This document shows positions 1 through 64,000 of a stretch of 64,000 nucleotides of DNA, one piece after another. Position 1 is the first letter of the stretch. The number at the start of each line of letters is the position of its first letter. The position numbers and the translations under genes are program-made. The DNA is from Gemmatimonadaceae bacterium (GTDB lineage Bacteria > Gemmatimonadota > Gemmatimonadetes > Gemmatimonadales > Gemmatimonadaceae), in assembly GCA_030835125.1 (NCBI GenBank), contig JAUQWM010000037.1:62001-126000 (forward strand), given 5' to 3'. The notes below the pieces were generated by a model, which saw only the letters and a list, made by a program, of their open reading frames with translations, made no database searches and was not told where the DNA came from.

Positions 1-377
1 TCGCCGCGTTCTACGCGGTCTACAACGAGCTGGGATACGGGTTCCTGGAATCGGTGTATGTGCGCGCGATTGCGATCGAGTTGTTCCAGCGACGAATGGG
101 CGTAGCCCGGGAAGTGCCCGTCACGGTGTTCTACAAGGGCGTCACCGTCGGCAGCTTCCGGGCCGACCTCGTCGTGGCCGACCGCGTGATCGTGGAGGTC
201 ACGGCTGGCGAGCAGGCCGCCGACGCCGATCGCGCCCAGCTCCTGAACTACCTGCGCGCGTCAGGCAGGGAGGTGGGACTGCTCCTGCACTTCGGGCCGA
301 AGGCCGTCCTGAGGCGCGTGATTCACACCCGGAAGCTGGGCGAGATGATCACGCCGGTGGAGACGAACGACCACTGA
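1..377 (+). CDS. GxxExxY family protein (5' end cut by window edge)
   Basis: Partial: the open frame runs in from before base 1 and ends at TGA 375-377. The visible part carries the family signature GFLESVY at bases 42-59, just upstream of the first in-frame GTG (base 54), so that GTG is an internal codon and not the start. The remainder has the charged/hydrophobic pattern of the PDDEXK-like fold of this family (a DLVV strand, a VEV strand, an RAQLLNYL helix). The family (PF13366, about 125 residues) is common in bacteria and has no established role; a nuclease fold is inferred from distant homology. The downstream gene is convergent after 16 bases. Confidence 0.85.
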   Translation, partial: AAFYAVYNELGYGFLESVYVRAIAIELFQRRMGVAREVPVTVFYKGVTVGSFRADLVVADRVIVEVTAGEQAADADRAQLLNYLRASGREVGLLLHFGPKAVLRRVIHTRKLGEMITPVETNDH

Positions 378-393
378 ACGCGGCCCGCGTGGA

Positions 394-1317
394 TCAGAAG
401 TCCCGGTACTGAGCCTCGAGCTGCTTCAGCCTGATCGAGAGCTCCAGCACTTCCACCTCAGCCCTCTTCACCTCGAGTTCGCTGACGACACCAACCCTGG
501 CCCTTTCCTTCGCCCTCTGCAGCCGCGCTTCGGCGCCCCTCAAGGCACGCATCGTGCCCTGAAGCTCGAACTGCAGTTCGGTGCGCTGGAGCCGGCGCGC
601 CACGTCCTCCGTCGCAAGCCCCTTCTCCAGGAACTCCTTCCTCAGGGAGAGCTTCATCGCGAGGAGTCCGAGCTGGTCCCGCGTCTCCTCGACCCCGGCC
701 CGGGCCTCGCTGACAACGACATCGGTGACCACTCCCACCCGCTGGTTGCGCTGCAGCTCTTCCAGTCGCTGCTCCGACCTCTTGAGCCTGTCCTGCACGA
801 GTGCCGCGTCGATGCGCATGCGATCGGCGACGAAATCGCGACCACTCACCGACGGTGCCCAGAGCTCATTGCGGGGAGGTGCCGACGTGGCGTGCGTTTC
901 CGCGAGGTCCAGGTCCAGCCGGACCACGTTCATCTCCATTTCCCGGCAATCGGCTTCCGCGGCACTCAACGTCTCACGGGACACGACGCCAATCTCGTAC
1001 TGTGTCCTCACCCTCTTCACGGATTCGTCCGCCAACTGCGCCCGGAGTGCGGCGAGCTTTCGCGCCGCATCGGCCGCTTCAACCAGGCGCGAGCGTTCCC
1101 TGGCGTCCTGGACCTGGCCAGAGGCGAACTCGGTGCTGAACCCGAGGATCAGCCCCGCCAGGATCAGCGAAACGCCGCGGACCCGGCGTGGGTCCAGCAT
1201 GCTCCAGCCTCGTCCGCCCGAGAACTGCGCCTGCCGGTGAAAGGTCCGGAGCACCTCATCTTCCAGCCGGGCACGGAATTCCGGACGCGGGGTGTGTGAT
1301 TCGGTCATGCCAGTCAT
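394..1317 (-). CDS. single-pass membrane protein with TolC-like coiled-coil repeats, sigma-factor partner
   Basis: 307 residues. A charged N-terminal segment (1-47, with FRARLEDEVLRTF) is followed by one hydrophobic helix (about 49-66) and then a long helical region (70-307). Four short motifs of the type seen at TolC-family hairpin turns recur: around 107-122 (YEIGVVSRETL), 192-205 (QRVGVVTDVVVSEA), 229-243 (EKGLATEDVARR) and 272-287 (ARVGVVSELEVKRAE). There is no beta-barrel portion, so it is not a full outer-membrane efflux protein. The ATG (1315-1317) overlaps the TGA of the sigma-factor gene, so the two are translationally coupled. By position it may be an anti-sigma or sigma-signalling membrane protein; that is inference. 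No known anti-sigma domain was recognised. Confidence 0.7.
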   Translation of the reverse strand: MTGMTESHTPRPEFRARLEDEVLRTFHRQAQFSGGRGWSMLDPRRVRGVSLILAGLILGFSTEFASGQVQDARERSRLVEAADAARKLAALRAQLADESVKRVRTQYEIGVVSRETLSAAEADCREMEMNVVRLDLDLAETHATSAPPRNELWAPSVSGRDFVADRMRIDAALVQDRLKRSEQRLEELQRNQRVGVVTDVVVSEARAGVEETRDQLGLLAMKLSLRKEFLEKGLATEDVARRLQRTELQFELQGTMRALRGAEARLQRAKERARVGVVSELEVKRAEVEVLELSIRLKQLEAQYRDF

Positions 1318-1853
1318 GCCAACCCTCCTTGAGCCTTCAGGACCGCCTCGAGTTCACGCTTCAGTCGTTCCCTGGCGCGGCGCAAGCGCCCTTCCACGGC
1401 GCGCTCGGACAAGCCAAAGACGGTCGCCATTCTCGCGACGGGAAACCGGTCGAAATGGAACGCCTCCAGCAGTCGCGCCTGTCCGCTGGGAATCCGCTCG
1501 AGCGCATGACTGACCATGGTCGCGATGTCGCTGGAGTCGCTTGCGCGGCCGTCGTCGACCGCCGCCAGCAGTTCCGCCGGCGTGATCGCGTCGAGCGATA
1601 ACGTCGGGCGTCGGCGGTGGTGGTTCAGGATCAGGTTGCGCGCCACGGTGGTGAGCCAGGCGATCGGTACCCTGGGGATGCCCTTGTGCTGCCATTCCCG
1701 CACCGCGCGCAGCCAGGTCTCCTGGGTCACGTCTTCCGCGAGCGACTGGTCACCGGCACAACGCCGGGACGCGAACCCGTACAGGGTGTCGACGGTCTCG
1801 GCGTAGACCTGCCGGATTCGGGTTTCAGTGACCGGTTCGCGCATTCCCACCAT
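1314..1853 (-). CDS. ECF-type RNA polymerase sigma factor
   Basis: 179 residues from ATG 1851-1853 (a second ATG lies at 1842-1844). The longer frame extending upstream has no homology and overlaps the E1 gene, so it is rejected. Region 2 is visible as the AEDVTQETWLRAV segment and region 4 as the helix-turn-helix with VARMATVFGLSERAVEGRLRRARERL. This is the size and layout of sigma-70 group 4 (ECF) factors, which redirect RNA polymerase to a small regulon in response to a stress signal. It is co-transcribed with the overlapping downstream membrane protein, which may gate its activity. No zinc-binding anti-sigma domain is present nearby. Confidence 0.9.
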   Translation of the reverse strand: MVGMREPVTETRIRQVYAETVDTLYGFASRRCAGDQSLAEDVTQETWLRAVREWQHKGIPRVPIAWLTTVARNLILNHHRRRPTLSLDAITPAELLAAVDDGRASDSSDIATMVSHALERIPSGQARLLEAFHFDRFPVARMATVFGLSERAVEGRLRRARERLKRELEAVLKAQGGLA

Positions 1854-1909
1854 TGACACCGCAGCCTCCCGAAACCCACGGATCGGCGCTCGCGGGTGCT
1901 GCCCGCCGT

Positions 1910-4033
1910 CTAGGCCGCCAGCACCTGGCGGATCCGTTCGGCGATACGCTCCGCCGATGGGAGGACGGCGTTGAGGAGGTCCGGATGGTAGGGCATCGGG
2001 ACGTCCTCGACGCAGAGCCGGTCGACCGGGGCATCGAGGTTCCAGAACGCCTCGCGGGCCACCACCGCCGCCACCTCCGCCCCGAAGCCCGCCGTGAGGG
2101 TGTCCTCGTGGACGATCAGGCAGCGGCCCGTCGTTCGCACCGAGGCCAGCACGGCCTCCCGGTCCCACGGCGCAATCGTGCGGAGGTCGATGAGCGCCAC
2201 CGAGGCCCCGGTGGCCGCGACCGCCTCGGCGCAGCGGTGGACCATCGCGCCCCAGGTCACCAGCGTCAGGTCCGTGCCCGCCCGGATCGTGCGCGCCACG
2301 CCTAACGGGATGACATAATCGTCGCCGGGATACCGCGCGCTTCCGTCGCTGGTCATCAGCAGCGAGCGATGCTCGAAGAAGATCGTCGGGTTCGGCGAGC
2401 GCATCGCCGACCGCAGGAGGCCGACGGCATCGGCGGCGTTCGACGGCATCGCCACCTGCCAGCCGATCGCGTGCGCCCAGAGGACCTCGGCGCTGAGGCT
2501 GTGCCAGGGGTCGCCGACGTCCTTGCCGAAGCCGCCGGGCATCCGCACGACGATGGGTGCGCAGAAACGATTGGCGGTACGCCACCGGAGCGTACCGCAG
2601 TTGTTGAGCTGCTCGGTCGCCGGGTCCGCGTACTTGCGAAACTGGATTTCGGCAACGGGGACCAGCCCCGCGATCGCCATGCCCACGGCGCGACCGATGA
2701 TTCCTTCCTCGGAGAGGCTCGTATCGAAGACGCGCGCCACGCCATGCTTCCGCTGCAGGCCCTCGGTCACAAGGTGCACGCCGCCCTTGAGGCCGACGTC
2801 CTCGCCGAACACCAGCAGGCGGGGGTTGGCCGACAACTCGCGGTCGAGGGTGCGCCGCACCGCCTCGGCGAACCGCAACAGGTCGCCGGTCTCCTGCGGT
2901 GCGTCGGTGGTGCCGAGTGCGTCACGGACCGAGGCCGGCATACCGCCCATGGCCTGGTGGCCGATGTCGGGCTCGGCGTAGACATGGCGGTGGATCGTCG
3001 ATGGATCCGGTGCCGGTCGCGCGCGGGCGGCGGTGAGCCCGACCTGGACGTCGCGCTCGACCTGCCGCTCGAGGTTCGCCCATTCCGACTCGGACAGGTG
3101 TGCCGGCACCAGGAAGGCGCGCAGCTTCGGGACCGGGTCGCGCTCCCAGTCCTGGGCGATCTCGGCCTCGCTCCGGTATCCCTTCTGGTTGTCCGGCCCC
3201 GAGTGGCTCGAGAGCCTGGGCACCGTCAGGCGCAGCATGGCGGGACCGTTGCCCTCGCGCACGTGCCGGACGACTTCGTCGATGAGCGTGGACGCCGCCG
3301 CCGGGTCGGTGCCATCCCCGTCCCGCACGAGCAGGTTCCCGAAGGACGCCAGGTTGGCGGCGACGTTCCCGCCCGGCGTCTGCATCCCGCCGCGCACGGA
3401 AATGCCCAGCCCGTTGTCCTCGACGTAGAACAGGACCGGCAGCTTGAGCGTGGTGGCAATCGTCAGGCAGGACCAGAATCCGTTGGTGGCGACCGACGCC
3501 TCCCCGCCCAGCACCACCGCGATGGCGCCGCGCCAGCTCCGGTCGCGCAGGACATCGCGGTGGTACGTGATCGACTGCGCCCATCCCGCGGCGGGCGTGT
3601 ACTGCGAGCCGACATCGCCCGACATCGGGAGCACGACCGGCCCGGACGCACGCGGCAGGTTGCAGACCACGCCGATGTCGCGGCCATCGCTGAAGCCCCC
3701 CGACCTGCCTAACGGACTGGCGAAACCGTCCTCGATCCCGAGGCCGAGGGCGAGCAGGAGCGGACGGGAGCGGTAGTAGGCACTGGCCGCGTCATGCGGG
3801 TGATCCAGGCGCGACGCGAGGATGCACTGCGCCATGTCGTGACCGCGGGCCGAGAACTGGTACAGGACCAGGTGGTCCTTCGGCACCGACGTCCGGTTCC
3901 GGTTGGTCGCTTCCTCGGTGTCGTCCATTGCGCGCGACACCAGGGTGTGATAGGCAATCCGGCGCCAGTCGAACGGCGCGCCGATCACGGGACGGGCGTC
4001 GGGCGTCTTTTTCCGGGCGGAAGGGACAGGCAT
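1910..4033 (-). CDS. fused 2-oxoacid dehydrogenase E1 (alpha + beta in one chain)
   Basis: 707 residues from ATG 4031-4033; the frame is open to 4312 but the extra N-terminus is low-complexity. The E1-alpha part (about 30-380) has the thiamine-diphosphate region (GGEASVATNGF ... FYVEDNGLGIS, with GGEA where GDGA is usual). The E1-beta part (about 400-707) has LLVFGEDVG, GVARVFDTSLSEEGIIGRAVG and the C-terminal transketolase-like domain. In most bacteria these are two genes (bkdA/bkdB or pdhA/pdhB). The enzyme decarboxylates a 2-oxoacid and passes the acyl group to an E2 lipoyl protein; E2 and E3 are not in this window, so pyruvate versus branched-chain specificity cannot be decided. Divergent from the cyclophilin gene across 164 bases. 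Confidence 0.88.
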   Translation of the reverse strand: MPVPSARKKTPDARPVIGAPFDWRRIAYHTLVSRAMDDTEEATNRNRTSVPKDHLVLYQFSARGHDMAQCILASRLDHPHDAASAYYRSRPLLLALGLGIEDGFASPLGRSGGFSDGRDIGVVCNLPRASGPVVLPMSGDVGSQYTPAAGWAQSITYHRDVLRDRSWRGAIAVVLGGEASVATNGFWSCLTIATTLKLPVLFYVEDNGLGISVRGGMQTPGGNVAANLASFGNLLVRDGDGTDPAAASTLIDEVVRHVREGNGPAMLRLTVPRLSSHSGPDNQKGYRSEAEIAQDWERDPVPKLRAFLVPAHLSESEWANLERQVERDVQVGLTAARARPAPDPSTIHRHVYAEPDIGHQAMGGMPASVRDALGTTDAPQETGDLLRFAEAVRRTLDRELSANPRLLVFGEDVGLKGGVHLVTEGLQRKHGVARVFDTSLSEEGIIGRAVGMAIAGLVPVAEIQFRKYADPATEQLNNCGTLRWRTANRFCAPIVVRMPGGFGKDVGDPWHSLSAEVLWAHAIGWQVAMPSNAADAVGLLRSAMRSPNPTIFFEHRSLLMTSDGSARYPGDDYVIPLGVARTIRAGTDLTLVTWGAMVHRCAEAVAATGASVALIDLRTIAPWDREAVLASVRTTGRCLIVHEDTLTAGFGAEVAAVVAREAFWNLDAPVDRLCVEDVPMPYHPDLLNAVLPSAERIAERIRQVLAA

Positions 4034-4127
4034 CGGGTGTGCTGGTGTCGGGCCCTGCGCGGGTCGGCGAAAGCTACAGCGACGGCGCCCGTCCTGCTCG
4101 CCGGCCGGGGTCGGCGCGCAGGCGTGG

Positions 4128-4156
4128 TTGGCGAGGCGACTCGCGACGCGTATACT
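4128..4156 (+). promoter_or_regulatory. sigma-70-type promoter for the HEAT/cyclophilin gene
   Basis: TTGGCG at 4128-4133, a 17-base spacer, and TATACT at 4151-4156. This is close to the housekeeping consensus and stands out in a 70% GC background. The start codon at 4198 lies 41 bases downstream of the -10 box. Confidence 0.6.
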
Positions 4157-4197
4157 CGGGCGATCCGCCCCATCGTTCCGGACGTGCACCGAAACCC

Positions 4198-6357
4198 ATG
4201 ACCACCCTCCGAGTCCCCGGGAACAGGACGCGACGCGCGGCCGTGACGGCGGCGGCCTTCTCCTGCCTCGCGCTGGTCCCGCCCCTCGGTTCGATCGGGG
4301 CCCAGGACGCAACGGGCGCGCGCCTTGCGCTGATCCGTGCCGAGGATGCCCGCGGGGCGGGACCGTCAGGGATCGGGCCGATCACGGATGCGCTGCGCGA
4401 CCCCGCATTGCGCGAGACGGCGATCCGCGCGCTCGGACGGCTGGAGCGACCAGACCTGGTGACGCAGCTCGTTCCGTACCTGGGGCAGCCCGCGTCCAGG
4501 GCGGCCGCGGCCGAGGCGGTGGCGCAGTCCCTGCGCGGCATCGTCGGGAATCCCCTCCGCGGGGCACCGGAGAGGGCCCTCGTCGACAGCGTCTTCGCGC
4601 TGCTTCGCGACGCCGCACGTGCTGAACGGGATGCTGCCGTGCTGGGCGCGATCGCGCGAAGCATCGGGCGCCTGCCCTACGATGAACCGCGACAGGCGCG
4701 AGCGGCGGAGGCCGCGCTCGTGACCCTCACCCCGCCGGCAGCCGATTCCGCGCGGCTGCTGCCCGCGGTGGAGGGTGTGGCGCACGGCTTGTACACGCTG
4801 GCCCGCGCCCGTCGCACCCTCGGCGCGCCGTCAACCGCGGCGACGACATGGTTGCAGGGAGTCGCCGTCTCCGGCCGCGAGCGTGCCGGCGCGGGCCCGG
4901 CGCGCCGTCTCGCGTGGCTGGCGCTGGCGGCGGCAGGTTCCATCGATCCTCGCGCGGTGACGAGGACCCTCGCGGAGGACCGCGACCCGCAGGTGAGGCG
5001 CCTCGCGCTCGCCGCGCTGCCTAACGTGCAGGACAGTGCACTGTGGCGTGCGCAGCTGGCCCGGGCGGCCCGCGACCCGGAGATGATGGTCCGGCTGGAG
5101 TGGGTGCGGGTCTATCGCCAGGCGCTGGCGGCGACGGACTGCGCCCCGTTGCTCGCCGCGCTCGGCGATCGCTCGCCGCACGTGCGGCTGGCCGCGATCG
5201 ATGCGCTCGGCGGGCCCTGCCCGGATCGCGACCCGGTGGTGGCGGCGCTGACGCGGGAGATCGAGGCGGGTGCGGCCGGTGTTTCCGCGCGGGCTCGGGA
5301 CAGCGTGTCCTGGCATGGGCGCGCGCATGCGCTCGCGGCGCTTGCCCGGATCGATGCCGCCGCGGCCCGTCCGCTCCTGCGCCGGGACACGCGCCATCCG
5401 GTCTGGCAGGTGCGGATGTATGTGGCCCGCGGCGCCGCCGCGATCCGCGACACCGCGCTGCTCAGCAGCCTCGCCTACGACGAGGTGGGCAACGTGCGGG
5501 AGGCCGCCATCGACGGCCTGTCGGGAATGGTGGGGCACGTGGCCGACCTGGTGTATGCCCGCGCCCTGCAGAGCCCGGACTACCACGTGGTGCTCGCGGC
5601 CGCGCGAGCCCTCCGGGGGGCGCCCGTGAAGGACTCCATCCTGCCCCGCGTTGTCGACGCGCTGGAGCGTCTCTCCCGTGAGAGGCGCCAGACCTCGCGC
5701 GATCCCCGCCTGGAATTGCTCGCACGGGTTCGTGAAATGGGAGACCGCAGCCTGCTGCCCAGGCTGCAGCCGCTGCTGGCCGACGTCGACGAACGGGTGG
5801 CCGCCGAGGCGTCGCGTGCCATGAATGCCCTGGCCGGTGATTCGCGATACGAGCCGGCAGTGCCGTTCGCCCCCGCACCCCTGCCCGCGATCTCCCTGAA
5901 GCCCGTCGTGGTGCGCGTGACCATGGCTGCGTCGTCAGGCGGCGGGACGTTCGAGCTGGTGCTCGATCCGGTGACCGCGCCCGTCACGGTGGCCCGCGTG
6001 GTTGCGCTCATCGGGGAGCGCTACTACGACGGCCTGACGTTTCATCGGGTGGTCCCGAACTTCGTGCTCCAGGGCGGAAGCCCCGGGATGAACGAGGACG
6101 TCGGGGATGGACCATTCATGCGGGATGAACTGGGGCTCGCCCACCACGCCCGCGGGACGCTCGGCATCTCCACGCGCGGCCGGGACACGGGCGATGCGCA
6201 GTGGTTCATCAACCTGGTCGACAACTACCGCCTGGATCACGAGTACACCGTCTTTGCCACGGTGCGGTCGGGACTGGACGTGGTGGACGGGGTGCTGGAG
6301 GGTGACGTGATGGAAAGGGTCAGGATCGTCGCCGACCAAGTCCCTGAACGGGACTGA
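4198..6357 (+). CDS. exported HEAT-repeat protein with C-terminal cyclophilin (peptidyl-prolyl isomerase) domain
   Basis: 719 residues from ATG 4198 (the longer frame from 3928 runs through the promoter and is rejected). Residues 1-35 look like a signal peptide ending near GAQD. Residues about 50-560 are Ala/Arg-rich helical repeats of HEAT type (recurring DxRHPVWQVR, NVREAAIDGL, DPQVRRLAL patterns). Residues about 572-719 are a cyclophilin: FELVLDPVTAPVTV, YYDGLTFHRVVPNFVLQGG and AQWFINLVDN are recognisable. Cyclophilins isomerise X-Pro bonds; the HEAT solenoid probably binds client or partner proteins in the periplasm. A smaller cyclophilin lipoprotein lies at 15434. The gene stands alone between divergent E1 and paaG. 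Confidence 0.88.
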   Translation: MTTLRVPGNRTRRAAVTAAAFSCLALVPPLGSIGAQDATGARLALIRAEDARGAGPSGIGPITDALRDPALRETAIRALGRLERPDLVTQLVPYLGQPASRAAAAEAVAQSLRGIVGNPLRGAPERALVDSVFALLRDAARAERDAAVLGAIARSIGRLPYDEPRQARAAEAALVTLTPPAADSARLLPAVEGVAHGLYTLARARRTLGAPSTAATTWLQGVAVSGRERAGAGPARRLAWLALAAAGSIDPRAVTRTLAEDRDPQVRRLALAALPNVQDSALWRAQLARAARDPEMMVRLEWVRVYRQALAATDCAPLLAALGDRSPHVRLAAIDALGGPCPDRDPVVAALTREIEAGAAGVSARARDSVSWHGRAHALAALARIDAAAARPLLRRDTRHPVWQVRMYVARGAAAIRDTALLSSLAYDEVGNVREAAIDGLSGMVGHVADLVYARALQSPDYHVVLAAARALRGAPVKDSILPRVVDALERLSRERRQTSRDPRLELLARVREMGDRSLLPRLQPLLADVDERVAAEASRAMNALAGDSRYEPAVPFAPAPLPAISLKPVVVRVTMAASSGGGTFELVLDPVTAPVTVARVVALIGERYYDGLTFHRVVPNFVLQGGSPGMNEDVGDGPFMRDELGLAHHARGTLGISTRGRDTGDAQWFINLVDNYRLDHEYTVFATVRSGLDVVDGVLEGDVMERVRIVADQVPERD

Positions 6358-6436
6358 GGTTCAGCGACACCAGGCGAACGTGTTCACGCCCGGCGATCGC
6401 TTAGGTTTCGCGTCGCCAGCCGGCATACGAGGACCC

Positions 6437-7207
6437 ATGGAGTACCACTTCATCAAGGTGCAGGTGCAGGACGGCGTCCAGGGCATCACCCTGAACCGCC
6501 CCGAGGTGCTGAACAGTTTCCATCTCGCGATGGCCCGCGAGGTGCAGGACGCGCTCGCGGTCGCGGCAGCGGACGACGCGATCCGCGCCGTCCTCCTCAC
6601 GGGAGCGGGGCGCGGCTTCTGTGCCGGTCAGGACCTGGCCAACGTGCCGGCGGACCTCGGGGAGACCGTGCGCGCGCAGTACAACCCGATCATCCGGGCG
6701 ATCCGCCGGCTCGAGAAGCCCGTGGTCTGCGCGGTGAACGGCGTCGCCGCCGGGGCGGGCGCGAACCTCGCCTTTGCCTGCGACATCGTCCTGGTCTCGA
6801 GCGAGGCGACATTCATCCAGTCCTTCTCGCGCATCGGCCTGATCCCGGACTCCGGCGGCACGTTCTTCCTCCCGCGGCTCGTCGGCCTTGCGCGCGCGTC
6901 GGGCCTGGCGTTGCTGGGCGGGAAGGTCGGTGCGGCGCAGGCGCAAGAGTGGGGACTGGCCTGGGAAGTCTGCGAACCGGACGCGCTGATGCCGCGCGCC
7001 ATGGAACTGGCCGCGTCCCTCGCAACGCAACCGACCCGTGGCTTCGGCCTCACCAAGCAGGCCTTCAACGCCTCGCTGTCGAACGACCTCGACGCCCAGC
7101 TCGACCTCGAGGCGGACCTGCAGTCCGCCGCCGGTCGCACCGAGGACTTCACCGAGGGTGTGGCCGCGTTCCGCGCCAAGCGCCCACCAATCTTCCGGGG
7201 CCGATGA
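6437..7207 (+). CDS. paaG: 2-(1,2-epoxy-1,2-dihydrophenyl)acetyl-CoA isomerase
   Basis: 256 residues from ATG 6437, preceded by GAGGA; the longer frame from 6380 lacks homology. It has the crotonase fold with the two oxyanion-hole segments (GRGFCAGQD near 58-66 and GVAAGAGANLAFACD near 105-120), the SFSRIGLIPDSGGTFFLPRLVG segment with the PaaG-type Asp, and the helical C-terminus (GLTKQAFNAS). PaaG converts the ring-1,2-epoxide of phenylacetyl-CoA to the oxepin-CoA and can also shift double bonds later in the pathway. It overlaps paaH by ATGA and opens the paaGHI block, which fits a phenylacetate role better than generic fatty-acid oxidation. Confidence 0.9.
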   Translation: MEYHFIKVQVQDGVQGITLNRPEVLNSFHLAMAREVQDALAVAAADDAIRAVLLTGAGRGFCAGQDLANVPADLGETVRAQYNPIIRAIRRLEKPVVCAVNGVAAGAGANLAFACDIVLVSSEATFIQSFSRIGLIPDSGGTFFLPRLVGLARASGLALLGGKVGAAQAQEWGLAWEVCEPDALMPRAMELAASLATQPTRGFGLTKQAFNASLSNDLDAQLDLEADLQSAAGRTEDFTEGVAAFRAKRPPIFRGR

Positions 7208-8373
7208 TCACGGTCGGCGTGGTGGGCTCGGGGGCGATGGGGGCCGGGATTGCGCAGGTCGCCGCCACCCGCGGACACCAGGTCATTCTCGGCGATGCCG
7301 ATCCGGCCGCCGTCCAGCGAGGGGCCGCGACCATCGCCGCGGCGCTGGCCCGCGAGGTCGAGAAGGAGCGCCTGACGAGTGAGGCGGCCGAGGCCGCGCG
7401 CCAGCGGCTGGTCCTTGCCTCCACCGCGGACGGGTTGGCGGCGTTCCGCGACTGCGGACTCGTCATCGAGGCGATCGTGGAGCGGCTCGAGGCCAAGCAG
7501 GCGCTCCTCCGTGAGCTGGACGGCGTTGTCGGACCGGACTGCATCCTGGCGACCAACACGTCTTCGCTGTCCGTCACGGCACTGGCGTCGGCATGTGCCC
7601 TGCCGGAACGAGTCATCGGCCTGCATTTCTTCAATCCGGCGCCGGTGATGCCGCTGGTCGAAGTGGTGCCGGCGGCGCAGACGGCTCCGCACGTGACCAC
7701 CCAGGCCCGTGGCCTGGCCGACCGCTGGGGCAAGGTCACCGTGCTGGCCGCTGACACACCCGGGTTCATCGTCAACCGCGTTGCGCGCCCGTTCTACGGC
7801 GAGTCGCTCCGCATCCTGGATGAGGGACTGGCGGACGCACCGACGATCGACTGGGCCCTCCGCGAGCTCGGCGGGTTCCGCATGGGGCCATTCCTCCTCA
7901 TGGACTTCATCGGCAACGACGTGAACTACGCCGTGACGGAGTCGGTATGGCGGGCGACGTACTTCGATGCGCGCTACCGTCCGTCCGCGACGCAACGGAG
8001 GCTGGTCGAGGCCGGGTGGCTCGGGCGCAAGAGCGGCCGCGGATATTACGACTACCTTGCGGGCGCCGACACGCGCCAGGCCGTGGAGGACCCCACCCTC
8101 GGCGAGTTGATCGTCAGGCGGGTCGTTTCGATGCTGGTCAACGAAGCGGCCGATGCGGTCCACTGGCGCATCGCCTCGGCAGATGACGTCGACCTTGCCA
8201 TGACCAGGGGCGTGAATTATCCGCGTGGTCCGCTGGCGTGGGGGAATGAGATCGGGCTCGACCGGGTACTCGCCGAGATCGAGCGGTTGCACGAGGAATC
8301 CCGTGACGACCGGTACCGGCCCAGCGTGCTCCTGCGGCGCATGGTGCGCGACGGTCGGCGCTTCTTCGCATGA
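7204..8373 (+). CDS. paaH: 3-hydroxyacyl-CoA (3-hydroxyadipyl-CoA) dehydrogenase
   Basis: 389 residues; ATG 7204 overlaps the paaG stop (ATGA). The N-terminal Rossmann nucleotide-binding loop is GSGAMGAGIAQVAA (residues about 9-22). The catalytic region contains LHFFNPAPVMPLVEVVP and GFIVNRVARPFYGE, and two C-terminal 3HCDH helical domains follow, the second being short. The enzyme oxidises 3-hydroxyadipyl-CoA to 3-oxoadipyl-CoA with NAD+ in the cytoplasm, just before the PaaJ thiolase step. Assignment to paaH and not to fatty-acid fadB-like dehydrogenases rests on the gene order paaG-paaH-paaI. Confidence 0.9.
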   Translation: MITVGVVGSGAMGAGIAQVAATRGHQVILGDADPAAVQRGAATIAAALAREVEKERLTSEAAEAARQRLVLASTADGLAAFRDCGLVIEAIVERLEAKQALLRELDGVVGPDCILATNTSSLSVTALASACALPERVIGLHFFNPAPVMPLVEVVPAAQTAPHVTTQARGLADRWGKVTVLAADTPGFIVNRVARPFYGESLRILDEGLADAPTIDWALRELGGFRMGPFLLMDFIGNDVNYAVTESVWRATYFDARYRPSATQRRLVEAGWLGRKSGRGYYDYLAGADTRQAVEDPTLGELIVRRVVSMLVNEAADAVHWRIASADDVDLAMTRGVNYPRGPLAWGNEIGLDRVLAEIERLHEESRDDRYRPSVLLRRMVRDGRRFFA

Positions 8374-8801
8374 GCTCCGCTCCCGACGCCCAGGCGCTGG
8401 CGGAACGCATCGTGGCCGCGATGGTCGAGCGCGACGCGTTCAGCCGGTGGCTCGGAATCGAGGTGCTGGAGGTCGCACCCCGTCGCAGCACGTGCCGGTT
8501 GACCGTGCGCGACGACATGGTGAATGGCTTCGGCGTGACCCACGGTGGGATTGCGTTCTCGCTGGCCGACTCCGCGTTCGCCTTCGCCTGCAACACGAAT
8601 GGGAACGTGACGGTGAGCATCGAGAACGCGATCACGTACCCGGCACCGATCCAGGTCAATGACGTGCTCACGGCGGTCGCGCGGGAAGACGCCGCCTCGC
8701 GCCGCCTGGGATATTACAGCGCCGTGGTCGCGAACCAGCGTGGCGAGGTCGTGGCACTCTTCCGTGGAACCGCGTTCAGGACGGAGCGGGAGCATGCGTA
8801 G
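8370..8801 (+). CDS. paaI: hotdog-fold acyl-CoA thioesterase, phenylacetate pathway
   Basis: 143 residues; ATG 8370 overlaps the paaH stop (ATGA). A single hotdog domain with the PaaI signature around VNGFGVTHGGIAFSLADSAFAFACN (residues 50-74), including the conserved HGG and the following Asp. PaaI hydrolyses ring-hydroxylated phenylacetyl-CoA intermediates and is thought to free CoA from stalled or toxic pathway products. It is the last gene of a three-gene overlapping block; the next 123 bases hold a heptanucleotide array that separates it from paaJ. Confidence 0.88.
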   Translation: MSSAPDAQALAERIVAAMVERDAFSRWLGIEVLEVAPRRSTCRLTVRDDMVNGFGVTHGGIAFSLADSAFAFACNTNGNVTVSIENAITYPAPIQVNDVLTAVAREDAASRRLGYYSAVVANQRGEVVALFRGTAFRTEREHA

Positions 8802-8870
8802 AATCGGGAATCGGGAATCGGGAATCGGGAATCGGGAATCGGCAAGCGGGAATCGGGAATCGGGAATCGA
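8801..8870. repeat. heptanucleotide tandem array, unit GAATCGG x10
   Basis: Ten consecutive 7-base units. Nine match GAATCGG (the last is GAATCGA) and the seventh is CAAGCGG. The first base is also the last base of the paaI stop codon. It fills half of the paaI-paaJ gap. Confidence 0.95.
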
Positions 8871-8924
8871 CCGTGGTGAGATACGGATCACGGGCTCTGT
8901 CACTCGCCCTGCGCTATTCTTCTC

Positions 8925-10133
8925 ATGACTGACGCCTTCATCGTCGACGGCCTTCGCACGCCGATCGGTTCCTTTGGCGGAAGCCTGGCGAGCGTTCGGC
9001 CGGACGACATGGCCGCGCTGGTGCTGCGACGCCTCCTCGAGCGGCAACCGTCGATCGACCCGGGTCGCATCGACGACGTCATCCTCGGCTGCGCCAACCA
9101 GGCGGGTGAGGACAACCGGAACGTCGCCCGGATGGCGTCACTGCTGGCTGGCCTGCCGGTGGACGTGCCCGGAATCACCGTGCACCGTCTCTGCGCCTCG
9201 GGCATGAGCGCGATCGGGTTCGCCGCGGGTGAGATTGCCGCCGGCAACGGGGACCTCTACCTGGCCGGCGGCGTCGAGAGCATGACGCGTGCGCCCTATG
9301 CCATGTCGAAGGCCGCGACGCCCTGGGCGCGCGACGGCCAGCTGTTCGACACGAGCATCGGATGGCGGTTCATCAATGCCCGGATGCGGGAGCTGTATGG
9401 CGTCGACTCCATGGGGGAGACCGCCGAGAACGTCGCGCGCGAGCGCGCTGTCGCCCGCGAGGACCAGGACCGGTTCGCGGTGGCGTCGCAGCGGAAGGCG
9501 GCCGCCGCGCGGGCCAGCGGGCGGCTCGACGTCGAGATCACCCCGGTGACGATTCCCGGCAGCCGGAAGGGCACGACGGTGGAGTTCGCGCAGGACGAGT
9601 TCATCCGGTCCGAGACGACGCCCGAAGGGCTGGCGCGCCTGCGCCCGGCCTTCCGGCCGGACGGCAGCGTCACCGCCGGCAACTCGTCAGGCATCAACGA
9701 CGGCGCGTCCGCGGTACTGGTGGCGTCGCGACGCGCCATCGAGGAGTTCGGGCTGCCCGTCCTGGCGCGCGTGGTGGCATCGGTGGCGGTCGGCGTGGAG
9801 CCGCGCCTGATGGGAATGGGTCCGGTCCCGGCGACGCGGCGCGCCCTGGCGCGCGCAGGCTGGTCGCTGTCGGCCGTCGACGTCATCGAACTGAACGAGG
9901 CCTTCGCCTCCCAGTCCATTGCCTGTCTCCGCGAACTGGGGATGGCCGATGATGACCCGCGCGTGAACCGCAACGGCGGTGGTATCGCCCTCGGGCATCC
10001 GTTGGGCAGCTCGGGGGCGCGGCTCGTCCTGACCGCGGCCCGGGAGCTCGCGGCCACTGGTACGAGTCGCGCGCTGTGCACGATGTGCGTGGGGGTTGGC
10101 CAGGGCACTGCGTTGTTGCTTGAGCGGGAATAG
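8925..10133 (+). CDS. paaJ: 3-oxoadipyl-CoA / acetyl-CoA C-acyltransferase (thiolase)
   Basis: 402 residues from ATG 8925. Thiolase hallmarks: the acyl-accepting Cys in HRLCASGMSAIG (near residue 89), the His in NGGGIALGHPLGSSGARL, and the second Cys in CTMCVGVGQG near the C-terminus. GGVESMTRAPYAM and IELNEAFASQ are also typical of the PcaF/PaaJ subgroup. It cleaves 3-oxoadipyl-CoA to acetyl-CoA and succinyl-CoA, and may also cleave the dehydrosuberyl intermediate after PaaZ. Same strand as paaGHI but separated by 123 bases with a repeat array, so it may have its own promoter or sit after a transcription or processing boundary. Confidence 0.88.
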   Translation: MTDAFIVDGLRTPIGSFGGSLASVRPDDMAALVLRRLLERQPSIDPGRIDDVILGCANQAGEDNRNVARMASLLAGLPVDVPGITVHRLCASGMSAIGFAAGEIAAGNGDLYLAGGVESMTRAPYAMSKAATPWARDGQLFDTSIGWRFINARMRELYGVDSMGETAENVARERAVAREDQDRFAVASQRKAAAARASGRLDVEITPVTIPGSRKGTTVEFAQDEFIRSETTPEGLARLRPAFRPDGSVTAGNSSGINDGASAVLVASRRAIEEFGLPVLARVVASVAVGVEPRLMGMGPVPATRRALARAGWSLSAVDVIELNEAFASQSIACLRELGMADDDPRVNRNGGGIALGHPLGSSGARLVLTAARELAATGTSRALCTMCVGVGQGTALLLERE

Positions 10134-10136
10134 TGC

Positions 10137-10201
10137 GAGTTGGGAGTTGAGAGTTGAGAGTTGAGAGCCCAGCGTCACGAGTCACGAGTCACGAGTCACG
10201 A
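10137..10201. repeat. two adjacent heptanucleotide arrays (GAGTTGA x4, GTCACGA x4)
   Basis: Units at 10137-10164 are GAGTTGG then GAGTTGA three times. After nine bases, GTCACGA is repeated four times at 10174-10201. The second array ends five bases before the paaY ATG and so occupies the ribosome-binding-site region. Confidence 0.95.
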
Positions 10202-10206
10202 TCACC

Positions 10207-10800
10207 ATGATCTACGAGTTTGACGGCTTCATCCCGGTGGTCCATGACACGGCCTTCGTCCACCCCCAGGCCGCGGTGACGGGGAACGTGGTCATTGGCC
10301 GTGACGTGTACGTTGGTCCGGGTGCCGCGTTGCGCGGTGACTGGGGCGGCATCGAGATCGCCGACGGGTGCAACGTCCAGGAGAACTGCACGATCCATGC
10401 GTTCCCCGGGGTGACCGTCGTGCTCGAGGAATCGGCGCACATTGGCCATGGCGCGGTGATCCACGGCGCGCGCATCGGGCGCAATACGCTGGTTGGCATG
10501 AACGCGGTCGTGATGGATCACGCCGCGATCGGTGCGGGATGCATCGTCGGCGCGCTCACGTTCGTCCCGTCGGAGATGGTGATCCCGGACCGGAAGGTCA
10601 TCGTGGGCGCCCCAGCGAGGATCGTTCGCGACGTCAGTGACGACATGCTGGCCTGGAAGACCGAGGGCACGCGCCTCTACCAGCAGCTGCCGTCGATGAT
10701 GCGGGAGAAGTGGCGCGAGGTGGAGCCGCTGCGCGAGATGCCCTCGAGCCGCCGCGCGCAGGCGTCCGGTTACAGGCCCTGGAAGCCCACGAGTCACTAG
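10207..10800 (+). CDS. paaY: PaaY-type gamma-carbonic-anhydrase-fold thioesterase
   Basis: 197 residues from ATG 10207. The protein is a left-handed beta-helix of hexapeptide repeats (AAVTGNVVIGRDVYVGPGA, ADGCNVQENCTIHAF, HIGHGAVIHGARIGRNTLVGM), including His residues at the metal-site positions of gamma carbonic anhydrases (IHA, HIGHG, IHG). The length matches E. coli PaaY. PaaY hydrolyses the 2-hydroxycyclohepta-1,4,6-triene-1-carboxyl-CoA that forms when the PaaZ product cyclises, protecting the pathway. No clear Shine-Dalgarno is present because a heptamer array occupies that position. A hairpin terminator begins at the stop codon. Confidence 0.88.
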   Translation: MIYEFDGFIPVVHDTAFVHPQAAVTGNVVIGRDVYVGPGAALRGDWGGIEIADGCNVQENCTIHAFPGVTVVLEESAHIGHGAVIHGARIGRNTLVGMNAVVMDHAAIGAGCIVGALTFVPSEMVIPDRKVIVGAPARIVRDVSDDMLAWKTEGTRLYQQLPSMMREKWREVEPLREMPSSRRAQASGYRPWKPTSH

Positions 10801-10823
10801 GGCCCCCGCTTTCGCGAGGGCCC
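10800..10823. terminator. hairpin between convergent paaY and ggt
   Basis: GGGCCC and CGC arms (10800-10809) pair with GCG and GGGCCC (10814-10823) around a TTTC loop, with one internal mismatch. There is no T-tract; it probably serves both directions. Confidence 0.6.
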
Positions 10824-10848
10824 CGGTTCGGCAGCGCTTGCGCCCGTC

Positions 10849-12573
10849 CTAGTTCGGCTTCGACGCCTTCGAGTCCGGGCTGCGCTTGTCGTTGGCGCCC
10901 CACGCCGTCTTCGTGGCGGCATCGTAGAAGATCGAGTGCGCGTCACCCTGACCGGCGCCGCGACTCATCGCCACCCGGTGCCCCATCGCGCGGAGCGAAG
11001 CCACCACTTCCGGCGTAGCACCTCCCGCCTCGATGCTGGTCGTGTCCGGCAGCCACTGATGGTGCACCCGTGGCGCGTCCACGGCCGCCCGCACGTCGCG
11101 CTTGAACGCCGTGACGCCGAGGATCACGTCGAGCACGGTGTTGGGAATCGTGCGCCCGCCCGGGGAACCGGTCACGAGCACGAGCTGGCCATTCCGGGTC
11201 ACGATCGCGGGAGACATCGAGCTCAGCATGCGCTTGCCCGGCGCGATCAGGTTGGGAGTCGTGCCGATGTCCCCGCTGGTGTTCGTCTCCCCCGGTTTCT
11301 TGTTGAAGTCGCCCATCTCGTTGTTCAGCAGCATTCCCGTGCCGCCGACCACGACGCCCGAGCCGTAGCCTGCCTCCAGCGTATACGTGTTCGACACGGC
11401 CATGCCACTGCCGTCCACGACCGAGAAGTGCGTGGTCTCCTCGGATTCCGGTGCCGGGGTCACGATGTCAGCGCCGAGTTCGACCGAGCTGGCAGCCCGT
11501 GCGACGCTGATCGTCTTCGCCAGGGAGTCCGCGTACGTGCCCGACACCAGCCGCGCTACCGGCACCTGGACGAAGTCGGGATCGCCGAGGTAGCGCGCGC
11601 GATCCAGGTATGCCAGCCGCGCCGCCTCGATGCGCCGGTGGAAGTACTCCGCCGAACCCGGGGCGACCTTTCCGACTCCCATCCGTTCCATCAGGTTCAG
11701 CGTCTCGATCATGACGATACCGCCTGACGAGGGCGGCCCCATGGAAACGACCTCGAAGCCCAGGAAGTTGCCCTTCACCGGTGCGCGCTCGACGGCCTTG
11801 TAGTCGCGCAGGTCCTCCTTCGAGATGATCCCGCCATTGCGCTTCATCTGGGCGTCGATCGAGTCGGCGATCCAGCCGGTGTAGAATGCGTCCGGTCCCC
11901 TGGTAGCGATCTCGGACAACGCGCGGCCAAGGTCGGTCAACCGGATGCGATCGCCCTCGGCCCATTCGCCGCCGCCTGGCTTCCCGTAGGCCGCAACCGT
12001 CGTCGGGAACCGACCGAGCTTGCCGCGGAGTGAGCCGTTGATCGACCGTGCGAGCGCGGGCGAGAGCGCCCAGCCATTGGTCGCGAGGTCCGCGGCGGGC
12101 TTCACGATGTCGGACCATGGCAGCTTGCCGTACTTCCTGTGCGCCAGCTCGAGCCCGCGTACGGTGCCGGGGACGCCGGAGGCCAGCCACCCCGCGGCGG
12201 TGAGCGAGCGGTTGATCTTCCCGTCGGCGCCGATGTACATCGTCGGCGTCGACTTGCCGGGCGCGCGCTCGCGATAGTCGATCGTCGTCGAGGTGCCGTT
12301 CGGCAGGCGGATGATCATGAACCCGCCACCGCCGATGTTCCCGGCGCTGGGATGCGTCACCGCCAGCGCGAAGGCGGTGGCGACGGCGGCGTCGACCGCG
12401 TTGCCACCCTTGGCCAATATCGCCGCGCCGATGTCGGATGCCGGGGCCGACACCGAGACGACCAGGCCGTTCTTCGACTCGATCGCGGCGTCGCCCTGTT
12501 GCGCGCTGGCCAGACCTGAGGCGACCGCAAGGGCGATAGCGGTGAGGCGGATATGCAGCGGGATCTTCATCAT
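10849..12573 (-). CDS. ggt: gamma-glutamyltransferase
   Basis: 574 residues from ATG 12571-12573. An N-terminal signal peptide (about 1-24, ending ...LASAQ) sends it to the periplasm. Family blocks are clear: NAVDAAVATAFALAVTHP, GNIGGGGFM, IDYRERAP, and the autoprocessing site EETTHFSVVD, whose second Thr becomes the N-terminal nucleophile of the small subunit. MLNNEMGDF-like (LLNNEMGDF) and SSMSPAIV blocks follow. The enzyme transfers or hydrolyses gamma-glutamyl groups of glutathione and related peptides. It lies on the opposite strand inside the paa region and has no evident link to it. Confidence 0.95.
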   Translation of the reverse strand: MMKIPLHIRLTAIALAVASGLASAQQGDAAIESKNGLVVSVSAPASDIGAAILAKGGNAVDAAVATAFALAVTHPSAGNIGGGGFMIIRLPNGTSTTIDYRERAPGKSTPTMYIGADGKINRSLTAAGWLASGVPGTVRGLELAHRKYGKLPWSDIVKPAADLATNGWALSPALARSINGSLRGKLGRFPTTVAAYGKPGGGEWAEGDRIRLTDLGRALSEIATRGPDAFYTGWIADSIDAQMKRNGGIISKEDLRDYKAVERAPVKGNFLGFEVVSMGPPSSGGIVMIETLNLMERMGVGKVAPGSAEYFHRRIEAARLAYLDRARYLGDPDFVQVPVARLVSGTYADSLAKTISVARAASSVELGADIVTPAPESEETTHFSVVDGSGMAVSNTYTLEAGYGSGVVVGGTGMLLNNEMGDFNKKPGETNTSGDIGTTPNLIAPGKRMLSSMSPAIVTRNGQLVLVTGSPGGRTIPNTVLDVILGVTAFKRDVRAAVDAPRVHHQWLPDTTSIEAGGATPEVVASLRAMGHRVAMSRGAGQGDAHSIFYDAATKTAWGANDKRSPDSKASKPN

Positions 12574-12644
12574 GGAAGGCTCGGGGTTTGGGCGGCTGTC
12601 AATAGGATACGCTCGACGGCGGATTCACGCTGCCCCCGCAGCGC

Positions 12645-13220
12645 TCACTTCTGTCCGATCCGCTCGAGCCGCTCGCGGTAACGCCGGTAGAGGTCGACGT
12701 TGCCGGCGGGTTGCTTCGAGAGGTCCTCGACGATCGCGCCGGCGCTCTTCAGGGACGCCGCCATGGCCTCGTACTGCTCCTTCGGAAGCTGGCCCTTCAT
12801 CTTCTCGAGGTTGGCGACGGCGGAGTCCATACTTCCAGCGCTTCGCCCGGACTCGGCGGCCGCGGCAGCCAACCCGATGGAATAGCCGACCGTCTGGAAC
12901 CGGACGAGGTCGAAACCGTGCCGTTCGAGGACCGCCATCGCCTCCGCGCTGCCGCGGAGTCCCTCGGCCATCTGTCGAGCGTCCGAGGGGTCTGCCCCGA
13001 GCCGCTTCTCCTGTCGGACTCCCACGCGCTGCAGGTCCTCGAGGGCGGCGACGAAGTGCTCCACGTCGGACTCGCTCAGCGTGATCGGATTCATGGTCGC
13101 GAGGGCCGCGGTGGCCCCTGGCGTCGCGGCCGCGTTTCCCTCGTCAGTTGCGGAGTCAGCGCTGCCCGAGCAGGCGGCGAGGGCGAGCGTCATGATCGCG
13201 AACAATCGGGGTCTTGGCAT
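12645..13220 (-). CDS. predicted lipoprotein, unknown function
   Basis: 191 residues from ATG 13218-13220, chosen because GGAGG lies six bases upstream and the next residues form a lipoprotein signal (LALAAC lipobox, Cys near position 16). The longer frame to 13334 has no such features. The mature part is a low-complexity Ala/Gly/Ser stretch followed by amphipathic helices (ESDVEHFVAALEDLQRVG, EAMAVLERHGFDLVRF, LEKMKGQLPKEQYEAM). I do not recognise the family; the helical layout recalls other small Gemmatimonadota lipoproteins of unknown role. Divergent from paaZ across 153 bases. Confidence 0.7.
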   Translation of the reverse strand: MPRPRLFAIMTLALAACSGSADSATDEGNAAATPGATAALATMNPITLSESDVEHFVAALEDLQRVGVRQEKRLGADPSDARQMAEGLRGSAEAMAVLERHGFDLVRFQTVGYSIGLAAAAAESGRSAGSMDSAVANLEKMKGQLPKEQYEAMAASLKSAGAIVEDLSKQPAGNVDLYRRYRERLERIGQK

Positions 13221-13373
13221 CCTGGCCTCCAGGCCGCGGGTCGGGGCCGAATGTGACATGACGATGCCGTGTTCGACAGGCCCCGTGGGCGCCGGGCATC
13301 CCCCATAGGTGCGACCCCGGAGGCTGGGCCGCACCGCTTAACAGCCCGCACGGCTGGCGGATACATTGTCGGT

Positions 13374-15437
13374 ATGAAACTGCGGAATTACGTCGAGGGG
13401 CGCTGGGTCGAGGGCGCAGGGAGCGGAGTACCGCTGCTGCATGCCGTCACGGGCGACGTGGTGGCCCACGCGACATCGGAGGGACTCGACTTCAGGGCGA
13501 TGCTCGACCACGCACGACGCGTGGGAGGGCCGGCGCTGCGCCGGATGACGTTCCACCAGCGCGCCCGGATGCTCAAGGCGATGGCGATGCACCTGAATGC
13601 CCGCAAGGACGAGTTCTACGCGCTCTCGTCGGCGACGGGCGCCACCCGGGCCGATTCGTGGATCGACATTGACGGCGGCATCGGGACGTTCTTTGTGTAC
13701 GCCAGCAAGGGCCGACGCGAGTTTCCCGACGAGGCGTTCTACATCGACGGTCCCGTCGAGCCGATCTCGAAGGGCGGCACCTTCATCGGCCGCCACATCT
13801 GCGTTCCCCTCGAGGGCGTCGCGGTCTTCATCAATGCGTTCAACTTCCCGGTCTGGGGGATGATGGAGAAGCTCGCGCCGGCGCTGCTCGCCGGCGTTCC
13901 CGCCATCGTCAAGCCGGCCACACTGACGTCGTACCTGACCGAGCAGGTGTTCCGGGCGATGGTCGAGTCGGCGATCTTCCCCGAGGGAGCGATCCAGTTG
14001 ATCTGCGGCAGCGCCGGCGACCTCCTCGATCACCTGGGCGAGCAGGACAGCGTGGCCTTCACCGGATCGGCGGCGACAGGGCGCTCGCTTCGCACGCGTC
14101 CGTCGATCGTCGCCGGAGCCGTCCGCTTCAACATGGAGGCGGATTCGCTCAACTGCGCCATCCTCGGGCCCGACGCGGCACCGGGCACCGAGGAGTTCGA
14201 CCTCTTCCTGAAGGAGGTCGTGCGCGAAATGACGGCGAAGGCGGGCCAGAAGTGCACCGCCATCCGCCGCACGATCGTGCCTGACGCGATGATGGGCGAT
14301 GTGATCGAGGCGCTGCGCAGCCGCCTGTCGGTCGTGAAGGTCGGGAACCCGGCGGTCGAGGGCGTGAAGATGGGGCCGCTGGCGGGGGCATCGCAGGTCC
14401 GGGAGGTCGGCGCCTCGCTGGATGCCCTCCGCGGCGGCGGCGAGGTCGTGTTCGGCGGGGAGGCGGTGGAACCGATCGGCGTGGATCCGGGAACCGGCGC
14501 ATTCTTCCCCATCACCCTGCTCGCCAGCCAGCGGCCACATGAACAGCTCCAGCCTCATGAAGTGGAGGCGTTCGGCCCGGTCAACACGGTCATGCCGTAT
14601 TCGTCGGTGGACGATGCCATCGGGCTGGCCAGGCTTGGCCGCGGCAGCCTTTGTGGTTCGCTGTTCACGAACGACGATCGGGTCGCGCGAGACATCGTGC
14701 TGGGCGTTGCCCCGTACCATGGCCGGCTGTACGTGCTCAACCGGTCGGGGGCGAAGGAGTCGACGGGCCATGGGTCGCCGTTGCCGCACCTGGTCCACGG
14801 AGGGCCCGGCCGCGCCGGCGGCGGCGAGGAAATGGGCGGCCTCCGCGGCGTGCTGCATTACATGCAGCGCACGGCGGTCCAGGGGACGCCGACGACGATC
14901 GCCCGCATAACGAATGAGTGGGTGCCGGGCGCTGCGCAGCCCACGGACCGCATCCATCCGTTCCGGAAGCACTTCGAGGAACTGCAGATCGGCGAGACGC
15001 TCACGACGCACCGGCGGACGGTGACCGAGACGGACATCGTGAACTTCGCGGCGATCAGCGGCGACCACTTCTATGCGCACGTCGACGACATCGCGGCGAA
15101 AGCGTCCATCTTCGGCCGGCGGGTAGCGCACGGGTACTTCGTGCTGAGCGCGGCAGCGGGGCTGTTCGTCGACCCCGCCCCCGGACCGGTGCTGGCGAAC
15201 TACGGCCTGGAGAACCTGCGATTCACGAAACCGGTGCACGCGGGCGACACCATCCAGGTCAGGCTCACGTGCAAGTCCAGGACGGCGAAGGAGACGCCGC
15301 CGGACGGCATCCCGCAGGGCGTCGTGGCCTGGGACGTCAACGTCACGAACCAGGACAATGAACTGGTGGCGACGTACACGATCCTCACCCTCGTCAGGCG
15401 GATGGCAGGGGAGGGGGTCCCGGAGATGGCCTCATGA
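13374..15437 (+). CDS. paaZ: bifunctional oxepin-CoA hydrolase / 3-oxo-5,6-dehydrosuberyl-CoA semialdehyde dehydrogenase
   Basis: 687 residues from ATG 13374; the frame upstream of this has no homology. An aldehyde-dehydrogenase domain (1 to about 515) has the catalytic Cys near 294 (GQKCTAI) and general-base Glu near 255 (NMEAD). A MaoC-like hotdog (R-hydratase) domain (about 555-680) has the ISGDHFYAHVD motif. The C-terminal domain opens the oxepin ring and the N-terminal domain oxidises the resulting aldehyde with NADP+. The fused length (about 680) matches E. coli PaaZ. It is separated from paaGHIJY by two opposite-strand genes; the stop overlaps the next ATG. Confidence 0.93.
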   Translation: MKLRNYVEGRWVEGAGSGVPLLHAVTGDVVAHATSEGLDFRAMLDHARRVGGPALRRMTFHQRARMLKAMAMHLNARKDEFYALSSATGATRADSWIDIDGGIGTFFVYASKGRREFPDEAFYIDGPVEPISKGGTFIGRHICVPLEGVAVFINAFNFPVWGMMEKLAPALLAGVPAIVKPATLTSYLTEQVFRAMVESAIFPEGAIQLICGSAGDLLDHLGEQDSVAFTGSAATGRSLRTRPSIVAGAVRFNMEADSLNCAILGPDAAPGTEEFDLFLKEVVREMTAKAGQKCTAIRRTIVPDAMMGDVIEALRSRLSVVKVGNPAVEGVKMGPLAGASQVREVGASLDALRGGGEVVFGGEAVEPIGVDPGTGAFFPITLLASQRPHEQLQPHEVEAFGPVNTVMPYSSVDDAIGLARLGRGSLCGSLFTNDDRVARDIVLGVAPYHGRLYVLNRSGAKESTGHGSPLPHLVHGGPGRAGGGEEMGGLRGVLHYMQRTAVQGTPTTIARITNEWVPGAAQPTDRIHPFRKHFEELQIGETLTTHRRTVTETDIVNFAAISGDHFYAHVDDIAAKASIFGRRVAHGYFVLSAAAGLFVDPAPGPVLANYGLENLRFTKPVHAGDTIQVRLTCKSRTAKETPPDGIPQGVVAWDVNVTNQDNELVATYTILTLVRRMAGEGVPEMAS

Positions 15438-16111
15438 CCCGAGCCCGCACCGTCCTGGCCCTGTCGATGGTCGCGGTCCTCGCGGCTTGCGGGTCGTCAT
15501 TCCGGCCGGCACCGCTCACGGAGCCGACCGATGGCCGCTTCCTGACCCTGGCGCCGGATTCATTCGACGTCGACATGGTGACGACGAAAGGCACGATGGT
15601 CGTGCGGGTGCGCCGCCATTGGGCCCCGATCGGCGTCGACCGGTTTCATGCCCTGGTCCGCAACCACTATTTCGACTCGGTGGCCTTTCACCGGACCATG
15701 CGCAACTTCGTGGCGCAGTTCGGCATTCACGGAGACACCGCCGTGAGCCGGGCCTGGCGAGGCAAGGCCATCCTCGACGACGCGGTCAAGGTGGTGAACC
15801 AGAAGGGCACGCTCTCCTACGCGCGCGGTGGGCCCAACTCCCGGTCCGCGCAGCTCTTCTTCAACACGGTCGACAACACGCCGCGTCTCGACACGCTGAA
15901 CACGATCGGCTTTCCGCCCATCGGCCAGGTGATCCGGGGCATCGAGGTGCTCGATTCCCTCAACTGGGAGTACACCGGGACGAGGGGTGGGCAGACCTTC
16001 CCCGGGCCATCGCAGGATTCGTTGAGCCGCCAGGGGAATGCGTATTTGCGTCGCCACTTTCCACGGCTCGACTACATCCTCACCGACCGGATCGTGCGAA
16101 GCTGGACGTAG
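15434..16111 (+). CDS. cyclophilin-type peptidyl-prolyl isomerase, lipoprotein
   Basis: 225 residues; ATG 15434 overlaps the paaZ TGA. Residues 1-19 form a lipoprotein signal with a LAAC lipobox (Cys 19). The cyclophilin domain (about 45-190) contains VDRFHALVRNHYFDSVAFHR and QLFFN; the FVAQFGIHG segment stands where FMIQGGDP-like sequence is usual, so it diverges somewhat. It probably assists folding or assembly of envelope proteins. Translational coupling to the cytoplasmic enzyme PaaZ is unexpected and may reflect only gene packing. Its 3' end overlaps by 32 bases the 3' end of the convergent aminotransferase gene. Confidence 0.88.
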   Translation: MTRARTVLALSMVAVLAACGSSFRPAPLTEPTDGRFLTLAPDSFDVDMVTTKGTMVVRVRRHWAPIGVDRFHALVRNHYFDSVAFHRTMRNFVAQFGIHGDTAVSRAWRGKAILDDAVKVVNQKGTLSYARGGPNSRSAQLFFNTVDNTPRLDTLNTIGFPPIGQVIRGIEVLDSLNWEYTGTRGGQTFPGPSQDSLSRQGNAYLRRHFPRLDYILTDRIVRSWT

Positions 16112-17489
16112 GGCGGGTGTCGCGACGCGCTGGAAACGACGCGACGAACTCCACGAACCGATCCACATCGGCGCGGATCGAGCCGAGTCCCAGCGAGACC
16201 CGGATCGCGCCGACCGTGCGGTCCCCCAGGCACGAAGCGAAGCCGGGAATCGTGAATCCGGCCGCCAGGGTATCGAGGCAATCGCGCGTGCGCGCGGCGG
16301 GAAATCCGAACGCCGCCTCGGCGCACCCGGGATTGCAGAAGCAACCGCTGCGGATCGCGATCCCGGCTTCGCGCGCCGTCTCCTCGACGACCCAGTATGG
16401 GACTGCCTTCCCTGATGGATCGAGGACCGACAGGGCGATCGTGGCCCCGCGGTCGGTGCTGCTTCCCGGTCCGTGCACCCGGGCGACCGGGCCTCCGGTG
16501 TCGTGATGCAGGGCGCCGAGCCTGAACAGCAGGTCACCCGTCAGCGCCGACAGGTGAGGGGCGAGGCGATTCCTCCCCGCGCTGCGCACCGCCTGCAGCG
16601 CAGCCGGTACCGCGCCGAGCGCCAGGAACGATGGCGTTCCGTCCTCGAACGCCTCGGGAGCATCGAGGAGGCGGTGGCGGTCGTGCTGGACCGAGACCCA
16701 TCGCACCGTGCCGCCGGAGAACCAGGGTCGCCGCAACCGGCCGAGCGCGTCGTGCCGCGCGACCAGGGCCCCAACACCGGTCGGATAGCCCGCGATCTTG
16801 TAGAGCGAAAGGGCCACGAAGTCCGGCTTCACCTCATCGAGCCGGAGGTCGGAGGTCCCCAGGTACGATGCGGCGTCGAGCAGAACCGACCATCCGCGCG
16901 CCTGTGCTTCCGTCACGAACTGGAGCGGATGCCTGACCCCGGAGAAATTCGATTGCGCCGGGAACGCGAAGAGCGACGGGCCGGTGGGCTGCTCCCGGAG
17001 GGCACTGTCGACGTCCCGCAGTCGCAGCTCATGATCGAGTGGGATCGTTGACACGCCGGCACCCGCACGGCGCGCGAATTCGCGGATCCCGTTGACCGAG
17101 TTGTGGTTGTCCGCCGCCAGCAGCAGCCTGCCGCGGTTGCCGAACGGGAACGACTCGCCGACGATCCGGCAGGCGCCGGTTGTGTTCGGCGTCAGGATGA
17201 CGGCGTACTCGTCAGGCGACGCCCCCAGGAACGCGAGCACGGCGGCGCGCGCGGCCGCGATGCCCTCGGAGGCCGCGCGTGAGGGCGCGTGCTCGCTGTG
17301 CGGGTTGCCCAGCACGCTCCCGGCCAGTCGCGCGGCATCGCCGCGGATGAGCGACTCCGGATAGAGGGCTGCGCCCGTGCAGTCCAGGTAGGTGAGGCCG
17401 GAAGCGGTCAGTCGTCCCAGCTCGCGAGCCCGCCAGGCGCTGAACCAGGCGTCGTCCTCGTCCGCCTGCGACGCCACGGGCCTCAACAC
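16080..17489 (-). CDS. class V PLP aminotransferase / cysteine-desulfurase-like sulfur transferase
   Basis: About 469 residues. No ATG is near the homology start. GTG 17487-17489 and the adjacent TTG 17484-17486 overlap the preceding stop, so coupling favours this start; GTG 17562-17564 is the longer option. The fold-type I core shows NTTGACRIVG, DNHNSVNGIRE, LLDAASYLG and the PLP lysine in SLYKIAGYPTGVGA. A Cys pair SGCFCNPG near residue 340 sits where cysteine desulfurases and MoCo sulfurases place their persulfide Cys. It resembles the N-terminal half of molybdenum-cofactor sulfurases. As last gene of the rhodanese/YeeE operon it likely moves sulfane sulfur to an unknown acceptor. Confidence 0.75.
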   Translation of the reverse strand: MLRPVASQADEDDAWFSAWRARELGRLTASGLTYLDCTGAALYPESLIRGDAARLAGSVLGNPHSEHAPSRAASEGIAAARAAVLAFLGASPDEYAVILTPNTTGACRIVGESFPFGNRGRLLLAADNHNSVNGIREFARRAGAGVSTIPLDHELRLRDVDSALREQPTGPSLFAFPAQSNFSGVRHPLQFVTEAQARGWSVLLDAASYLGTSDLRLDEVKPDFVALSLYKIAGYPTGVGALVARHDALGRLRRPWFSGGTVRWVSVQHDRHRLLDAPEAFEDGTPSFLALGAVPAALQAVRSAGRNRLAPHLSALTGDLLFRLGALHHDTGGPVARVHGPGSSTDRGATIALSVLDPSGKAVPYWVVEETAREAGIAIRSGCFCNPGCAEAAFGFPAARTRDCLDTLAAGFTIPGFASCLGDRTVGAIRVSLGLGSIRADVDRFVEFVASFPARRDTRPTSSFARSGR

Positions 17490-18619
17490 GTGCGTCGGCG
17501 TCGCGGGCGGGTTCCGCCGGGAGGGGCGTCGACCGGCACCAGGCGCGGGAATCCGCCGAACCACAGCGCGAGCTCGCGCGCCTTCGCGAATCGCGCCCTG
17601 GCCGTGTCGTCAGGCACGGCGGGGTGCATGGGGGAGAGCACCTCGTCCTCCCAGGCCGCCATGCCGTCCTTCAGGACAAGCGCATCCCGGATCCCGCGCA
17701 CCCGCAGGAGGACCCACGCCTGGGCCGCATGCGCCCCTCCATCCGAGTACAGGACCAGCCGATCGCCGTGCGCCACGCGCAGGGAGTCGAGGTCCTCGAG
17801 CGCGATCGGTTGCGCGCCCGGGATGAGGTAGGTCGACGTGTCCAGGTGCTCGCGGAGGTCGAGGACGCGCAGCCCTGGTGTCCCGTCCCTGATCCACTGG
17901 GCGAGGTCGAGCGCGTCGACGTGGTCTGCCTCGGCGACAATCTCCTGCGCGATGGCATCCGCCTGGGTGCCGGTGACCAGGCCCCTGCTGTCGGCCAGCG
18001 CGAAGGCGGCCGCGAGGGCCAGGGCCACCGATTCCGGCGTGGTCGGTCGCCAGGCAGAGTGTGCGAGGGACCGCCGCTCCATGAGCCGGCCGGCGACCAT
18101 GGCCAGCACCGCGGCGATCGTGAGCAGCACCACGACGACGCCTAACGGGACGCCGAGGTCGCGGGCGAGCGTGGCCCCCTCGCGCGGGGCATCGGCGACG
18201 ACGCCCCGCACCACGGGCCAGGCCACGGGCGTAAGGGCCGTGCCGGCGAAGAGGCCGCCCACCGCCGCCAGCCCGTCGCGCCGGCCGGAGGCGGCGGCCA
18301 CGCAGGCGGTGCCGGGGCACAGGGCGGCGAGGGCAAACCCTCCGCCGAAGATGACCGCGCCGAGCGCCTGGGCGGGCACGTCGGTCGGTGGCAACGCGAT
18401 CGCCGCCGCGTCGACGACGCCGGCGGTCGAGGCCCAGACCACGCCCAGCATGGCGGTGACGATCGCACCGAACATCACGCGCACGACCGTGAAGTCGCGG
18501 CCCGTCAACTGGCCGGCGATCACCCGGGGATCGCCCAGTCCGGTGCGCTCGAGGATCACGCCGAAGGCGATGCCGATCGGGATGGCGGTGACGGCCGGAT
18601 GCAGGGAGTCGAGGCTCAC
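17483..18619 (-). CDS. YeeE/YedE half-transporter fused to a Cys-less rhodanese domain
   Basis: 378 residues from GTG 18617-18619, which overlaps the upstream stop (GTGA). Residues 1-180 are hydrophobic with the Sul_transp (YeeE/YedE) repeat; the conserved Cys motif appears as ALCPGTACV (Cys 101 and 106). Residues about 235-330 form a rhodanese domain (RVLDLREHLDTSTYLIPGA, VLKDGMAAWEDEV), but the active-site loop reads YSDGGAHAA with Ser 292 where the catalytic Cys should be. YeeE channels import thiosulfate through Cys relays. The degenerate rhodanese might bind or position sulfur carriers without transferring sulfur. The first half of the channel is the preceding gene. Confidence 0.8.
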   Translation of the reverse strand: MSLDSLHPAVTAIPIGIAFGVILERTGLGDPRVIAGQLTGRDFTVVRVMFGAIVTAMLGVVWASTAGVVDAAAIALPPTDVPAQALGAVIFGGGFALAALCPGTACVAAASGRRDGLAAVGGLFAGTALTPVAWPVVRGVVADAPREGATLARDLGVPLGVVVVLLTIAAVLAMVAGRLMERRSLAHSAWRPTTPESVALALAAAFALADSRGLVTGTQADAIAQEIVAEADHVDALDLAQWIRDGTPGLRVLDLREHLDTSTYLIPGAQPIALEDLDSLRVAHGDRLVLYSDGGAHAAQAWVLLRVRGIRDALVLKDGMAAWEDEVLSPMHPAVPDDTARARFAKARELALWFGGFPRLVPVDAPPGGTRPRRRRTC

Positions 18620-19134
18620 GGGCTCCCCTCCAGCCGCCCGTCGCGGGCGAGCGCGGTCACGATGATGGCGGTCCCGAACGCGAGGGGGATGAAGAGCCAC
18701 GCCCCGGTGGACAGCAGTGCGCCGCCGGACAGCGCGAGCCCGCTCGTGCATCCCCAGGCGAGCCGCGCGCCCAGCCCCATCAGCGCGCCGCCGGCGACCG
18801 CCCGGGAGATCCGGCCAGGTGCCCGGTCATTGGTGGCGGCACGCCACCGGCCCGCACGACGCGCCGAGACGATCGCCCCGACGACGACGCCGAGGAGCTG
18901 CAGCACGATCCAGTCGTTCCACGGCTCGAACCGGGTCGGGAGCCGGACGCCTAACGCGGGAGCGGCACCGATCGCGCCGGGGGCCGCCGCCGAGGCGACC
19001 GGGCCGGCGAGGGCGGCGAAGGCACCCGAGGCGCCGATGCCGCGACCCGCCACCAGGAACGACGCCAGCAGCACCATCCCGAGCGCGATGCCACCGAGCG
19101 TGGCATCGGCGTACCCCGCCCGGACGGTGGTCAC
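18616..19134 (-). CDS. YeeE/YedE family half-transporter (thiosulfate import)
   Basis: 172 residues from GTG 19132-19134, overlapping the stop of the upstream rhodanese gene (GTGA). Several transmembrane segments are visible (about 10-30, 73-92, 112-125, 140-162). The family motif GCTSGLALSGG carries Cys 129. Full-length YeeE/YedE proteins have two such halves; here the halves are separate overlapping genes, as in the YedE/YeeE pairs annotated in many Bacteroidetes and Proteobacteria. It is expected to sit in the inner membrane and form one channel with the next gene product. Substrate (thiosulfate) is inferred from the family and the rhodanese neighbours. Confidence 0.82.
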   Translation of the reverse strand: MTTVRAGYADATLGGIALGMVLLASFLVAGRGIGASGAFAALAGPVASAAAPGAIGAAPALGVRLPTRFEPWNDWIVLQLLGVVVGAIVSARRAGRWRAATNDRAPGRISRAVAGGALMGLGARLAWGCTSGLALSGGALLSTGAWLFIPLAFGTAIIVTALARDGRLEGSP

Positions 19135-20042
19135 CGCTGCCCCGACTTCTTCGCGTTCTCGAGGGGCAGGCCGCGCTTCTCCCAGTCGTCCATCGAGCCG
19201 TCGTAGAGCCGGATCGGGTGCCCGAGAAGCCGGGCGCCGAAGAGCACGACGGTTGCCTGCTGTCCGATGTGGCAGTACGCGGCTACGGTGTCCCCCGGCT
19301 GGATGCCGGCGGCGGCGAAGCGACGCCGCAGTTCGTCCACGGGCAGGAACCGGAGGGAATCGTCACCTAACGAATTGAACGGGATGTTCCTGGCGCCGGC
19401 GATGTGGCCGGCTTCGTGGCTCCGCCCGCCGCCCATGTCCATGCGGGGCCCCTCGTAGAACATCGGCGCCCGGCCGTCAATCAGGCGGATTCCCGGCGCG
19501 GTGGCCCGCGCCTGGACCCACCGGTGGTCGACGACGACCGATCGATCGGCCGCCTTCGTCAGGCGACCCGGCGTCGCGGCTCGAGGGACCGCCGTCACCA
19601 GCGGAAGGCCGGCACGCTTCCACGCCGCGGTTCCGCCATCGAGGAAACGGGTCTGGGCGCCCAGCCCCGCCGCCTGCAGCGTGAAGACCACCCGGGTCGA
19701 GGGAGACATCCAGTCCGCCCCGAACACGACGACGATCCGGCTGTCGTCGCTGATGCCGAGTGTCTCGAGCCGCCCACGCAGGGCGCCGTCGTCAGGCAGC
19801 TCGAGGCTGAGCGCGCCTTCCGCGCGCGGCGCGGCGATCTCGTCGAGCTGGACAAAGCGCGCCCCCTCGATGTGGCCGGCGTCGTAGTCCGGCCGCGGTC
19901 CGACGTGGATGAGGACGAGGCGCGGGTCGCGAAGCTCCGTGGAGAGCTGCGCCGGCGTGACCAGCAAGGAAGGCCCCGCCTGCGCGGCTGCGGTGGCAGA
20001 GGCGAACGCGAGGGACAACAGGACGGTACGAGAAGCGAGCAT
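19131..20042 (-). CDS. exported double-domain rhodanese (thiosulfate/3-mercaptopyruvate sulfurtransferase)
   Basis: 303 residues from ATG 20040-20042. Signal peptide about 1-21 (ends TAAAQ). The N-terminal rhodanese domain (about 25-145) lacks a Cys, as usual for this architecture (VVVFGADWMS). The C-terminal domain (about 165-295) has the catalytic Cys 257 in AAYCHIGQQAT. The family CRGT/CGSG-type loop is replaced by CHIGQQ, which changes the substrate-binding loop and may alter specificity. It would hand sulfur to periplasmic acceptors or prepare thiosulfate for the YeeE-type channel. First gene of a four-gene operon with all junctions overlapping. Confidence 0.88.
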   Translation of the reverse strand: MLASRTVLLSLAFASATAAAQAGPSLLVTPAQLSTELRDPRLVLIHVGPRPDYDAGHIEGARFVQLDEIAAPRAEGALSLELPDDGALRGRLETLGISDDSRIVVVFGADWMSPSTRVVFTLQAAGLGAQTRFLDGGTAAWKRAGLPLVTAVPRAATPGRLTKAADRSVVVDHRWVQARATAPGIRLIDGRAPMFYEGPRMDMGGGRSHEAGHIAGARNIPFNSLGDDSLRFLPVDELRRRFAAAGIQPGDTVAAYCHIGQQATVVLFGARLLGHPIRLYDGSMDDWEKRGLPLENAKKSGQR

Positions 20043-20176
20043 GATGTCTCCGTGGAATGACAGCGTGCCGCAACTTCACCAGCGGGGTCACGTCCGTGGT
20101 GACTGGCAGGTGCAGGAGTTGTGAAGGACTTGCACGACGGCATGGAAGGCCGGGTCGCCCGCTTTGCGCTTTGCGC

Positions 20177-20857
20177 TCAACGCTCGAACCGATACCCGCT
20201 CTTGAACACCGTGAGGATATGCCGTGGATTCGCCGCATCGGCCTCGAGGCGGCGCCGCAACTCGGCGATGTGTGAGTCGACCGTGCGCGACAGAACCAGC
20301 GGACCGTACCCCCAGACTTCGCGCAGCAACTCCATTCGCGTGGCCACGCGCCCCTCGCGCCGCACCAGCGACAGCAGCAGGTCGAACGCCTTGGGAGACA
20401 GGGCCACGGACTCACCGCCTCGGGTCACCGTTCGCGCGGCAGGATCCACCACCACCTCCCCGAACGACAGGACACCCGCCTTCGCTTCCGACCTCGATGC
20501 GCGCCGCAGCAAGGCGTGCACGCGCTCGAGCAGCTCCACCAGGCTGAACGGCTTCGTCACGTACTGGTCCGCGTCGAGCCGGAAGCCACGGACCTTGTCC
20601 TGCTCCTCGCCACGCGCCGACAGGATGAGGACAGGCACTTCACGTCCCTCGCCGCGCAGCCCGCGGAGGATCTCGAAGCCGTCCACTCCCGGGAGCATCA
20701 GGTCGAGGATGACCAGGTCCGGTTGCCACGAGCGCACGGCGGGCAGCGCCTCACGACCGTCCTCCACCGTGCGCACGTCGAGGCCTTCGTGGCGCAGGTT
20801 GTGCGCCAGCAGGGACGCCAGGTCGCGCTGGTCTTCCACCACCAGCACGCGCTTCAT
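20177..20857 (-). CDS. OmpR/PhoB-family response regulator
   Basis: 226 residues from ATG 20855-20857. The receiver domain (1-120) has the acidic pair ED (8-9), the phospho-acceptor Asp 52 (VILDLMLPG) and Lys 102 (YVTKPF). The C-terminal winged helix (about 130-226) shows VALSPKAFDLLLSLV, SRTVDSHIAELRRRLE and VFKSGYRFE. It is the DNA-binding partner of the overlapping histidine kinase; the targets are not evident. Downstream of the stop the 20161-20181 stretch repeats GCTTTGC twice with a 7-base period, followed by degenerate units. Confidence 0.93.
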   Translation of the reverse strand: MKRVLVVEDQRDLASLLAHNLRHEGLDVRTVEDGREALPAVRSWQPDLVILDLMLPGVDGFEILRGLRGEGREVPVLILSARGEEQDKVRGFRLDADQYVTKPFSLVELLERVHALLRRASRSEAKAGVLSFGEVVVDPAARTVTRGGESVALSPKAFDLLLSLVRREGRVATRMELLREVWGYGPLVLSRTVDSHIAELRRRLEADAANPRHILTVFKSGYRFER

Positions 20858-22554
20858 GGCCCGGTCCGGTCAGGCAGTTCCACGACGAAGCGCGCCCCGC
20901 CGGCCGGGGCCGCCTCGACCCATGCACGCCCGCCATGGTCTGTCGCGATCTCTCGCACGATCGTCAGGCCGATGCCGCTGCCTCCGGCGGCACGATCGCG
21001 GGCAATCCCGCCGCGCTCGAACGACCTCCAGATCCGGTCCCGTTCGGACGCCGGCACTCCGGGGCCGTTGTCGTCGACGCGCAACCGGACACCACCGCCG
21101 GGGAGTGCGGCGACGGTTATGTCCACGGCCGTGCCGTCCCCGCCGTACTTCATGGCGTTGTCGAGCAGGTTGAGCAGCACCTGCCGGAGCGAGCCGCGCT
21201 TCAACCGGGCGCGAACCGGCTCCCCGTGCACCGTCACGGTCATCCCGTGCGGCGCCGCCAGCGGCGCAAACTCGTCCACGACCGTCCGGACGTCCGTCGT
21301 CACGTCGGAGTCGACCCGCGGCGCGTCGTCGTGGCCGCCGCCGCGGGTGAACCGGAGGACGCCTTCCACCAGGTGCTGCAGGCGCAACGCTTCGCGGTCG
21401 GCCACCTGAAGCGCCTGGGCGCGCGTCGCCGGATCCTCGCCGCGTCCGAGGCGAAGGGTGTCGAGCACCAGTCGGATCTGCGACAGCGGCGTCCGCAACT
21501 CGTGCGAGACATTGGCGACAAATCCCGCGCGCTCGGCGGCAAAGCGCACCTCGCGGCGCAGTTGCACCGCCGCGACCGCCGTCAGGCCGATCGCCAGGAC
21601 CAGGATGACCAGCAGGATCGGCAGGCGCGACGCCGGAACACCACCGATCAGGATCGCCTCGGCCATCTCCGGACGCAGCTGGGCGCGGATCTTCAGGTCG
21701 GCGTAGCTCGCGGGAAGGTCGGTGGCGCCGAACAGGTCGAAGCGGCCAGCCGCGGCGGTGCGGAAGAGCGCCATCCCTGCTGCATCGCCGACCTCGACGT
21801 CCAGTACCTCGTCGTTCGCGTGGCCGGACACGACGGACGCCGGGAGCAGGTCGCTCGCCGACAGCACCGATGAGAAGATCGAGTCGAGGCTCGCGGGTGG
21901 ATACTCGAACGCGTAGACGACGGTGTCGCCCCAGGTCGTCGGCATCGAGCGCGCCGCCAGGAAGCGGACCTGGTCGTCGCGGCGCTCGATGATGACGTGA
22001 TACCCCCAGTTCGTGGCGGGGCCGCGCACCACATTGCCGAGAAGTTCGTTCAGCCACCGGACTTCGCCGGGCGGGACATCGAAGGCGGGTACGCGGATCG
22101 AGCGCGCGTCCGCGGGATCGGCCAGCCAGCCGGCGACGCTTGGCCCCGCGAGGTTGACTCCCAGCCCGAGTGTGTCGGCGCCGAGCGTGAACGCGAAGTA
22201 GCGCAGCGGCATCGGTCCCTTCTGGGGCCGGTGGCAATTGCAGCGCGTGTCCATGGGGATGAAGTGCCCCATGTCCTTCGCGTCGGGGATGGAGGGGTTG
22301 GTGTGGAGTCCCTCGCCGTGGTTGACCGCACCCAGGAGCTCATCGACCGATTCGCGGAGCGTCGAGGTCAGGTGCTGGCCATAGCTCCAGGCGGCGAAGT
22401 TCGAGTAGTCCCTGAGCGCCCGTTCAATGACGACCTGGTTGGAGCGCTGCAGTCGCCAGGTCTGGACGAGAACGATGAGTACGCACGCCAGTCCCCCTAC
22501 CAGGAGGATCTGCAGCCAGAGCGTGGCTGGTCGCGACCTGCGGTGAGCGGCCAT
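20854..22554 (-). CDS. sensor histidine kinase with large extracytoplasmic domain
   Basis: 566 residues from ATG 22552-22554; the frame upstream to 22926 is spurious. It has one transmembrane helix at about 13-33, an extracytoplasmic domain (34 to about 300), and a second helix (ILLVILVLAIGLTAVAAV) before the HisKA helix (NVSHELRTPLSQIR, phospho-acceptor His) and the HATPase (NLLDNAMKYG, DDNGPGVP, GSGIGLTIV). The sensor domain contains a short CNCHRP motif about 70 residues in; a cysteine pair plus His could bind a metal or respond to redox. Its stop overlaps the response-regulator start by ATGA. The sensed signal is unknown. Confidence 0.92.
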   Translation of the reverse strand: MAAHRRSRPATLWLQILLVGGLACVLIVLVQTWRLQRSNQVVIERALRDYSNFAAWSYGQHLTSTLRESVDELLGAVNHGEGLHTNPSIPDAKDMGHFIPMDTRCNCHRPQKGPMPLRYFAFTLGADTLGLGVNLAGPSVAGWLADPADARSIRVPAFDVPPGEVRWLNELLGNVVRGPATNWGYHVIIERRDDQVRFLAARSMPTTWGDTVVYAFEYPPASLDSIFSSVLSASDLLPASVVSGHANDEVLDVEVGDAAGMALFRTAAAGRFDLFGATDLPASYADLKIRAQLRPEMAEAILIGGVPASRLPILLVILVLAIGLTAVAAVQLRREVRFAAERAGFVANVSHELRTPLSQIRLVLDTLRLGRGEDPATRAQALQVADREALRLQHLVEGVLRFTRGGGHDDAPRVDSDVTTDVRTVVDEFAPLAAPHGMTVTVHGEPVRARLKRGSLRQVLLNLLDNAMKYGGDGTAVDITVAALPGGGVRLRVDDNGPGVPASERDRIWRSFERGGIARDRAAGGSGIGLTIVREIATDHGGRAWVEAAPAGGARFVVELPDRTGP

Positions 22555-22762
22555 GTCGGGAAAGCTGTCTCGGCGCAAGCCGGCGGTGCGAGGGGAAGTT
22601 GTGCGCCTCTCGTGAAGAATTGCATTCCGGGACACTCCACAGGGCGTTGACGGCCGCTGGTGGGGCGACACCGGACGGTCCGGCGCGCGATATCTTTGCA
22701 CATCGACGACGAGCGTCGCGGTCGCCGCCTGACGACCCGAAACACCGCAAACCGAAGGTCCC

Positions 22763-23923
22763 ATGCCGCGCCCATCGACCAACCTCGATCGCCTTCCACC
22801 GTATCCGCTCGCGCACATCCCGGCGAAGAAGCGCGAGTTGCTGAAGCGGGGCGTGGATGTAATCGACCTGGGAGCCGGTGACGCCGACCTCGCCCCGCCC
22901 GCCGCAGCCGTGGAGGCACTGGCCACGGCGGCCCGGGACCCGGCATTCGGGCGTTACGGTTTCGGACTCGGCCACGTTCCGTTCCGGGAGGCGATCAGCG
23001 CATGGATGCAGCGACGCTTCGGGCAACGCTTCGATCCCCTCTCCGAGATCGTGCCGCTGATCGGTTCCAAGGAGGGCATTGCCCACCTCGCCTTCGGATA
23101 CCTGCAGCCCGGGGACGTGGCGATCGTTCCCGAGCCCGGCTACATGGCCTACGCCGGAGGCACGCTGCTGTCCGGCGCCGAGGTGTATTCGTACGCGTTG
23201 CGACCACGCACGAATTTCCTCGTGGACCTGGATGACGTCCCGCCCGACATCCTGGAACGAACGCGGGTGCTGTTCCTCAACTACCCGAACAACCCGACCG
23301 CCGCGATCGCGCCGGTGGACTACCTCACCGACATCGTCCGGCGGTGCCGGGAGCGGAACATCCTGCTCGTGTACGACAACGCCTACTCCGAGATGGCGTT
23401 CGATGGGTACGTGCCGCCGTCGATCTTCGAGATCGAAGGCGCGCGCGACATCGCCATCGAGTTCCACTCGCTGAGCAAGACCTACAACATGACCGGCTGG
23501 CGCTGCGGGTGGGCGGCCGCGAACAAGGCGATCTGCGGCACGCTCACGCGAATCAAGTCGTTCGTCGACACGGGCGCCTACATGGGGATCCAGTCTGCCG
23601 GCGTCGCGGCGATCGAGAGCTGGGAATCGTTCCTGCCCGGAAACCTGGCGGTCTTCAAGGAGCGTCGCGATGCCGCGGTGGCGGCGTTCCGTGAAGCCGG
23701 GTTCGCGTGCGAGTCGCCACGCGCCACGATGTACCTCTGGATCCCGCTTCCCGACGGGGTGCCCAGCGCGGGGTTTGCCGAGCGATTGATGGAGGAGCAG
23801 GGGGTGATCGTCCTGCCCGGGTCGGCGTTCGGGTCGGGTGGGGAGGGGTTCTTCCGGGTGTCGTTCATCACCAGTCCCGATCGCCTGCGCGAAGCGGCCC
23901 GGAGGGCGGGGGGCATTGGGTAA
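22763..23923 (+). CDS. dapL: LL-diaminopimelate aminotransferase-like class I/II aminotransferase
   Basis: 386 residues from ATG 22763. Fold-type I PLP enzyme: IDLGAGDADL (N-terminal substrate arm), NYPNNPTAA, VYDNAYSEM, and the PLP lysine in SLSKTYNMTGWRCGW. Length and these blocks fit LL-diaminopimelate aminotransferase (DapL), which makes LL-DAP from tetrahydrodipicolinate in one step for lysine and peptidoglycan synthesis. Other class I/II enzymes (aspartate, alanine, methionine aminotransferase) share the blocks, so substrate is moderately sure. Divergent from the histidine kinase across 208 bases, where TATCTT at 22691-22696 is a possible -10. The stop is followed within three bases by a heptamer array and a strong hairpin. 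Confidence 0.75.
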   Translation: MPRPSTNLDRLPPYPLAHIPAKKRELLKRGVDVIDLGAGDADLAPPAAAVEALATAARDPAFGRYGFGLGHVPFREAISAWMQRRFGQRFDPLSEIVPLIGSKEGIAHLAFGYLQPGDVAIVPEPGYMAYAGGTLLSGAEVYSYALRPRTNFLVDLDDVPPDILERTRVLFLNYPNNPTAAIAPVDYLTDIVRRCRERNILLVYDNAYSEMAFDGYVPPSIFEIEGARDIAIEFHSLSKTYNMTGWRCGWAAANKAICGTLTRIKSFVDTGAYMGIQSAGVAAIESWESFLPGNLAVFKERRDAAVAAFREAGFACESPRATMYLWIPLPDGVPSAGFAERLMEEQGVIVLPGSAFGSGGEGFFRVSFITSPDRLREAARRAGGIG

Positions 23924-23926
23924 ACA

Positions 23927-24067
23927 GGGTCGAGGGTCGAGGGTCGAGGGTCGAGGGTCGAGGGTCGAGGGAAGGGACAAGAAGAAGGGGGAAGGTCGGC
24001 TCCGGAGCCGATACCTTCCCCCTCCTGCTTTCCCCTCTCTCGAGCCTCGACCCTCGAGCCTCGACCC
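23927..24067. repeat. inverted pair of heptanucleotide arrays flanking a hairpin
   Basis: GGGTCGA is repeated six times at 23927-23968. At 24040-24067 four units alternate TCGAGCC and TCGACCC, the reverse complement of the first array or one base off. The two arrays can pair with each other around the central hairpin (23987-24022). Confidence 0.92.
23987..24022. terminator. bidirectional hairpin between dapL and the VPS10-type gene
   Basis: Ten-base outer arms (23987-23996 and 24013-24022) and an inner 7+7 palindrome (23997-24010) with a two-base AT bulge. It lies between two convergent genes and is the most stable hairpin I found in the window. Confidence 0.75.
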
Positions 24068-24078
24068 TGCCGTATCCG

Positions 24079-27000
24079 TTACGGCACGTTCAGCGTCAGG
24101 TTGTGCGCCTTGAGTGCCGCGCCTAACGTGCGAGCCCTGGCGAGCACGCCATTGGCCTCGGTCATCGCCGACGACAGGGCCGTGCGGGCCGAGGATGCCT
24201 GGCGAGAGACCGCGTCGCTGGGCGGTTCCCAGATCGACATGATGACGTTCTTCACCGCGCCGACGCGAGCCAGCGCGTTGTCGGCTGCCCCGCCGCCCCG
24301 GCCACCACCGCCACCACCGCCACCTGCGCGCCCGCCCGCGGCCGCCGCGCCGCTCGGCACGCCGAGCTTCACGCGAACCGCATTATAGTCGCGATTCAGT
24401 GCCTCGAACTGCGACTTGAGGTTGGCCGGAACGCCTGCCGCAGCGCCGATCTTGCCGGCCACGTCCACCATCTGCGGGTGCAGCGCGTTCAGCGACGCCT
24501 GAACCTCGTTGCCGCGACGCTGTGCATCGTGCAGCTCGGTCGTCATCGCGGTCCAGCGGGTACGCTCGGCACCGGACAACCGCGCCTCCGGATCCATGAT
24601 GATCCGCATCGGCCTGGAGTCGATCGTCCGATTGCCGGCGACCAGCGCCACCGTATACGAACCCGGAGCCACATGCGGACCGGCGTTCCCGCCACCGCCG
24701 AAGCCGCCGAAGCCGCGACCACCGCCAGCCTGACCGTCGGAGCAGGGATCCTGCGCCATGTACCCGACCGGGGGTAGCGGTTGCGGCACGTTCGGGACTG
24801 CCGACGCGCCCCGTCCACCAGCGCGCCCGCCGCCACCACCACCACCACCGCCGGCCGGGGCACCACCAGTCGCGGGCAACGGCTCAACGCGCTGGTCCCA
24901 GCAGATGGTCTGGATGCCAGCGACGTTGCGGGTAGCCGGCACATCCAGCGTGCGCACCGTGCGCGAGCCGTCCGAGATGCGGACCTTGAGGTCCGGGACC
25001 GTCCGCTTCAGGTGGAACTGGATCACTGCGTCCGTCGGCGGGTTTTCGCCCGTGAAGAACTGGTGCCCCCAGAACTCATCGTTGCGGTCGTCCTTCGACT
25101 TCCATTGAAGCGCGGTCGGGACCGAGAACAGTTTCGCGTCGGCCGAGGCCGCGGTTGCCGCGGAGTATTCCTGGATCGGTTCGAGGTGGTCGAGCACCCA
25201 GATGGCGCGGCCATGCGTCGCGATCAGCATCGCATTGTCGCGCGGGTGGAGCGTGATCTCGTCGACACGAACCGTCGGGAAGTTGCGACCCTTGAGGCGC
25301 TGCCAGCTGCCGCCCTTGTCGAGCGAGACGAAGATGCCCGTCTCCGTGCCGATGTAGAGCACGTTGGCGTTGCGCTGATCCTCGGTGATGGTGCGCACGT
25401 TCTCGCCGCGCAGGTTGCTGACGATCGACCTGAACGTGGCGCCGAAGTCCGTGCTCACCCAGATATAGGGTGCGTAGTCATTGAGCAGGTGATTGTCGAC
25501 CGAGACGTACACGGTGCCGGCCGCGTACCGCGAAGGCACCACATCGGAGACGAACCCGCCCTTCGGCCCGCCGGTGAGGTTGGCCGTGATGTTGGTCCAC
25601 GTCTGGCCTCCGTTCCGGGACACACTGAGCGTCCCGTCATCGGCGCCGGTGTAGTACACGCCGACCTGCGCCGGCGATTCCGCGATCGTGACGAGGGTCG
25701 AGTAGGTCGAGATGCCGTCGTTCGCCGCGATGTTGATGTCGCTCCCCTTCACGCCCATCGTGGTGATGGTGTCCCGATTCACCTGGGCGGTGAGGTCCGG
25801 GCTGATGACCATCCACGAGTCGCCGCGATCGGTGGACTTGAACAGCCGGTTGGCCGCGACGAGCAGGGCGCCGGTGTCCGTCGAGTGGACCATCGGCGAG
25901 TCCCAGAAGAAGCGGTACGTGTCGCCGTCCTTGTGGTTCGTCACGTTCTGCGCCGACGGCCGGATGCTCTTCGACTCGCCCGTCACCTTGTCGCGGCGGA
26001 TCATGTTGCCGCCCTGCGACTCGGTGTAGACGATGCGCGAGTCGCGCACGTCCGGGATCGACACGAACCCGTCGCCGCCCTGGATGTTGAACCAGTCGTA
26101 GTTGTAGATGCCGCGGCTGTGCCGCGACGCGCTGGGTCCGCACCAGTTGTAGTTGTCCTGCATGCCGCCGCAGATGTTGTACGGCGTCTCCATGTCGTAA
26201 CCGACATGGTAGAACAGGCCGACGGGGAGGTTCGGGATGAACGTCCACGCCTTGCTCATGTCGTACGACACGGCCAGCCCGCCATCATTGCCAATGAGGA
26301 TGTGGTCGGAGTTGGCCGGGTTGATCCAGATCGCGTGCACGTCGTCATGCGTCGCGAACGCGGCGTCCTGCTCGAACGTGCGCCCACCATCAATGGTCAT
26401 CCACATGCCCACGCCGCCCAGGTAGACGCGGTCCGGGCTGTTCGGGTCGATCCGCACCTGGCTGAAGTACATCGGACGCGGATTGCCTGCGTTCAGGAAA
26501 CGCCACGTGCCACCGCCGTCCTCGGAACGCCAGAGGCCCGTCGTCGGCGCGGGCGCCGGGGCGCCACCGGCACGACCGCCGGCAGCACCACCCCCACCGC
26601 CACCGCCGCCGCCACGGCCTTGCACAGGACCCTCGATGAGCGCGTACACGAAATTGCCGCTGCGACGGAACACGTCGAGCGCAATACGCCCCAGGGGACC
26701 CGCGGGGAGGCCGTTGCCCGAGAGGCGATTCCACGTCTCGCCGCCGTCAGTCGACTTCCAGATCCCGCTCCCGGGACCGCCGCCGTTCATGCAGCACGCG
26801 TTGCGCACGCGTTGGTACGTCGAGGCGAACAGGATCTGCGGGTTGGTGGGAGAAATGACGAGGTCGTTGGCCCCGGTCCATTCATCGACGCGCAGGACCT
26901 GCTTCCAGGTGCGGCCGCCGTCGGTGGTCTTGTAGATCCCGCGATCGCCACCGCTGCCGAACAGCGGACCGGTCGCCGCGACCAGCACCACGTCGTTGTT

Positions 27001-27471
27001 GTTCGGGTCAATCACGATCCGGTTGATGTGCTTCGAATTCGCGAGGCCCATGTGCGTGAAGGTCGTGCCGCCGTCCGTGGACTTGTAGACGCCTCCACCC
27101 CACGAGGTGCTCTGGCGATTGTTCGATTCGCCCGCGCCGACCCAGAGGAGGTCGGGGTTCGTTTGCGAAATTGTCACGTCGCCGATGGCGATCAGCCCCT
27201 GGTCCTGGAACTGGGGGATGAACGTGGTGCCGTTGTTGGTGGTCTTCCACACCCCGCCGTGTGCCGTGCCGACGTAGTAGATCGCCGGATTCGCCTCGTA
27301 GACGGCGAGGTCCGCGATTCGCCCCGACATCGTGGCAGGACCGATGGATCGGAAGTGCAGGGAGTTGAACTGCTCGGCCACCGGCAGGCCCGTGCCTTGC
27401 GCGAGCAGCGAAGGGGCGGCCAGCGCCAACAGGAGCGGCGCGCCGGTGAAGTAACGCAAATGCCTGACCAC
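24079..27471 (-). CDS. exported sortilin/VPS10-type BNR-repeat protein
   Basis: 1130 residues from GTG 27469-27471, supported by GGAGG five bases upstream. Signal peptide about 1-25 (LAQ). The body is a large beta-propeller pair with at least eight Asp-box motifs (YKSTDGGTTF, YKTTDGGRTW, WKSTDGGETW, WRSEDGGGTW, FKSTDRGDSW, SVSRNGGQTW, WVSTDFGATF and a FVSLDKGGSW form). SIGPATMSGRIADLAV near residue 42 is typical of the group annotated as glycosyl hydrolase or sortilin-like. Several pure Gly/Ala/Arg-rich linkers break the sequence. Members are abundant in Gemmatimonadota and Acidobacteriota; some relatives cleave xyloglucan, but no catalytic residues can be assigned here. Confidence 0.85.
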   Translation of the reverse strand: MVRHLRYFTGAPLLLALAAPSLLAQGTGLPVAEQFNSLHFRSIGPATMSGRIADLAVYEANPAIYYVGTAHGGVWKTTNNGTTFIPQFQDQGLIAIGDVTISQTNPDLLWVGAGESNNRQSTSWGGGVYKSTDGGTTFTHMGLANSKHINRIVIDPNNNDVVLVAATGPLFGSGGDRGIYKTTDGGRTWKQVLRVDEWTGANDLVISPTNPQILFASTYQRVRNACCMNGGGPGSGIWKSTDGGETWNRLSGNGLPAGPLGRIALDVFRRSGNFVYALIEGPVQGRGGGGGGGGGAAGGRAGGAPAPAPTTGLWRSEDGGGTWRFLNAGNPRPMYFSQVRIDPNSPDRVYLGGVGMWMTIDGGRTFEQDAAFATHDDVHAIWINPANSDHILIGNDGGLAVSYDMSKAWTFIPNLPVGLFYHVGYDMETPYNICGGMQDNYNWCGPSASRHSRGIYNYDWFNIQGGDGFVSIPDVRDSRIVYTESQGGNMIRRDKVTGESKSIRPSAQNVTNHKDGDTYRFFWDSPMVHSTDTGALLVAANRLFKSTDRGDSWMVISPDLTAQVNRDTITTMGVKGSDINIAANDGISTYSTLVTIAESPAQVGVYYTGADDGTLSVSRNGGQTWTNITANLTGGPKGGFVSDVVPSRYAAGTVYVSVDNHLLNDYAPYIWVSTDFGATFRSIVSNLRGENVRTITEDQRNANVLYIGTETGIFVSLDKGGSWQRLKGRNFPTVRVDEITLHPRDNAMLIATHGRAIWVLDHLEPIQEYSAATAASADAKLFSVPTALQWKSKDDRNDEFWGHQFFTGENPPTDAVIQFHLKRTVPDLKVRISDGSRTVRTLDVPATRNVAGIQTICWDQRVEPLPATGGAPAGGGGGGGGGRAGGRGASAVPNVPQPLPPVGYMAQDPCSDGQAGGGRGFGGFGGGGNAGPHVAPGSYTVALVAGNRTIDSRPMRIIMDPEARLSGAERTRWTAMTTELHDAQRRGNEVQASLNALHPQMVDVAGKIGAAAGVPANLKSQFEALNRDYNAVRVKLGVPSGAAAAGGRAGGGGGGGGRGGGAADNALARVGAVKNVIMSIWEPPSDAVSRQASSARTALSSAMTEANGVLARARTLGAALKAHNLTLNVP

Positions 27472-27570
27472 TGAGCCTCCGGACGAGGGCTGGGGAAGGG
27501 TGGATCCGGTCGACGGAATCCCACCCCGGGGTTATCCCAATACGCGCCAGATGATAACGTCGCTGCCAGG

Positions 27571-27598
27571 GACCCGCGACCCGCCACCCGAAACCCGA
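27571..27598. repeat. degenerate heptanucleotide array running into a start codon
   Basis: Four 7-base units: GACCCGC, GACCCGC, CACCCGA, AACCCGA. The last A is the A of the ATG at 27598. Confidence 0.85.
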
Positions 27599-28707
27599 TG
27601 TACTCCACGTGCCTCTTCTGCAACCACGCACTCGGCTCGAACGAGGTCGTGGAGGCGTTCCCCGTCGGGAGGCGGCTGGCGTTCGATCAGCATCGGGGCC
27701 GCCTCTGGGTGGTCTGCCGCCGGTGCGAGAAGTGGAACCTGACGCCCCTCGAAGAGCGCTGGGAGGCGATCGAGACGTGCGAACGGCTCTTTCGCGACAC
27801 TCGCAAGCGCGTGTCAACGGACAACATCGGGCTGGCGAGGCTCTCGGAGGGCCTCACGCTGGTCCGGATTGGCGAGCCGCTGCGCCCCGAGTTCGCCGCG
27901 TGGCGGTATGGGGACCAGTTTGGTCGGCGACGCCGCCGCGGCGTGATCCTGATGACAGGGGCATTCACGATCATGGCCGGGTTCCTCGGGCTTTCGATCG
28001 CCAACACCATCAGTATCGGAACCACCGGCGTCGGCATGGTCAGTCCCTGGGCGCTTCAGGCCTTCCTGTTCAGCGATGTGCTCAAGCGCGCCTACCTCCG
28101 GCGGCGGCGGGTGGCGGCGATTTCGTCGGGCCCTGGCCGTCTTGCCGTGCGTGGAAAGGACCTCGATGGCGTGCGCCTGGTGCCGGTCGGCGAGGAGTCC
28201 TGGGGGATTGAGGTCCCCGGTGTGGCCGCAGGTTCCGCGACGAAGGTGGTGCTCGAGGGAGCGCTGGCACGTCACGCGGCTGCCCGCGTCGTCCCGAGAC
28301 TTACGCCGGGTGCCGGGGCCCGCGATGAAGTCGCGAGGGCAGTCGGCCTCCTGGAACGACGCGGCGATCCGGAGGGCTACCTCAACTGGATCGCGCGAAA
28401 CCCGACGCGGCACACTGACGGGGTCTGGAGCCGTGCGACCGGTAGCATCTCGAGCAAGGGCGCACCCGCGGATGCCCTCCAGGGGCAGGGAGTGGACGTC
28501 TGCCTCGCGGTCGAGATGGCGCTCAACGAAGAGAACGAACGCCACGCGCTGGAAGGTGAGTTGGCGCTCCTCGAACAGTCGTGGAAGGAAGCCGAGGAGA
28601 TTGCGGGGATCGCCGATCGCCTCGTGCTGCCGGAGGGTACCGAGGCAAGGCTCGGCGACCTCCGGCGTTCCGCTCCGAAAGGACATCACGATCCGTCGGG
28701 ACCGTGA
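27598..28707 (+). CDS. zinc-ribbon membrane protein, unknown family (paralogue 1)
   Basis: 369 residues from ATG 27598. Two CxxC pairs (Cys 5/8 and 40/43) form a likely zinc ribbon at the extreme N-terminus. A long conserved soluble stretch (44-115, RRCEKWNLTPLEERWEAIE, RVSTDNIGLARLSEGL) leads to a hydrophobic region (about 122-160) with one or two membrane helices. A C-terminal acidic helix follows (AVEMALNEENERHALEGELALLEQ). A second copy lies at 29284 with near-identical N-terminal and C-terminal blocks. I do not recognise a named family. No Shine-Dalgarno is visible because a heptamer array abuts the start, so initiation may be leaderless or SD-independent. Confidence 0.8.
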   Translation: MYSTCLFCNHALGSNEVVEAFPVGRRLAFDQHRGRLWVVCRRCEKWNLTPLEERWEAIETCERLFRDTRKRVSTDNIGLARLSEGLTLVRIGEPLRPEFAAWRYGDQFGRRRRRGVILMTGAFTIMAGFLGLSIANTISIGTTGVGMVSPWALQAFLFSDVLKRAYLRRRRVAAISSGPGRLAVRGKDLDGVRLVPVGEESWGIEVPGVAAGSATKVVLEGALARHAAARVVPRLTPGAGARDEVARAVGLLERRGDPEGYLNWIARNPTRHTDGVWSRATGSISSKGAPADALQGQGVDVCLAVEMALNEENERHALEGELALLEQSWKEAEEIAGIADRLVLPEGTEARLGDLRRSAPKGHHDPSGP

Positions 28708-28777
28708 GCAGGAGTTTCTCTGTGATCCTCGTGCCCCCTGTGGTTACGATGCTGGGGAGAATTCTTCCGGAGGACGA

Positions 28778-29260
28778 ATGAAGGCAACTCTGAAACTCGT
28801 GGTGCTCCTCATGGCGCCCACCGTCCTGTCCGGCCAGGGCGTGCCCGGGCTGTCGGTGCTGGTCGATGGCACGACCAGGTCGATCCCAGGCGAGGCCATC
28901 GGGCGGATGCCGCGCGATTCCATCCGCATGACGTTCCATGGCCAGGATGCCATGTGGTTCCGGGGCGTTGCGTTGGGGAGCGTGCTCCGGGACGCCGGCG
29001 TGCGCACCGATTCCCTGCGCGGCCCGGCGCTGGCCACCCGCGTCGTCATCGAGGCGTCGGACGGGTACCGCGTGGTTATCGCGCTCGCGGACCTCGATCC
29101 CTCGATCGGCGCACGCCACGTCATCCTCGCCGATCAGGCAGATGGCACGGCGCTGCCGCCTGACGAGGGCCCGTGGCGGCTCATCGTGGCCGGCGACCAG
29201 CGGCCGTCCCGGTCCGCTCGCCAGGTGATGTCGATCAGGGTGCTGACCGAACCGCGCTGA
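28778..29260 (+). CDS. small exported molybdopterin-oxidoreductase-like domain protein
   Basis: 160 residues from ATG 28778, with GGAGGA eight bases upstream. Signal peptide about 1-19 (VLSGQ). The rest matches the core of the oxidoreductase molybdopterin-binding (sulfite-oxidase-like) fold: FRGVALGSVLRDAGV, VVIEASDGYRVVIALADLDP, PWRLIVAGD and the terminal VMSIRVL strand. The usual cofactor Cys is absent in this short version, so it may bind a ligand without catalysis. It lies exactly between the two zinc-ribbon paralogues, on the same strand, which suggests a shared role. Confidence 0.72.
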   Translation: MKATLKLVVLLMAPTVLSGQGVPGLSVLVDGTTRSIPGEAIGRMPRDSIRMTFHGQDAMWFRGVALGSVLRDAGVRTDSLRGPALATRVVIEASDGYRVVIALADLDPSIGARHVILADQADGTALPPDEGPWRLIVAGDQRPSRSARQVMSIRVLTEPR

Positions 29261-29265
29261 TCCCG

Positions 29266-29286
29266 CCTGTTGCCTGTTGCCTCTTG
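29266..29286. repeat. heptanucleotide array CCTGTTG x3 containing a start codon
   Basis: CCTGTTG, CCTGTTG, CCTCTTG. The last three bases, TTG 29284-29286, are the likely start codon of the second zinc-ribbon gene. Confidence 0.8.
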
Positions 29287-30324
29287 TATTCCACCTGCCT
29301 GTTCTGCAACAACGCACTCGGCGCCAACGAGGTGATCGAGACCTTCCCGGTGGGAAGGCGGCTCGCGTTCGACCAATCGAAGGGACGGCTCTGGGTCGTG
29401 TGCCGCAAGTGCGAGAAGTGGAACCTCTCGCCGATCGAGGAGCGCTGGGAAGCGATCGAGGATTGCGAGCGCCGGTTCCGCGATGCGCGCAAGCGCGTCT
29501 CCACCGACAACATCGGCCTGGCGCGCGTGTCCGAGGGCCTGGAACTGGTCCGGATTGGCGAACCAGAGCGCCCCGAGTTCGCGGCCTGGCGGTACGGGGA
29601 CCAGTTCGGGCGCCGGCGCAATCGGGCGATCATGCTTGGCGTTGGCGCCGGCATCGTCGGGGGTGGAATCCTCATCGCCGGTGGACTGGCTGGCGCCATC
29701 GGCAGTGGCGGATATGGCACGTTCCAGAGCGTCGGGTGGCTGATCGAACTGACTCGCAAGAAACGTCGTCTCGCGGTCATCACTGGACCGGACGGGGAAC
29801 GACTGACGGTCCGCGGCGAGCACGCCGACCGGTCGAAGCTCGTCGTCATGGCGTCCACTCCCGGCGTCCTGTCGCTCGAACTCCATCACAGTGGCGGCAC
29901 CACGATGCTCGACGGTGACGTCGCGCGCCGGGCAACGGCGCTCATCATGCCGAAGGTGAACGCCGGCGGCGCAAAACGCGATGTCGTGCGCACCGCGGTC
30001 AGCCGCATCGAGTCCTCGGGTGATCCCCAGCGCTTCCTGGACTGGGTGGCCCGCAATCCGCCGACACAGGAACCGTCCGCGTGGAAGCGGTGGCCGAAGC
30101 CACGGCCAAACGGGATCGGCCAACTCGACCTGCAGACCCGCCTCGCGATCGAGATGGCGGTGAATGAGGAGAATGAACGCGCCGCCCTCGAAGGCGAGCT
30201 GGCCCTGCTCGCGATGGAGTGGAAGGAGGCGGAGGAGATCGCCGGGATCGCCGACACGCTCACGACGTCGGTGGAGATCGACAGCGCGCTGCATGCGTTG
30301 AAGCGCGACACGAATCAGGACTGA
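29284..30324 (+). CDS. zinc-ribbon membrane protein, unknown family (paralogue 2)
   Basis: 346 residues if it starts at TTG 29284, which aligns the product residue for residue with the N-terminus of the paralogue at 27598 (xYSTCLFCNxALGxNEV); no ATG lies at the homologous place. It has the same CxxC pairs, the same RVSTDNIGLAR block, a Gly-rich hydrophobic segment (about 118-145), and the same C-terminal acidic helix (IEMAVNEENERAALEGELALLAMEWKEAEEIAGIAD). The middle (150-270) diverges more between the copies. Tandem duplication with an exported domain gene between them is inferred. Function unknown. Confidence 0.8.
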   Translation: MYSTCLFCNNALGANEVIETFPVGRRLAFDQSKGRLWVVCRKCEKWNLSPIEERWEAIEDCERRFRDARKRVSTDNIGLARVSEGLELVRIGEPERPEFAAWRYGDQFGRRRNRAIMLGVGAGIVGGGILIAGGLAGAIGSGGYGTFQSVGWLIELTRKKRRLAVITGPDGERLTVRGEHADRSKLVVMASTPGVLSLELHHSGGTTMLDGDVARRATALIMPKVNAGGAKRDVVRTAVSRIESSGDPQRFLDWVARNPPTQEPSAWKRWPKPRPNGIGQLDLQTRLAIEMAVNEENERAALEGELALLAMEWKEAEEIAGIADTLTTSVEIDSALHALKRDTNQD

Positions 30325-30439
30325 ACCGGGTTGCGCGGCTGACGCGGAGGAGCACCGCCGCTCATCCCATGGTCATCCGTGTCGGTGCGATGTCCATGCG
30401 GAGCAGGGGTCGCTTCCCCCCTCACGTGAGCCGCTCTTG

Positions 30440-30475
30440 TTGACTTTCGACAGGAGCGGGGTCATGTTCCTGTCG
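30440..30475 (+). promoter_or_regulatory. promoter and inverted-repeat operator of PadR/ADOP module 1
   Basis: TTGACT (30440-30445), 17-base spacer, CATGTT (30463-30468). The arms CGACAGGA (30448-30455) and TCCTGTCG (30468-30475) lie in the spacer and over the -10, as expected for a repressor site. A separate CTCACGTGAG palindrome lies just upstream at 30421-30430. Confidence 0.6.
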
Positions 30476-30494
30476 GAACCCGACACCAGAGATC

Positions 30495-30827
30495 ATGGCT
30501 GACCTGACCAGCCCGGACGTGATCCGGGGGACGCTCGACCTCCTCATCCTCAAGACCCTCACCCTCGAGGACATGCACGGGTGGGGCATCGGGCAACGCA
30601 TCCAGCAGATCTCGCGGGGGATTCTCGAGGTCAACCAGGGATCACTGTACCCGGCGCTCCAGCGCCTCGAGCAGCGGGGATGGATCGCCAGTGAATGGCG
30701 CACCTCTGAACTCAATCGCCGCGCGAAGTACTACCGCCTCACGGCCTCCGGTCGTCGCGCCGTCGGCACCGAGACGTCGAACTGGCGGCGGTACGTCGGT
30801 GCCGTGGACCTCATCCTGGAGTCCTGA
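30495..30827 (+). CDS. PadR-family transcriptional regulator (module 1)
   Basis: 110 residues from ATG 30495. It is a short PadR-s1 type winged helix: GTLDLLILKTLTLEDMHGWGI, the recognition region GSLYPALQRLEQRGWI, and a C-terminal dimerisation helix. PadR repressors bind inverted repeats over their own promoter, and one lies 20 bases upstream. It overlaps nothing but ends two bases before the permease start, so the pair is one transcription unit and the regulator very likely controls the permease. Confidence 0.93.
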   Translation: MADLTSPDVIRGTLDLLILKTLTLEDMHGWGIGQRIQQISRGILEVNQGSLYPALQRLEQRGWIASEWRTSELNRRAKYYRLTASGRRAVGTETSNWRRYVGAVDLILES

Positions 30828-30829
30828 CG

Positions 30830-33484
30830 ATGGATCGCGTGCGTGGGGCCCTGGCGCAGCTGCGCGCGATCGTCCGCGGGCGGGGCGCGGACCGCGACCT
30901 CGAGGAGGAAATGCAGTCCCACCTCGACATGGAAACGGCCCGGAACCTCGCGGCGGGCCATCCGCCTGACGAGGCGCGCCGGCTGGCGCGGGCCGTCTTT
31001 GGCGGCCACGACGCCACCCTGGAGGCCCACCGCGATGCCCGCGGCGGGCGCTGGATCCCGGACCTCCTGCGCGACGGGCGGTTCGCCCTCCGCTCCCTTC
31101 GCCACAACCCGGCCCTCACCACCGCCGCGATCGTCACGCTGGCCCTGGGGGTGGGGGCCAACACCGCCATCTTCTCCACACTCCAGGCGGTCGTGCTTCG
31201 CCCGCTGCCGTTCCGGGAGCCCGGGCAGCTGGTCATGCTCTGGGAACGGAATGCCGAACGCGGGTGGACCCAGGCCCAGGCGGCGCCGGCGAACTACCTC
31301 GACTGGAAGGCGCAGGTGGGCGCCTTCCAGGACGTGGCTGCCTATCCCGACTTCATCACGAACACCGTCCTCAGCCAGGACGGCGAGGCCCGGCTTGTCG
31401 AGTCCATGACGGTGACGGGCAACTTCTTCCAGGTGCTCGGAGTGCCAGCTGCGTTAGGCCGGACGTTCACCGACGAGGAGTCCTGGGCCACCGGGGAACG
31501 GATTGCCCTCATCAGCCACCGCCTCTGGCGCACCCGCTTCGGCGGCGATTCCGCCCTCGTCGGCAGGACCATCGACCTGGGCGGCTACCCGGTCCGTGTC
31601 CTGGGTGTGGTGCCAGCGTCGTTCACCTTCCCGGGCCGTGACCCGGACGTCTGGCGCCCGACCGCCTTCAGCCGGGATGGTGCCCAGGCGGTGTCGTTCC
31701 GCCGGGCGCACTGGCTTCGGGTCATCGCCCGCCTTCGCCCGGGGATCACCCCCGGGCAGGCCGATGTCGCCCTGCAGGTCGTCGTGCAGCGCCTGCAGCG
31801 CGACTATCCCGAAACCAACACCGGCATGGGTGCCGGCCTCGGTCCGCTGCACCAGTTCCTGGTGGGCGACGTCCGGAAGCCGCTCGTCGCCCTGCAGGTG
31901 GCGGTGGGCCTGCTCCTGCTCATCGCCTGCGCCAACGTGGGCAACCTCCTGCTCGTGCGCGCCGCCGATCGCGAGCGCGAATCGGTCGTCCGGCTGGCGC
32001 TCGGGGCCGGGCGCGGCCGGCTGGTGCGGCAGGCCCTGGCCGAGAGCCTGGTGCTCTCTGCGTTAGGCGGCGCCGCCGGGGTCGCCCTGGGCTGGGCCGG
32101 CACGCGGGTCCTCGCCGCCATGCAGCCGGAAGGCATGCTCCCCGTCGGGAACATCGGCGTCAACGTCACGGTGCTGGCGTTCGTCGTCGCGACGTCCGTC
32201 CTCAGTGGACTGCTGTTCGGGATCGGCCCCGCCCTGTGGGCCGGGCGTCGCGCCCCGGCCGAAGTCCTCAAGGAAGGCGGGCGCGGTGCGAGCCGCGCCA
32301 TCGTGCGTCGCTGGAGTCACGGGCTCGCCGTCGCCGAGGTGGCAGTCGCGCTCGTGCTGCTGTCCGGCGCGGGCCTGCTGGTGCGCAGCTGGTGGCGGGT
32401 CCAGTCGGTCGACCCCGGCCTGGTCCCGGAAGGCGTGCTGACCATCAACACCAGCCTCCCCCCTGGTCGCTTCGATACCCAGGACAAGCGGGACGTCTTT
32501 CACGAGTCGGTCCTCGCGCGACTCGAGGCCATTCCCGGTGTCCAGGGCGCGGCCACGGTCACCCGACTCCCCATGACGCTGTCGGGATGGTCGAGTGACT
32601 TTGCCGTCGCGGGTCGGCCGCGTGAGGCGTTCGGGATCGAGGCCGTCCACCGCGAGATCACGCCCGCCTACCATGACGTCATGAAGGTTCCGCTCGTGCG
32701 CGGGCGCTTCTTCACCGCAGCCGACCACCGCTCCGCGCCAGCGGTCGTGCTCATCAACGACGCCATCGCCAGGAAGTACTTCGCGGACGAGGATCCGATC
32801 GGCCAGCGTATCGCCTTCGACCGGTACCCGGACTCCACCTCGTACTGGCGCACGATCGTGGGCGTCGTCGGGAGCGAGCGCCAGGAGGGACTGGAGCGCG
32901 AACCCCGCCTCGAGTTCTTCGCCCCGGTCGCCCAGGACGAAGCCGCGCCGCGCACGTTCGTCATCCGCACCACCACCGACCCGTCTGCGATCGTTGCCGC
33001 CGCGCGGGCGGCGATCACGAACGTCGACCGGACCGTGGCGATCGAGCGGGTCGCCGCCATGACCGAGATCCGCGATGCCGCGCTGGCCAGGCGGCGGTTC
33101 GTGATGACGCTCGTCCTCACGTTCGCGGCGGCGGGCCTCCTGCTTGCCCTCGTCGGCGTCTACGGCGTGATGGCACAACTGGCGCGCGGCCGGCGGCGGG
33201 AGCTTGGCATCCGGGTCGCGCTCGGCGCGCCGAGCGCGAGCATCCGGAGCATGGTATTGCGCAAGAGCCTCGCGCTGGCCGCCACCGGAGTCCTGGTCGG
33301 TGTGACGCTTTCGGTGGCCGCCACCCGGGCGATGGCGTCCCTCCTGTACGGCGTCTCACCGGTCGACCCCGTCACGCTGGCGCTGGTGGGAATGCTCCTC
33401 GCCACCGCCGCCGTCGCGTCCAGCATGCCGACCGCCCTGCGCGCGTCCCGCGTGAACCCGACCGAGACCTTGCGCGCCGATTGA
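30830..33484 (+). CDS. ADOP-family MacB/FtsX-like permease (module 1)
   Basis: 884 residues from ATG 30830. An N-terminal prefix domain (1-75, DRDLEEEMQSHLDME, HPPDEARRLARAVFGG) precedes two MacB-periplasmic-plus-FtsX units. Membrane helices are near 97-117, about 360-380 and 405-425, then about 500-520, 762-782, 820-840 and 850-870. TTAAIVTLALGVGANTAIFS is the family signature at the first helix. ADOPs (named from Acidobacteria duplicated orphan permeases) lack an adjacent ATPase, as here. Probable role: mechanotransmission or efflux of envelope-active compounds with an ATPase encoded elsewhere. Confidence 0.9.
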   Translation: MDRVRGALAQLRAIVRGRGADRDLEEEMQSHLDMETARNLAAGHPPDEARRLARAVFGGHDATLEAHRDARGGRWIPDLLRDGRFALRSLRHNPALTTAAIVTLALGVGANTAIFSTLQAVVLRPLPFREPGQLVMLWERNAERGWTQAQAAPANYLDWKAQVGAFQDVAAYPDFITNTVLSQDGEARLVESMTVTGNFFQVLGVPAALGRTFTDEESWATGERIALISHRLWRTRFGGDSALVGRTIDLGGYPVRVLGVVPASFTFPGRDPDVWRPTAFSRDGAQAVSFRRAHWLRVIARLRPGITPGQADVALQVVVQRLQRDYPETNTGMGAGLGPLHQFLVGDVRKPLVALQVAVGLLLLIACANVGNLLLVRAADRERESVVRLALGAGRGRLVRQALAESLVLSALGGAAGVALGWAGTRVLAAMQPEGMLPVGNIGVNVTVLAFVVATSVLSGLLFGIGPALWAGRRAPAEVLKEGGRGASRAIVRRWSHGLAVAEVAVALVLLSGAGLLVRSWWRVQSVDPGLVPEGVLTINTSLPPGRFDTQDKRDVFHESVLARLEAIPGVQGAATVTRLPMTLSGWSSDFAVAGRPREAFGIEAVHREITPAYHDVMKVPLVRGRFFTAADHRSAPAVVLINDAIARKYFADEDPIGQRIAFDRYPDSTSYWRTIVGVVGSERQEGLEREPRLEFFAPVAQDEAAPRTFVIRTTTDPSAIVAAARAAITNVDRTVAIERVAAMTEIRDAALARRRFVMTLVLTFAAAGLLLALVGVYGVMAQLARGRRRELGIRVALGAPSASIRSMVLRKSLALAATGVLVGVTLSVAATRAMASLLYGVSPVDPVTLALVGMLLATAAVASSMPTALRASRVNPTETLRAD

Positions 33485-33512
33485 TCCGGCCCCTCCGCCT
33501 GCACCCGGGCGC

Positions 33513-34679
33513 CTAACTGGAGTAGTACGCCGCGTTCTCCTCGACATACCCCTTCGTGAGATCGCACCCATAAGCGGTCGCACTGGCGTCCCCGGCACCT
33601 AACGACACCTCGAGGTCCACCACCTCGGTCGCGAGGGCTGCCCGGACCGCGGCCTCGTCGAACGGCAGGCGGGCGCCGCCGCGGACGACCTGGTGCCCGT
33701 TCACCCACGCATCCGTGGCGTCGGTCCGGATCGTGGCATCGAAGCACTTGCCGACCGCCATGAGGATCCGGCCGACGTTGGGATCGGCCCCGTGCACCAT
33801 CGTCTTGATCAGCGGGGAGTTCACCAGCGACTTGGCCACCAGCCGTGCCTCGCGCTCATCGATCGCTCCCCGGACCGTGCAGCGCAGCAGGTGCTCGGCG
33901 CCCTCGCCGTCCCGGGCGAGGATCTCGGTCATCCGGAGGCAGCCGGCGGTGAGCGCCTCCTGGAACGTCGCCTCCGGCACCGGGCCGGCCGCCCCGTTCG
34001 CCATCAGCACGCAGGTATCCGAGGTACTCGTGTCGGTGTCCACCGACAGCATGTTGAACGAGACGTGCGCCGACCGGCGGAGCATCCGGTCGAGGGTTGG
34101 CGCGTCGAACGCGGCATCGGTGAAGATGTAGCAGAGCATCGTCGCCATGTTCGGCTCGATCATCCCCGATCCCTTGGCGATCCAGGTGATGGTCGCCGGG
34201 CCCGCACTGGCCGACAACGCCTTGGGGTGCGTGTCGGTGGTCATGATGCCGCGCGCGCCCACGAGCGGATCGTCGGTGAGGTCGGCGGTCATCCCCCGCA
34301 ATCCGGACTCCACCTTCTCGATCGGCAGGTGCACGCCGATGACCCCCGTGGAGCTGACCAGGATCCGGCTTGCCTCCGTGCCACACTCGGCGGCCGCCGC
34401 GGCGGCCATGCGGCGCGCATTTGCCAGGCCGATCGCACCGGTGGCGACGTTGCTCACCTTGCTGTTGACGACGATGGCCCGGAGCGAGCCTCCGCGAATC
34501 GTCTCGCGGCCCAGGAGCACCGGCGCTCCGGGGAACTGGTTCCGGGTGAAGATCGCCGCCGCGGCAGCATCGCGATCGCTGACGAAGAGGGCCAGGTCCT
34601 TCTCGACCGGTTTGAGCCCGCAGTTGCGGCTCGCGCAGCGAAATCCTGGCGGAAAGCGGGGCTGCCCGTGGAAGTCCAT
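33513..34679 (-). CDS. argJ: bifunctional ornithine acetyltransferase / N-acetylglutamate synthase
   Basis: 388 residues from ATG 34677-34679. The self-cleavage site is visible as PNMATML with Thr 180 as the new N-terminal nucleophile. GMKPxxKD-like (GLKPVEKDLALF), TRNQFPGAPV, STGVIG and LIKTMVHGADPNVGRI are diagnostic. ArgJ recycles the acetyl group from N-acetylornithine to glutamate in arginine synthesis. No other arg gene is near. The TAG stop falls in the octamer context GTTAGGCG. Divergent from the twin zinc-ribbon gene. Confidence 0.93.
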   Translation of the reverse strand: MDFHGQPRFPPGFRCASRNCGLKPVEKDLALFVSDRDAAAAAIFTRNQFPGAPVLLGRETIRGGSLRAIVVNSKVSNVATGAIGLANARRMAAAAAAECGTEASRILVSSTGVIGVHLPIEKVESGLRGMTADLTDDPLVGARGIMTTDTHPKALSASAGPATITWIAKGSGMIEPNMATMLCYIFTDAAFDAPTLDRMLRRSAHVSFNMLSVDTDTSTSDTCVLMANGAAGPVPEATFQEALTAGCLRMTEILARDGEGAEHLLRCTVRGAIDEREARLVAKSLVNSPLIKTMVHGADPNVGRILMAVGKCFDATIRTDATDAWVNGHQVVRGGARLPFDEAAVRAALATEVVDLEVSLGAGDASATAYGCDLTKGYVEENAAYYSS

Positions 34680-34782
34680 TCGTGTCTGGAGTGAGGAGGT
34701 AAACCGCCTGTGGGCAAGAAGATACCGGCCCAGACCGGCACGCCGCCATCGGTCGTGTCCTCCGGACGGCAGCCCTCGACCT

Positions 34783-34788
34783 TATAAT
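34783..34788 (+). promoter_or_regulatory. perfect -10 box TATAAT close to a start codon
   Basis: TATAAT at 34783-34788 in a GC-rich gap, with the ATG at 34802. No convincing -35 is seen at 16-18 bases upstream. Transcription starting about seven bases below would leave only six to eight bases of leader. Confidence 0.5.
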
Positions 34789-34801
34789 TGAAGCGTCCGG
34801 A

Positions 34802-35371
34802 ATGCGTCTCAACCAGCACTGGAGCATGTTGATGAAGTGGCCCCGCTGGCTTGCCCGCTTGTCGACCGAGGTCGTCCCGGGCGAGGCGACCTCCAGGCGT
34901 CCCGCGGTCCCGGGGATGTCCGCGGTGCAGTTAGGCATCCGCGACGTCGGCCACTGCGAAGTGTGCGGCCGCGCGATGCAGGCCCGCACGCGCCGGGAGC
35001 ACTTTCGCGGACGGGTGGATTGCGACTGCGGCCACCGGAATCACGTCGAGTTCCGCGACGTACGCCTGAAGGGCGGCAACGACGCGCGCCACATCACCGT
35101 GACCACCGGCAGGCGGTTCGAGGCGGCAACCCACGAACCCGACCTCCGGCTGGCGTGGCGCTACGGCGTATGCCCCGGGTGCAGCATGGCCGTCTCCCTG
35201 CTCGAGGCGCACGTGATCGCCCATGAGGACGCGATCGGGAGCGCGGAGACTTTTGCCTACTACTGCACCTCGTGCCATGTGCATGACGACATCCGTCGCG
35301 GACGCCTGCTTGGCCACGATGGGGATCACATCGTGGACACCCTGCGGTTCCAGGCGCCGTCGTTCCGTTGA
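34802..35371 (+). CDS. twin zinc-ribbon protein, unknown function
   Basis: 189 residues from ATG 34802; later ATGs at 34826 and 34832 are possible, and the first 40 residues have no recognisable fold. Two CxxC ribbons are clear: Cys 52/55 with 74/76 (CEVCG ... CDCG) and Cys 124/127 with 155/158 (CPGC ... CTSC). Between them is a beta-rich segment (VEFRDVRLKGG, HITVTTGRRFEA). Such ribbons bind zinc and usually contact nucleic acid or protein. It is cytoplasmic by lack of a signal peptide. I do not recognise a family. Confidence 0.75.
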   Translation: MRLNQHWSMLMKWPRWLARLSTEVVPGEATSRRPAVPGMSAVQLGIRDVGHCEVCGRAMQARTRREHFRGRVDCDCGHRNHVEFRDVRLKGGNDARHITVTTGRRFEAATHEPDLRLAWRYGVCPGCSMAVSLLEAHVIAHEDAIGSAETFAYYCTSCHVHDDIRRGRLLGHDGDHIVDTLRFQAPSFR

Positions 35372-35538
35372 CCGGGTGAGGGCGGGTGCGTCGTTACTTT
35401 GTGTGAACCGCGGACCCGACCTCCGGAAGCCCGTTGATCGTGTGCGCATCGTCCCCCTCACTCGGCGCTCTCAGTCCCCACGTCGGAATACGAGGCGGGT
35501 GGTCGACGCCTGAGCGGGAGGGCGTGAGCGAGGGGGAC

Positions 35539-35562
35539 CAGCCCCAGCCCCAGCCCCAGCCC
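35539..35562. repeat. hexanucleotide array CAGCCC x4 in the 35372-35623 gap
   Basis: Four CAGCCC units plus a partial fifth; this one has a 6-base period, unlike the other arrays. The rest of the 252-base gap before the S9 peptidase holds no gene; CCAGGAG just before 35624 is its ribosome-binding site. Confidence 0.85.
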
Positions 35563-35623
35563 CAGCACGCAGGACCAGCAGCAGCAGGCAGCAATCAGCA
35601 CGAAGCCTAACCAGGAGCCAGCC

Positions 35624-37705
35624 TTGTCCCCACGCGCCTTTCTGATCTCCCTCCTCCTCCTGCCGTCGGTCCTGCCCGCCCAGGATCGCCTTCGCTCCAT
35701 GCCGGGCTACGAGCAGGCGGCCCGGGTATCGCCCCTCATCCCGGGCGCCATGCGGTCTGGCGCCCTGCAGGTGACCTGGGTCGACAGCGGCAAGGCGCTC
35801 GAATACACGCGCGACGGCAAGCGTTGGCGCTATGCGATTGCCGGCAGGCAGTCCACCGAGGTCCCGATGCCTGCCGCGCCAGTGGGACGCGGCGGTGGAC
35901 GTGGCAACGGCGGCGGTCCGGAACGTGGCCGCCAGTTCGCGTCAGCCGATGCCTCCGTCGGCGGCCTGAAGGCCTTCTACCGCGACCGCAACCTCTGGGT
36001 CAGCGCCGCTGACGGCAGCGGTGAAGTGCCCGTCACCACCGATGGCAGCGAGAAGGACCGTATCAAGTATGGCACCGCGAGCTGGGTGTACGGCGAGGAA
36101 CTGGGCCAGGTGACTGCCATGTGGTGGTCGCCGAACGGTCGCCAGCTCGCATTCTACCGGTTCGATGAGAAGCCCGTCCCGGACTATTACCTGCAGCTCG
36201 CGCAGACGAAGATCCAGAGCGAGCTGGATGTCGAGGCGTATCCAAAGGCTGGCGTCGAGAATCCCATCGTCGACCTGTTCGTGTACGACGTGGCCACCCG
36301 CCAGTCGAAACGGGTCGATATCCGCGACGGCAAGCCGTTCACCAACGACGTGGTCGGGCACTATGCCTACGCGATCTCGTGGACCCCGGACGGCAGTGAA
36401 CTCCTCGTGCATCGCACCAACCGCCGGCAGAACATCCTCGAGTTGACTGCCTGCGGCCCGGCCACCGGTGCCTGTCGCGTCATCATTCGCGAGGAGTGGC
36501 CGGCGAGCTGGGTGGAGAACACGCCGACGATGCGGTTCCTCAAGGACGGCAAGCGGTTCATCTGGGAGTCGGAGCGCACCGGGTGGAAGAACTATTACCT
36601 CTACGACCTGGCCGGGAAGCTCCTGGCCCCCCTCACGAGCCACGAGTTCGAAGTCGCCGGCATCACGCGCATCGACGAGGCGACGAACACGCTGTACTAC
36701 ATGGCGCGCGATGGCGACAACCACATGAAGCTCCAGCTGCACCGCGTTGGCCTCGATGGGAAGAACGACCGGCGGTTGACCGACCCCGCCTTCAACCACA
36801 CGGTGAACCTCGCGCCCGATGGCCGGCACTTCATCGACGTCGCCCAGACGCATGACCAGCCCCCGGTAACCCGGCTGCTCGACATCCAGGGCCGGGTCGT
36901 CGCCCCCATGGCCGAGAGCGACCTGTCGCGTTTCGACTCTCTCGGCCTGAAGAAGGCGGAACTGTTCACGTTCAAGGCGGCCGACAGCACGACGATCCTC
37001 CACGGGCTGCTGCAGAAACCGTCCAACTTCGATCCCAGCCGCCGGTATCCGGTGCTGGTGAGCGTCTACGCGGGCCCGGCAACCAATGGTGCGCGCGAAA
37101 CGTTCGTGAACGCCAGCGCGCTGGCCGAGTACGGGTTCATCGTCGTGTCGCTCGATGCCCGCAGCGCCGCCGGCCGCGGCAAGCGGTTCCTCGACGCGAT
37201 CTACGAGAAACTCGGCATCACCGAGGTCGACGACCTCGCCGCCGGCGTGAAGTCCCTCTGGAGCCGGCCGTACATCGACCGGACACGGGTCGGCATCTAC
37301 GGCACGTCGTATGGCGGGTACGCGTCGGCGATGGCGTTGGTGCGCTATCCGGACGTCTTTGCGGCCGCCTCTGCGGGGTCGGCGGTGACCGACTGGCGCC
37401 ACTACGACACGATCTATACCGAGCGATACATGTACACGCCGCAGGTGAACAAGGCGGCCTACGATGCCGGGTCGGTCATGACCTACGCCGGCAACCTCAA
37501 GGGCCGGCTGATGATCTACTACGGCACGGCCGACAACAACGTGCACCCCAACAACTCCATGCAGCTCATCCAGGCGTTACAGCGCGCCGGGAAGAGCTTC
37601 GAGGTACAGGTGGGCCCGGACGCCGGCCACTCCGGGCTGGGCACGCCGCGCATGATGGAGTTCTTCATCGAGAACCTCGTCCTGCGAGGCACCAGCATTC
37701 AGTAG
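35624..37705 (+). CDS. exported S9-family (DPP IV-type) prolyl oligopeptidase
   Basis: 693 residues from a non-ATG (TTG-type) start at 35624, supported by AGGAG upstream and by the signal peptide right after it (FLISLLLLPSVLPAQ). A beta-propeller (about 40-430) includes the DPP IV N-terminal domain. A C-terminal alpha/beta hydrolase carries the triad Ser 562 (GTSYGGY), Asp 637 (GTADNNVH) and His 669 (DAGHSG). A Gly/Arg-rich insert lies near residues 87-101. It would cut X-Pro or similar dipeptides from peptides in the periplasm, feeding amino-acid uptake. Convergent with the next gene across a strong hairpin. Confidence 0.92.
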   Translation: MSPRAFLISLLLLPSVLPAQDRLRSMPGYEQAARVSPLIPGAMRSGALQVTWVDSGKALEYTRDGKRWRYAIAGRQSTEVPMPAAPVGRGGGRGNGGGPERGRQFASADASVGGLKAFYRDRNLWVSAADGSGEVPVTTDGSEKDRIKYGTASWVYGEELGQVTAMWWSPNGRQLAFYRFDEKPVPDYYLQLAQTKIQSELDVEAYPKAGVENPIVDLFVYDVATRQSKRVDIRDGKPFTNDVVGHYAYAISWTPDGSELLVHRTNRRQNILELTACGPATGACRVIIREEWPASWVENTPTMRFLKDGKRFIWESERTGWKNYYLYDLAGKLLAPLTSHEFEVAGITRIDEATNTLYYMARDGDNHMKLQLHRVGLDGKNDRRLTDPAFNHTVNLAPDGRHFIDVAQTHDQPPVTRLLDIQGRVVAPMAESDLSRFDSLGLKKAELFTFKAADSTTILHGLLQKPSNFDPSRRYPVLVSVYAGPATNGARETFVNASALAEYGFIVVSLDARSAAGRGKRFLDAIYEKLGITEVDDLAAGVKSLWSRPYIDRTRVGIYGTSYGGYASAMALVRYPDVFAAASAGSAVTDWRHYDTIYTERYMYTPQVNKAAYDAGSVMTYAGNLKGRLMIYYGTADNNVHPNNSMQLIQALQRAGKSFEVQVGPDAGHSGLGTPRMMEFFIENLVLRGTSIQ

Positions 37706-37729
37706 CGACGCGGGCACGTCGAGTCTCGC

Positions 37730-37759
37730 GGCGGGGCCCCGGGTGACCGGGGCCCCGCC
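37730..37759. terminator. 13-bp perfect stem terminator hairpin
   Basis: Arms GGCGGGGCCCCGG (37730-37742) and CCGGGGCCCCGCC (37747-37759) with a GTGA loop. It separates the convergent S9 peptidase and glycosidase genes. Confidence 0.75.
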
Positions 37760-37763
37760 TGCC

Positions 37764-38717
37764 TTACGGCAATCCCGATCCGGTGACGACCAGGCCTAAC
37801 GGGACCTTGCGCAACCCCTCCCAGCGCCGGTCGCCTCCGGGGTCGCGGATCAGCATCTGGCTCGAGATGCCGCCGTCCAGCATCACGGCATTCCGCGCGC
37901 CCAGCGCGCCCATCACCGCCGCCATTTCCGGGGTGGTCAGGCCGAATGGCACGAAGTCCAGGGTACCGCCGACGCCATCGAACCGCGTCATCGCCACCAG
38001 GACCGAGCCGTGCCGGTCCTGGCCGATCGCCAGCCTGGCATCGCGGTGGGAGACATCGATGCCGCGCCCGGCGCGCCGCAGCGGCTCCGGGATGACGCCG
38101 TCGCGCAGCAGCATCGGATAGGACTGGAATCCCGTCACGGCGCCGCGCCGCGTCGCGGGTGCCAGCAGCGAGTCGCCCGGGATCCAGCGCAGGCTGCCTG
38201 ACGAGTCGAACGCCACGCCCAACGAGAGCGGCCCGCGCCCTGGCGCCAGGAACTCGCGGCCGTCGATGGCCACCCATCCCCACGGCATCGCGCGCGGAAA
38301 CTGGCCGGCGTTCACCGCGAACAGCACGTCACCGGCGGTCCGGTCGATCGACCAGGCCGGCCGGGCCCGTCCAGCCGTGAACGCCGTGTCCAGGCGGAAC
38401 CGCACGCGCGACGGATCGAGCCGGACCACGACGAGCTTCAGCCGCCAGGCCTCGCCGTTCCCGGACAGGCGCGCCTCCGCCCATTCGATCCCCTTGGCCA
38501 CGGATCGCCAGCGAAGCGCCTGCACGAGTTCCTCGTCAGGCCCCTCCCAGCGGACGGGAGCGCCGTCGGCGCGCCACCATTCACGCCAGGTGCCGTCAAC
38601 GTGCACCGCGAGTCGCGAGGGCGGAAGCGAGTCGGCCCCTGCACGGTGAACCGGCGATTCCCGAACCGCCGTCCCCAGGGCAACGAGGGCGGCAAGGCAC
38701 GTCCCGGAGCCGATCAT
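37764..38717 (-). CDS. exported phosphodiester glycosidase family (NAGPA-like) protein
   Basis: 317 residues from ATG 38715-38717. Signal peptide about 1-20. The C-terminal two thirds matches the phosphodiester glycosidase domain (PF09992): VNAGQFPRA (near 135), FQSYPMLLRDG (near 195-207), ARLAIGQDRHGSVLVAM, and the terminal GGISSQMLI block with VMLDGG. The family removes sugar caps from phosphodiester-linked glycans (human uncovering enzyme is the model) and also appears in bacterial exopolysaccharide contexts. The substrate is unknown. It precedes by eight bases the stop of the next minus-strand gene, so the two may be co-transcribed. Confidence 0.82.
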   Translation of the reverse strand: MIGSGTCLAALVALGTAVRESPVHRAGADSLPPSRLAVHVDGTWREWWRADGAPVRWEGPDEELVQALRWRSVAKGIEWAEARLSGNGEAWRLKLVVVRLDPSRVRFRLDTAFTAGRARPAWSIDRTAGDVLFAVNAGQFPRAMPWGWVAIDGREFLAPGRGPLSLGVAFDSSGSLRWIPGDSLLAPATRRGAVTGFQSYPMLLRDGVIPEPLRRAGRGIDVSHRDARLAIGQDRHGSVLVAMTRFDGVGGTLDFVPFGLTTPEMAAVMGALGARNAVMLDGGISSQMLIRDPGGDRRWEGLRKVPLGLVVTGSGLP

Positions 38718-38725
38718 CGCCGCGT

Positions 38726-39631
38726 CTACAGCAGCTTCTGGAGTTCCGCCCGACGCGCGAGCAGGGCCTTCAGTTCATTCGATGTGAAGCCACGCTGGGC
38801 CGAGTTGGACTTGGCGCGGGCGAGGTACATCTCGATGCGCTCACGTGCCATCGCGTACGCGCGCGGTTCGAGCCCGCTCGCCTTTGCCTCCTCGGCCGCG
38901 GCGGCAGTCTCGCCATCGCGGATCTGCTGGTCGAGCTGGGCGACCTGCGCCTGCAGCGCCGTGATCCTTGCGTCAGCGGGGTGCAGTGCCGGCAGGACCC
39001 CGCAGGTCTTGTCCACCGCTACCGTGTCCGCCTTCGTTCCGCCACGCAGCGCCTGGAATTCTCCCATCACCTTGGCCGCGCCGGCGCTGTCGCCTTTTGC
39101 CTGCGCTTCGGCCAACCGCAGGTTCAGGTCCCCGACGCGCTGCAGGAAGGCGGGGTCGGTCATCGCCCGCTGCTGCAGTTCCTTGTCGCGGGCCTTGCCG
39201 CGCTCCTCAAAGGCGTCGTTGCGGCAGCGCTCCACCGCCCAGCGCTTCTGGTTGTGGGCGTCGATCTCGCTGCCGTGCCGCGTGGCAAGATCGCCAGCCT
39301 CGTTCGCCGCAGCATCGCGCCGCGCGACCAGGTCGGCGCGGCCATTGGTGCCCCCGACCTTCTCGCGACCGACGGCGAGCCCGCGCATGACCTGGTCCAG
39401 CCGTTCGGGAGTGAGCTCGACGATGGTGGTGTTGAACGCGACGTTCTCACCTTCAAGGGTAGCGGCCGCGCCTGACTGCTCCTCAGCGGAACGCGTCACC
39501 TTGTCCTTCGCCTTCCGGACGAGCCCACCCAGCTGGGCGTGCGAAAGGGAAGGGATCGCGAGCAGGGACACGGCAACCAGCCAGGTGATGGCGCGATGCC
39601 TCGGAATGACGACAGGGAAGGGGCGTGACAT
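38726..39631 (-). CDS. exported helical protein, unknown function
   Basis: 301 residues from ATG 39629-39631. Signal peptide about 1-32 (SLSHAQ). Residues 34-70 are polar (VRKAKDKVTRSAEEQ). The rest is charged and mostly helical, with coiled-coil potential at 215-245 (ITALQAQVAQLDQQIRDGE) and 280-301. Two Cys (about 130 and 210; VERCRND and DKTCGVL) could form a disulfide in the periplasm. No family recognised. It may be co-transcribed with the phosphodiester glycosidase gene just downstream. Confidence 0.7.
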   Translation of the reverse strand: MSRPFPVVIPRHRAITWLVAVSLLAIPSLSHAQLGGLVRKAKDKVTRSAEEQSGAAATLEGENVAFNTTIVELTPERLDQVMRGLAVGREKVGGTNGRADLVARRDAAANEAGDLATRHGSEIDAHNQKRWAVERCRNDAFEERGKARDKELQQRAMTDPAFLQRVGDLNLRLAEAQAKGDSAGAAKVMGEFQALRGGTKADTVAVDKTCGVLPALHPADARITALQAQVAQLDQQIRDGETAAAAEEAKASGLEPRAYAMARERIEMYLARAKSNSAQRGFTSNELKALLARRAELQKLL

Positions 39632-39773
39632 GGGAAGCCTCGATGTATGTATATGGAAACGACGGCCAGTTTCCGGGGATTACGAAACGGTACCGGGCCG
39701 GTTTCACCCGACGCAACCAGTCCGGAACATGCAGCTTTCCGTCCGGTCGCCTGGTGCCCTGAAGCCCGATGCC

Positions 39774-39817
39774 TTGACGGTCGACAACAACTCGTGCACC
39801 TTCTGTTGTCGACCGTC
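39774..39817 (+). promoter_or_regulatory. 14-bp inverted-repeat operator and promoter of PadR/ADOP module 2
   Basis: Perfect arms GACGGTCGACAACA (39776-39789) and TGTTGTCGACCGTC (39804-39817) with a 14-base centre. TTGACG (39774-39779) overlaps the left arm and is a good -35; the -10 (about 39797-39802) is weak. The perfect dyad 13 bases before the PadR ATG is a likely autoregulatory site. Confidence 0.7.
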
Positions 39818-39830
39818 GAGGTAACAGGCA

Positions 39831-40163
39831 ATGGCCGCTCCGGAACTGCAGCAGGGTACGCTCGACCTGCTCGTGCTCACCACCCTCCACGCCGGTCCGA
39901 TGCACGGCTGGGCGATTTCGCGACGCATCCAGCAACAGTCGGGGGAGGTGCTGCGCGTCGGGCAGGGTTCGCTCTACCCGGCCCTGTACCGCCTCGAGGA
40001 ACGCGGCCTTGTCCGCGCCGAGTGGGGCATCTCCGATGAAGGACGTCGCGCGAAGTTCTACCAGCTCTCCGCGGCCGGCCGCCGGGCGCTGGCTCGGGAG
40101 AGCGAGGCCTGGCGCCAGTATTCCGGCGCCGTGAACCTCGTGCTCGAGGGGGCCGGGATATGA
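39831..40163 (+). CDS. PadR-family transcriptional regulator (module 2)
   Basis: 110 residues from ATG 39831. PadR winged helix: QGTLDLLVLTTLHAGPMHGWAI, then GSLYPALYRLEERGLV and the KFYQLSAAGRRALA dimerisation region. It is close in sequence to the regulators at 30495 and 48652. The stop overlaps the permease start (ATGA), so regulator and permease are translationally coupled. The operator candidate at 39776-39817 is the most perfect of the three. Confidence 0.93.
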   Translation: MAAPELQQGTLDLLVLTTLHAGPMHGWAISRRIQQQSGEVLRVGQGSLYPALYRLEERGLVRAEWGISDEGRRAKFYQLSAAGRRALARESEAWRQYSGAVNLVLEGAGI

Positions 40164-42820
40164 TGTCTCCCACGCGGATCCTGCGTCGCCTGCGTTCGAT
40201 CCTTGCCGGGCGGGCCCTGGACCGGGACATGGACGCCGAGATGACGTTTCACCTCGACATGGAGGCCGCCGCCGGGGTCCGGCACGGCCTTCCGCCTGAC
40301 GAGGCGCGTCGGCGCGCTCGACACGTGTTCGGCGCGGTAGAGCGATTCCGGGAAGAGGGCAGGGAGGCCCGTGGGATCGCCGGCGTTCGCGACCTGTCAG
40401 GCGATCTTCGCTATGCGGCGCGGGTCCTGCGGCGTTCCCCGGTCTTCACGACCGTGGCCATCGTGACCCTCGCACTCGGCATCGGCGCCAACTCGGCGAT
40501 CTTCTCGGTCGTCAACGCCGTCCTGCTCCGGCCGCTGCCGTTCCCGGAGACCCGCACCCTGGTGAGTGTCTGGGACGGCGGCCACTCCATGGCGGAGTTC
40601 CGCTACCTGCGCGACCGGACCCGCACGCTGGACGCGGTCGCGACCTACACGCCGGATTTCGGCGTCAGCCTCAGCGCCGCCGGCGAGCCCGTGCGCCTGA
40701 CGAGTGCGCTGGTGAGTGCGGGGTTCTTCGACGTCCTCCGGGTGCAGCCGATGAAGGGCCGCTTCCTCGCGCCGGGCGACGACGGGCCGGGCGCCGCGCC
40801 GGTGGTGGTCATCAGCCACGCCCTGTGGCGTGACCGGTTCGCGTCCGACCCCGCCATCATCGGGCGACCCATCGAACTCGATGGTGTGAGCAGGCAGGTG
40901 GTTGGCGTTGCGCCGCCGGGTCTCTCGTTTCCGGGCAGCGAGACGCGACTCTGGGTCCCGCTGCTCATCGATCCCACGGGTGCCCGCTGCCGGGCGGATG
41001 CGCCCCCGCGGTGCCGCGCTGGCGCCGTAGGGACTCACTGGGGCGCGTATGGACACCAGGTCATCGGTCGGCTCAAGGACGGCGTGACGACCGGGCAGGC
41101 GGGTGCCGATGTCCGCCGCATCGCGGCCGAATTGCAGCGCGACAACCCCGTGTGGCGGCCGGGTCCCGAGTATCTCGATGGGATCGCGGTTAGCGACCTC
41201 CGCGACCGCATCGTTGCCGACAGCCGCCGGCTCCTCTGGGTGCTGCTCGGCGCCGTCGGCCTCGTCCTGGCGATGGCCTGCGCCAACGTCGCGAACCTGC
41301 TCGTGGTGCGGGGGGCAGCGCGAGGGCGGGAGATGGCGGTGCGAGCGGCCGTCGGGGCGGCGTCGGGCCGGCTGGCGCGACAATTGTTCGTCGAGCACTT
41401 CCTCCTCGCCGTGCTGGGGGGCGGCGCCGGGCTGCTGCTCGCCATGGCGCTGGTGCCGATCCTCAGGTCGCTCCTGCCGGTCACTACGCCGCGACTCGAC
41501 GAAGTCCGGTTGGACGGTTGGGTCTTCGGCTTCACCGTCCTGGCGACAGCTGCAACGGCGTTGTTGTCCGGTATCGCGCCCGCCCGGCGGCTGGCCCGGG
41601 TCACCGGACTGCAGGCGATGGGCAACGCCCGTTCCGGCAGCAGCGCGCAGCAGCGCCGGTTGGCCGGCGCGCTGGTGAGTGCGCAGATCGCGATTGGTGT
41701 CGTGCTGGCCATTGGGGCCGGGCTGCTGGGGCGCAGCCTCGCGAGGATCATGGACATTGACCCGGGCTTCGCCGCGGCGCAGGTGGTGACCGCCCAGGTG
41801 AACCCGCCGCGGGCGCGCTACGCGGACCCCAACCGGCAGCGGGAACTCGTCAGGCAGGCCATCGAACGACTGGGTGCCGTACCGGGGGTGACCTCGGCGG
41901 CGGTCACGACGCAGCTCCCCTTCGACCAGACCAACCACGGCATCGCGATGTGGATCGACGGCTGGACGAAGGACCCCAACAAGCTCGAGCTGTTCGAGTT
42001 GAGGAAGGTCACGCCGGGCTTCTTCGCGGCCATGGGGATTCCTCTCCGCCGCGGCCGCGGCTTCACCGACGCGGATCGTGCCGATCGGACCCCGGTGGCG
42101 ATCGTGAGCGAGACCGCGGCCCGGCGGTTCTGGTCCGGCACCCAGGCAGTCGGCGGCCAGGTCCGCTTTCCCTGGCCCGGGTGGATGACCGTGGTGGGCG
42201 TGGCGGCTGACGTACGGAACAACGACCTGAAGGAGCCCGAGCTCCCGGCCATCTACGTGCCGTTCGACCAGGTGCCCGAGGTGCCATTCACCCTGGTGGC
42301 CCGCGCGTCCGGGAGTGCCGCCACGACCATTGCGGCGATGCGCGCGGTGATGCAGGAGGTGGCCATCGACGTCCCTTTGAGCCGTGAGCGCAGCATGGCG
42401 GCGCTCGTGGACGATTCGTTGTCCGGCCCCCGCGCCGCTGCAATGCTCCTCCTTGGATTCGGCGTGCTCGCCCTCATCCTCGGGAGCGTGGGCACTTATG
42501 GACTGGTGGCGTACGGGGTCGAGGCGCGCCGCCGCGAGTTCGCCGTACGCCTCGCCATGGGCGCGCGGGCACCCAGCGTCGTCCGGCTCGTGCTTCGCGA
42601 GGGCGCGCGCCTGGCGATGATTGGCGTGGCGATTGGCGTGGCGGGCGCACTCGCCCTGTCGGGCGCGATGCGCGGACTGCTGTACGAAGTCGCTCCAATC
42701 GACCCGGTCACCTTCGTGCTCGCGCCCCTGCTGCTGGGGGCGACGGCGCTGCTGGCCTGCGCCATTCCCGCCTGGCGAGCGACCCGGGTCGATCCCAGCT
42801 CAACCCTGAGAAGGGAGTGA
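40160..42820 (+). CDS. ADOP-family MacB/FtsX-like permease (module 2)
   Basis: 886 residues from ATG 40160 (a second ATG follows at 40163). Prefix domain at 1-75 (DRDMDAEMTFHLDMEAA, LPPDEARRRARHVFG), then the signature TTVAIVTLALGIGANSAIFS at the first membrane helix. The MacB-like periplasmic region and FtsX helices then recur as in module 1. Short cysteines at 277 and 283 (ARCRADAPPRC) may form a disulfide in the extracytoplasmic part. No ATPase adjacent. Sequence resembles modules 1 and 3 throughout but they are not recent copies. Confidence 0.9.
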   Translation: MMSPTRILRRLRSILAGRALDRDMDAEMTFHLDMEAAAGVRHGLPPDEARRRARHVFGAVERFREEGREARGIAGVRDLSGDLRYAARVLRRSPVFTTVAIVTLALGIGANSAIFSVVNAVLLRPLPFPETRTLVSVWDGGHSMAEFRYLRDRTRTLDAVATYTPDFGVSLSAAGEPVRLTSALVSAGFFDVLRVQPMKGRFLAPGDDGPGAAPVVVISHALWRDRFASDPAIIGRPIELDGVSRQVVGVAPPGLSFPGSETRLWVPLLIDPTGARCRADAPPRCRAGAVGTHWGAYGHQVIGRLKDGVTTGQAGADVRRIAAELQRDNPVWRPGPEYLDGIAVSDLRDRIVADSRRLLWVLLGAVGLVLAMACANVANLLVVRGAARGREMAVRAAVGAASGRLARQLFVEHFLLAVLGGGAGLLLAMALVPILRSLLPVTTPRLDEVRLDGWVFGFTVLATAATALLSGIAPARRLARVTGLQAMGNARSGSSAQQRRLAGALVSAQIAIGVVLAIGAGLLGRSLARIMDIDPGFAAAQVVTAQVNPPRARYADPNRQRELVRQAIERLGAVPGVTSAAVTTQLPFDQTNHGIAMWIDGWTKDPNKLELFELRKVTPGFFAAMGIPLRRGRGFTDADRADRTPVAIVSETAARRFWSGTQAVGGQVRFPWPGWMTVVGVAADVRNNDLKEPELPAIYVPFDQVPEVPFTLVARASGSAATTIAAMRAVMQEVAIDVPLSRERSMAALVDDSLSGPRAAAMLLLGFGVLALILGSVGTYGLVAYGVEARRREFAVRLAMGARAPSVVRLVLREGARLAMIGVAIGVAGALALSGAMRGLLYEVAPIDPVTFVLAPLLLGATALLACAIPAWRATRVDPSSTLRRE

Positions 42821-42827
42821 GGTTCTT

Positions 42828-45412
<2,585 letters not shown>

Positions 45413-45532
45413 CGTGGGGTCCTGTCGGTGAGCGGGCGCCAGTTGGACAGGCGATTGCGCCGATTGGTTGCGAACGGTGGTCGCCCGGACTGGTCCGCTC
45501 CCGGTGTCCCCCTGTGGCGGGTGGCCGCAAGG

Positions 45533-45587
45533 TGCTACCCAGGTAGCACTATGCTACCAGAGTAGCATGCAGGTGGCCACCCGTCAA
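45533..45587 (-). promoter_or_regulatory. promoter with tandem TGCTAC/GTAGCA dyads upstream of the DUF5916 gene
   Basis: On the minus strand, TTGACG (45587-45582), a 17-base spacer and TACTCT (45564-45559). Three overlapping dyads share four half-sites: TGCTACC/GGTAGCA at 45533-45548, GGTAGCA/TGCTACC at 45542-45558, and ATGCTAC/GTAGCAT at 45551-45568. They cover the -10 box and the start region, as a repressor would. The dyads resemble BlaI/MecI-type sites in layout, but no such regulator is nearby. Confidence 0.65.
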
Positions 45588-45662
45588 GCGACGGCGGCGC
45601 GGGCCGTCGGGGCGCCCGGTCTGCATAACGCGGGAGCCCGGACCGCGGTCGCGTGCGCGGCG

Positions 45663-48317
45663 CTAATCGGCCCGGATCGCGGTGAGCGGATCGACCCGCG
45701 TGGCGCGTCGCATCGGGATCAGGCAGGCGGCCGCCGCCACCAGCGCGATGACCACTGCCACCGCTACGAACGTCGCCGGGTCCGATGGCTTCACGCCGTA
45801 CAGCAGCGACTGCGTGAGCCGCGACAGCGCCAGCGCGCCCGCGATGCCGGTGACGATCCCGATGCCCGCGATGCCCAGGCCCTGGCGGAAGACCAGGCCG
45901 ACCACCTGGCTGCTCCCCGCCCCGAGCGCCATGCGGATGCCGATTTCCCGCTGTCGCTCCGAGACCATGTACGCCAGCACCCCGTAGGTGCCGATGGCCG
46001 CCAGCAGGAGCGCCACGCCGGCGAAGATCCCCAGCAGCTGCGACAGGAAGCGCTGCCTGACGAGCGATCCGCCCACCACCTCATCCATCGTGCGCATCTG
46101 GATGATCGGCAACCCGGGATCGATCGCCGAGACGGCCGCCCGGATGGCGGGCGCCAGCGCGGCCAGGGGCCGCGACACCTCCATCACCAGGTTCATCTGG
46201 CGCGGCGGGAAGCCCGTCACCCGCGCCGACTGCTCGTGGCTGAAGTACAGCTCCGTGCCCGCCGGGGCATCGAGGCCTCCCTGCTTCACGTCCCGCGCCA
46301 CGCCGATGATCGTGAACAGCGGGGTATTGGGCCCGAAGAACGGGTTGAGCCGGCGGCCGATCGGATCCCTGTCCTTGTAGAACCGCTTCGCCAGCGCCTC
46401 GTTGATGATCACCACCGGGCCGCCGATCGCGTCGCCGGACTCGAAGGCGCGGCCGCGGGTGATCTCGATGCCCATCGTCTGGAAGTACCCCTGCGTGACG
46501 ACCTGGTAGTAATCGACATTGGCGGGCGGGTCACCCGGGCCGGGGGCGTATCCCTCGAAGTTGGTGTCGTTCGCGTTCACGGGTCGCATCGGCGGGAGGC
46601 CCTGCATGGCACCCACCCGCTCCACGCCCGGGACGTCCGCCAGCGCGCGCGACAGGTCGGTGATGACCTGCACCACGCGCTGGGAATCGGGATAGGTCGC
46701 CGGGGGCAGCACCAGCCCGAACGTCACCCGGTTCGCGGATTCGAAGCCGGCGTCAACCGAGGTCAGGTTCCGGAACGTGCGGATGAGCAGTCCCGCGCCG
46801 ATCACGAGCATCACCGCCAGCGCGATCTCCGCGACCACCAGGCCGCGCCGCACCCGGTTCCGTCCCGCGCCCGAGGTGGCGCGCTGCCCGCCCTCCTTGA
46901 TGGCCAGGCTGACCGCCTGGTCGCCGATGTGCAGCAGCGGGGCGAGCCCGAACACGAGGCCCGTCACCAGCGCCACGCCGACGGTGAAGGCGAGCACCAT
47001 GGGGTCGAGCGTGATCTCGGCCGCCCGCGGGATGCTCTCCGGGTTGGCGGCGAGCAGCGCCTTGAGCCCCCAGTAGGCGAGCCCGAGCCCCAGCACGGCA
47101 CCCAGGACCGAGAGCACGATGCCCTCGCTCATGAACTGTCGCAGCAGCCGGCCCCGGGCCGCGCCGAGCGCCGTGCGCACCGCAAACTCCTTGTGGCGCG
47201 ACTCCGCCCGCGCCAGCAGCAGGTTGGCGACGTTGGCGCAGGCGATCAGCAGCACCAGCGCGACCGCGCCCTGGAGCACCCACAGCGCCCGCTTCACGTT
47301 GCCGACCACCTCGTCGTGCAGCGGCGCCACCTGCACGCGATGGGTCGAGTCGTTAGGTACGTGGCCTTGCGGTACCCATTCACGCCATCCCTGGCGGAGC
47401 ATGCCCTGCAGCTCGGCGTTCGCCTGGGCGATCGAGGCCTCGTCGGCCAGCCGGCCCACCAGGTAGATGAAGTGCGACCCGCGGTTCTGGCGATTGGCGG
47501 GGTTGAGCCCGAGGGGGAGCCAGAGCTGGGACTTCGAGTCGTGCAGGTCGAACCCCGGCGGCATGACCCCCAGCACCTCACGCGCGGCGCCGTTGACCTG
47601 GATCGTCGTCCCGACGATGGCGGGGTCGCCGCCGAAGGCGCGCTGCCACAGTTCATGCGAGAGCACCGCGACCGGTGCTGTCCCGGGCAGGTCCTGTTCG
47701 GCCGTGAAGACGGTGCCGCGCTGCGGCCTGACGCCGAGGACGTCGAACATGTTCGCGGTGACGAACGCGGTGTTGACCCGCTCCGGCCGGTCGCCTTCAC
47801 TCAGGTTCACGGCGCCGGTGGTGTAGGCCGCGACGCTCGAGAACGCCTTCGTGTGTTCCCGGAAGTCGAAGTACTCGGGGGGCGAGATCCAGAACTTGCT
47901 GAAGTTCAGCGTCGGGAACTGGCTGGTGATGAACATCAGCCGGTCCGCGCGTGGATAGGCCAGCGGCTTGCGCACCACGCCGTTGATGACCGAGAAGATC
48001 GCGCTGTTGGCGCCGATTCCCAGCCCGATCGTGAGCACGGCGAGCGTGGTGAACCCGGGCGACCGGCGCAGCAGGCGCACGCCGTACCGGAAGTCCTGGA
48101 GGGCCGAGTCGAGGAGCGAGCCACGGCGTTCGTCCCGGACCTCGTCCTTGATCTGCTCCACGCCGCCGGCCTCGAGGCGGGCCGCGCGGCGCGCCTCGTC
48201 AGGCGGCATGCCCGCCCGGACCTTCTCTTCCGTCAGCAGGTCGACATACGCGCGCACTTCCTGGTCGAGGTCGCGCTCGACGGCGCCCTTCGTGAAGAGG
48301 TTGCGGAGGAAGGACAT
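45663..48317 (-). CDS. ADOP-family MacB/FtsX-like permease (module 3)
   Basis: 884 residues from ATG 48315-48317, two bases after the PadR stop; the longer frame to 48455 overlaps PadR and is rejected. Prefix domain (VERDLDQEVRAYVDLLTEE, MPPDEARRAARLEAGG), signature TTLAVLTIGLGIGANSAIFS, MacB-like extracytoplasmic regions and FtsX helices with VLLLIACANVANLLLAR. The C-terminal half repeats the pattern, ending TRVDPLTAIRAD. Same length as module 1. It lies downstream of its regulator on the minus strand, and its 3' end faces the DUF5916 promoter region. Confidence 0.9.
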   Translation of the reverse strand: MSFLRNLFTKGAVERDLDQEVRAYVDLLTEEKVRAGMPPDEARRAARLEAGGVEQIKDEVRDERRGSLLDSALQDFRYGVRLLRRSPGFTTLAVLTIGLGIGANSAIFSVINGVVRKPLAYPRADRLMFITSQFPTLNFSKFWISPPEYFDFREHTKAFSSVAAYTTGAVNLSEGDRPERVNTAFVTANMFDVLGVRPQRGTVFTAEQDLPGTAPVAVLSHELWQRAFGGDPAIVGTTIQVNGAAREVLGVMPPGFDLHDSKSQLWLPLGLNPANRQNRGSHFIYLVGRLADEASIAQANAELQGMLRQGWREWVPQGHVPNDSTHRVQVAPLHDEVVGNVKRALWVLQGAVALVLLIACANVANLLLARAESRHKEFAVRTALGAARGRLLRQFMSEGIVLSVLGAVLGLGLAYWGLKALLAANPESIPRAAEITLDPMVLAFTVGVALVTGLVFGLAPLLHIGDQAVSLAIKEGGQRATSGAGRNRVRRGLVVAEIALAVMLVIGAGLLIRTFRNLTSVDAGFESANRVTFGLVLPPATYPDSQRVVQVITDLSRALADVPGVERVGAMQGLPPMRPVNANDTNFEGYAPGPGDPPANVDYYQVVTQGYFQTMGIEITRGRAFESGDAIGGPVVIINEALAKRFYKDRDPIGRRLNPFFGPNTPLFTIIGVARDVKQGGLDAPAGTELYFSHEQSARVTGFPPRQMNLVMEVSRPLAALAPAIRAAVSAIDPGLPIIQMRTMDEVVGGSLVRQRFLSQLLGIFAGVALLLAAIGTYGVLAYMVSERQREIGIRMALGAGSSQVVGLVFRQGLGIAGIGIVTGIAGALALSRLTQSLLYGVKPSDPATFVAVAVVIALVAAAACLIPMRRATRVDPLTAIRAD

Positions 48318-48319
48318 GG

Positions 48320-48652
48320 TCAGTTGGCCTGCAGGGCGAGGGTGATGGCGAGGGAGACGCGCTTCCACTGTCCGATCTCCGACTCGAGCTGTCGGCGGCC
48401 GGCAGCGGTGAGCCGGTAGTACTTGGCCTTGCGGTTGTTCTCCGAAGGTCCCCACGCCGACGACAGCCAGCCGGCGTCCTGCAGGCGGTGGAGGGCGGGG
48501 AAGAGCGAGCCGGGCTTGACCAGGAAGGTCCCCCGGGTGAGCTGCTCGATGCGGCGCGAGACGCCCAGGCCGTGCAGTTCACCCAGGGCGAGGGCCTTGA
48601 GGATGAGCAGGTCCAGCGTGCCTTGCAGCAGGTTGGTCGGAGACTGTCCCAA
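48320..48652 (-). CDS. PadR-family transcriptional regulator (module 3)
   Basis: 110 residues from TTG 48650-48652, chosen because it gives the same length as the other two PadRs, has AGGA upstream, and leaves room for the promoter; GTG 48671-48673 (117 residues) is the alternative but would lie over the predicted -10. The winged helix is clear: LQGTLDLLILKALALGELHGLGV, GSLFPALHRLQDAGWL, KYYRLTAAGRRQL. It is separated from the permease start by two bases. Confidence 0.88.
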   Translation of the reverse strand: MGQSPTNLLQGTLDLLILKALALGELHGLGVSRRIEQLTRGTFLVKPGSLFPALHRLQDAGWLSSAWGPSENNRKAKYYRLTAAGRRQLESEIGQWKRVSLAITLALQAN

Positions 48653-48676
48653 GGGATCCTCGCGGTGACGCACAAC

Positions 48677-48707
48677 GTCCTGTCGACATATAGAACGTCA
48701 ATAGGAC
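48677..48707 (-). promoter_or_regulatory. inverted-repeat operator and -35 of PadR/ADOP module 3
   Basis: GTCCTGTCGAC (48677-48687) and GTCAATAGGAC (48697-48707) form a dyad with 9 of 11 positions matching. A minus-strand TTGACG (48701-48696) lies in the right arm. The half-site contains GTCGACAGGA, also seen in part in module 1, and GTCGACA as in module 2. Confidence 0.55.
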
Positions 48708-48744
48708 ACGCCGGTTTCAGCGAGGGTTTATCGGGGCCTGCGGT

Positions 48745-49071
48745 CTACTCCCGGACGGCGGTGGTAATCGCGCGGATCCGGGACCGGTGTCGTGCGAGCA
48801 GGTAGGTAATGAAGTCGCCCACGATCGGACTGGGCCGGCTGGTGCGACGGGTGACGACCCGGGCGGTCAGGATGTGCGCCTGCGCATCCCAGACGATGTT
48901 GATGGCGCCTCGCTCTTCCCGGGCGCTATGCAGCTTGAGCCATCCCGGCGCCCGTCCCGGGGTCTGCATCTTGTCGAGCCGGAGGCCGAATTTCTCGAGC
49001 CGCTGGTCGGTCCCGATGGCCTCACGAAGGCTTCCGCCGTTCGTGCAGATGGCGGAGATGATGATCTGCAT
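48745..49071 (-). CDS. conserved small protein of unknown function
   Basis: 108 residues from ATG 49069-49071, with GGAG eight bases upstream. The 12-residue N-terminal extension to 49107 has no support. The start IIISAICTNGGSLRE is followed by a DQRLEKFGLRLDKMQTPGRAPGWLKLHS segment and a beta strand pair (GAINIVWDAQAHILTARVVTRR). The rest is helical with basic residues. It has no signal peptide or membrane helix. I do not recognise a family or role; the fold looks alpha/beta. It is on the same strand as the outer-membrane protein gene upstream. Confidence 0.6.
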   Translation of the reverse strand: MQIIISAICTNGGSLREAIGTDQRLEKFGLRLDKMQTPGRAPGWLKLHSAREERGAINIVWDAQAHILTARVVTRRTSRPSPIVGDFITYLLARHRSRIRAITTAVRE

Positions 49072-49180
49072 GGGGTTGGCTCCCTGGTGCGGGATTCCCG
49101 ACCTCATCCATGATATGTCTCCCAGGCTGGATCAGCCACCGCGATGCCCGAGAGGGGAGCCCGAGCCGGTGTGAACAGCT

Positions 49181-49201
49181 CTCGGACCTCGGACCTCGGA
49201 C
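49181..49201. repeat. heptanucleotide array CTCGGAC x3
   Basis: Three perfect units followed by CTCCGTC, ending six bases before the stop codon of the minus-strand gene at 49208. Confidence 0.85.
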
Positions 49202-49207
49202 CTCCGT

Positions 49208-49735
49208 CTACGGCCAGGTAAACCCCAGCCCGAACGCGACCATGTTGACCGAGCCGCCGTCGAAGTGGCTGGAGAGGATATCGAAGTACGGTGTCAGGGC
49301 GAAGCCGCGGCCCACGCGCGCGTCATAGCCCAGGCCCAGCGTGATGCCGGACCCTGTCTGCTCTCCGGACAGGCTGCCCAGGTCGAGCTCGGCCGTCGCC
49401 AGGCCCAGTCCGCCCTTGAGGAAGAAGCCCCCATTCGCGCTCGGGTAGAAGATGACCACGGGCCCGACGTTCCCGACCGTGAGGGTCGCGTTGCCTTCGC
49501 TCTTGGTCCATCCGTTGGCCTCTCCGCCGATGAGGAGCCGCTGGCTGAGCGTCCCACCCATGCGGAGGTAGCCCCCGGTGCCGGACACCCGATCGTCGCA
49601 GTCCTCACAGCCCAGCGAGCTGTACCCGAAGCCGAAACTGATCCAGAACCCCTGGCGGGTCTGGGGGTGGCCCTGGGCCACCACGGCGGACGACGACACG
49701 GCCAGGAACAGGAACGCGAGCACGACGCGACGCAT
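49208..49735 (-). CDS. small outer-membrane beta-barrel protein
   Basis: 175 residues from ATG 49733-49735, supported by GGAGG seven bases upstream; GTG/ATG options to 49771 are weaker. Signal peptide about 1-21 (AVVAQ). The mature protein alternates beta strands (FWISFGFGYSSLG, GGYLRMGGTL, VVIFYPSANGGFFLKGGLGLATAEL, GITLGLGYDARVG) and ends in FGLGFTWP, an aromatic barrel end. Two CxxC-like residues (CEDC, 43-46) may form a loop disulfide. Family: outer-membrane protein beta-barrel (OmpA/OmpW-like). Role unknown. Confidence 0.75.
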   Translation of the reverse strand: MRRVVLAFLFLAVSSSAVVAQGHPQTRQGFWISFGFGYSSLGCEDCDDRVSGTGGYLRMGGTLSQRLLIGGEANGWTKSEGNATLTVGNVGPVVIFYPSANGGFFLKGGLGLATAELDLGSLSGEQTGSGITLGLGYDARVGRGFALTPYFDILSSHFDGGSVNMVAFGLGFTWP

Positions 49736-50143
49736 GAGGCGGCCTCCGGAAGGAATCCTGCGGACGGGCACTGCTGGTGCAGCCTAGGCGGCTGGCGATC
49801 GCCCGTCAACGGGCTGCCTGACGAGTCCTCGGCAGGGCCCCCGGCGCGCCGTGCGCCACGTCACCGTCGTCGCCGCGGCCGGGGCCGCTCGGGCGAGGGA
49901 CGCCTAACGCTTACCGCTGAGCTGGCGGATCGCTTCGTCCGCAGGCGGGTGTCACGTCGTATCCTGTCGACCCGGCGGTGCCGGCGGCAGGGTGCTCGAG
50001 TCACGCAGGGGCTCGCTCGCCGCCGGCCGTACGTGCCGCGACGCGCGAAGGCTTGATTCACGCGACTCATGGTGGGTCACCCACCCGGCATCCCACGTCC
50101 CCACGCCTGCGGATGCCGGCGAGTCACAGGGACCGGGGAGGAT
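49736..50143. other. 408-base gap between divergent outer-membrane protein genes
   Basis: I see no gene, tRNA or hairpin here. It should contain both promoters, but no clear -35/-10 pair stands out. Two copies of the window's recurrent octamer occur (GCCTGACG near 49817 and GCCTAACG near 49900). GGGGAGG at 50134-50140 is the ribosome-binding site of the next gene. Confidence 0.6.
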
Positions 50144-51262
50144 ATGATGACCCGACACTTGACGCGATGGGCGATGTGTGGCAGTGCCGCGCTCGCCCTG
50201 TGTTCCACCGCGCTCGCGGCGCAGGTGGACACCGCACGGGCGCGCGGCGACACCACGCGTGCACGCTCCACACAGCGCATTCCCATCACGAAGGAATCGC
50301 GCGGCGACGTGGCCCTCCCGACGACCAGCCGGGCGCGCCAGGACTCGATCGCCCGCGCCGACTCGGCGGCCAGGGCGAGCCAGGCGCGGAACGACTCGAT
50401 CATGGCGGCCGATCGCGTCCGCCAGGACTCCATCGCGGCGGCGGAGCGCGCCCGCGCCGACTCGGCGAGGATCGACACCCGCGCCGACTCGCTCGCCCAG
50501 GCGGCGCGCACCGACTCTCTCGCGAGGATCGAGCAGTTGCGGACCGATTCGATCTCCCGAGCCGAGCAGATGCGCACCGATTCGATCGCCCGCACCGATT
50601 CCATCAGCGCCGCCGCCCAGGTCACGAGCCAGCAGGCCGGGATGACGCAGCCCCGGCGCCTTCCGGGGTCGTTCTACCTGGGACTCGCCGCCGGCTCGGC
50701 GACCCCCATGGGTGATATCGAGGACCTCGGCTACGACAGCGGCTTGAACCTCGCGGTGCCGATTGGCTGGCACAACCCGTCCAGCATGTTCGGCGTCCGG
50801 CTCATGCTCGGCTACAGCCAGCTGAATGGCGCGTCGTTCTCCGGCGGCGGCGCATCGCCGGTGATCCTCTCGAACCCGGATCCCAAGGTCTACTCCGCGG
50901 AGTTGAACCTCAACATGCGCTTCCCGTTCAACGAGCGTCGCACGTCGAGCCTGTACTTCGTCGGCGGTGGAGGCCTGTACCGGTTCAGCAACTTCGGGGC
51001 GGGCTCCGCGCTCGGTGGCTACCTCGGGAACGACGTGCTGGACCCGAACGACGAAGCCAACGAGAGCTCGATCAATAAGTGGGGCGTGAACGGCGGCGCG
51101 GGGATCGAGTTCGGCATCGGCACCTCGGCGCTGTTCGTGGAGACGCGCATGGTCAACGTGTTCACGGGCCGTGAGGATGACCCGAACTTCGACAACGTCT
51201 TCGGCACGCGGGGCAACTCCGCGCGCTGGGTTCCCCTCATCCTCGGCTTCACGATCCGATGA
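50144..51262 (+). CDS. outer-membrane beta-barrel with Asp-Ser-rich coiled linker
   Basis: 372 residues from ATG 50144; ATG 50147 has the better spacing from GGGGAGG. Signal peptide about 1-26 (ALAAQ). Residues about 50-165 form an unusual repetitive region: xRxDSIARAxS-type units (ARQDSIARADSA, RQDSIAAAERARADS, TRADSLAQAARTDSLAR, RTDSISRAEQMRTDSIAR). This is probably a long charged helix spanning the periplasm. Residues about 175-372 are a beta-barrel (FYLGLAAGSATPMG, YFVGGGGLYRFSN) ending in ILGFTIR. The stop overlaps the L,D-transpeptidase start, so the barrel may be tied to peptidoglycan. Confidence 0.75.
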   Translation: MMTRHLTRWAMCGSAALALCSTALAAQVDTARARGDTTRARSTQRIPITKESRGDVALPTTSRARQDSIARADSAARASQARNDSIMAADRVRQDSIAAAERARADSARIDTRADSLAQAARTDSLARIEQLRTDSISRAEQMRTDSIARTDSISAAAQVTSQQAGMTQPRRLPGSFYLGLAAGSATPMGDIEDLGYDSGLNLAVPIGWHNPSSMFGVRLMLGYSQLNGASFSGGGASPVILSNPDPKVYSAELNLNMRFPFNERRTSSLYFVGGGGLYRFSNFGAGSALGGYLGNDVLDPNDEANESSINKWGVNGGAGIEFGIGTSALFVETRMVNVFTGREDDPNFDNVFGTRGNSARWVPLILGFTIR

Positions 51263-52107
51263 CGCATGGAGTGCATCGGCCCGTCGCGCGCAGTGGCGCG
51301 GCGGGCCACGTCCGGAGGTTGCTGGCGCGCACGGCGCTCACCGGCGCAGTTTGCGTGGCGCTGACGGTGCCGGCGCGCGCGCAGGAGGTTCCCGCCCAGG
51401 GGCGGGGCAACGAGGCGTTCGAGGTCGAGGTATCCCCGCGACCATTCCGGTCGCGGGCCGACAGCGTCGAGTGGGAGCGTGCACGGGACGAGGCCACGCG
51501 GGCGCGCGGCATGCGGGTGATCGTATCGCTGCGCGAACGCAGGGTGACCGTCATCCGCGGGGACGACACCCTGCGCACGGCGGAGGCTGCCGTCGCCTCG
51601 GGCCTGACGATCGAGTATGCGGGTCGTGCATGGACATTTCGCACGCCGCGCGGAAGGCACACCGTGCTGCGGCGGGTCGAGGACCCGGTGTGGCGGCCGC
51701 CTGACTGGCTGTACGCCGAGGCGGCTCTGGAGCACGGCCTGGCCATCAGGCACCTGCAGGCGGGACGCCCGGTTCGCGTCGATGCCAACCGGTCCCTGGT
51801 CGTGCGGGGCGGACTGGTCGGGCTGCTCGACGTGCGCAGCGGCGACGTGGTCCCGTTGCCCACCGACGAGCACGTCGTGTTCAATGACACGCTGTACATC
51901 CCGCCATTCGCTACGGAGAACCGTCATGTCCCCGGCGAACTGGGTCGTTATGCACTCGACCTTGGTGACGGCTACCTGATCCACGGCACCTCCAACCCGT
52001 CCAGCATCGGGCGCGCGGTGACTCACGGTTGCATCCGGCTCGGGGATGACGACATCGCCTGGCTGTACCAGCACGTGCCGCCGGGCACGGCGGTCTACAT
52101 CTACTGA
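51259..52107 (+). CDS. L,D-transpeptidase (YkuD) family protein
   Basis: 282 residues; ATG 51259 overlaps the upstream stop (ATGA). Signal peptide about 1-42 (PARAQ). The YkuD domain (about 100-282) ends in the catalytic block HGTSNPSSIGRAVTHGCIRL with Cys 258 as nucleophile; Thr replaces Ser before HGC, which some members tolerate. The family links peptidoglycan stem peptides (3-3 bridges) or attaches lipoproteins to peptidoglycan. Coupling to the coil-linker barrel suggests it may anchor that protein or act near it. A stem hairpin follows the stop. Confidence 0.9.
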   Translation: MTHGVHRPVARSGAAGHVRRLLARTALTGAVCVALTVPARAQEVPAQGRGNEAFEVEVSPRPFRSRADSVEWERARDEATRARGMRVIVSLRERRVTVIRGDDTLRTAEAAVASGLTIEYAGRAWTFRTPRGRHTVLRRVEDPVWRPPDWLYAEAALEHGLAIRHLQAGRPVRVDANRSLVVRGGLVGLLDVRSGDVVPLPTDEHVVFNDTLYIPPFATENRHVPGELGRYALDLGDGYLIHGTSNPSSIGRAVTHGCIRLGDDDIAWLYQHVPPGTAVYIY

Positions 52108-52119
52108 CGCCCGCCGCGT

Positions 52120-52142
52120 GACGCCGGCCGCGCGCCGGCGTC
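52120..52142 (+). terminator. hairpin after the L,D-transpeptidase gene
   Basis: Nine-base perfect arms GACGCCGGC (52120-52128) and GCCGGCGTC (52134-52142) with a CGCGC loop, 13 bases after the stop. No T-tract. The 261-base gap 52108-52368 otherwise holds the octamer GCCTAACG near 52194 and no gene. Confidence 0.55.
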
Positions 52143-52368
52143 GCGCGACGGCGCCGTCCCGCCGCGCGCCCCCCCCGGTCCACGGTCGCGCCCGCCTAAC
52201 GCGATGCCACTTCCGCGCGCGGGGCGTGTAGCAGCACCAACGGCGCCGTGTAGCGGCGCCCCTGAGACTGTTTGGCAACACCCGCCGCAGCGCCACCGCC
52301 CAGCGTGTCCTGGCGCCGGCCCCGACCATGCATTCAGGCCCATCCGTGGGCCCAAGGAGTGGCTGCCC

Positions 52369-54987
52369 ATGTCGCCCGTTGTCCGAGTGATCGCGAGTGC
52401 CGCGTGTGCGGCACTGATGGTGTCAGGGGCCGCGGGCGCGCAGGAGCGCGCCCAGCGCGAGTCCAACGGGGCGCTTCCGGCGCCGGGCACGGACAGCGTC
52501 GTCATCCGGGCGAGTACCAGGTACGGCGCCAACCCGTTTCACCGGATGCTGCTTGGGGACAATTATCGCGACCTGTGGGCCCAGCCAATCAAGGTGCCCG
52601 TGCTCGACCTCGCGAAGTACGCGGGCGGGCTGACGCCGCTGGAGGAAGGGGGCAATGCCCAGACGCGCAACCTGCACCTGCGCGGGGCCGACGGGCATGA
52701 GTATGTCTTTCGTCCCGTCTTCAAGGAGATCCTCGAACTGCCCGACGTCTGGAAGGGGACCGTTGTCGCCGACCTTTTCGCGGATGGGTTGAGCGCCTCC
52801 CACCCCGCGGCCACGGTCGTGTCCGGCCCACTGCTCGAGGCCGTGGACGTGATGGCGCCGCGGCCCGTGCTGTACGTCATGCCCGACGATCCGCGGCTCG
52901 GGGAGTTCCGCGACTTTGCCGGAAAGCTCGGCACCATGGAGCAGTTCCCGGAAGATCCGGACAATGGCCGCGGCTTTGGCGGGGCGGTGGACATCATCAA
53001 CAGCGACGACCTGCTGGAGAAGATGAATGCGGATCCCTCGAATCGCATCGACGCCCACAAGCTGCTGACCGCCCGGCTGGTGGACATGGTCATCGGCGAC
53101 AACGACCGACATCCGGGGCAATGGAAATGGGCACGCGTGCACGACTCCCCCGATGCGCCCTGGGTCCCGATCCCGCGTGATCGCGACAAGGCCTTCGTCT
53201 CCTACGAAGGGGCATTCATGGGGGTCGCCCGGAAGATCCTTCCGCGCCTGGTGACCTTCGGTCCCGTCCAGCCGCGAGCGCTGTTCTACAACGCGATCGA
53301 GTTCGACCGGCGCTTGCTGGTGTCGCTCGACCGTGCCGACTTCGACTCCACCGCGCGCGCGGTCGTTCGCGCCCTCACGGACTCGGTCATCGACCATGCT
53401 GTGCAGGCAATGCCCAGCGAGTACGTGGCGTTGCAGCCGGACCTGGCCGAGAAGATCCGGTCGCGGCGGGACAACCTGCCGACTGCCGCGACGGGGTACT
53501 ACGCGAGCCTGGTGCAGGTCGTGGACCTGCACGCCAGCGATGCGCCGGATCGCGCCGCCATCGAGCGTCATGGCGATGGCTCGGTGCGCGTCGCGCTGGC
53601 CTCCGCCGGCAGGACGTACCTCGATCGACGGTTCGTGCCGGAGGAAACTCGCGAAGTCCGACTGTACCTGCATGCCCGGGATGACACCGCTGTCGTGACC
53701 GGGCCCGCGGTCGCGGGCGTCCGCCTGTACGTGGTTGGCGGGGACGGCACCAACGCCCTCGTCGATTCCTCGACGGGCGGGCGGGGGATCGCCCACATCT
53801 ATGAAAACGGCAAGGTCGGTGAGGTCGAGGGGACCGATGGCAAGCCGGCGAAGGGAGAGTTCGACCCGGATACCGCCTGGAACCGCCGCCCGATGGTGCA
53901 TTTTCAGGGCTGGACCATCGCCCCGTTCCGGGACCGTGGGTCCAGCACGCATCCCGTCTTCGGCCTGAAGACGGGGCGCGGCCTGGGGATCATGCCGACG
54001 CTCGGGTTCAGCCGGCGCACGTACGGCTTCAGGCAGTACCCGTACGCGAGCCACGCCCGGTTCGAGGTGGGTTATTCGACAGCGTTAGGCGGCTGGGAAT
54101 TCGAGCTGTCCACCGACAACCGCATCGAGAATTCGCGGATGTTCCTGTCCACCGAATCCGAAATGACCCAGTTGCGCGCCGGTCGTTTCAGCGGATTCGG
54201 CAATGGGGCGGTCGCGCCCGATGACCGGGTGATCGACGTCCGGCAGACCCAGTGGCGGTTCGAGCCGGCGATCGGCTGGGCCCTCGGGCCGACGACCGAG
54301 GTGCGCCTGGGCCCCGTGGTGAAGTACACGACCACCGACAGCGTCCCGGGCCAGGTCATTGCCGACCTTCGGCCCTACGGGTTTCACCCATTCGGCCAGG
54401 TGGGCGGCACCCTGCGATTCACGCATGACTCGCGTCCGCGCGAGGAGGATGGCGGCATGGCGGCCCGGTTTTCGGACGAGGAACCGGAACGCGGGTTCTC
54501 CGTCGAGGCGGATGCCGCGCTGTATCCCGGTGCCTGGGACGCCACTTCCTCGTTCGGGTCGCTTGGCGGCGTGGTCACCGGCTTTGTCAGCCTTCCGCTT
54601 CCACTGACGCCCGTCCTCGCGGCGCGGGCGGGCGGCAAGCGCATGTTCGGCGCGTTCCCGTATTTCGAGGGAGCCTTCCTCGGCGGCAGTGAATCCGTCC
54701 GCACCATCCGGCGCGACCAGCTCGTCGGCGACGCGTCGGTGTACGGCTCGGTTGAGCTGCGCGTGCCGCTGGCGCGGTTCGCGTTCATCATGCCACTCAA
54801 CCTCGGCGCCGTCGGCTTCGTGGATGCGGGAAGGGTCTACGTGGATGGCGAATCACCAGGAGGCTGGCACAGTGGCGCTGGTGCGGGGTTCTGGGTTGGC
54901 GTGCTCAAGACGTCCACCAGCCTGTCCCTGGTCTTCACCAACCAGAGGGACCGCAAGCTGCTGGTCGGCACAGGGTTCGTATTCTGA
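52369..54987 (+). CDS. exported kinase-like domain fused to a BamA/Omp85-type beta-barrel
   Basis: 872 residues from ATG 52369, with AAGGAG nine bases upstream. Signal peptide about 1-24. Residues about 60-400 contain a conserved block with GGNAQTRNLHLRG, EYVFR (111-115), and two motifs that look like a kinase-fold catalytic loop and metal site: GDNDRH (243-248) and PRDRDKAF (269-276). HipA/FAM20-like kinases have comparable D-x-x-H/N and D...F elements. Residues about 580-872 form an outer-membrane barrel (VGYSTALGGWEFEL, VDAGRVYVDGE) ending in GTGFVF. Relatives with this N-terminus are annotated as BamA/TamA-family proteins. ATP outside the cytoplasm is rare, so activity is uncertain. Confidence 0.65.
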   Translation: MSPVVRVIASAACAALMVSGAAGAQERAQRESNGALPAPGTDSVVIRASTRYGANPFHRMLLGDNYRDLWAQPIKVPVLDLAKYAGGLTPLEEGGNAQTRNLHLRGADGHEYVFRPVFKEILELPDVWKGTVVADLFADGLSASHPAATVVSGPLLEAVDVMAPRPVLYVMPDDPRLGEFRDFAGKLGTMEQFPEDPDNGRGFGGAVDIINSDDLLEKMNADPSNRIDAHKLLTARLVDMVIGDNDRHPGQWKWARVHDSPDAPWVPIPRDRDKAFVSYEGAFMGVARKILPRLVTFGPVQPRALFYNAIEFDRRLLVSLDRADFDSTARAVVRALTDSVIDHAVQAMPSEYVALQPDLAEKIRSRRDNLPTAATGYYASLVQVVDLHASDAPDRAAIERHGDGSVRVALASAGRTYLDRRFVPEETREVRLYLHARDDTAVVTGPAVAGVRLYVVGGDGTNALVDSSTGGRGIAHIYENGKVGEVEGTDGKPAKGEFDPDTAWNRRPMVHFQGWTIAPFRDRGSSTHPVFGLKTGRGLGIMPTLGFSRRTYGFRQYPYASHARFEVGYSTALGGWEFELSTDNRIENSRMFLSTESEMTQLRAGRFSGFGNGAVAPDDRVIDVRQTQWRFEPAIGWALGPTTEVRLGPVVKYTTTDSVPGQVIADLRPYGFHPFGQVGGTLRFTHDSRPREEDGGMAARFSDEEPERGFSVEADAALYPGAWDATSSFGSLGGVVTGFVSLPLPLTPVLAARAGGKRMFGAFPYFEGAFLGGSESVRTIRRDQLVGDASVYGSVELRVPLARFAFIMPLNLGAVGFVDAGRVYVDGESPGGWHSGAGAGFWVGVLKTSTSLSLVFTNQRDRKLLVGTGFVF

Positions 54988-55002
54988 CGCCCTCACTCGC
55001 CC

Positions 55003-55998
55003 ATGACTGCCACCGAACGAGGAGTGCCACGTCCGCAACGGCTCGTCCTGCTGGCCAGCGGCCTGCTGGCCCTGCTCCTCTCGACGAACTGCTTCCCGCC
55101 CGTTGAAGTCACGCCGCCACCGGCGGATGCGCCCGCCGAACTCGTCGCACTCTCCGGTGCGTCGGTGATGATTGGCGTGGGTGACATTGCCACCTGCCCG
55201 TCACCATTCGACGAGGCCACCGCCCGCATCGTGGACAGCGTGTCGCGCGCGGACAGCGCCGCCAAGGTCGAGGACGTCGTGTTCACCCTCGGCGACAACG
55301 TCTATCCCACTGGCGCCAGGGCGAACTGGGACCGCTGCTGGCGCTCTTCGTGGGGAGATACGGCCAAGCGCATCATGAAGTGGCTGCGGCCGGTGGTGGG
55401 CAACCACGACCTGAACGACGGCTTCGGCGAGGCATACTACGCACTGTTCGGCGACGCGGCAGGGCCGAAAGGGAAAGGATTCTACGCGTATGACATCGGC
55501 GAATGGCGGGCGGTTGTCCTCAACAGCGAGATCGTCGTGAACCCGGCGTTCCCGGTCGAGCTCCGGCGCGAGCAGGAGGAATGGCTCAAGCGGGAACTGG
55601 CCACCAACGGCAAGCAGTGCACCGTGGCGATGTTCCACCGGCCTCGCTTCAGCTCGGGAGGCCACGCGGGCGACCTGCGCATGACGAGCCTCTGGTCGAT
55701 CCTCTACGAGGGGAACGCCGACGTCATCCTGAACGGGCACGAGCATCATTACGAGCGCTTCGCTCCACAGACACCCGCCGGATTGCGTGACACGGTCCGG
55801 GGGATCACCCAGATCATCGCTGGAACGGGCGGCGCGGACCTTACCGGGGTCAGGGTGCCCGTGGCGCCCAACTCCATGGTGCGCGTCGTGGGGCACTACG
55901 GCGTGCTGAAGCTCACGCTGGGGGCGGGGGAGTACCAGCACGCCTTCCTTGATATCGATGGGCGGATCTGGGACCGTGCCGCGGGGAAGTGTCACTGA
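55003..55998 (+). CDS. exported metallophosphoesterase (calcineurin-like), lipoprotein
   Basis: 331 residues from ATG 55003, 15 bases after the previous stop. A hydrophobic N-terminus with STNC (Cys near 30) suggests a lipoprotein. The five metallophosphatase motifs are present: GVGDIATC, GDNVYP, GNHDLND, MFHRPRF and NGHEHHYER. That is the arrangement of purple-acid/alkaline phosphodiesterase-like enzymes with a bimetal centre. It would remove phosphate from an extracytoplasmic substrate. Immediate neighbour of the kinase-like barrel, hence a possible opposing enzyme (inference). The stop overlaps the next ATG. Confidence 0.88.
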   Translation: MTATERGVPRPQRLVLLASGLLALLLSTNCFPPVEVTPPPADAPAELVALSGASVMIGVGDIATCPSPFDEATARIVDSVSRADSAAKVEDVVFTLGDNVYPTGARANWDRCWRSSWGDTAKRIMKWLRPVVGNHDLNDGFGEAYYALFGDAAGPKGKGFYAYDIGEWRAVVLNSEIVVNPAFPVELRREQEEWLKRELATNGKQCTVAMFHRPRFSSGGHAGDLRMTSLWSILYEGNADVILNGHEHHYERFAPQTPAGLRDTVRGITQIIAGTGGADLTGVRVPVAPNSMVRVVGHYGVLKLTLGAGEYQHAFLDIDGRIWDRAAGKCH

Positions 55999-56684
55999 TG
56001 ACGGACCCCTTCGCCGAGTCTCCGCCCGCCGAAGGCCCAGGCGAGTCCCGTCCGGAACAGGTGGCGGCCAGCCTCTACCGCAACCACCTGTACGCGGCAC
56101 GCCACCTGGCCGACCTTGCCTGCGAGCTCGAGAAGGCCGTGGAAGGCACCCCGGATGCCGAGGTCTTGCGGCAGCATCGCGCCTACGTCAGTGGCGCGAT
56201 CCTGTCGGCTGCGGCCTTTCTCGAAGCATCGATCAACGAGCTGTACCTGGAGGTCCAGGACCTCGGACTGAACGGCGGTCGCGGCGGCCGGCGGCGGGTG
56301 CTGGCGGTTCCCGCGCACTTCTGGTCGGATGCCGCGCGGCCACCAGTCCTGCACAAGTATCAGCTCGTGCTCGTCGTGGCGGATGCGGAGCCGTTCGACG
56401 AATCGCGTCCCCCGTTCCGCGATGCGGACGGGCTGATCGCCCTCCGCGACGCACTGGTCCACGGCCGGCCGGACTGGCGTGACCAGCATGGACGGCGCCA
56501 GAACCTCGAACGCCGGCTGCGGGCAAAGTTCGCGCACAACCAGCTCTCGTCGCCGGCGGATCCGGAGTTCCCCGACCGGTTGTTAGGCGCCGGCTGCGCG
56601 ACCTGGACCGTGCGCGTCGCCGAGCGGTTCAGCGACGAGTTCTGCCACCGGATGGCGATTCCGGCCAGGGGAGCGGGCACCTGA
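55998..56684 (+). CDS. HEPN-like helical protein
   Basis: 228 residues from ATG 55998 (overlaps the upstream stop as TGATG; the GTG at 55989 is less likely). All-alpha, with YRNHLYAARHLADLACELE, YVSGAILSAAAFLEASINELYLE and the motif RDALVHGRPDW, an R-x4-H as in HEPN-domain proteins (family RX4-6H). HEPN domains bind nucleotides or cut RNA in toxin, CRISPR and stress systems, and some are inert. The enlarged loop between helices (VLHKYQLVLVVADAEPF) matches proteins annotated as hypothetical in actinobacteria. No antitoxin-like neighbour is seen. Confidence 0.55.
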   Translation: MTDPFAESPPAEGPGESRPEQVAASLYRNHLYAARHLADLACELEKAVEGTPDAEVLRQHRAYVSGAILSAAAFLEASINELYLEVQDLGLNGGRGGRRRVLAVPAHFWSDAARPPVLHKYQLVLVVADAEPFDESRPPFRDADGLIALRDALVHGRPDWRDQHGRRQNLERRLRAKFAHNQLSSPADPEFPDRLLGAGCATWTVRVAERFSDEFCHRMAIPARGAGT

Positions 56685-56750
56685 CGTCACCCGCGGCCAT
56701 GGCGAAGGCGCCACGCACGCCACCCTCCGCGAGGCGGGGTGTCGTTGCGT

Positions 56751-56771
56751 CTCCGGACGGCGGTCCGCGGA
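56751..56771. terminator. weak hairpin in the convergent gap
   Basis: CTCCGGAC and GGTCCGCGGAG (56751-56771) pair with a bulge; a second imperfect stem with CACCC/GGGTG arms lies at 56721-56741. Between the convergent HEPN-like and HAD genes. Confidence 0.35.
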
Positions 56772-56784
56772 GGGAGCGCGTCCC

Positions 56785-57660
56785 TTACTGGACGCGCGCC
56801 AGCCGCAGGTGAGGAACCGCGCTGCCGGCGCCGGAGAAGGGCGAGTTGGGATACTGCGTCAGCAGGTGGATGTGATCCTCGTAGACGGCCACCGCGCCCT
56901 GCAGTGTGGTATCCGTCCATCCGCCGCAGCGGAGTGCGACCACGTCGATGCCGCCGCGCTCGCCGGTCGCGACGTCGTACGGCGAGTCGCCGAGGAAGAC
57001 CACGCCCTCGCGGCTGCACTCGCACCGCGCGATCACCGACGCCACGATTTCGGCCAGTGCCGCGTCCCGCGGCTCCCCATCAGCGGCGACGACGTCATCG
57101 AGCAGGTCGGCGACCCCTGAGGCCCGCACGAGCCCGGGGGCCATCTCCGACGTGCCGCTGGAAAGGACGATGAGGCGGAGGCCGTCGGCCTTCATGCGCT
57201 GCAGCAGCCGGCGCGCGCCAACGTACGGGAGGATGCGGGGCAGGTACCAGGTGCGAAAGATACGCTCCTGCTGGCGGATCATCTCGCGCCCCTCCGCCGA
57301 GTCGGCGCTCACACCCGCGACGATCCGCAGCAACTCGGCGGCGGCGACGCCGCTCAGGTGTCGCAGGAGATCGATGGACACGTCGTGTCCGCCATCGTGC
57401 AGCGCGACCAGCCACGACAGAGTCGACGCCTCTCGTGTGTCCACGAGGACGCCCTCGAGGCCGAGGATGACGGCGCGGCGTTCGCGCGGACGCACGCGCT
57501 TCGTGAGCGACGTCTGTGGGCCGGGCACGTAGCGGAGCCGCGCGCCGACGGGTCGCTCGATATCCAGGGCCGGGCCAGCCGCCGGGCGCGTCGCGGGATC
57601 GATGAGCGTCGGGCCATCGATGGTCCCGGTCGGCTCGAGGTGGAGGTCGCTCATGTGCAT
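56785..57660 (-). CDS. HAD-superfamily protein lacking the catalytic nucleophile
   Basis: 291 residues from ATG 57658-57660 (57652-57654 is the alternative). The HAD phosphatase core spans about 62-280 with an alpha-helical cap (about 80-160). Motif I reads VILGLEGVLVDT, so Gly 67 and Glu 69 stand where the nucleophile and acid/base Asp normally are. Motif II SSGTSE and motif IV FLGDSPYDVATGERGG are intact. Without motif I Asp it should not hydrolyse phosphate; a binding or regulatory role is inferred. The closest active relatives look like beta-phosphoglucomutase/phosphoglycolate-type enzymes. An N-terminal extension (1-58) is proline-rich and unusual. Confidence 0.8.
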   Translation of the reverse strand: MHMSDLHLEPTGTIDGPTLIDPATRPAAGPALDIERPVGARLRYVPGPQTSLTKRVRPRERRAVILGLEGVLVDTREASTLSWLVALHDGGHDVSIDLLRHLSGVAAAELLRIVAGVSADSAEGREMIRQQERIFRTWYLPRILPYVGARRLLQRMKADGLRLIVLSSGTSEMAPGLVRASGVADLLDDVVAADGEPRDAALAEIVASVIARCECSREGVVFLGDSPYDVATGERGGIDVVALRCGGWTDTTLQGAVAVYEDHIHLLTQYPNSPFSGAGSAVPHLRLARVQ

Positions 57661-57917
57661 CGCAGGGCCCTCAGTGCGGGTCGCGTCAGGAAATGCCGTC
57701 GTGGTCCTACAGGAGCCCTGATTTCCGCGCAACGGCGGCAGGACACCAGTGGTCGACAACATGCGAGGGCGATGCGTCGCGCGACATTGCGCGGCGGTAA
57801 CGTCTTTGTCTTGGACCTCAGGGATAGGGCCGATCGCCTGAACGACGAAGGGTGACGGAGGATTCGGCCTGACTCAGCCATTCCCCCATCACCCTCGGTG
57901 CGCCGGATCCGTTGGAC

Positions 57918-58130
57918 TCAGCGGTTCACGGACTTCAGGCCATCCTCGAACTCACGGACTTCCTTCTCCGCGGCGTCGCGGGTCTTTCCGTACTTGGCCT
58001 GGACCCATCCGAGGAGCTGGTCGCGCTTGCCCTCGATACGGTCGAGTTCATCGTCGGTGAGGTCACCCCACTTCTCCTTGAGATGGCCCTTGTAGTGGCG
58101 CCAGTTGCCCTTGATCTCGTCCCAGTTCAT
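57918..58130 (-). CDS. CsbD-family stress protein
   Basis: 70 residues from ATG 58128-58130, preceded by AGGAGG. The CsbD signature ([24 protein letters not shown]) is complete and the length matches the family (60-75 residues). CsbD-like proteins are small, charged, probably disordered or helical, and are induced by general stress in many bacteria; molecular role unknown. The 257 bases downstream to 57660 hold only a loose stem (arms AGGGTGA near 57850 and TCACCCT near 57890). Confidence 0.9.
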
Positions 58131-58380
58131 GACACGCCTCCTGTGTTCGGTACGTGTATTTGGAACGCCCCCGCCCGAGCGAGGGTCGCTGCGCAAGATG
58201 CGCCGATCGTGGATGCGATGGCATTGCACGGCCGGTCAGGTCTCGCTACTCCCTGGGGGGAATGGGCAAATGGCGGCTGGCTCGTGAACAGGGACCTCCC
58301 ACGAATCCCCGAGCCGCGCGATGAAGTCGCAGAGGCTCCGCTCACGAAACCAGCCGCCGATCGGCCCTGTCGAGGGTCCG

Positions 58381-58590
58381 TCAGTCCGACGGATCGCCGA
58401 ACCCGAATCCCTCATCAGCAGATTCGTCGGCGCCGCCTTCCTCGATCGGCTCGGCGTCCTCGTCGACGGCCGGCTCGAGTACGAGTTCGTCCTCGTCATC
58501 GAGGATGTCGGAGTGCGAGGCGGACTCCACCGCGTCCACACCATCAAGGTCCTGGTCAATGCCCATCGGGATGCTGTCGTCGGGAATCAT
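58381..58590 (-). CDS. small acidic protein
   Basis: 69 residues from ATG 58588-58590, with GGGAGA upstream. Extremely acidic (IPDDSIPMGIDQDLDGVD, DILDDEDELVLEPAVDEDAE), with almost no basic residues. No signal peptide. Such proteins are usually disordered; some bind basic partners or metals. The longer frame to 58821 adds an unsupported basic part. Lies in the stress-type cluster with CsbD and the 50-residue membrane protein. The 250 bases between it and CsbD show no supported gene. Confidence 0.55.
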   Translation of the reverse strand: MIPDDSIPMGIDQDLDGVDAVESASHSDILDDEDELVLEPAVDEDAEPIEEGGADESADEGFGFGDPSD

Positions 58591-58901
58591 CTGGAAGTCT
58601 CCCTCAGGTGGGTCCGGCGGTTGTACGGCACGGGGCCGTGACGAGCGTGCGACAGTATTGGCGTACCGATGCACTCGCGACATTCCCCGCGCGGCGGATT
58701 TTGCGCCTGTCCGCGAGAGGCAGGCGCGCGTGCCCCGCACGGTGTCGCCGGGAGACACGCGCTGGGGAGATCGCGACGGCACCGTTCGCTGCGAACCCGT
58801 GCGCGGCAACCTTCGCATCATGCGGGGTAGTCCCCAACGCGCGTGCGTCGCGCCAATGCGACCGTCGCGCCGTCATTCCCCGTCACCTGGAGTGCCTGAC
58901 G
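58591..58901. other. 311-base gap in the stress cluster
   Basis: No supported gene. It holds a 7-bp stem GCGCCTG/CAGGCGC (58703-58709 and 58721-58727) and promoter space for divergent genes, but no clear promoter. GCCTGACG occurs near 58894 just before the next start. Confidence 0.5.
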
Positions 58902-59054
58902 ATGCTTACTGGAATCGCGGTAGTCCTGCTGGTCCTGTGGTTACTGGGCCTCGTGTCTTCGTACACCATCGGCGGTTTCATCCACCTGCTCCTCGTCGTC
59001 GCCGTCGTGCTCTTCCTCGTCGGCGTGATCCAGGGCCGGCGTCCGGTGGTCTGA
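58902..59054 (+). CDS. Lmo0937-family small membrane protein
   Basis: 50 residues from ATG 58902, with GGAG nine bases upstream. Two hydrophobic helices (IAVVLLVLWLLGLVS and IHLLLVVAVVLFLVGVI) joined by YTIGGF and ending in a basic tail. This is the lmo0937/DUF5670 family, found widely and often near stress genes; a small inner-membrane protein without a known role. Too short for most gene finders. Confidence 0.85.
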   Translation: MLTGIAVVLLVLWLLGLVSSYTIGGFIHLLLVVAVVLFLVGVIQGRRPVV

Positions 59055-59063
59055 GAAAACTTC

Positions 59064-59091
59064 AGGCATCAGGCATCGGGCATCAGGCATC
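59064..59091. repeat. heptanucleotide array AGGCATC x4
   Basis: Units AGGCATC, AGGCATC, GGGCATC, AGGCATC in the 92-base gap between two small genes, followed by AGGGGC. Confidence 0.9.
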
Positions 59092-59146
59092 AGGGGCACC
59101 TGATCGCCGGCAACTCATTCTCCCGGATTGCGCGAGGTACTCATCG

Positions 59147-59740
59147 ATGACCGCGAGTGTGCAGCGCCATGGTCGGTACCAGCTGTTCGAGACGCCACGG
59201 CAGAACCGGATCCTCGTCCTCAATGACGACCTCTGGTATGCATGGGTCGAGGGGCAACAGGGTGAGCTCCTCGTCCGCTCGGACTCCGACCATGAGAGCC
59301 GGGGCGTGATCCGGGAGGGTGAGTTCTACCTCGTCGACTTCACGGATGACCCCGGCTTTACCGACGTGCCGCACCTCTTCCTCGAGCGCGACGGCGGCTT
59401 CCAGGAGGTCATCCTCCCGAATGGCCTGCCCACCGATGACGACAACCAGAAACGGGTCGTGGGCACCGACAAGTCGATCCCGCGCGAGGACCTCGAGCAG
59501 GCCCTCGGGACGGATGGTCGCGACGCGTCCAACCGGTCCGGGGAGCATGGTCGCGAAGCCAAGCCGGGCGGCGGCGAACTCGCCCTCGCGATCCCGGGCT
59601 TCGACGAATTGTCCATCCGGGGGGCGCGCCCGCACCTGGACGACCTGAGCGACGATGAGCTGCGTGCGCTGCGATCGTACGAGGAAGACCACAAGCGACG
59701 GAAGACGCTCCTGCACGAGATCGACCGCCGGCTCCGCTGA
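59147..59740 (+). CDS. conserved protein of unknown function, stress cluster
   Basis: 197 residues from ATG 59147; the longer frame from 58505 runs through the small membrane gene. A beta-rich first half (YQLFETPRQNRILVLNDDLWYAWVEGQQGELLVRSDSDH, GEFYLVDFTDDP) suggests a small barrel or SH3-like fold. The second half (120-197) is polar with a terminal helix (LRALRSYEEDHKRRKTLLHEIDRRL). No signal peptide. I do not recognise a family. It ends 14 bases before the SDR gene and probably shares its transcript. Confidence 0.6.
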   Translation: MTASVQRHGRYQLFETPRQNRILVLNDDLWYAWVEGQQGELLVRSDSDHESRGVIREGEFYLVDFTDDPGFTDVPHLFLERDGGFQEVILPNGLPTDDDNQKRVVGTDKSIPREDLEQALGTDGRDASNRSGEHGREAKPGGGELALAIPGFDELSIRGARPHLDDLSDDELRALRSYEEDHKRRKTLLHEIDRRLR

Positions 59741-59754
59741 CTGAGGGAACGACC

Positions 59755-60744
59755 ATGGCACGACAGGGACGGGGCACGGCCCGGAAGAAGAAGCGTGCGA
59801 CGCGTGCGGTGCGCCTCACGCGCGCATCGAAGGCGCGACCCGCCGGACGCAACGGCAGCGCGCCGCAGGAGCGCGTCGCGCAGTACCCGAGGCGCCAGGC
59901 GGCGCAGCGCATCGAGTCGCCGGGCCTCGAATCGGAACTGGATCCCCGGCCCCAGTTCGAGGCGCCTGCGTATCGACCGGCGGGCAAGCTCCACGGCCGG
60001 AAGGCGCTCGTCACGGGCGGCGATTCGGGGATCGGACGTGCCGTGACGGTGTTGTTTGCCCGCGAAGGCGCGGACGTGGCGATCGTGTACATGAAGGAGG
60101 AGCAGTCGGACGCCGAGGAGACACAACGCAACGCCGAGGCGGCAGGTCGTCGGTGTATCCTCATCCCGGGCGATGTGACCAACCCGCGATTCTGTCGCGA
60201 GGCCGTCAGGCGCGCCCATCGCGAACTGGGCGGTCTCGACCTCCTCGTCAACAACGCGGCGTTCCAGGAGAGCGTCGAACAGCTCGAGGACATCTCCGAC
60301 GAGCAGTGGGACCGCACGTTCAGGACCAACATCCATGCGTACTTCTGGGTGACAAAGGCGGCGCTGCGGTACCTCAAGCCGGGATCCGCGATCATCAACA
60401 CCGGATCCGTGACCGGATTGCAGGGCAGCGGGAAGCTGCTGGACTATTCGGCCACGAAGGGGGCGATCCACACATTCACCAAGTCGCTCGCGCAGAGCCT
60501 GGTGGATCGCGGCATTCGCGTGAACTGCGTGGCGCCGGGTCCGGTGTGGACGCCGCTCAACCCGGCCGATGCCGGGCGTTCCCCCGAGGACATCGCCACC
60601 TTCGGGACGGATCAGCCGATGCACCGGGCGGCGCAGCCGGAAGAGATGGCCCCCGCGTACGTGTTCTTCGCATCGGAGGCGGATTCAAGCTACGTGACCG
60701 GTGAAGTCCTGGCAGAACTGGGTGGTGAGACTACAGCGGGCTGA
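59755..60744 (+). CDS. SDR oxidoreductase, general stress protein 39 type, with basic N-terminal tail
   Basis: 329 residues from ATG 59755. Residues 1-45 are very basic (ARKKKRATRAVRL, TRASKARPAGR), an addition of about 45 over the usual 285-residue GSP39/YdaD form. The Rossmann core shows VTGGDSGIGRAV (near 87), the NNAA motif in LLVNNAAFQES, and the active-site Ser and YSATK motif (NTGSVTG ... YSATKGA). The family (B. subtilis YdaD/YhdF) is part of the general stress regulon; substrates are unknown. The tail recalls histone-like DNA-binding tails. Confidence 0.88.
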   Translation: MARQGRGTARKKKRATRAVRLTRASKARPAGRNGSAPQERVAQYPRRQAAQRIESPGLESELDPRPQFEAPAYRPAGKLHGRKALVTGGDSGIGRAVTVLFAREGADVAIVYMKEEQSDAEETQRNAEAAGRRCILIPGDVTNPRFCREAVRRAHRELGGLDLLVNNAAFQESVEQLEDISDEQWDRTFRTNIHAYFWVTKAALRYLKPGSAIINTGSVTGLQGSGKLLDYSATKGAIHTFTKSLAQSLVDRGIRVNCVAPGPVWTPLNPADAGRSPEDIATFGTDQPMHRAAQPEEMAPAYVFFASEADSSYVTGEVLAELGGETTAG

Positions 60745-60839
60745 ACCGGACACGCGGTGGACCGATCTTCGCGTCCGCGATAGCAGATTCGGGTAGCGTC
60801 GCGATACAATGCGCTTCCCTGAACCGGCGGGACATTCTG

Positions 60840-62795
60840 ATGGTTGGCACTCCACGCGATAATCTGGACGTCGACGCCGAGGTGGTCGCTCAGCTGCCGA
60901 TCGGCCTGTGCGTGTGCGATGCCCCGGATGGCATGCTGCGCCTGTACAACCGGCGCGCCGCCGAGTTGTGGGGTCGCGAGCCGCGGCTGCAGCACCCCGA
61001 TGAGCGCTACACGGGCGCGTTCCGGATGTACGATCTCGATGGGACGCCGATCGACCCGATCGACACCGCCATCGCGAGGGCACTCCGCACGGGGGAACCG
61101 CAGACACGGGATATGCTCGTCGGCCGACCGGATGGCAGTCGCATCGCGGTGCATGCGCACGCGGTGCCGCTGCGTGACGGCGGCGGCCGCATCGTGGGAG
61201 CAATGGTGACGTACGAGGACATGCCCCTGCGGCAGCAGGCCGAGGATGCCGCGGCGTTCCTGGCGGCCATCGTCGCCACGGCGGACGATGCGATCGTGAG
61301 CAAGACGCTCGAGGGACGCATCACGTCCTGGAATGATGGCGCGCGCCGGATCTTCGGATACACGGAGACGGAAGTCATCGGGCGGCCGATCACGCTCCTC
61401 ATCCCCCCGGACCGGCAGATGGAGGAAGAAGCCATCCTGGCCAGGCTGAAGCGGGGGCAGCGGATCGACCACTTCGAGACGGAGCGCGTCACGAAAGACG
61501 GGCGGCGGATCCCGGTCTCCATCACGGTGTCGCCGGTCAAGTCGCACGACGGCCGGATCATCGGGGCCTCCAAGATCGCCCGGGACATCTCCGACCGCCG
61601 GAGGTTCGAGCGCGAGCGCGAGGACCTGCTGTCGCGTGAACGGTCCGCGCGGGCGGAAGCGCAGGCGGCGAATCGTGCCAAGGACGAGTTCCTCGCCATG
61701 CTCGCGCACGAGCTGCGGAACCCGGTCGGCGTCATCGTCAACGCCCTGGCGATCCTCGATCAGCCCGCGGCGTCGGCCGAGTCGAGCGAGCGGGCGCGGC
61801 GTGTGGCCCGGCGGCAGACCGAGCACCTGGCGCAACTCCTGGACGACCTGCTGGACGTGGCGCGCATCACCGGCGGGCGCGTGGAACTGGATCGCGTGGC
61901 GGTGGACCTGCGACAGACCATCAAGGACGCGATCGAGTCCGTCCGGCTCCGCTTCGAGGCCAGGCAGCACGCGGTGAGGATGACGCTGCACCCCGGACCT
62001 GTCACGGTCGTTGGTGACCCGGTGCGCCTGCACCAGGTCCTGGGCAACCTGCTGCATAACGCGTGGAAGTACACGCCAACCGGCGGGTCGGTGACGGTCT
62101 CGCTGGAGGTCGAGGGCGGCGAGGCGGTCATCATCATCCAGGACACCGGGCTTGGGATCCCGGTGGAGAAGCTGGAGGCGATCTTCGAGTTGTTCACGCA
62201 GGCCAACCCGACGCTCGCGCGCACCGAGGGGGGGCTGGGCATCGGCCTCGCGCTCGTCCGCAAGCTCGTCAACGAGCATGGTGGACACGTGGAGGCCGAG
62301 AGCGACGGCCTCGGTTGCGGGTCGCGCTTTACCGTGCGCCTGCCCCTCGCGCCGGAATCGACCGTGGTCCGTCCGAACTCGGTCACGCCGTTGCCCCTGG
62401 GCAGGCAACGCCTCCTCGTCATCGAGGACAACCACGATGGGCGGGAGATGCTCGCCAGCGTGCTCCGGTTGTCCGGGCATGAGGTCCACGCGGCCGCGAC
62501 CGGTGCCGAGGGCATCGAGATCGCCATGCGCGAGCGCCCGGACATTGTGCTGCTCGATATCGGGCTCCCGGACCTCGACGGGTTCTATGTGGGTCGCGAG
62601 CTGCGCCAGCGGTTAGGCGCGGCCGTGCGCCTCGTGGCCCTGACGGGCTATGGGCAGCCCCAGGAGCGCAAGCGCACCCGGGAAGCCGGCTTCGACGCCC
62701 ACGTGGTCAAGCCGGTGGAGCCCGCCGCGCTCAACCAACTAATGCACCGGCTCGCGAAGCGGGGGACGACGCCCCCCGACCCCGCACAGGGCTGA
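60840..62795 (+). CDS. hybrid sensor histidine kinase (PAS-PAS-HisKA-HATPase-REC)
   Basis: 651 residues from ATG 60840. Two PAS domains (about 15-125 and 130-255; the second has WNDGARRIFGYTETEVIG), a coiled linker, HisKA (about 280-350, with His in LAHELRNPVG), an HATPase (about 395-510, NLLHNAWKYT, DTGLGIP, GIGLALV), and a C-terminal receiver (about 520-640) with VIEDNHDG and phospho-acceptor Asp in LLDIGLPDLDG. No membrane helix, so a cytoplasmic sensor, perhaps of redox or small ligands. The response regulator would receive phosphate from the REC domain elsewhere. TACAAT at 60805-60810 may be a -10 box. Confidence 0.92.
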   Translation: MVGTPRDNLDVDAEVVAQLPIGLCVCDAPDGMLRLYNRRAAELWGREPRLQHPDERYTGAFRMYDLDGTPIDPIDTAIARALRTGEPQTRDMLVGRPDGSRIAVHAHAVPLRDGGGRIVGAMVTYEDMPLRQQAEDAAAFLAAIVATADDAIVSKTLEGRITSWNDGARRIFGYTETEVIGRPITLLIPPDRQMEEEAILARLKRGQRIDHFETERVTKDGRRIPVSITVSPVKSHDGRIIGASKIARDISDRRRFEREREDLLSRERSARAEAQAANRAKDEFLAMLAHELRNPVGVIVNALAILDQPAASAESSERARRVARRQTEHLAQLLDDLLDVARITGGRVELDRVAVDLRQTIKDAIESVRLRFEARQHAVRMTLHPGPVTVVGDPVRLHQVLGNLLHNAWKYTPTGGSVTVSLEVEGGEAVIIIQDTGLGIPVEKLEAIFELFTQANPTLARTEGGLGIGLALVRKLVNEHGGHVEAESDGLGCGSRFTVRLPLAPESTVVRPNSVTPLPLGRQRLLVIEDNHDGREMLASVLRLSGHEVHAAATGAEGIEIAMRERPDIVLLDIGLPDLDGFYVGRELRQRLGAAVRLVALTGYGQPQERKRTREAGFDAHVVKPVEPAALNQLMHRLAKRGTTPPDPAQG

Positions 62796-62866
62796 CGCGA
62801 GGGCGCGGCGGAGGTGGCACCAGCCCGTGGTCCCGCGCATCATTGCAGGACCACAACCGCCCCGAC

Positions 62867-63811
62867 ATGGACAAGCCGATCCGCAGCCTTCACCACGTCA
62901 CCGCCACGGTGAGTGACGCCCAGGAAGACCTCGATTTCTACACCGGCCTGCTTGGACAGCGGCTCGTCAAGAAGACCGTGAACTTCGACAATACCGGCGT
63001 CTACCACTTCTACTATGGCGACGAACGGGGCACGCCGGGCACGATCATGACAACCTTTCCCTACGGGGCCTGGGGGGTCCGGCAAGGGCGTCATGGCGCA
63101 GGGCAGATCACGGCCACGTCCTTCTCGGCGCCCAGCGGCTCGTTGCCGTTCTGGCGGCAACGCCTCACGGAGATGGGGGTGCCGTTTGTCGACGAAGCGT
63201 CGGGATACGGAGAGGACGTACTGCGCTTCACCGACCCGTCGGGCCTGGTGATTCGCATTGTCGAGAGCAGGGTGGATGAGCGCGAGCCCTGGCGCGGCGC
63301 ACGGGTGAATAGTGATAGCGCCCTGCGGGGAATCCACGGCGTCACCCTCACGGTGCGCGATCCGAGGCAGACGCTGGGGTTCATGACCGAGCTGATGGAG
63401 ACCGCGATCGTCGGGGAGCACGAGGACGGCCTGCGCGTGGCGGTGAACGGCGACGCGCCCGGCCGGCTGGTGGAAATCGTTCGCGCGAGCGAGGGCACCG
63501 GCGCCGTGAACGGACTTGGCACGGTCCACCATGTCGCCTTCGCGGTGGACGATGCCGAGCAGCAACTCGAGATGCGGAAGGAACTGCTGCGACGCGGCGT
63601 GAACGTGACCGAGGTGATGGACCGGCAGTACTTCCGTTCGATCTACTTCCGCGAGCCGGGAGGCGTGCTGTTCGAAGTGGCGACGATTCCTCCCGGCTTC
63701 ACCGCCGACGAGGCAATCGGCGAACTGGGGACCTCGCTGAAGCTCCCACCGTGGGAGGAGCCGCACCGGGCGTCGATCGAGGCGGCGCTGCCGGCGATCA
63801 CGGTCCCATGA
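62867..63811 (+). CDS. VOC-fold ring-cleaving dioxygenase (MhqO/MhqA-like)
   Basis: 314 residues from ATG 62867; the earlier frame from 62843 adds eight unsupported residues. Two glyoxalase/VOC modules: first with HHVTATVSDAQEDLDFYTGLLGQRLVKKTVNFD, second with HGVTLTVRDPRQTLGFM, HHVAFAVDDAEQQ and the metal-site Glu in GGVLFEVATIPPGF. This matches the MhqO/MhqA/LinE-type family, which opens hydroquinone or catechol rings with Fe(II)/Mn(II). The stop overlaps the next gene by ATGA, as in quinone-responsive mhq operons, so quinone or aromatic detoxification is likely. Confidence 0.9.
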   Translation: MDKPIRSLHHVTATVSDAQEDLDFYTGLLGQRLVKKTVNFDNTGVYHFYYGDERGTPGTIMTTFPYGAWGVRQGRHGAGQITATSFSAPSGSLPFWRQRLTEMGVPFVDEASGYGEDVLRFTDPSGLVIRIVESRVDEREPWRGARVNSDSALRGIHGVTLTVRDPRQTLGFMTELMETAIVGEHEDGLRVAVNGDAPGRLVEIVRASEGTGAVNGLGTVHHVAFAVDDAEQQLEMRKELLRRGVNVTEVMDRQYFRSIYFREPGGVLFEVATIPPGFTADEAIGELGTSLKLPPWEEPHRASIEAALPAITVP

Positions 63812-64000
63812 CGATTGCGCCAGCCGCCCCGCACGGGGGACAGCCGGTCGTGCGTGCGGGCGTGGACCTGGACCGTGCGCGCGCCGCCGTCATCATGGTG
63901 CACGGACGCGGCGCCGGACCGGCGAACATCCTCGATCTGGTGCCCGCGATCGGGCACCCGGGTCTTGCGTACCTGGCGCCGGCCGCCAGCGGGGGAACCT
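63808..64000 (+). CDS. MhqD-like phospholipase/carboxylesterase (3' end cut by window edge)
   Basis: At least 64 residues from ATG 63808, open to base 64000. The N-terminal segment has VIMVHGRGAGPANIL, the oxyanion-hole region of the alpha/beta-hydrolase phospholipase/carboxylesterase family (PF02230); the catalytic GxSxG would lie beyond the window. It overlaps the dioxygenase stop (ATGA). In B. subtilis mhqD is co-transcribed with mhqO, the same pairing. Substrate unknown. Confidence 0.75.
   Translation, partial: MTIAPAAPHGGQPVVRAGVDLDRARAAVIMVHGRGAGPANILDLVPAIGHPGLAYLAPAASGGT

Follow-up and report, generated by a model that had tools for sequence, protein, structure and literature searches.

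What do two related zinc-ribbon-like membrane proteins do, and do they form a functional unit with the small protein encoded between them? The question is raised by three adjacent genes in the window, by which we mean the whole 64,000-nucleotide stretch of DNA analysed here. Gene A (27598-28707, + strand, ATG start) encodes 369 amino acids, gene B (28778-29260, + strand) 160 and gene C (29284-30324, + strand) 346, and the open reading frames lie where the earlier note had placed them. The mechanical open reading frame of gene C begins at a GTG at 29173; the TTG at 29284 is the start set by homology. All three genes share one strand, with intergenic gaps of 70 bp between A and B and of 23 bp between B and C, and a scan of the region, which gave little information, returned no promoter-like and three terminator-like sites. 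Two neighbours from outside the family follow on the + strand, a gene for a PadR-like regulator (30495-30827; PF03551, E 2.7e-22) and a large permease ORF (30830-33484, from the ORF call), which we take to be of the MacB/FtsX-like type. No metal-related gene was seen adjoining A or C.

The proteins A and C resemble each other far beyond chance, with 51% identity over 365 aligned columns (E 5e-111), which confirms the duplication of the ribbon protein. Identity is highest at the N-terminus (86% in residues 1-112) and next highest in the C-terminal helix (64%), and it falls to 39% in the middle and 26% in the hydrophobic part. Among residues shared by A and C, the four-fold degenerate sites are identical at 25/51 positions in the N-terminal part, followed by 2/9 in the hydrophobic part, 7/36 in the middle and 9/17 in the C-terminal helix. 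Since at most about half of these sites agree in any region, we read A and C as an old pair whose duplication has been maintained by selection. A recent duplication or gene conversion was rejected in the main, the four-fold sites being largely randomised. In a quick FastTree phylogeny C groups with the gene of locus L059 (support 98), and A is basal in a clade of seven rows (support 94).

Both proteins, members of the form here called type I, share one architecture, in which a CxxC...CxxC ribbon is followed by a Gly-rich hydrophobic segment, then by a soluble domain, and finally by a charged helix at the C-terminus. In protein A the ribbon cysteines are residues 5, 8, 40 and 43, conservation reaches to residue ~112, the hydrophobic segment spans residues ~113-165 and is followed by the middle domain, and the charged helix covers residues ~291-345. 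In an alignment of 75 full-length type I relatives (A1), these cysteines are kept in 72, 74, 75 and 74 proteins, respectively, so that the N-terminal zinc-ribbon-like motif proposed earlier is near-invariant; its two CxxC-type pairs could hold one zinc. The conserved stretch, the hydrophobic segment and the C-terminal helix were likewise recovered as described. Mean column identity of the N-terminal 112 residues is 81% (60 rows), and constraint in the type I alignment of 75 members peaks in two places, the N-terminal ribbon domain, which has invariant Arg residues, and the C-terminal helix, which has invariant Glu residues. An AlphaFold2 model of C (mean pLDDT 86.3, pTM 0.72) places a ribbon at residues 1-48, a helix at 51-67, strands at 70-91, helices at 102-131 and 139-160, a five-strand beta-rich domain at 162-210, helices up to 257, a long helix at 283-326 and a last helix at 330-345. 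The same elements reappear when the N-terminal domain of C is folded alone (pLDDT 80.9), and in the models the strands 26-30, 35-39 and 46-48 lie between and after the Cys pairs.

By prediction, the proteins are integral to the membrane, with a segment of transmembrane hydropathy and basic flanks. The mean best 19-residue hydropathy of the hydrophobic segment is 1.93 (75 type I proteins) and its mean Gly content in type I is 21%; the mean net charge of the flanks is +2.95 before and +1.32 after the segment in type I (n=75), and +3.49 and +2.12 in type II, a sister form described below (n=51). The first half has the hydrophobicity that a membrane helix requires; the second is weak, with a mean best 19-residue hydropathy of 1.11 for type I and of 0.50 for type II. 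We interpret the helices 102-131 and 139-160 of the model as a putative membrane hairpin with both ends in the cytoplasm. Given the weak second half, the segment may alternatively cross the membrane once, with the C-terminal part outside.

The earlier note knew no matching family, and none emerged from searches of Pfam, NCBIfam, PADLOC and the sequences in the PDB. Pfam returned nothing above cut-off for A and C (best PF20271 CATASP, 17.1 bits vs 29) or for 75 family members (best E 0.0029), the best NCBIfam score for A and C was 11 vs a cut-off of 98, the PDB sequence search for A and C gave no match below E 0.02, and PADLOC, queried with A, B, C and two type II proteins, gave nothing better than E 0.053. 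The weak Pfam names seen were CATASP, zf-Vps39_C, DUF3040 and TrbL_3, with CATASP and TrbL_3 below cut-off. Single type II members weakly match the zinc-ribbon models YjdM, DZR, Zn_ribbon_8 and others at E 0.004-0.08, far from significance. The likeness to DZR, Zn_ribbon_8 and YjdM consists in the two CxxC pairs; what these models lack, as we understand them, is the long conserved region that follows the ribbon, together with the hairpin and the C-terminal helix. Foldseek found no match at E<=0.001 for the whole model of C or its N-terminal domain against the PDB, nor for the whole model against viral structures, and fold-based support is thus absent. Second-look structure comparisons reached best Z scores of 2.3 and 2.8, the latter being the best value bearing on the ribbon fold, and rows naming peptide deformylase and SAH hydrolase were taken as noise. 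A missing structural match does not make the fold new. No publication title describing the family was found in a title-level literature search. This is a real family, undescribed as far as our searches show, and widespread in Gemmatimonadota.

It occurs in 285 of 395 Gemmatimonadota genomes (about 72%) and 104 of 138 genera, with 1-13 copies per carrier genome. Among the relatives of the window genome, 47 of 60 carry it (the window's own genome included); the latter has five copies, the fifth with a damaged N-terminal part. The highest number comes from a single 4.5-Mb genome with 13 N-terminal-domain matches, of which one is partial. The window belongs to a genome of Gemmatimonadota type, nearly all of its close matches in named records being from that phylum. 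A scan of contigs from 84,980 species yielded 280 confirmed stretches, the best 80 of which (79 loci) were examined; these include one titled Chloroflexota (L036), one titled 'uncultured bacterium' (L078) and four titled Gammaproteobacteria (L055, L057, L073 and L097). As L036, L055 and L057 adjoin Gemmatimonadota rows in the tree, we suspect wrong labels or stray contigs. The 81% identity of the N-terminal domain, the presence in about 72% of the genomes and the up to 13 copies suggest that the family marks something on which these bacteria depend, and the family libraries searched hold no entry for it.

The protein between A and C is, as had been noticed, sulfite-oxidase-like. B scores 30.3 bits against PF00174 (Oxidored_molyb; cut-off 24) over profile positions 69-164 of 169, has a leader-like N-terminus and contains no Cys. 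It thus shares with the sulfite-oxidase-like domain a score above cut-off but differs in having no Cys. Since the usual ligand of the molybdenum cofactor in PF00174 proteins is a Cys, that ligand cannot be present in B; of the eight relatives compared, seven are also without Cys, and the only Cys of the other sits in an N-terminal extension. The earlier note further proposed that the three genes form a functional unit that senses or handles something at the inner membrane, which would have A, B and C acting together across it; their common strand and short gaps lend this some appeal. The gene order is, however, not conserved. A B homologue lies beside family genes in none of 111 other loci (tblastn E<=1e-3; 113 loci, the window's pair excluded); 32 of these, from the genome search, carry flanks of only ~1.5 kb, and several contigs stop close by. 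Twelve relatives besides the window genome carry a B homologue, in none of them near a family gene by coordinate comparison. As B is unlinked to the family in other loci and in the relatives, we judge the trio a local accident: B appears, as far as seen, to be a chance neighbour of A and C outside the family, and a three-gene unit is scarcely credible. The earlier note had named homologues that always occur singly, without the exported gene, as speaking against such a unit. The homologues do stand without that gene but not always singly: at least two family genes lie in 17 of the 76 loci where gene calling recovered one (L043, L081 and L105 gave no called family gene, and the split gene of L097 does not enter the count), and clustering is thus common by itself.

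A second form of the family bears on the nature of the middle domain. Type II was first seen as single genes in the families f2 and f3, with ~30-40% identity to A, and is often present in single copy. All 55 type II genes (genes <=250 aa left out, the G183 locus counted twice) have four extra Cys in the middle domain, arranged as a second CxxC...CxxC set, compared with 0/75 in type I, where any Cys within residues 151-280 is found in 11 of 75 proteins. In the search of the phylum with a profile of 15 type II genes (A5), type II genes rank above type I. The constancy of these four Cys suggests that the middle domain of type II is probably a second zinc ribbon, and the middle domain of A and C is probably its counterpart without a metal site. 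Among 58 order-mates with matches to the A5 profile, 32 have type II only, 25 type I only and one (G134) both, a tally made by eye from best E-values with five candidates scored per genome, which ignores kinship and in which some of the type-II-only genomes are fragments (G229, G354 and G370). The single states without a split by genus among these order-mates hint that type I and type II can replace each other.

The neighbourhoods of the family are bound to lineages. In the f5 lineage the type II gene is often enclosed by trpG-like and nadE-like genes of opposite orientation, and searching 71 f5 genomes for ZnuA found nine close homologues (E <= 5e-63) and 13 weaker rows. At eight of the nine close loci znuA comes immediately after a type II gene of the same strand, at a spacing of -4 to 156 bp, and is followed by znuC and then znuB, the contig of L254 ending before znuB; the importer genes of L222 match PF01297 and PF00950. 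The ninth close locus (L249) has no type II gene, and no family gene was found at the four weaker ZnuA loci examined (L255-L258). The family has no sequence relation to the ZnuABC importer, and we know of no transporter that has it as a component. All type II-znuA examples share one syntenic block, so that the linkage may be one historical event; we regard it as a lead on what the family may sense or handle at the inner membrane, and it says nothing direct about A and C. The f2/f3 lineages show another arrangement, in which a DAO-type FAD oxidoreductase gene, the type II gene, lipA and PDH E1 genes follow one another in 15/15 loci, with a called 96-aa ORF intervening in L211. In G293 (f4), an E1 fusion gene of 706 aa precedes a type II gene of the same strand. 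lipA is present in all 29 genomes checked; it lies near a family gene only in G036 and G134, both f2 type II carriers, and away from any known family place in 21 others, the by-eye coordinate comparison having no family place for six genomes (G130, G132, G142, G144, G185 and G281).

What role might the family then play? Its architecture is well supported, and we infer the role. We tentatively favour an inner-membrane-tethered cytoplasmic zinc-ribbon adaptor or regulator of membrane transport or assembly, a reading that is plausible though far from secure and that we consider likelier than an enzyme. The Arg-rich N-terminal domain and the Glu-rich C-terminal helix would form one cytoplasmic head, which, to judge from the charge patterns, might dock on a partner common to the paralogues. 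The divergent hairpin and middle domain would set the specificity of each paralogue. Both ends of the protein would face the cytoplasm, a location that the Cys4 site suits, and the putative zinc of the ribbon is probably structural. The proteins may instead be enzymes, given several invariant charged residues without an assigned role. The znuA linkage raises a different possibility, namely that the family serves zinc storage, transfer or sensing at the inner membrane in a coupling with a ZnuABC-type importer, with type I as derivatives retaining half of the Cys. The eight co-directional type II-znuACB loci, set off by flanking genes of opposite orientation, and the two ribbon-like Cys4 sets of type II are consistent with this. 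Yet the loci fall into the one syntenic block, most type II-carrying f5 genomes are without such a ZnuA, L249 and the four weaker ZnuA loci dissociate importer and family, type II of f2/f3 lies elsewhere and nothing metal-related adjoins A or C; we consider zinc homeostasis unlikely, though it stands first among the alternatives. Were the zinc link true, the family would be a new component of bacterial zinc handling. An extended form, in which the family is a phylum-specific membrane zinc buffer or sensor, with type II working with ZnuABC and type I being zinc-sparing one-ribbon adaptors for different transporters, seems improbable to us. Bacteria offer a comparison for such sparing in that they swap zinc-containing and zinc-free ribosomal proteins.

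Another suggestion is that the family tethers or matures lipoate or 2-oxoacid dehydrogenase complexes at the membrane. It draws on the f2/f3 loci between the DAO-type gene and lipA and on the E1 fusion of G293, but lipA is present in all 29 genomes checked and near the family in just two of them, f5 type II lies elsewhere, and one block may again equal one event; we consider this role very doubtful. Nucleic acids and polymerases are frequent binding partners of zinc ribbons, and the ribbon could accordingly tether nucleic acid or a transcription or translation complex to the membrane. A structural row to 5xog_I, a chain of an RNA polymerase II elongation complex, fits this idea (Z 2.3, 41 residues, rmsd 2.8, 32% identity), but that Z score is within noise and no nucleic-acid genes are regular neighbours among the 25 of 72 neighbour families tabulated; we think such a tether improbable as well. 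Tandem arrays and swings in copy number, up to the 13 matches in one genome, could also reflect the duplicative spread of a mobile or defence gene. Against this, 100 pattern matches in viral contigs included no confirmed relative, plasmids yielded none, PADLOC gave no match of note and type II synteny is stable over genera. A mobile or phage origin and a defence system were rejected on these grounds, and a mobile or defence gene of any kind is very improbable.

The neighbours of type I genes vary between loci, and no single one is universal. Scanning 120 direct neighbours from the 79 loci (called proteins of 80-520 aa with an M start and no X), we found DUF819 (16) to be the commonest Pfam family, followed by di-haem peroxidase (6); PF00174 is absent among the 25 of 72 neighbour families tabulated. 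DUF819 membrane proteins (PF05684) are a recurrent neighbour in part of the tree and do not occur near A or C. As a universal partner DUF819 was rejected, with 11 label changes on a tree of 90 labelled rows and a presence in one tree part only, a confinement that owes something to the frequent placement of a single DUF819 gene between two family genes. A DUF819 gene is found in 21 of the 79 type I loci and adjoins 22 of 90 family genes.

A repeat scan of the window finds exact tandem arrays with a seven-base period at seven places (8801-8842, 8847-8869, 10144-10167, 10174-10201, 23926-23971, 42828-42865 and 49181-49204), and their repeat unit differs from one array to another. All seven lie within the intergenic DNA, which makes up 8.3% of the window, and several are placed directly after stop codons. 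Any other period between 4 and 15 bases is represented in the window by at most one exact tandem array. Among 79 related loci, five period-seven arrays are present, confined to L068 and L107. Short seven-base-like runs also lie immediately 5' of A (27557-27597) and C (29267-29282), both type I members of the zinc-ribbon membrane protein family, and the TTG start of C is placed at the end of its run.

Elsewhere, a DUF819 gene often has a type I gene on either side and is accompanied by a protein of 200-260 amino acids (L058, L062 and similar loci), one example of which matched no Pfam family. Family genes are truncated or damaged in L049, L060 and L097 and at G000:C26:168378-169067. These are a sign of copy turnover, although gene calling or assembly may have produced some of them artificially.

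Gene B (28778-29260) encodes one of a scattered group of Oxidored_molyb-like proteins that lack Cys; seven of the eight relatives seen contain no Cys residue, and no common theme was found among the gene neighbours of the group. The 897-residue open frame at 24781-27474 (+), antisense to a gene for 1130 amino acids (24079-27471, -), is probably a by-product of high G+C content. Furthermore, at three places in the window (30495-33484, 39831-42820 and 45663-48673) a small gene is paired with a large permease-like one. The PadR test covered the small gene of the first pair, and the other two pairs look similar by eye.
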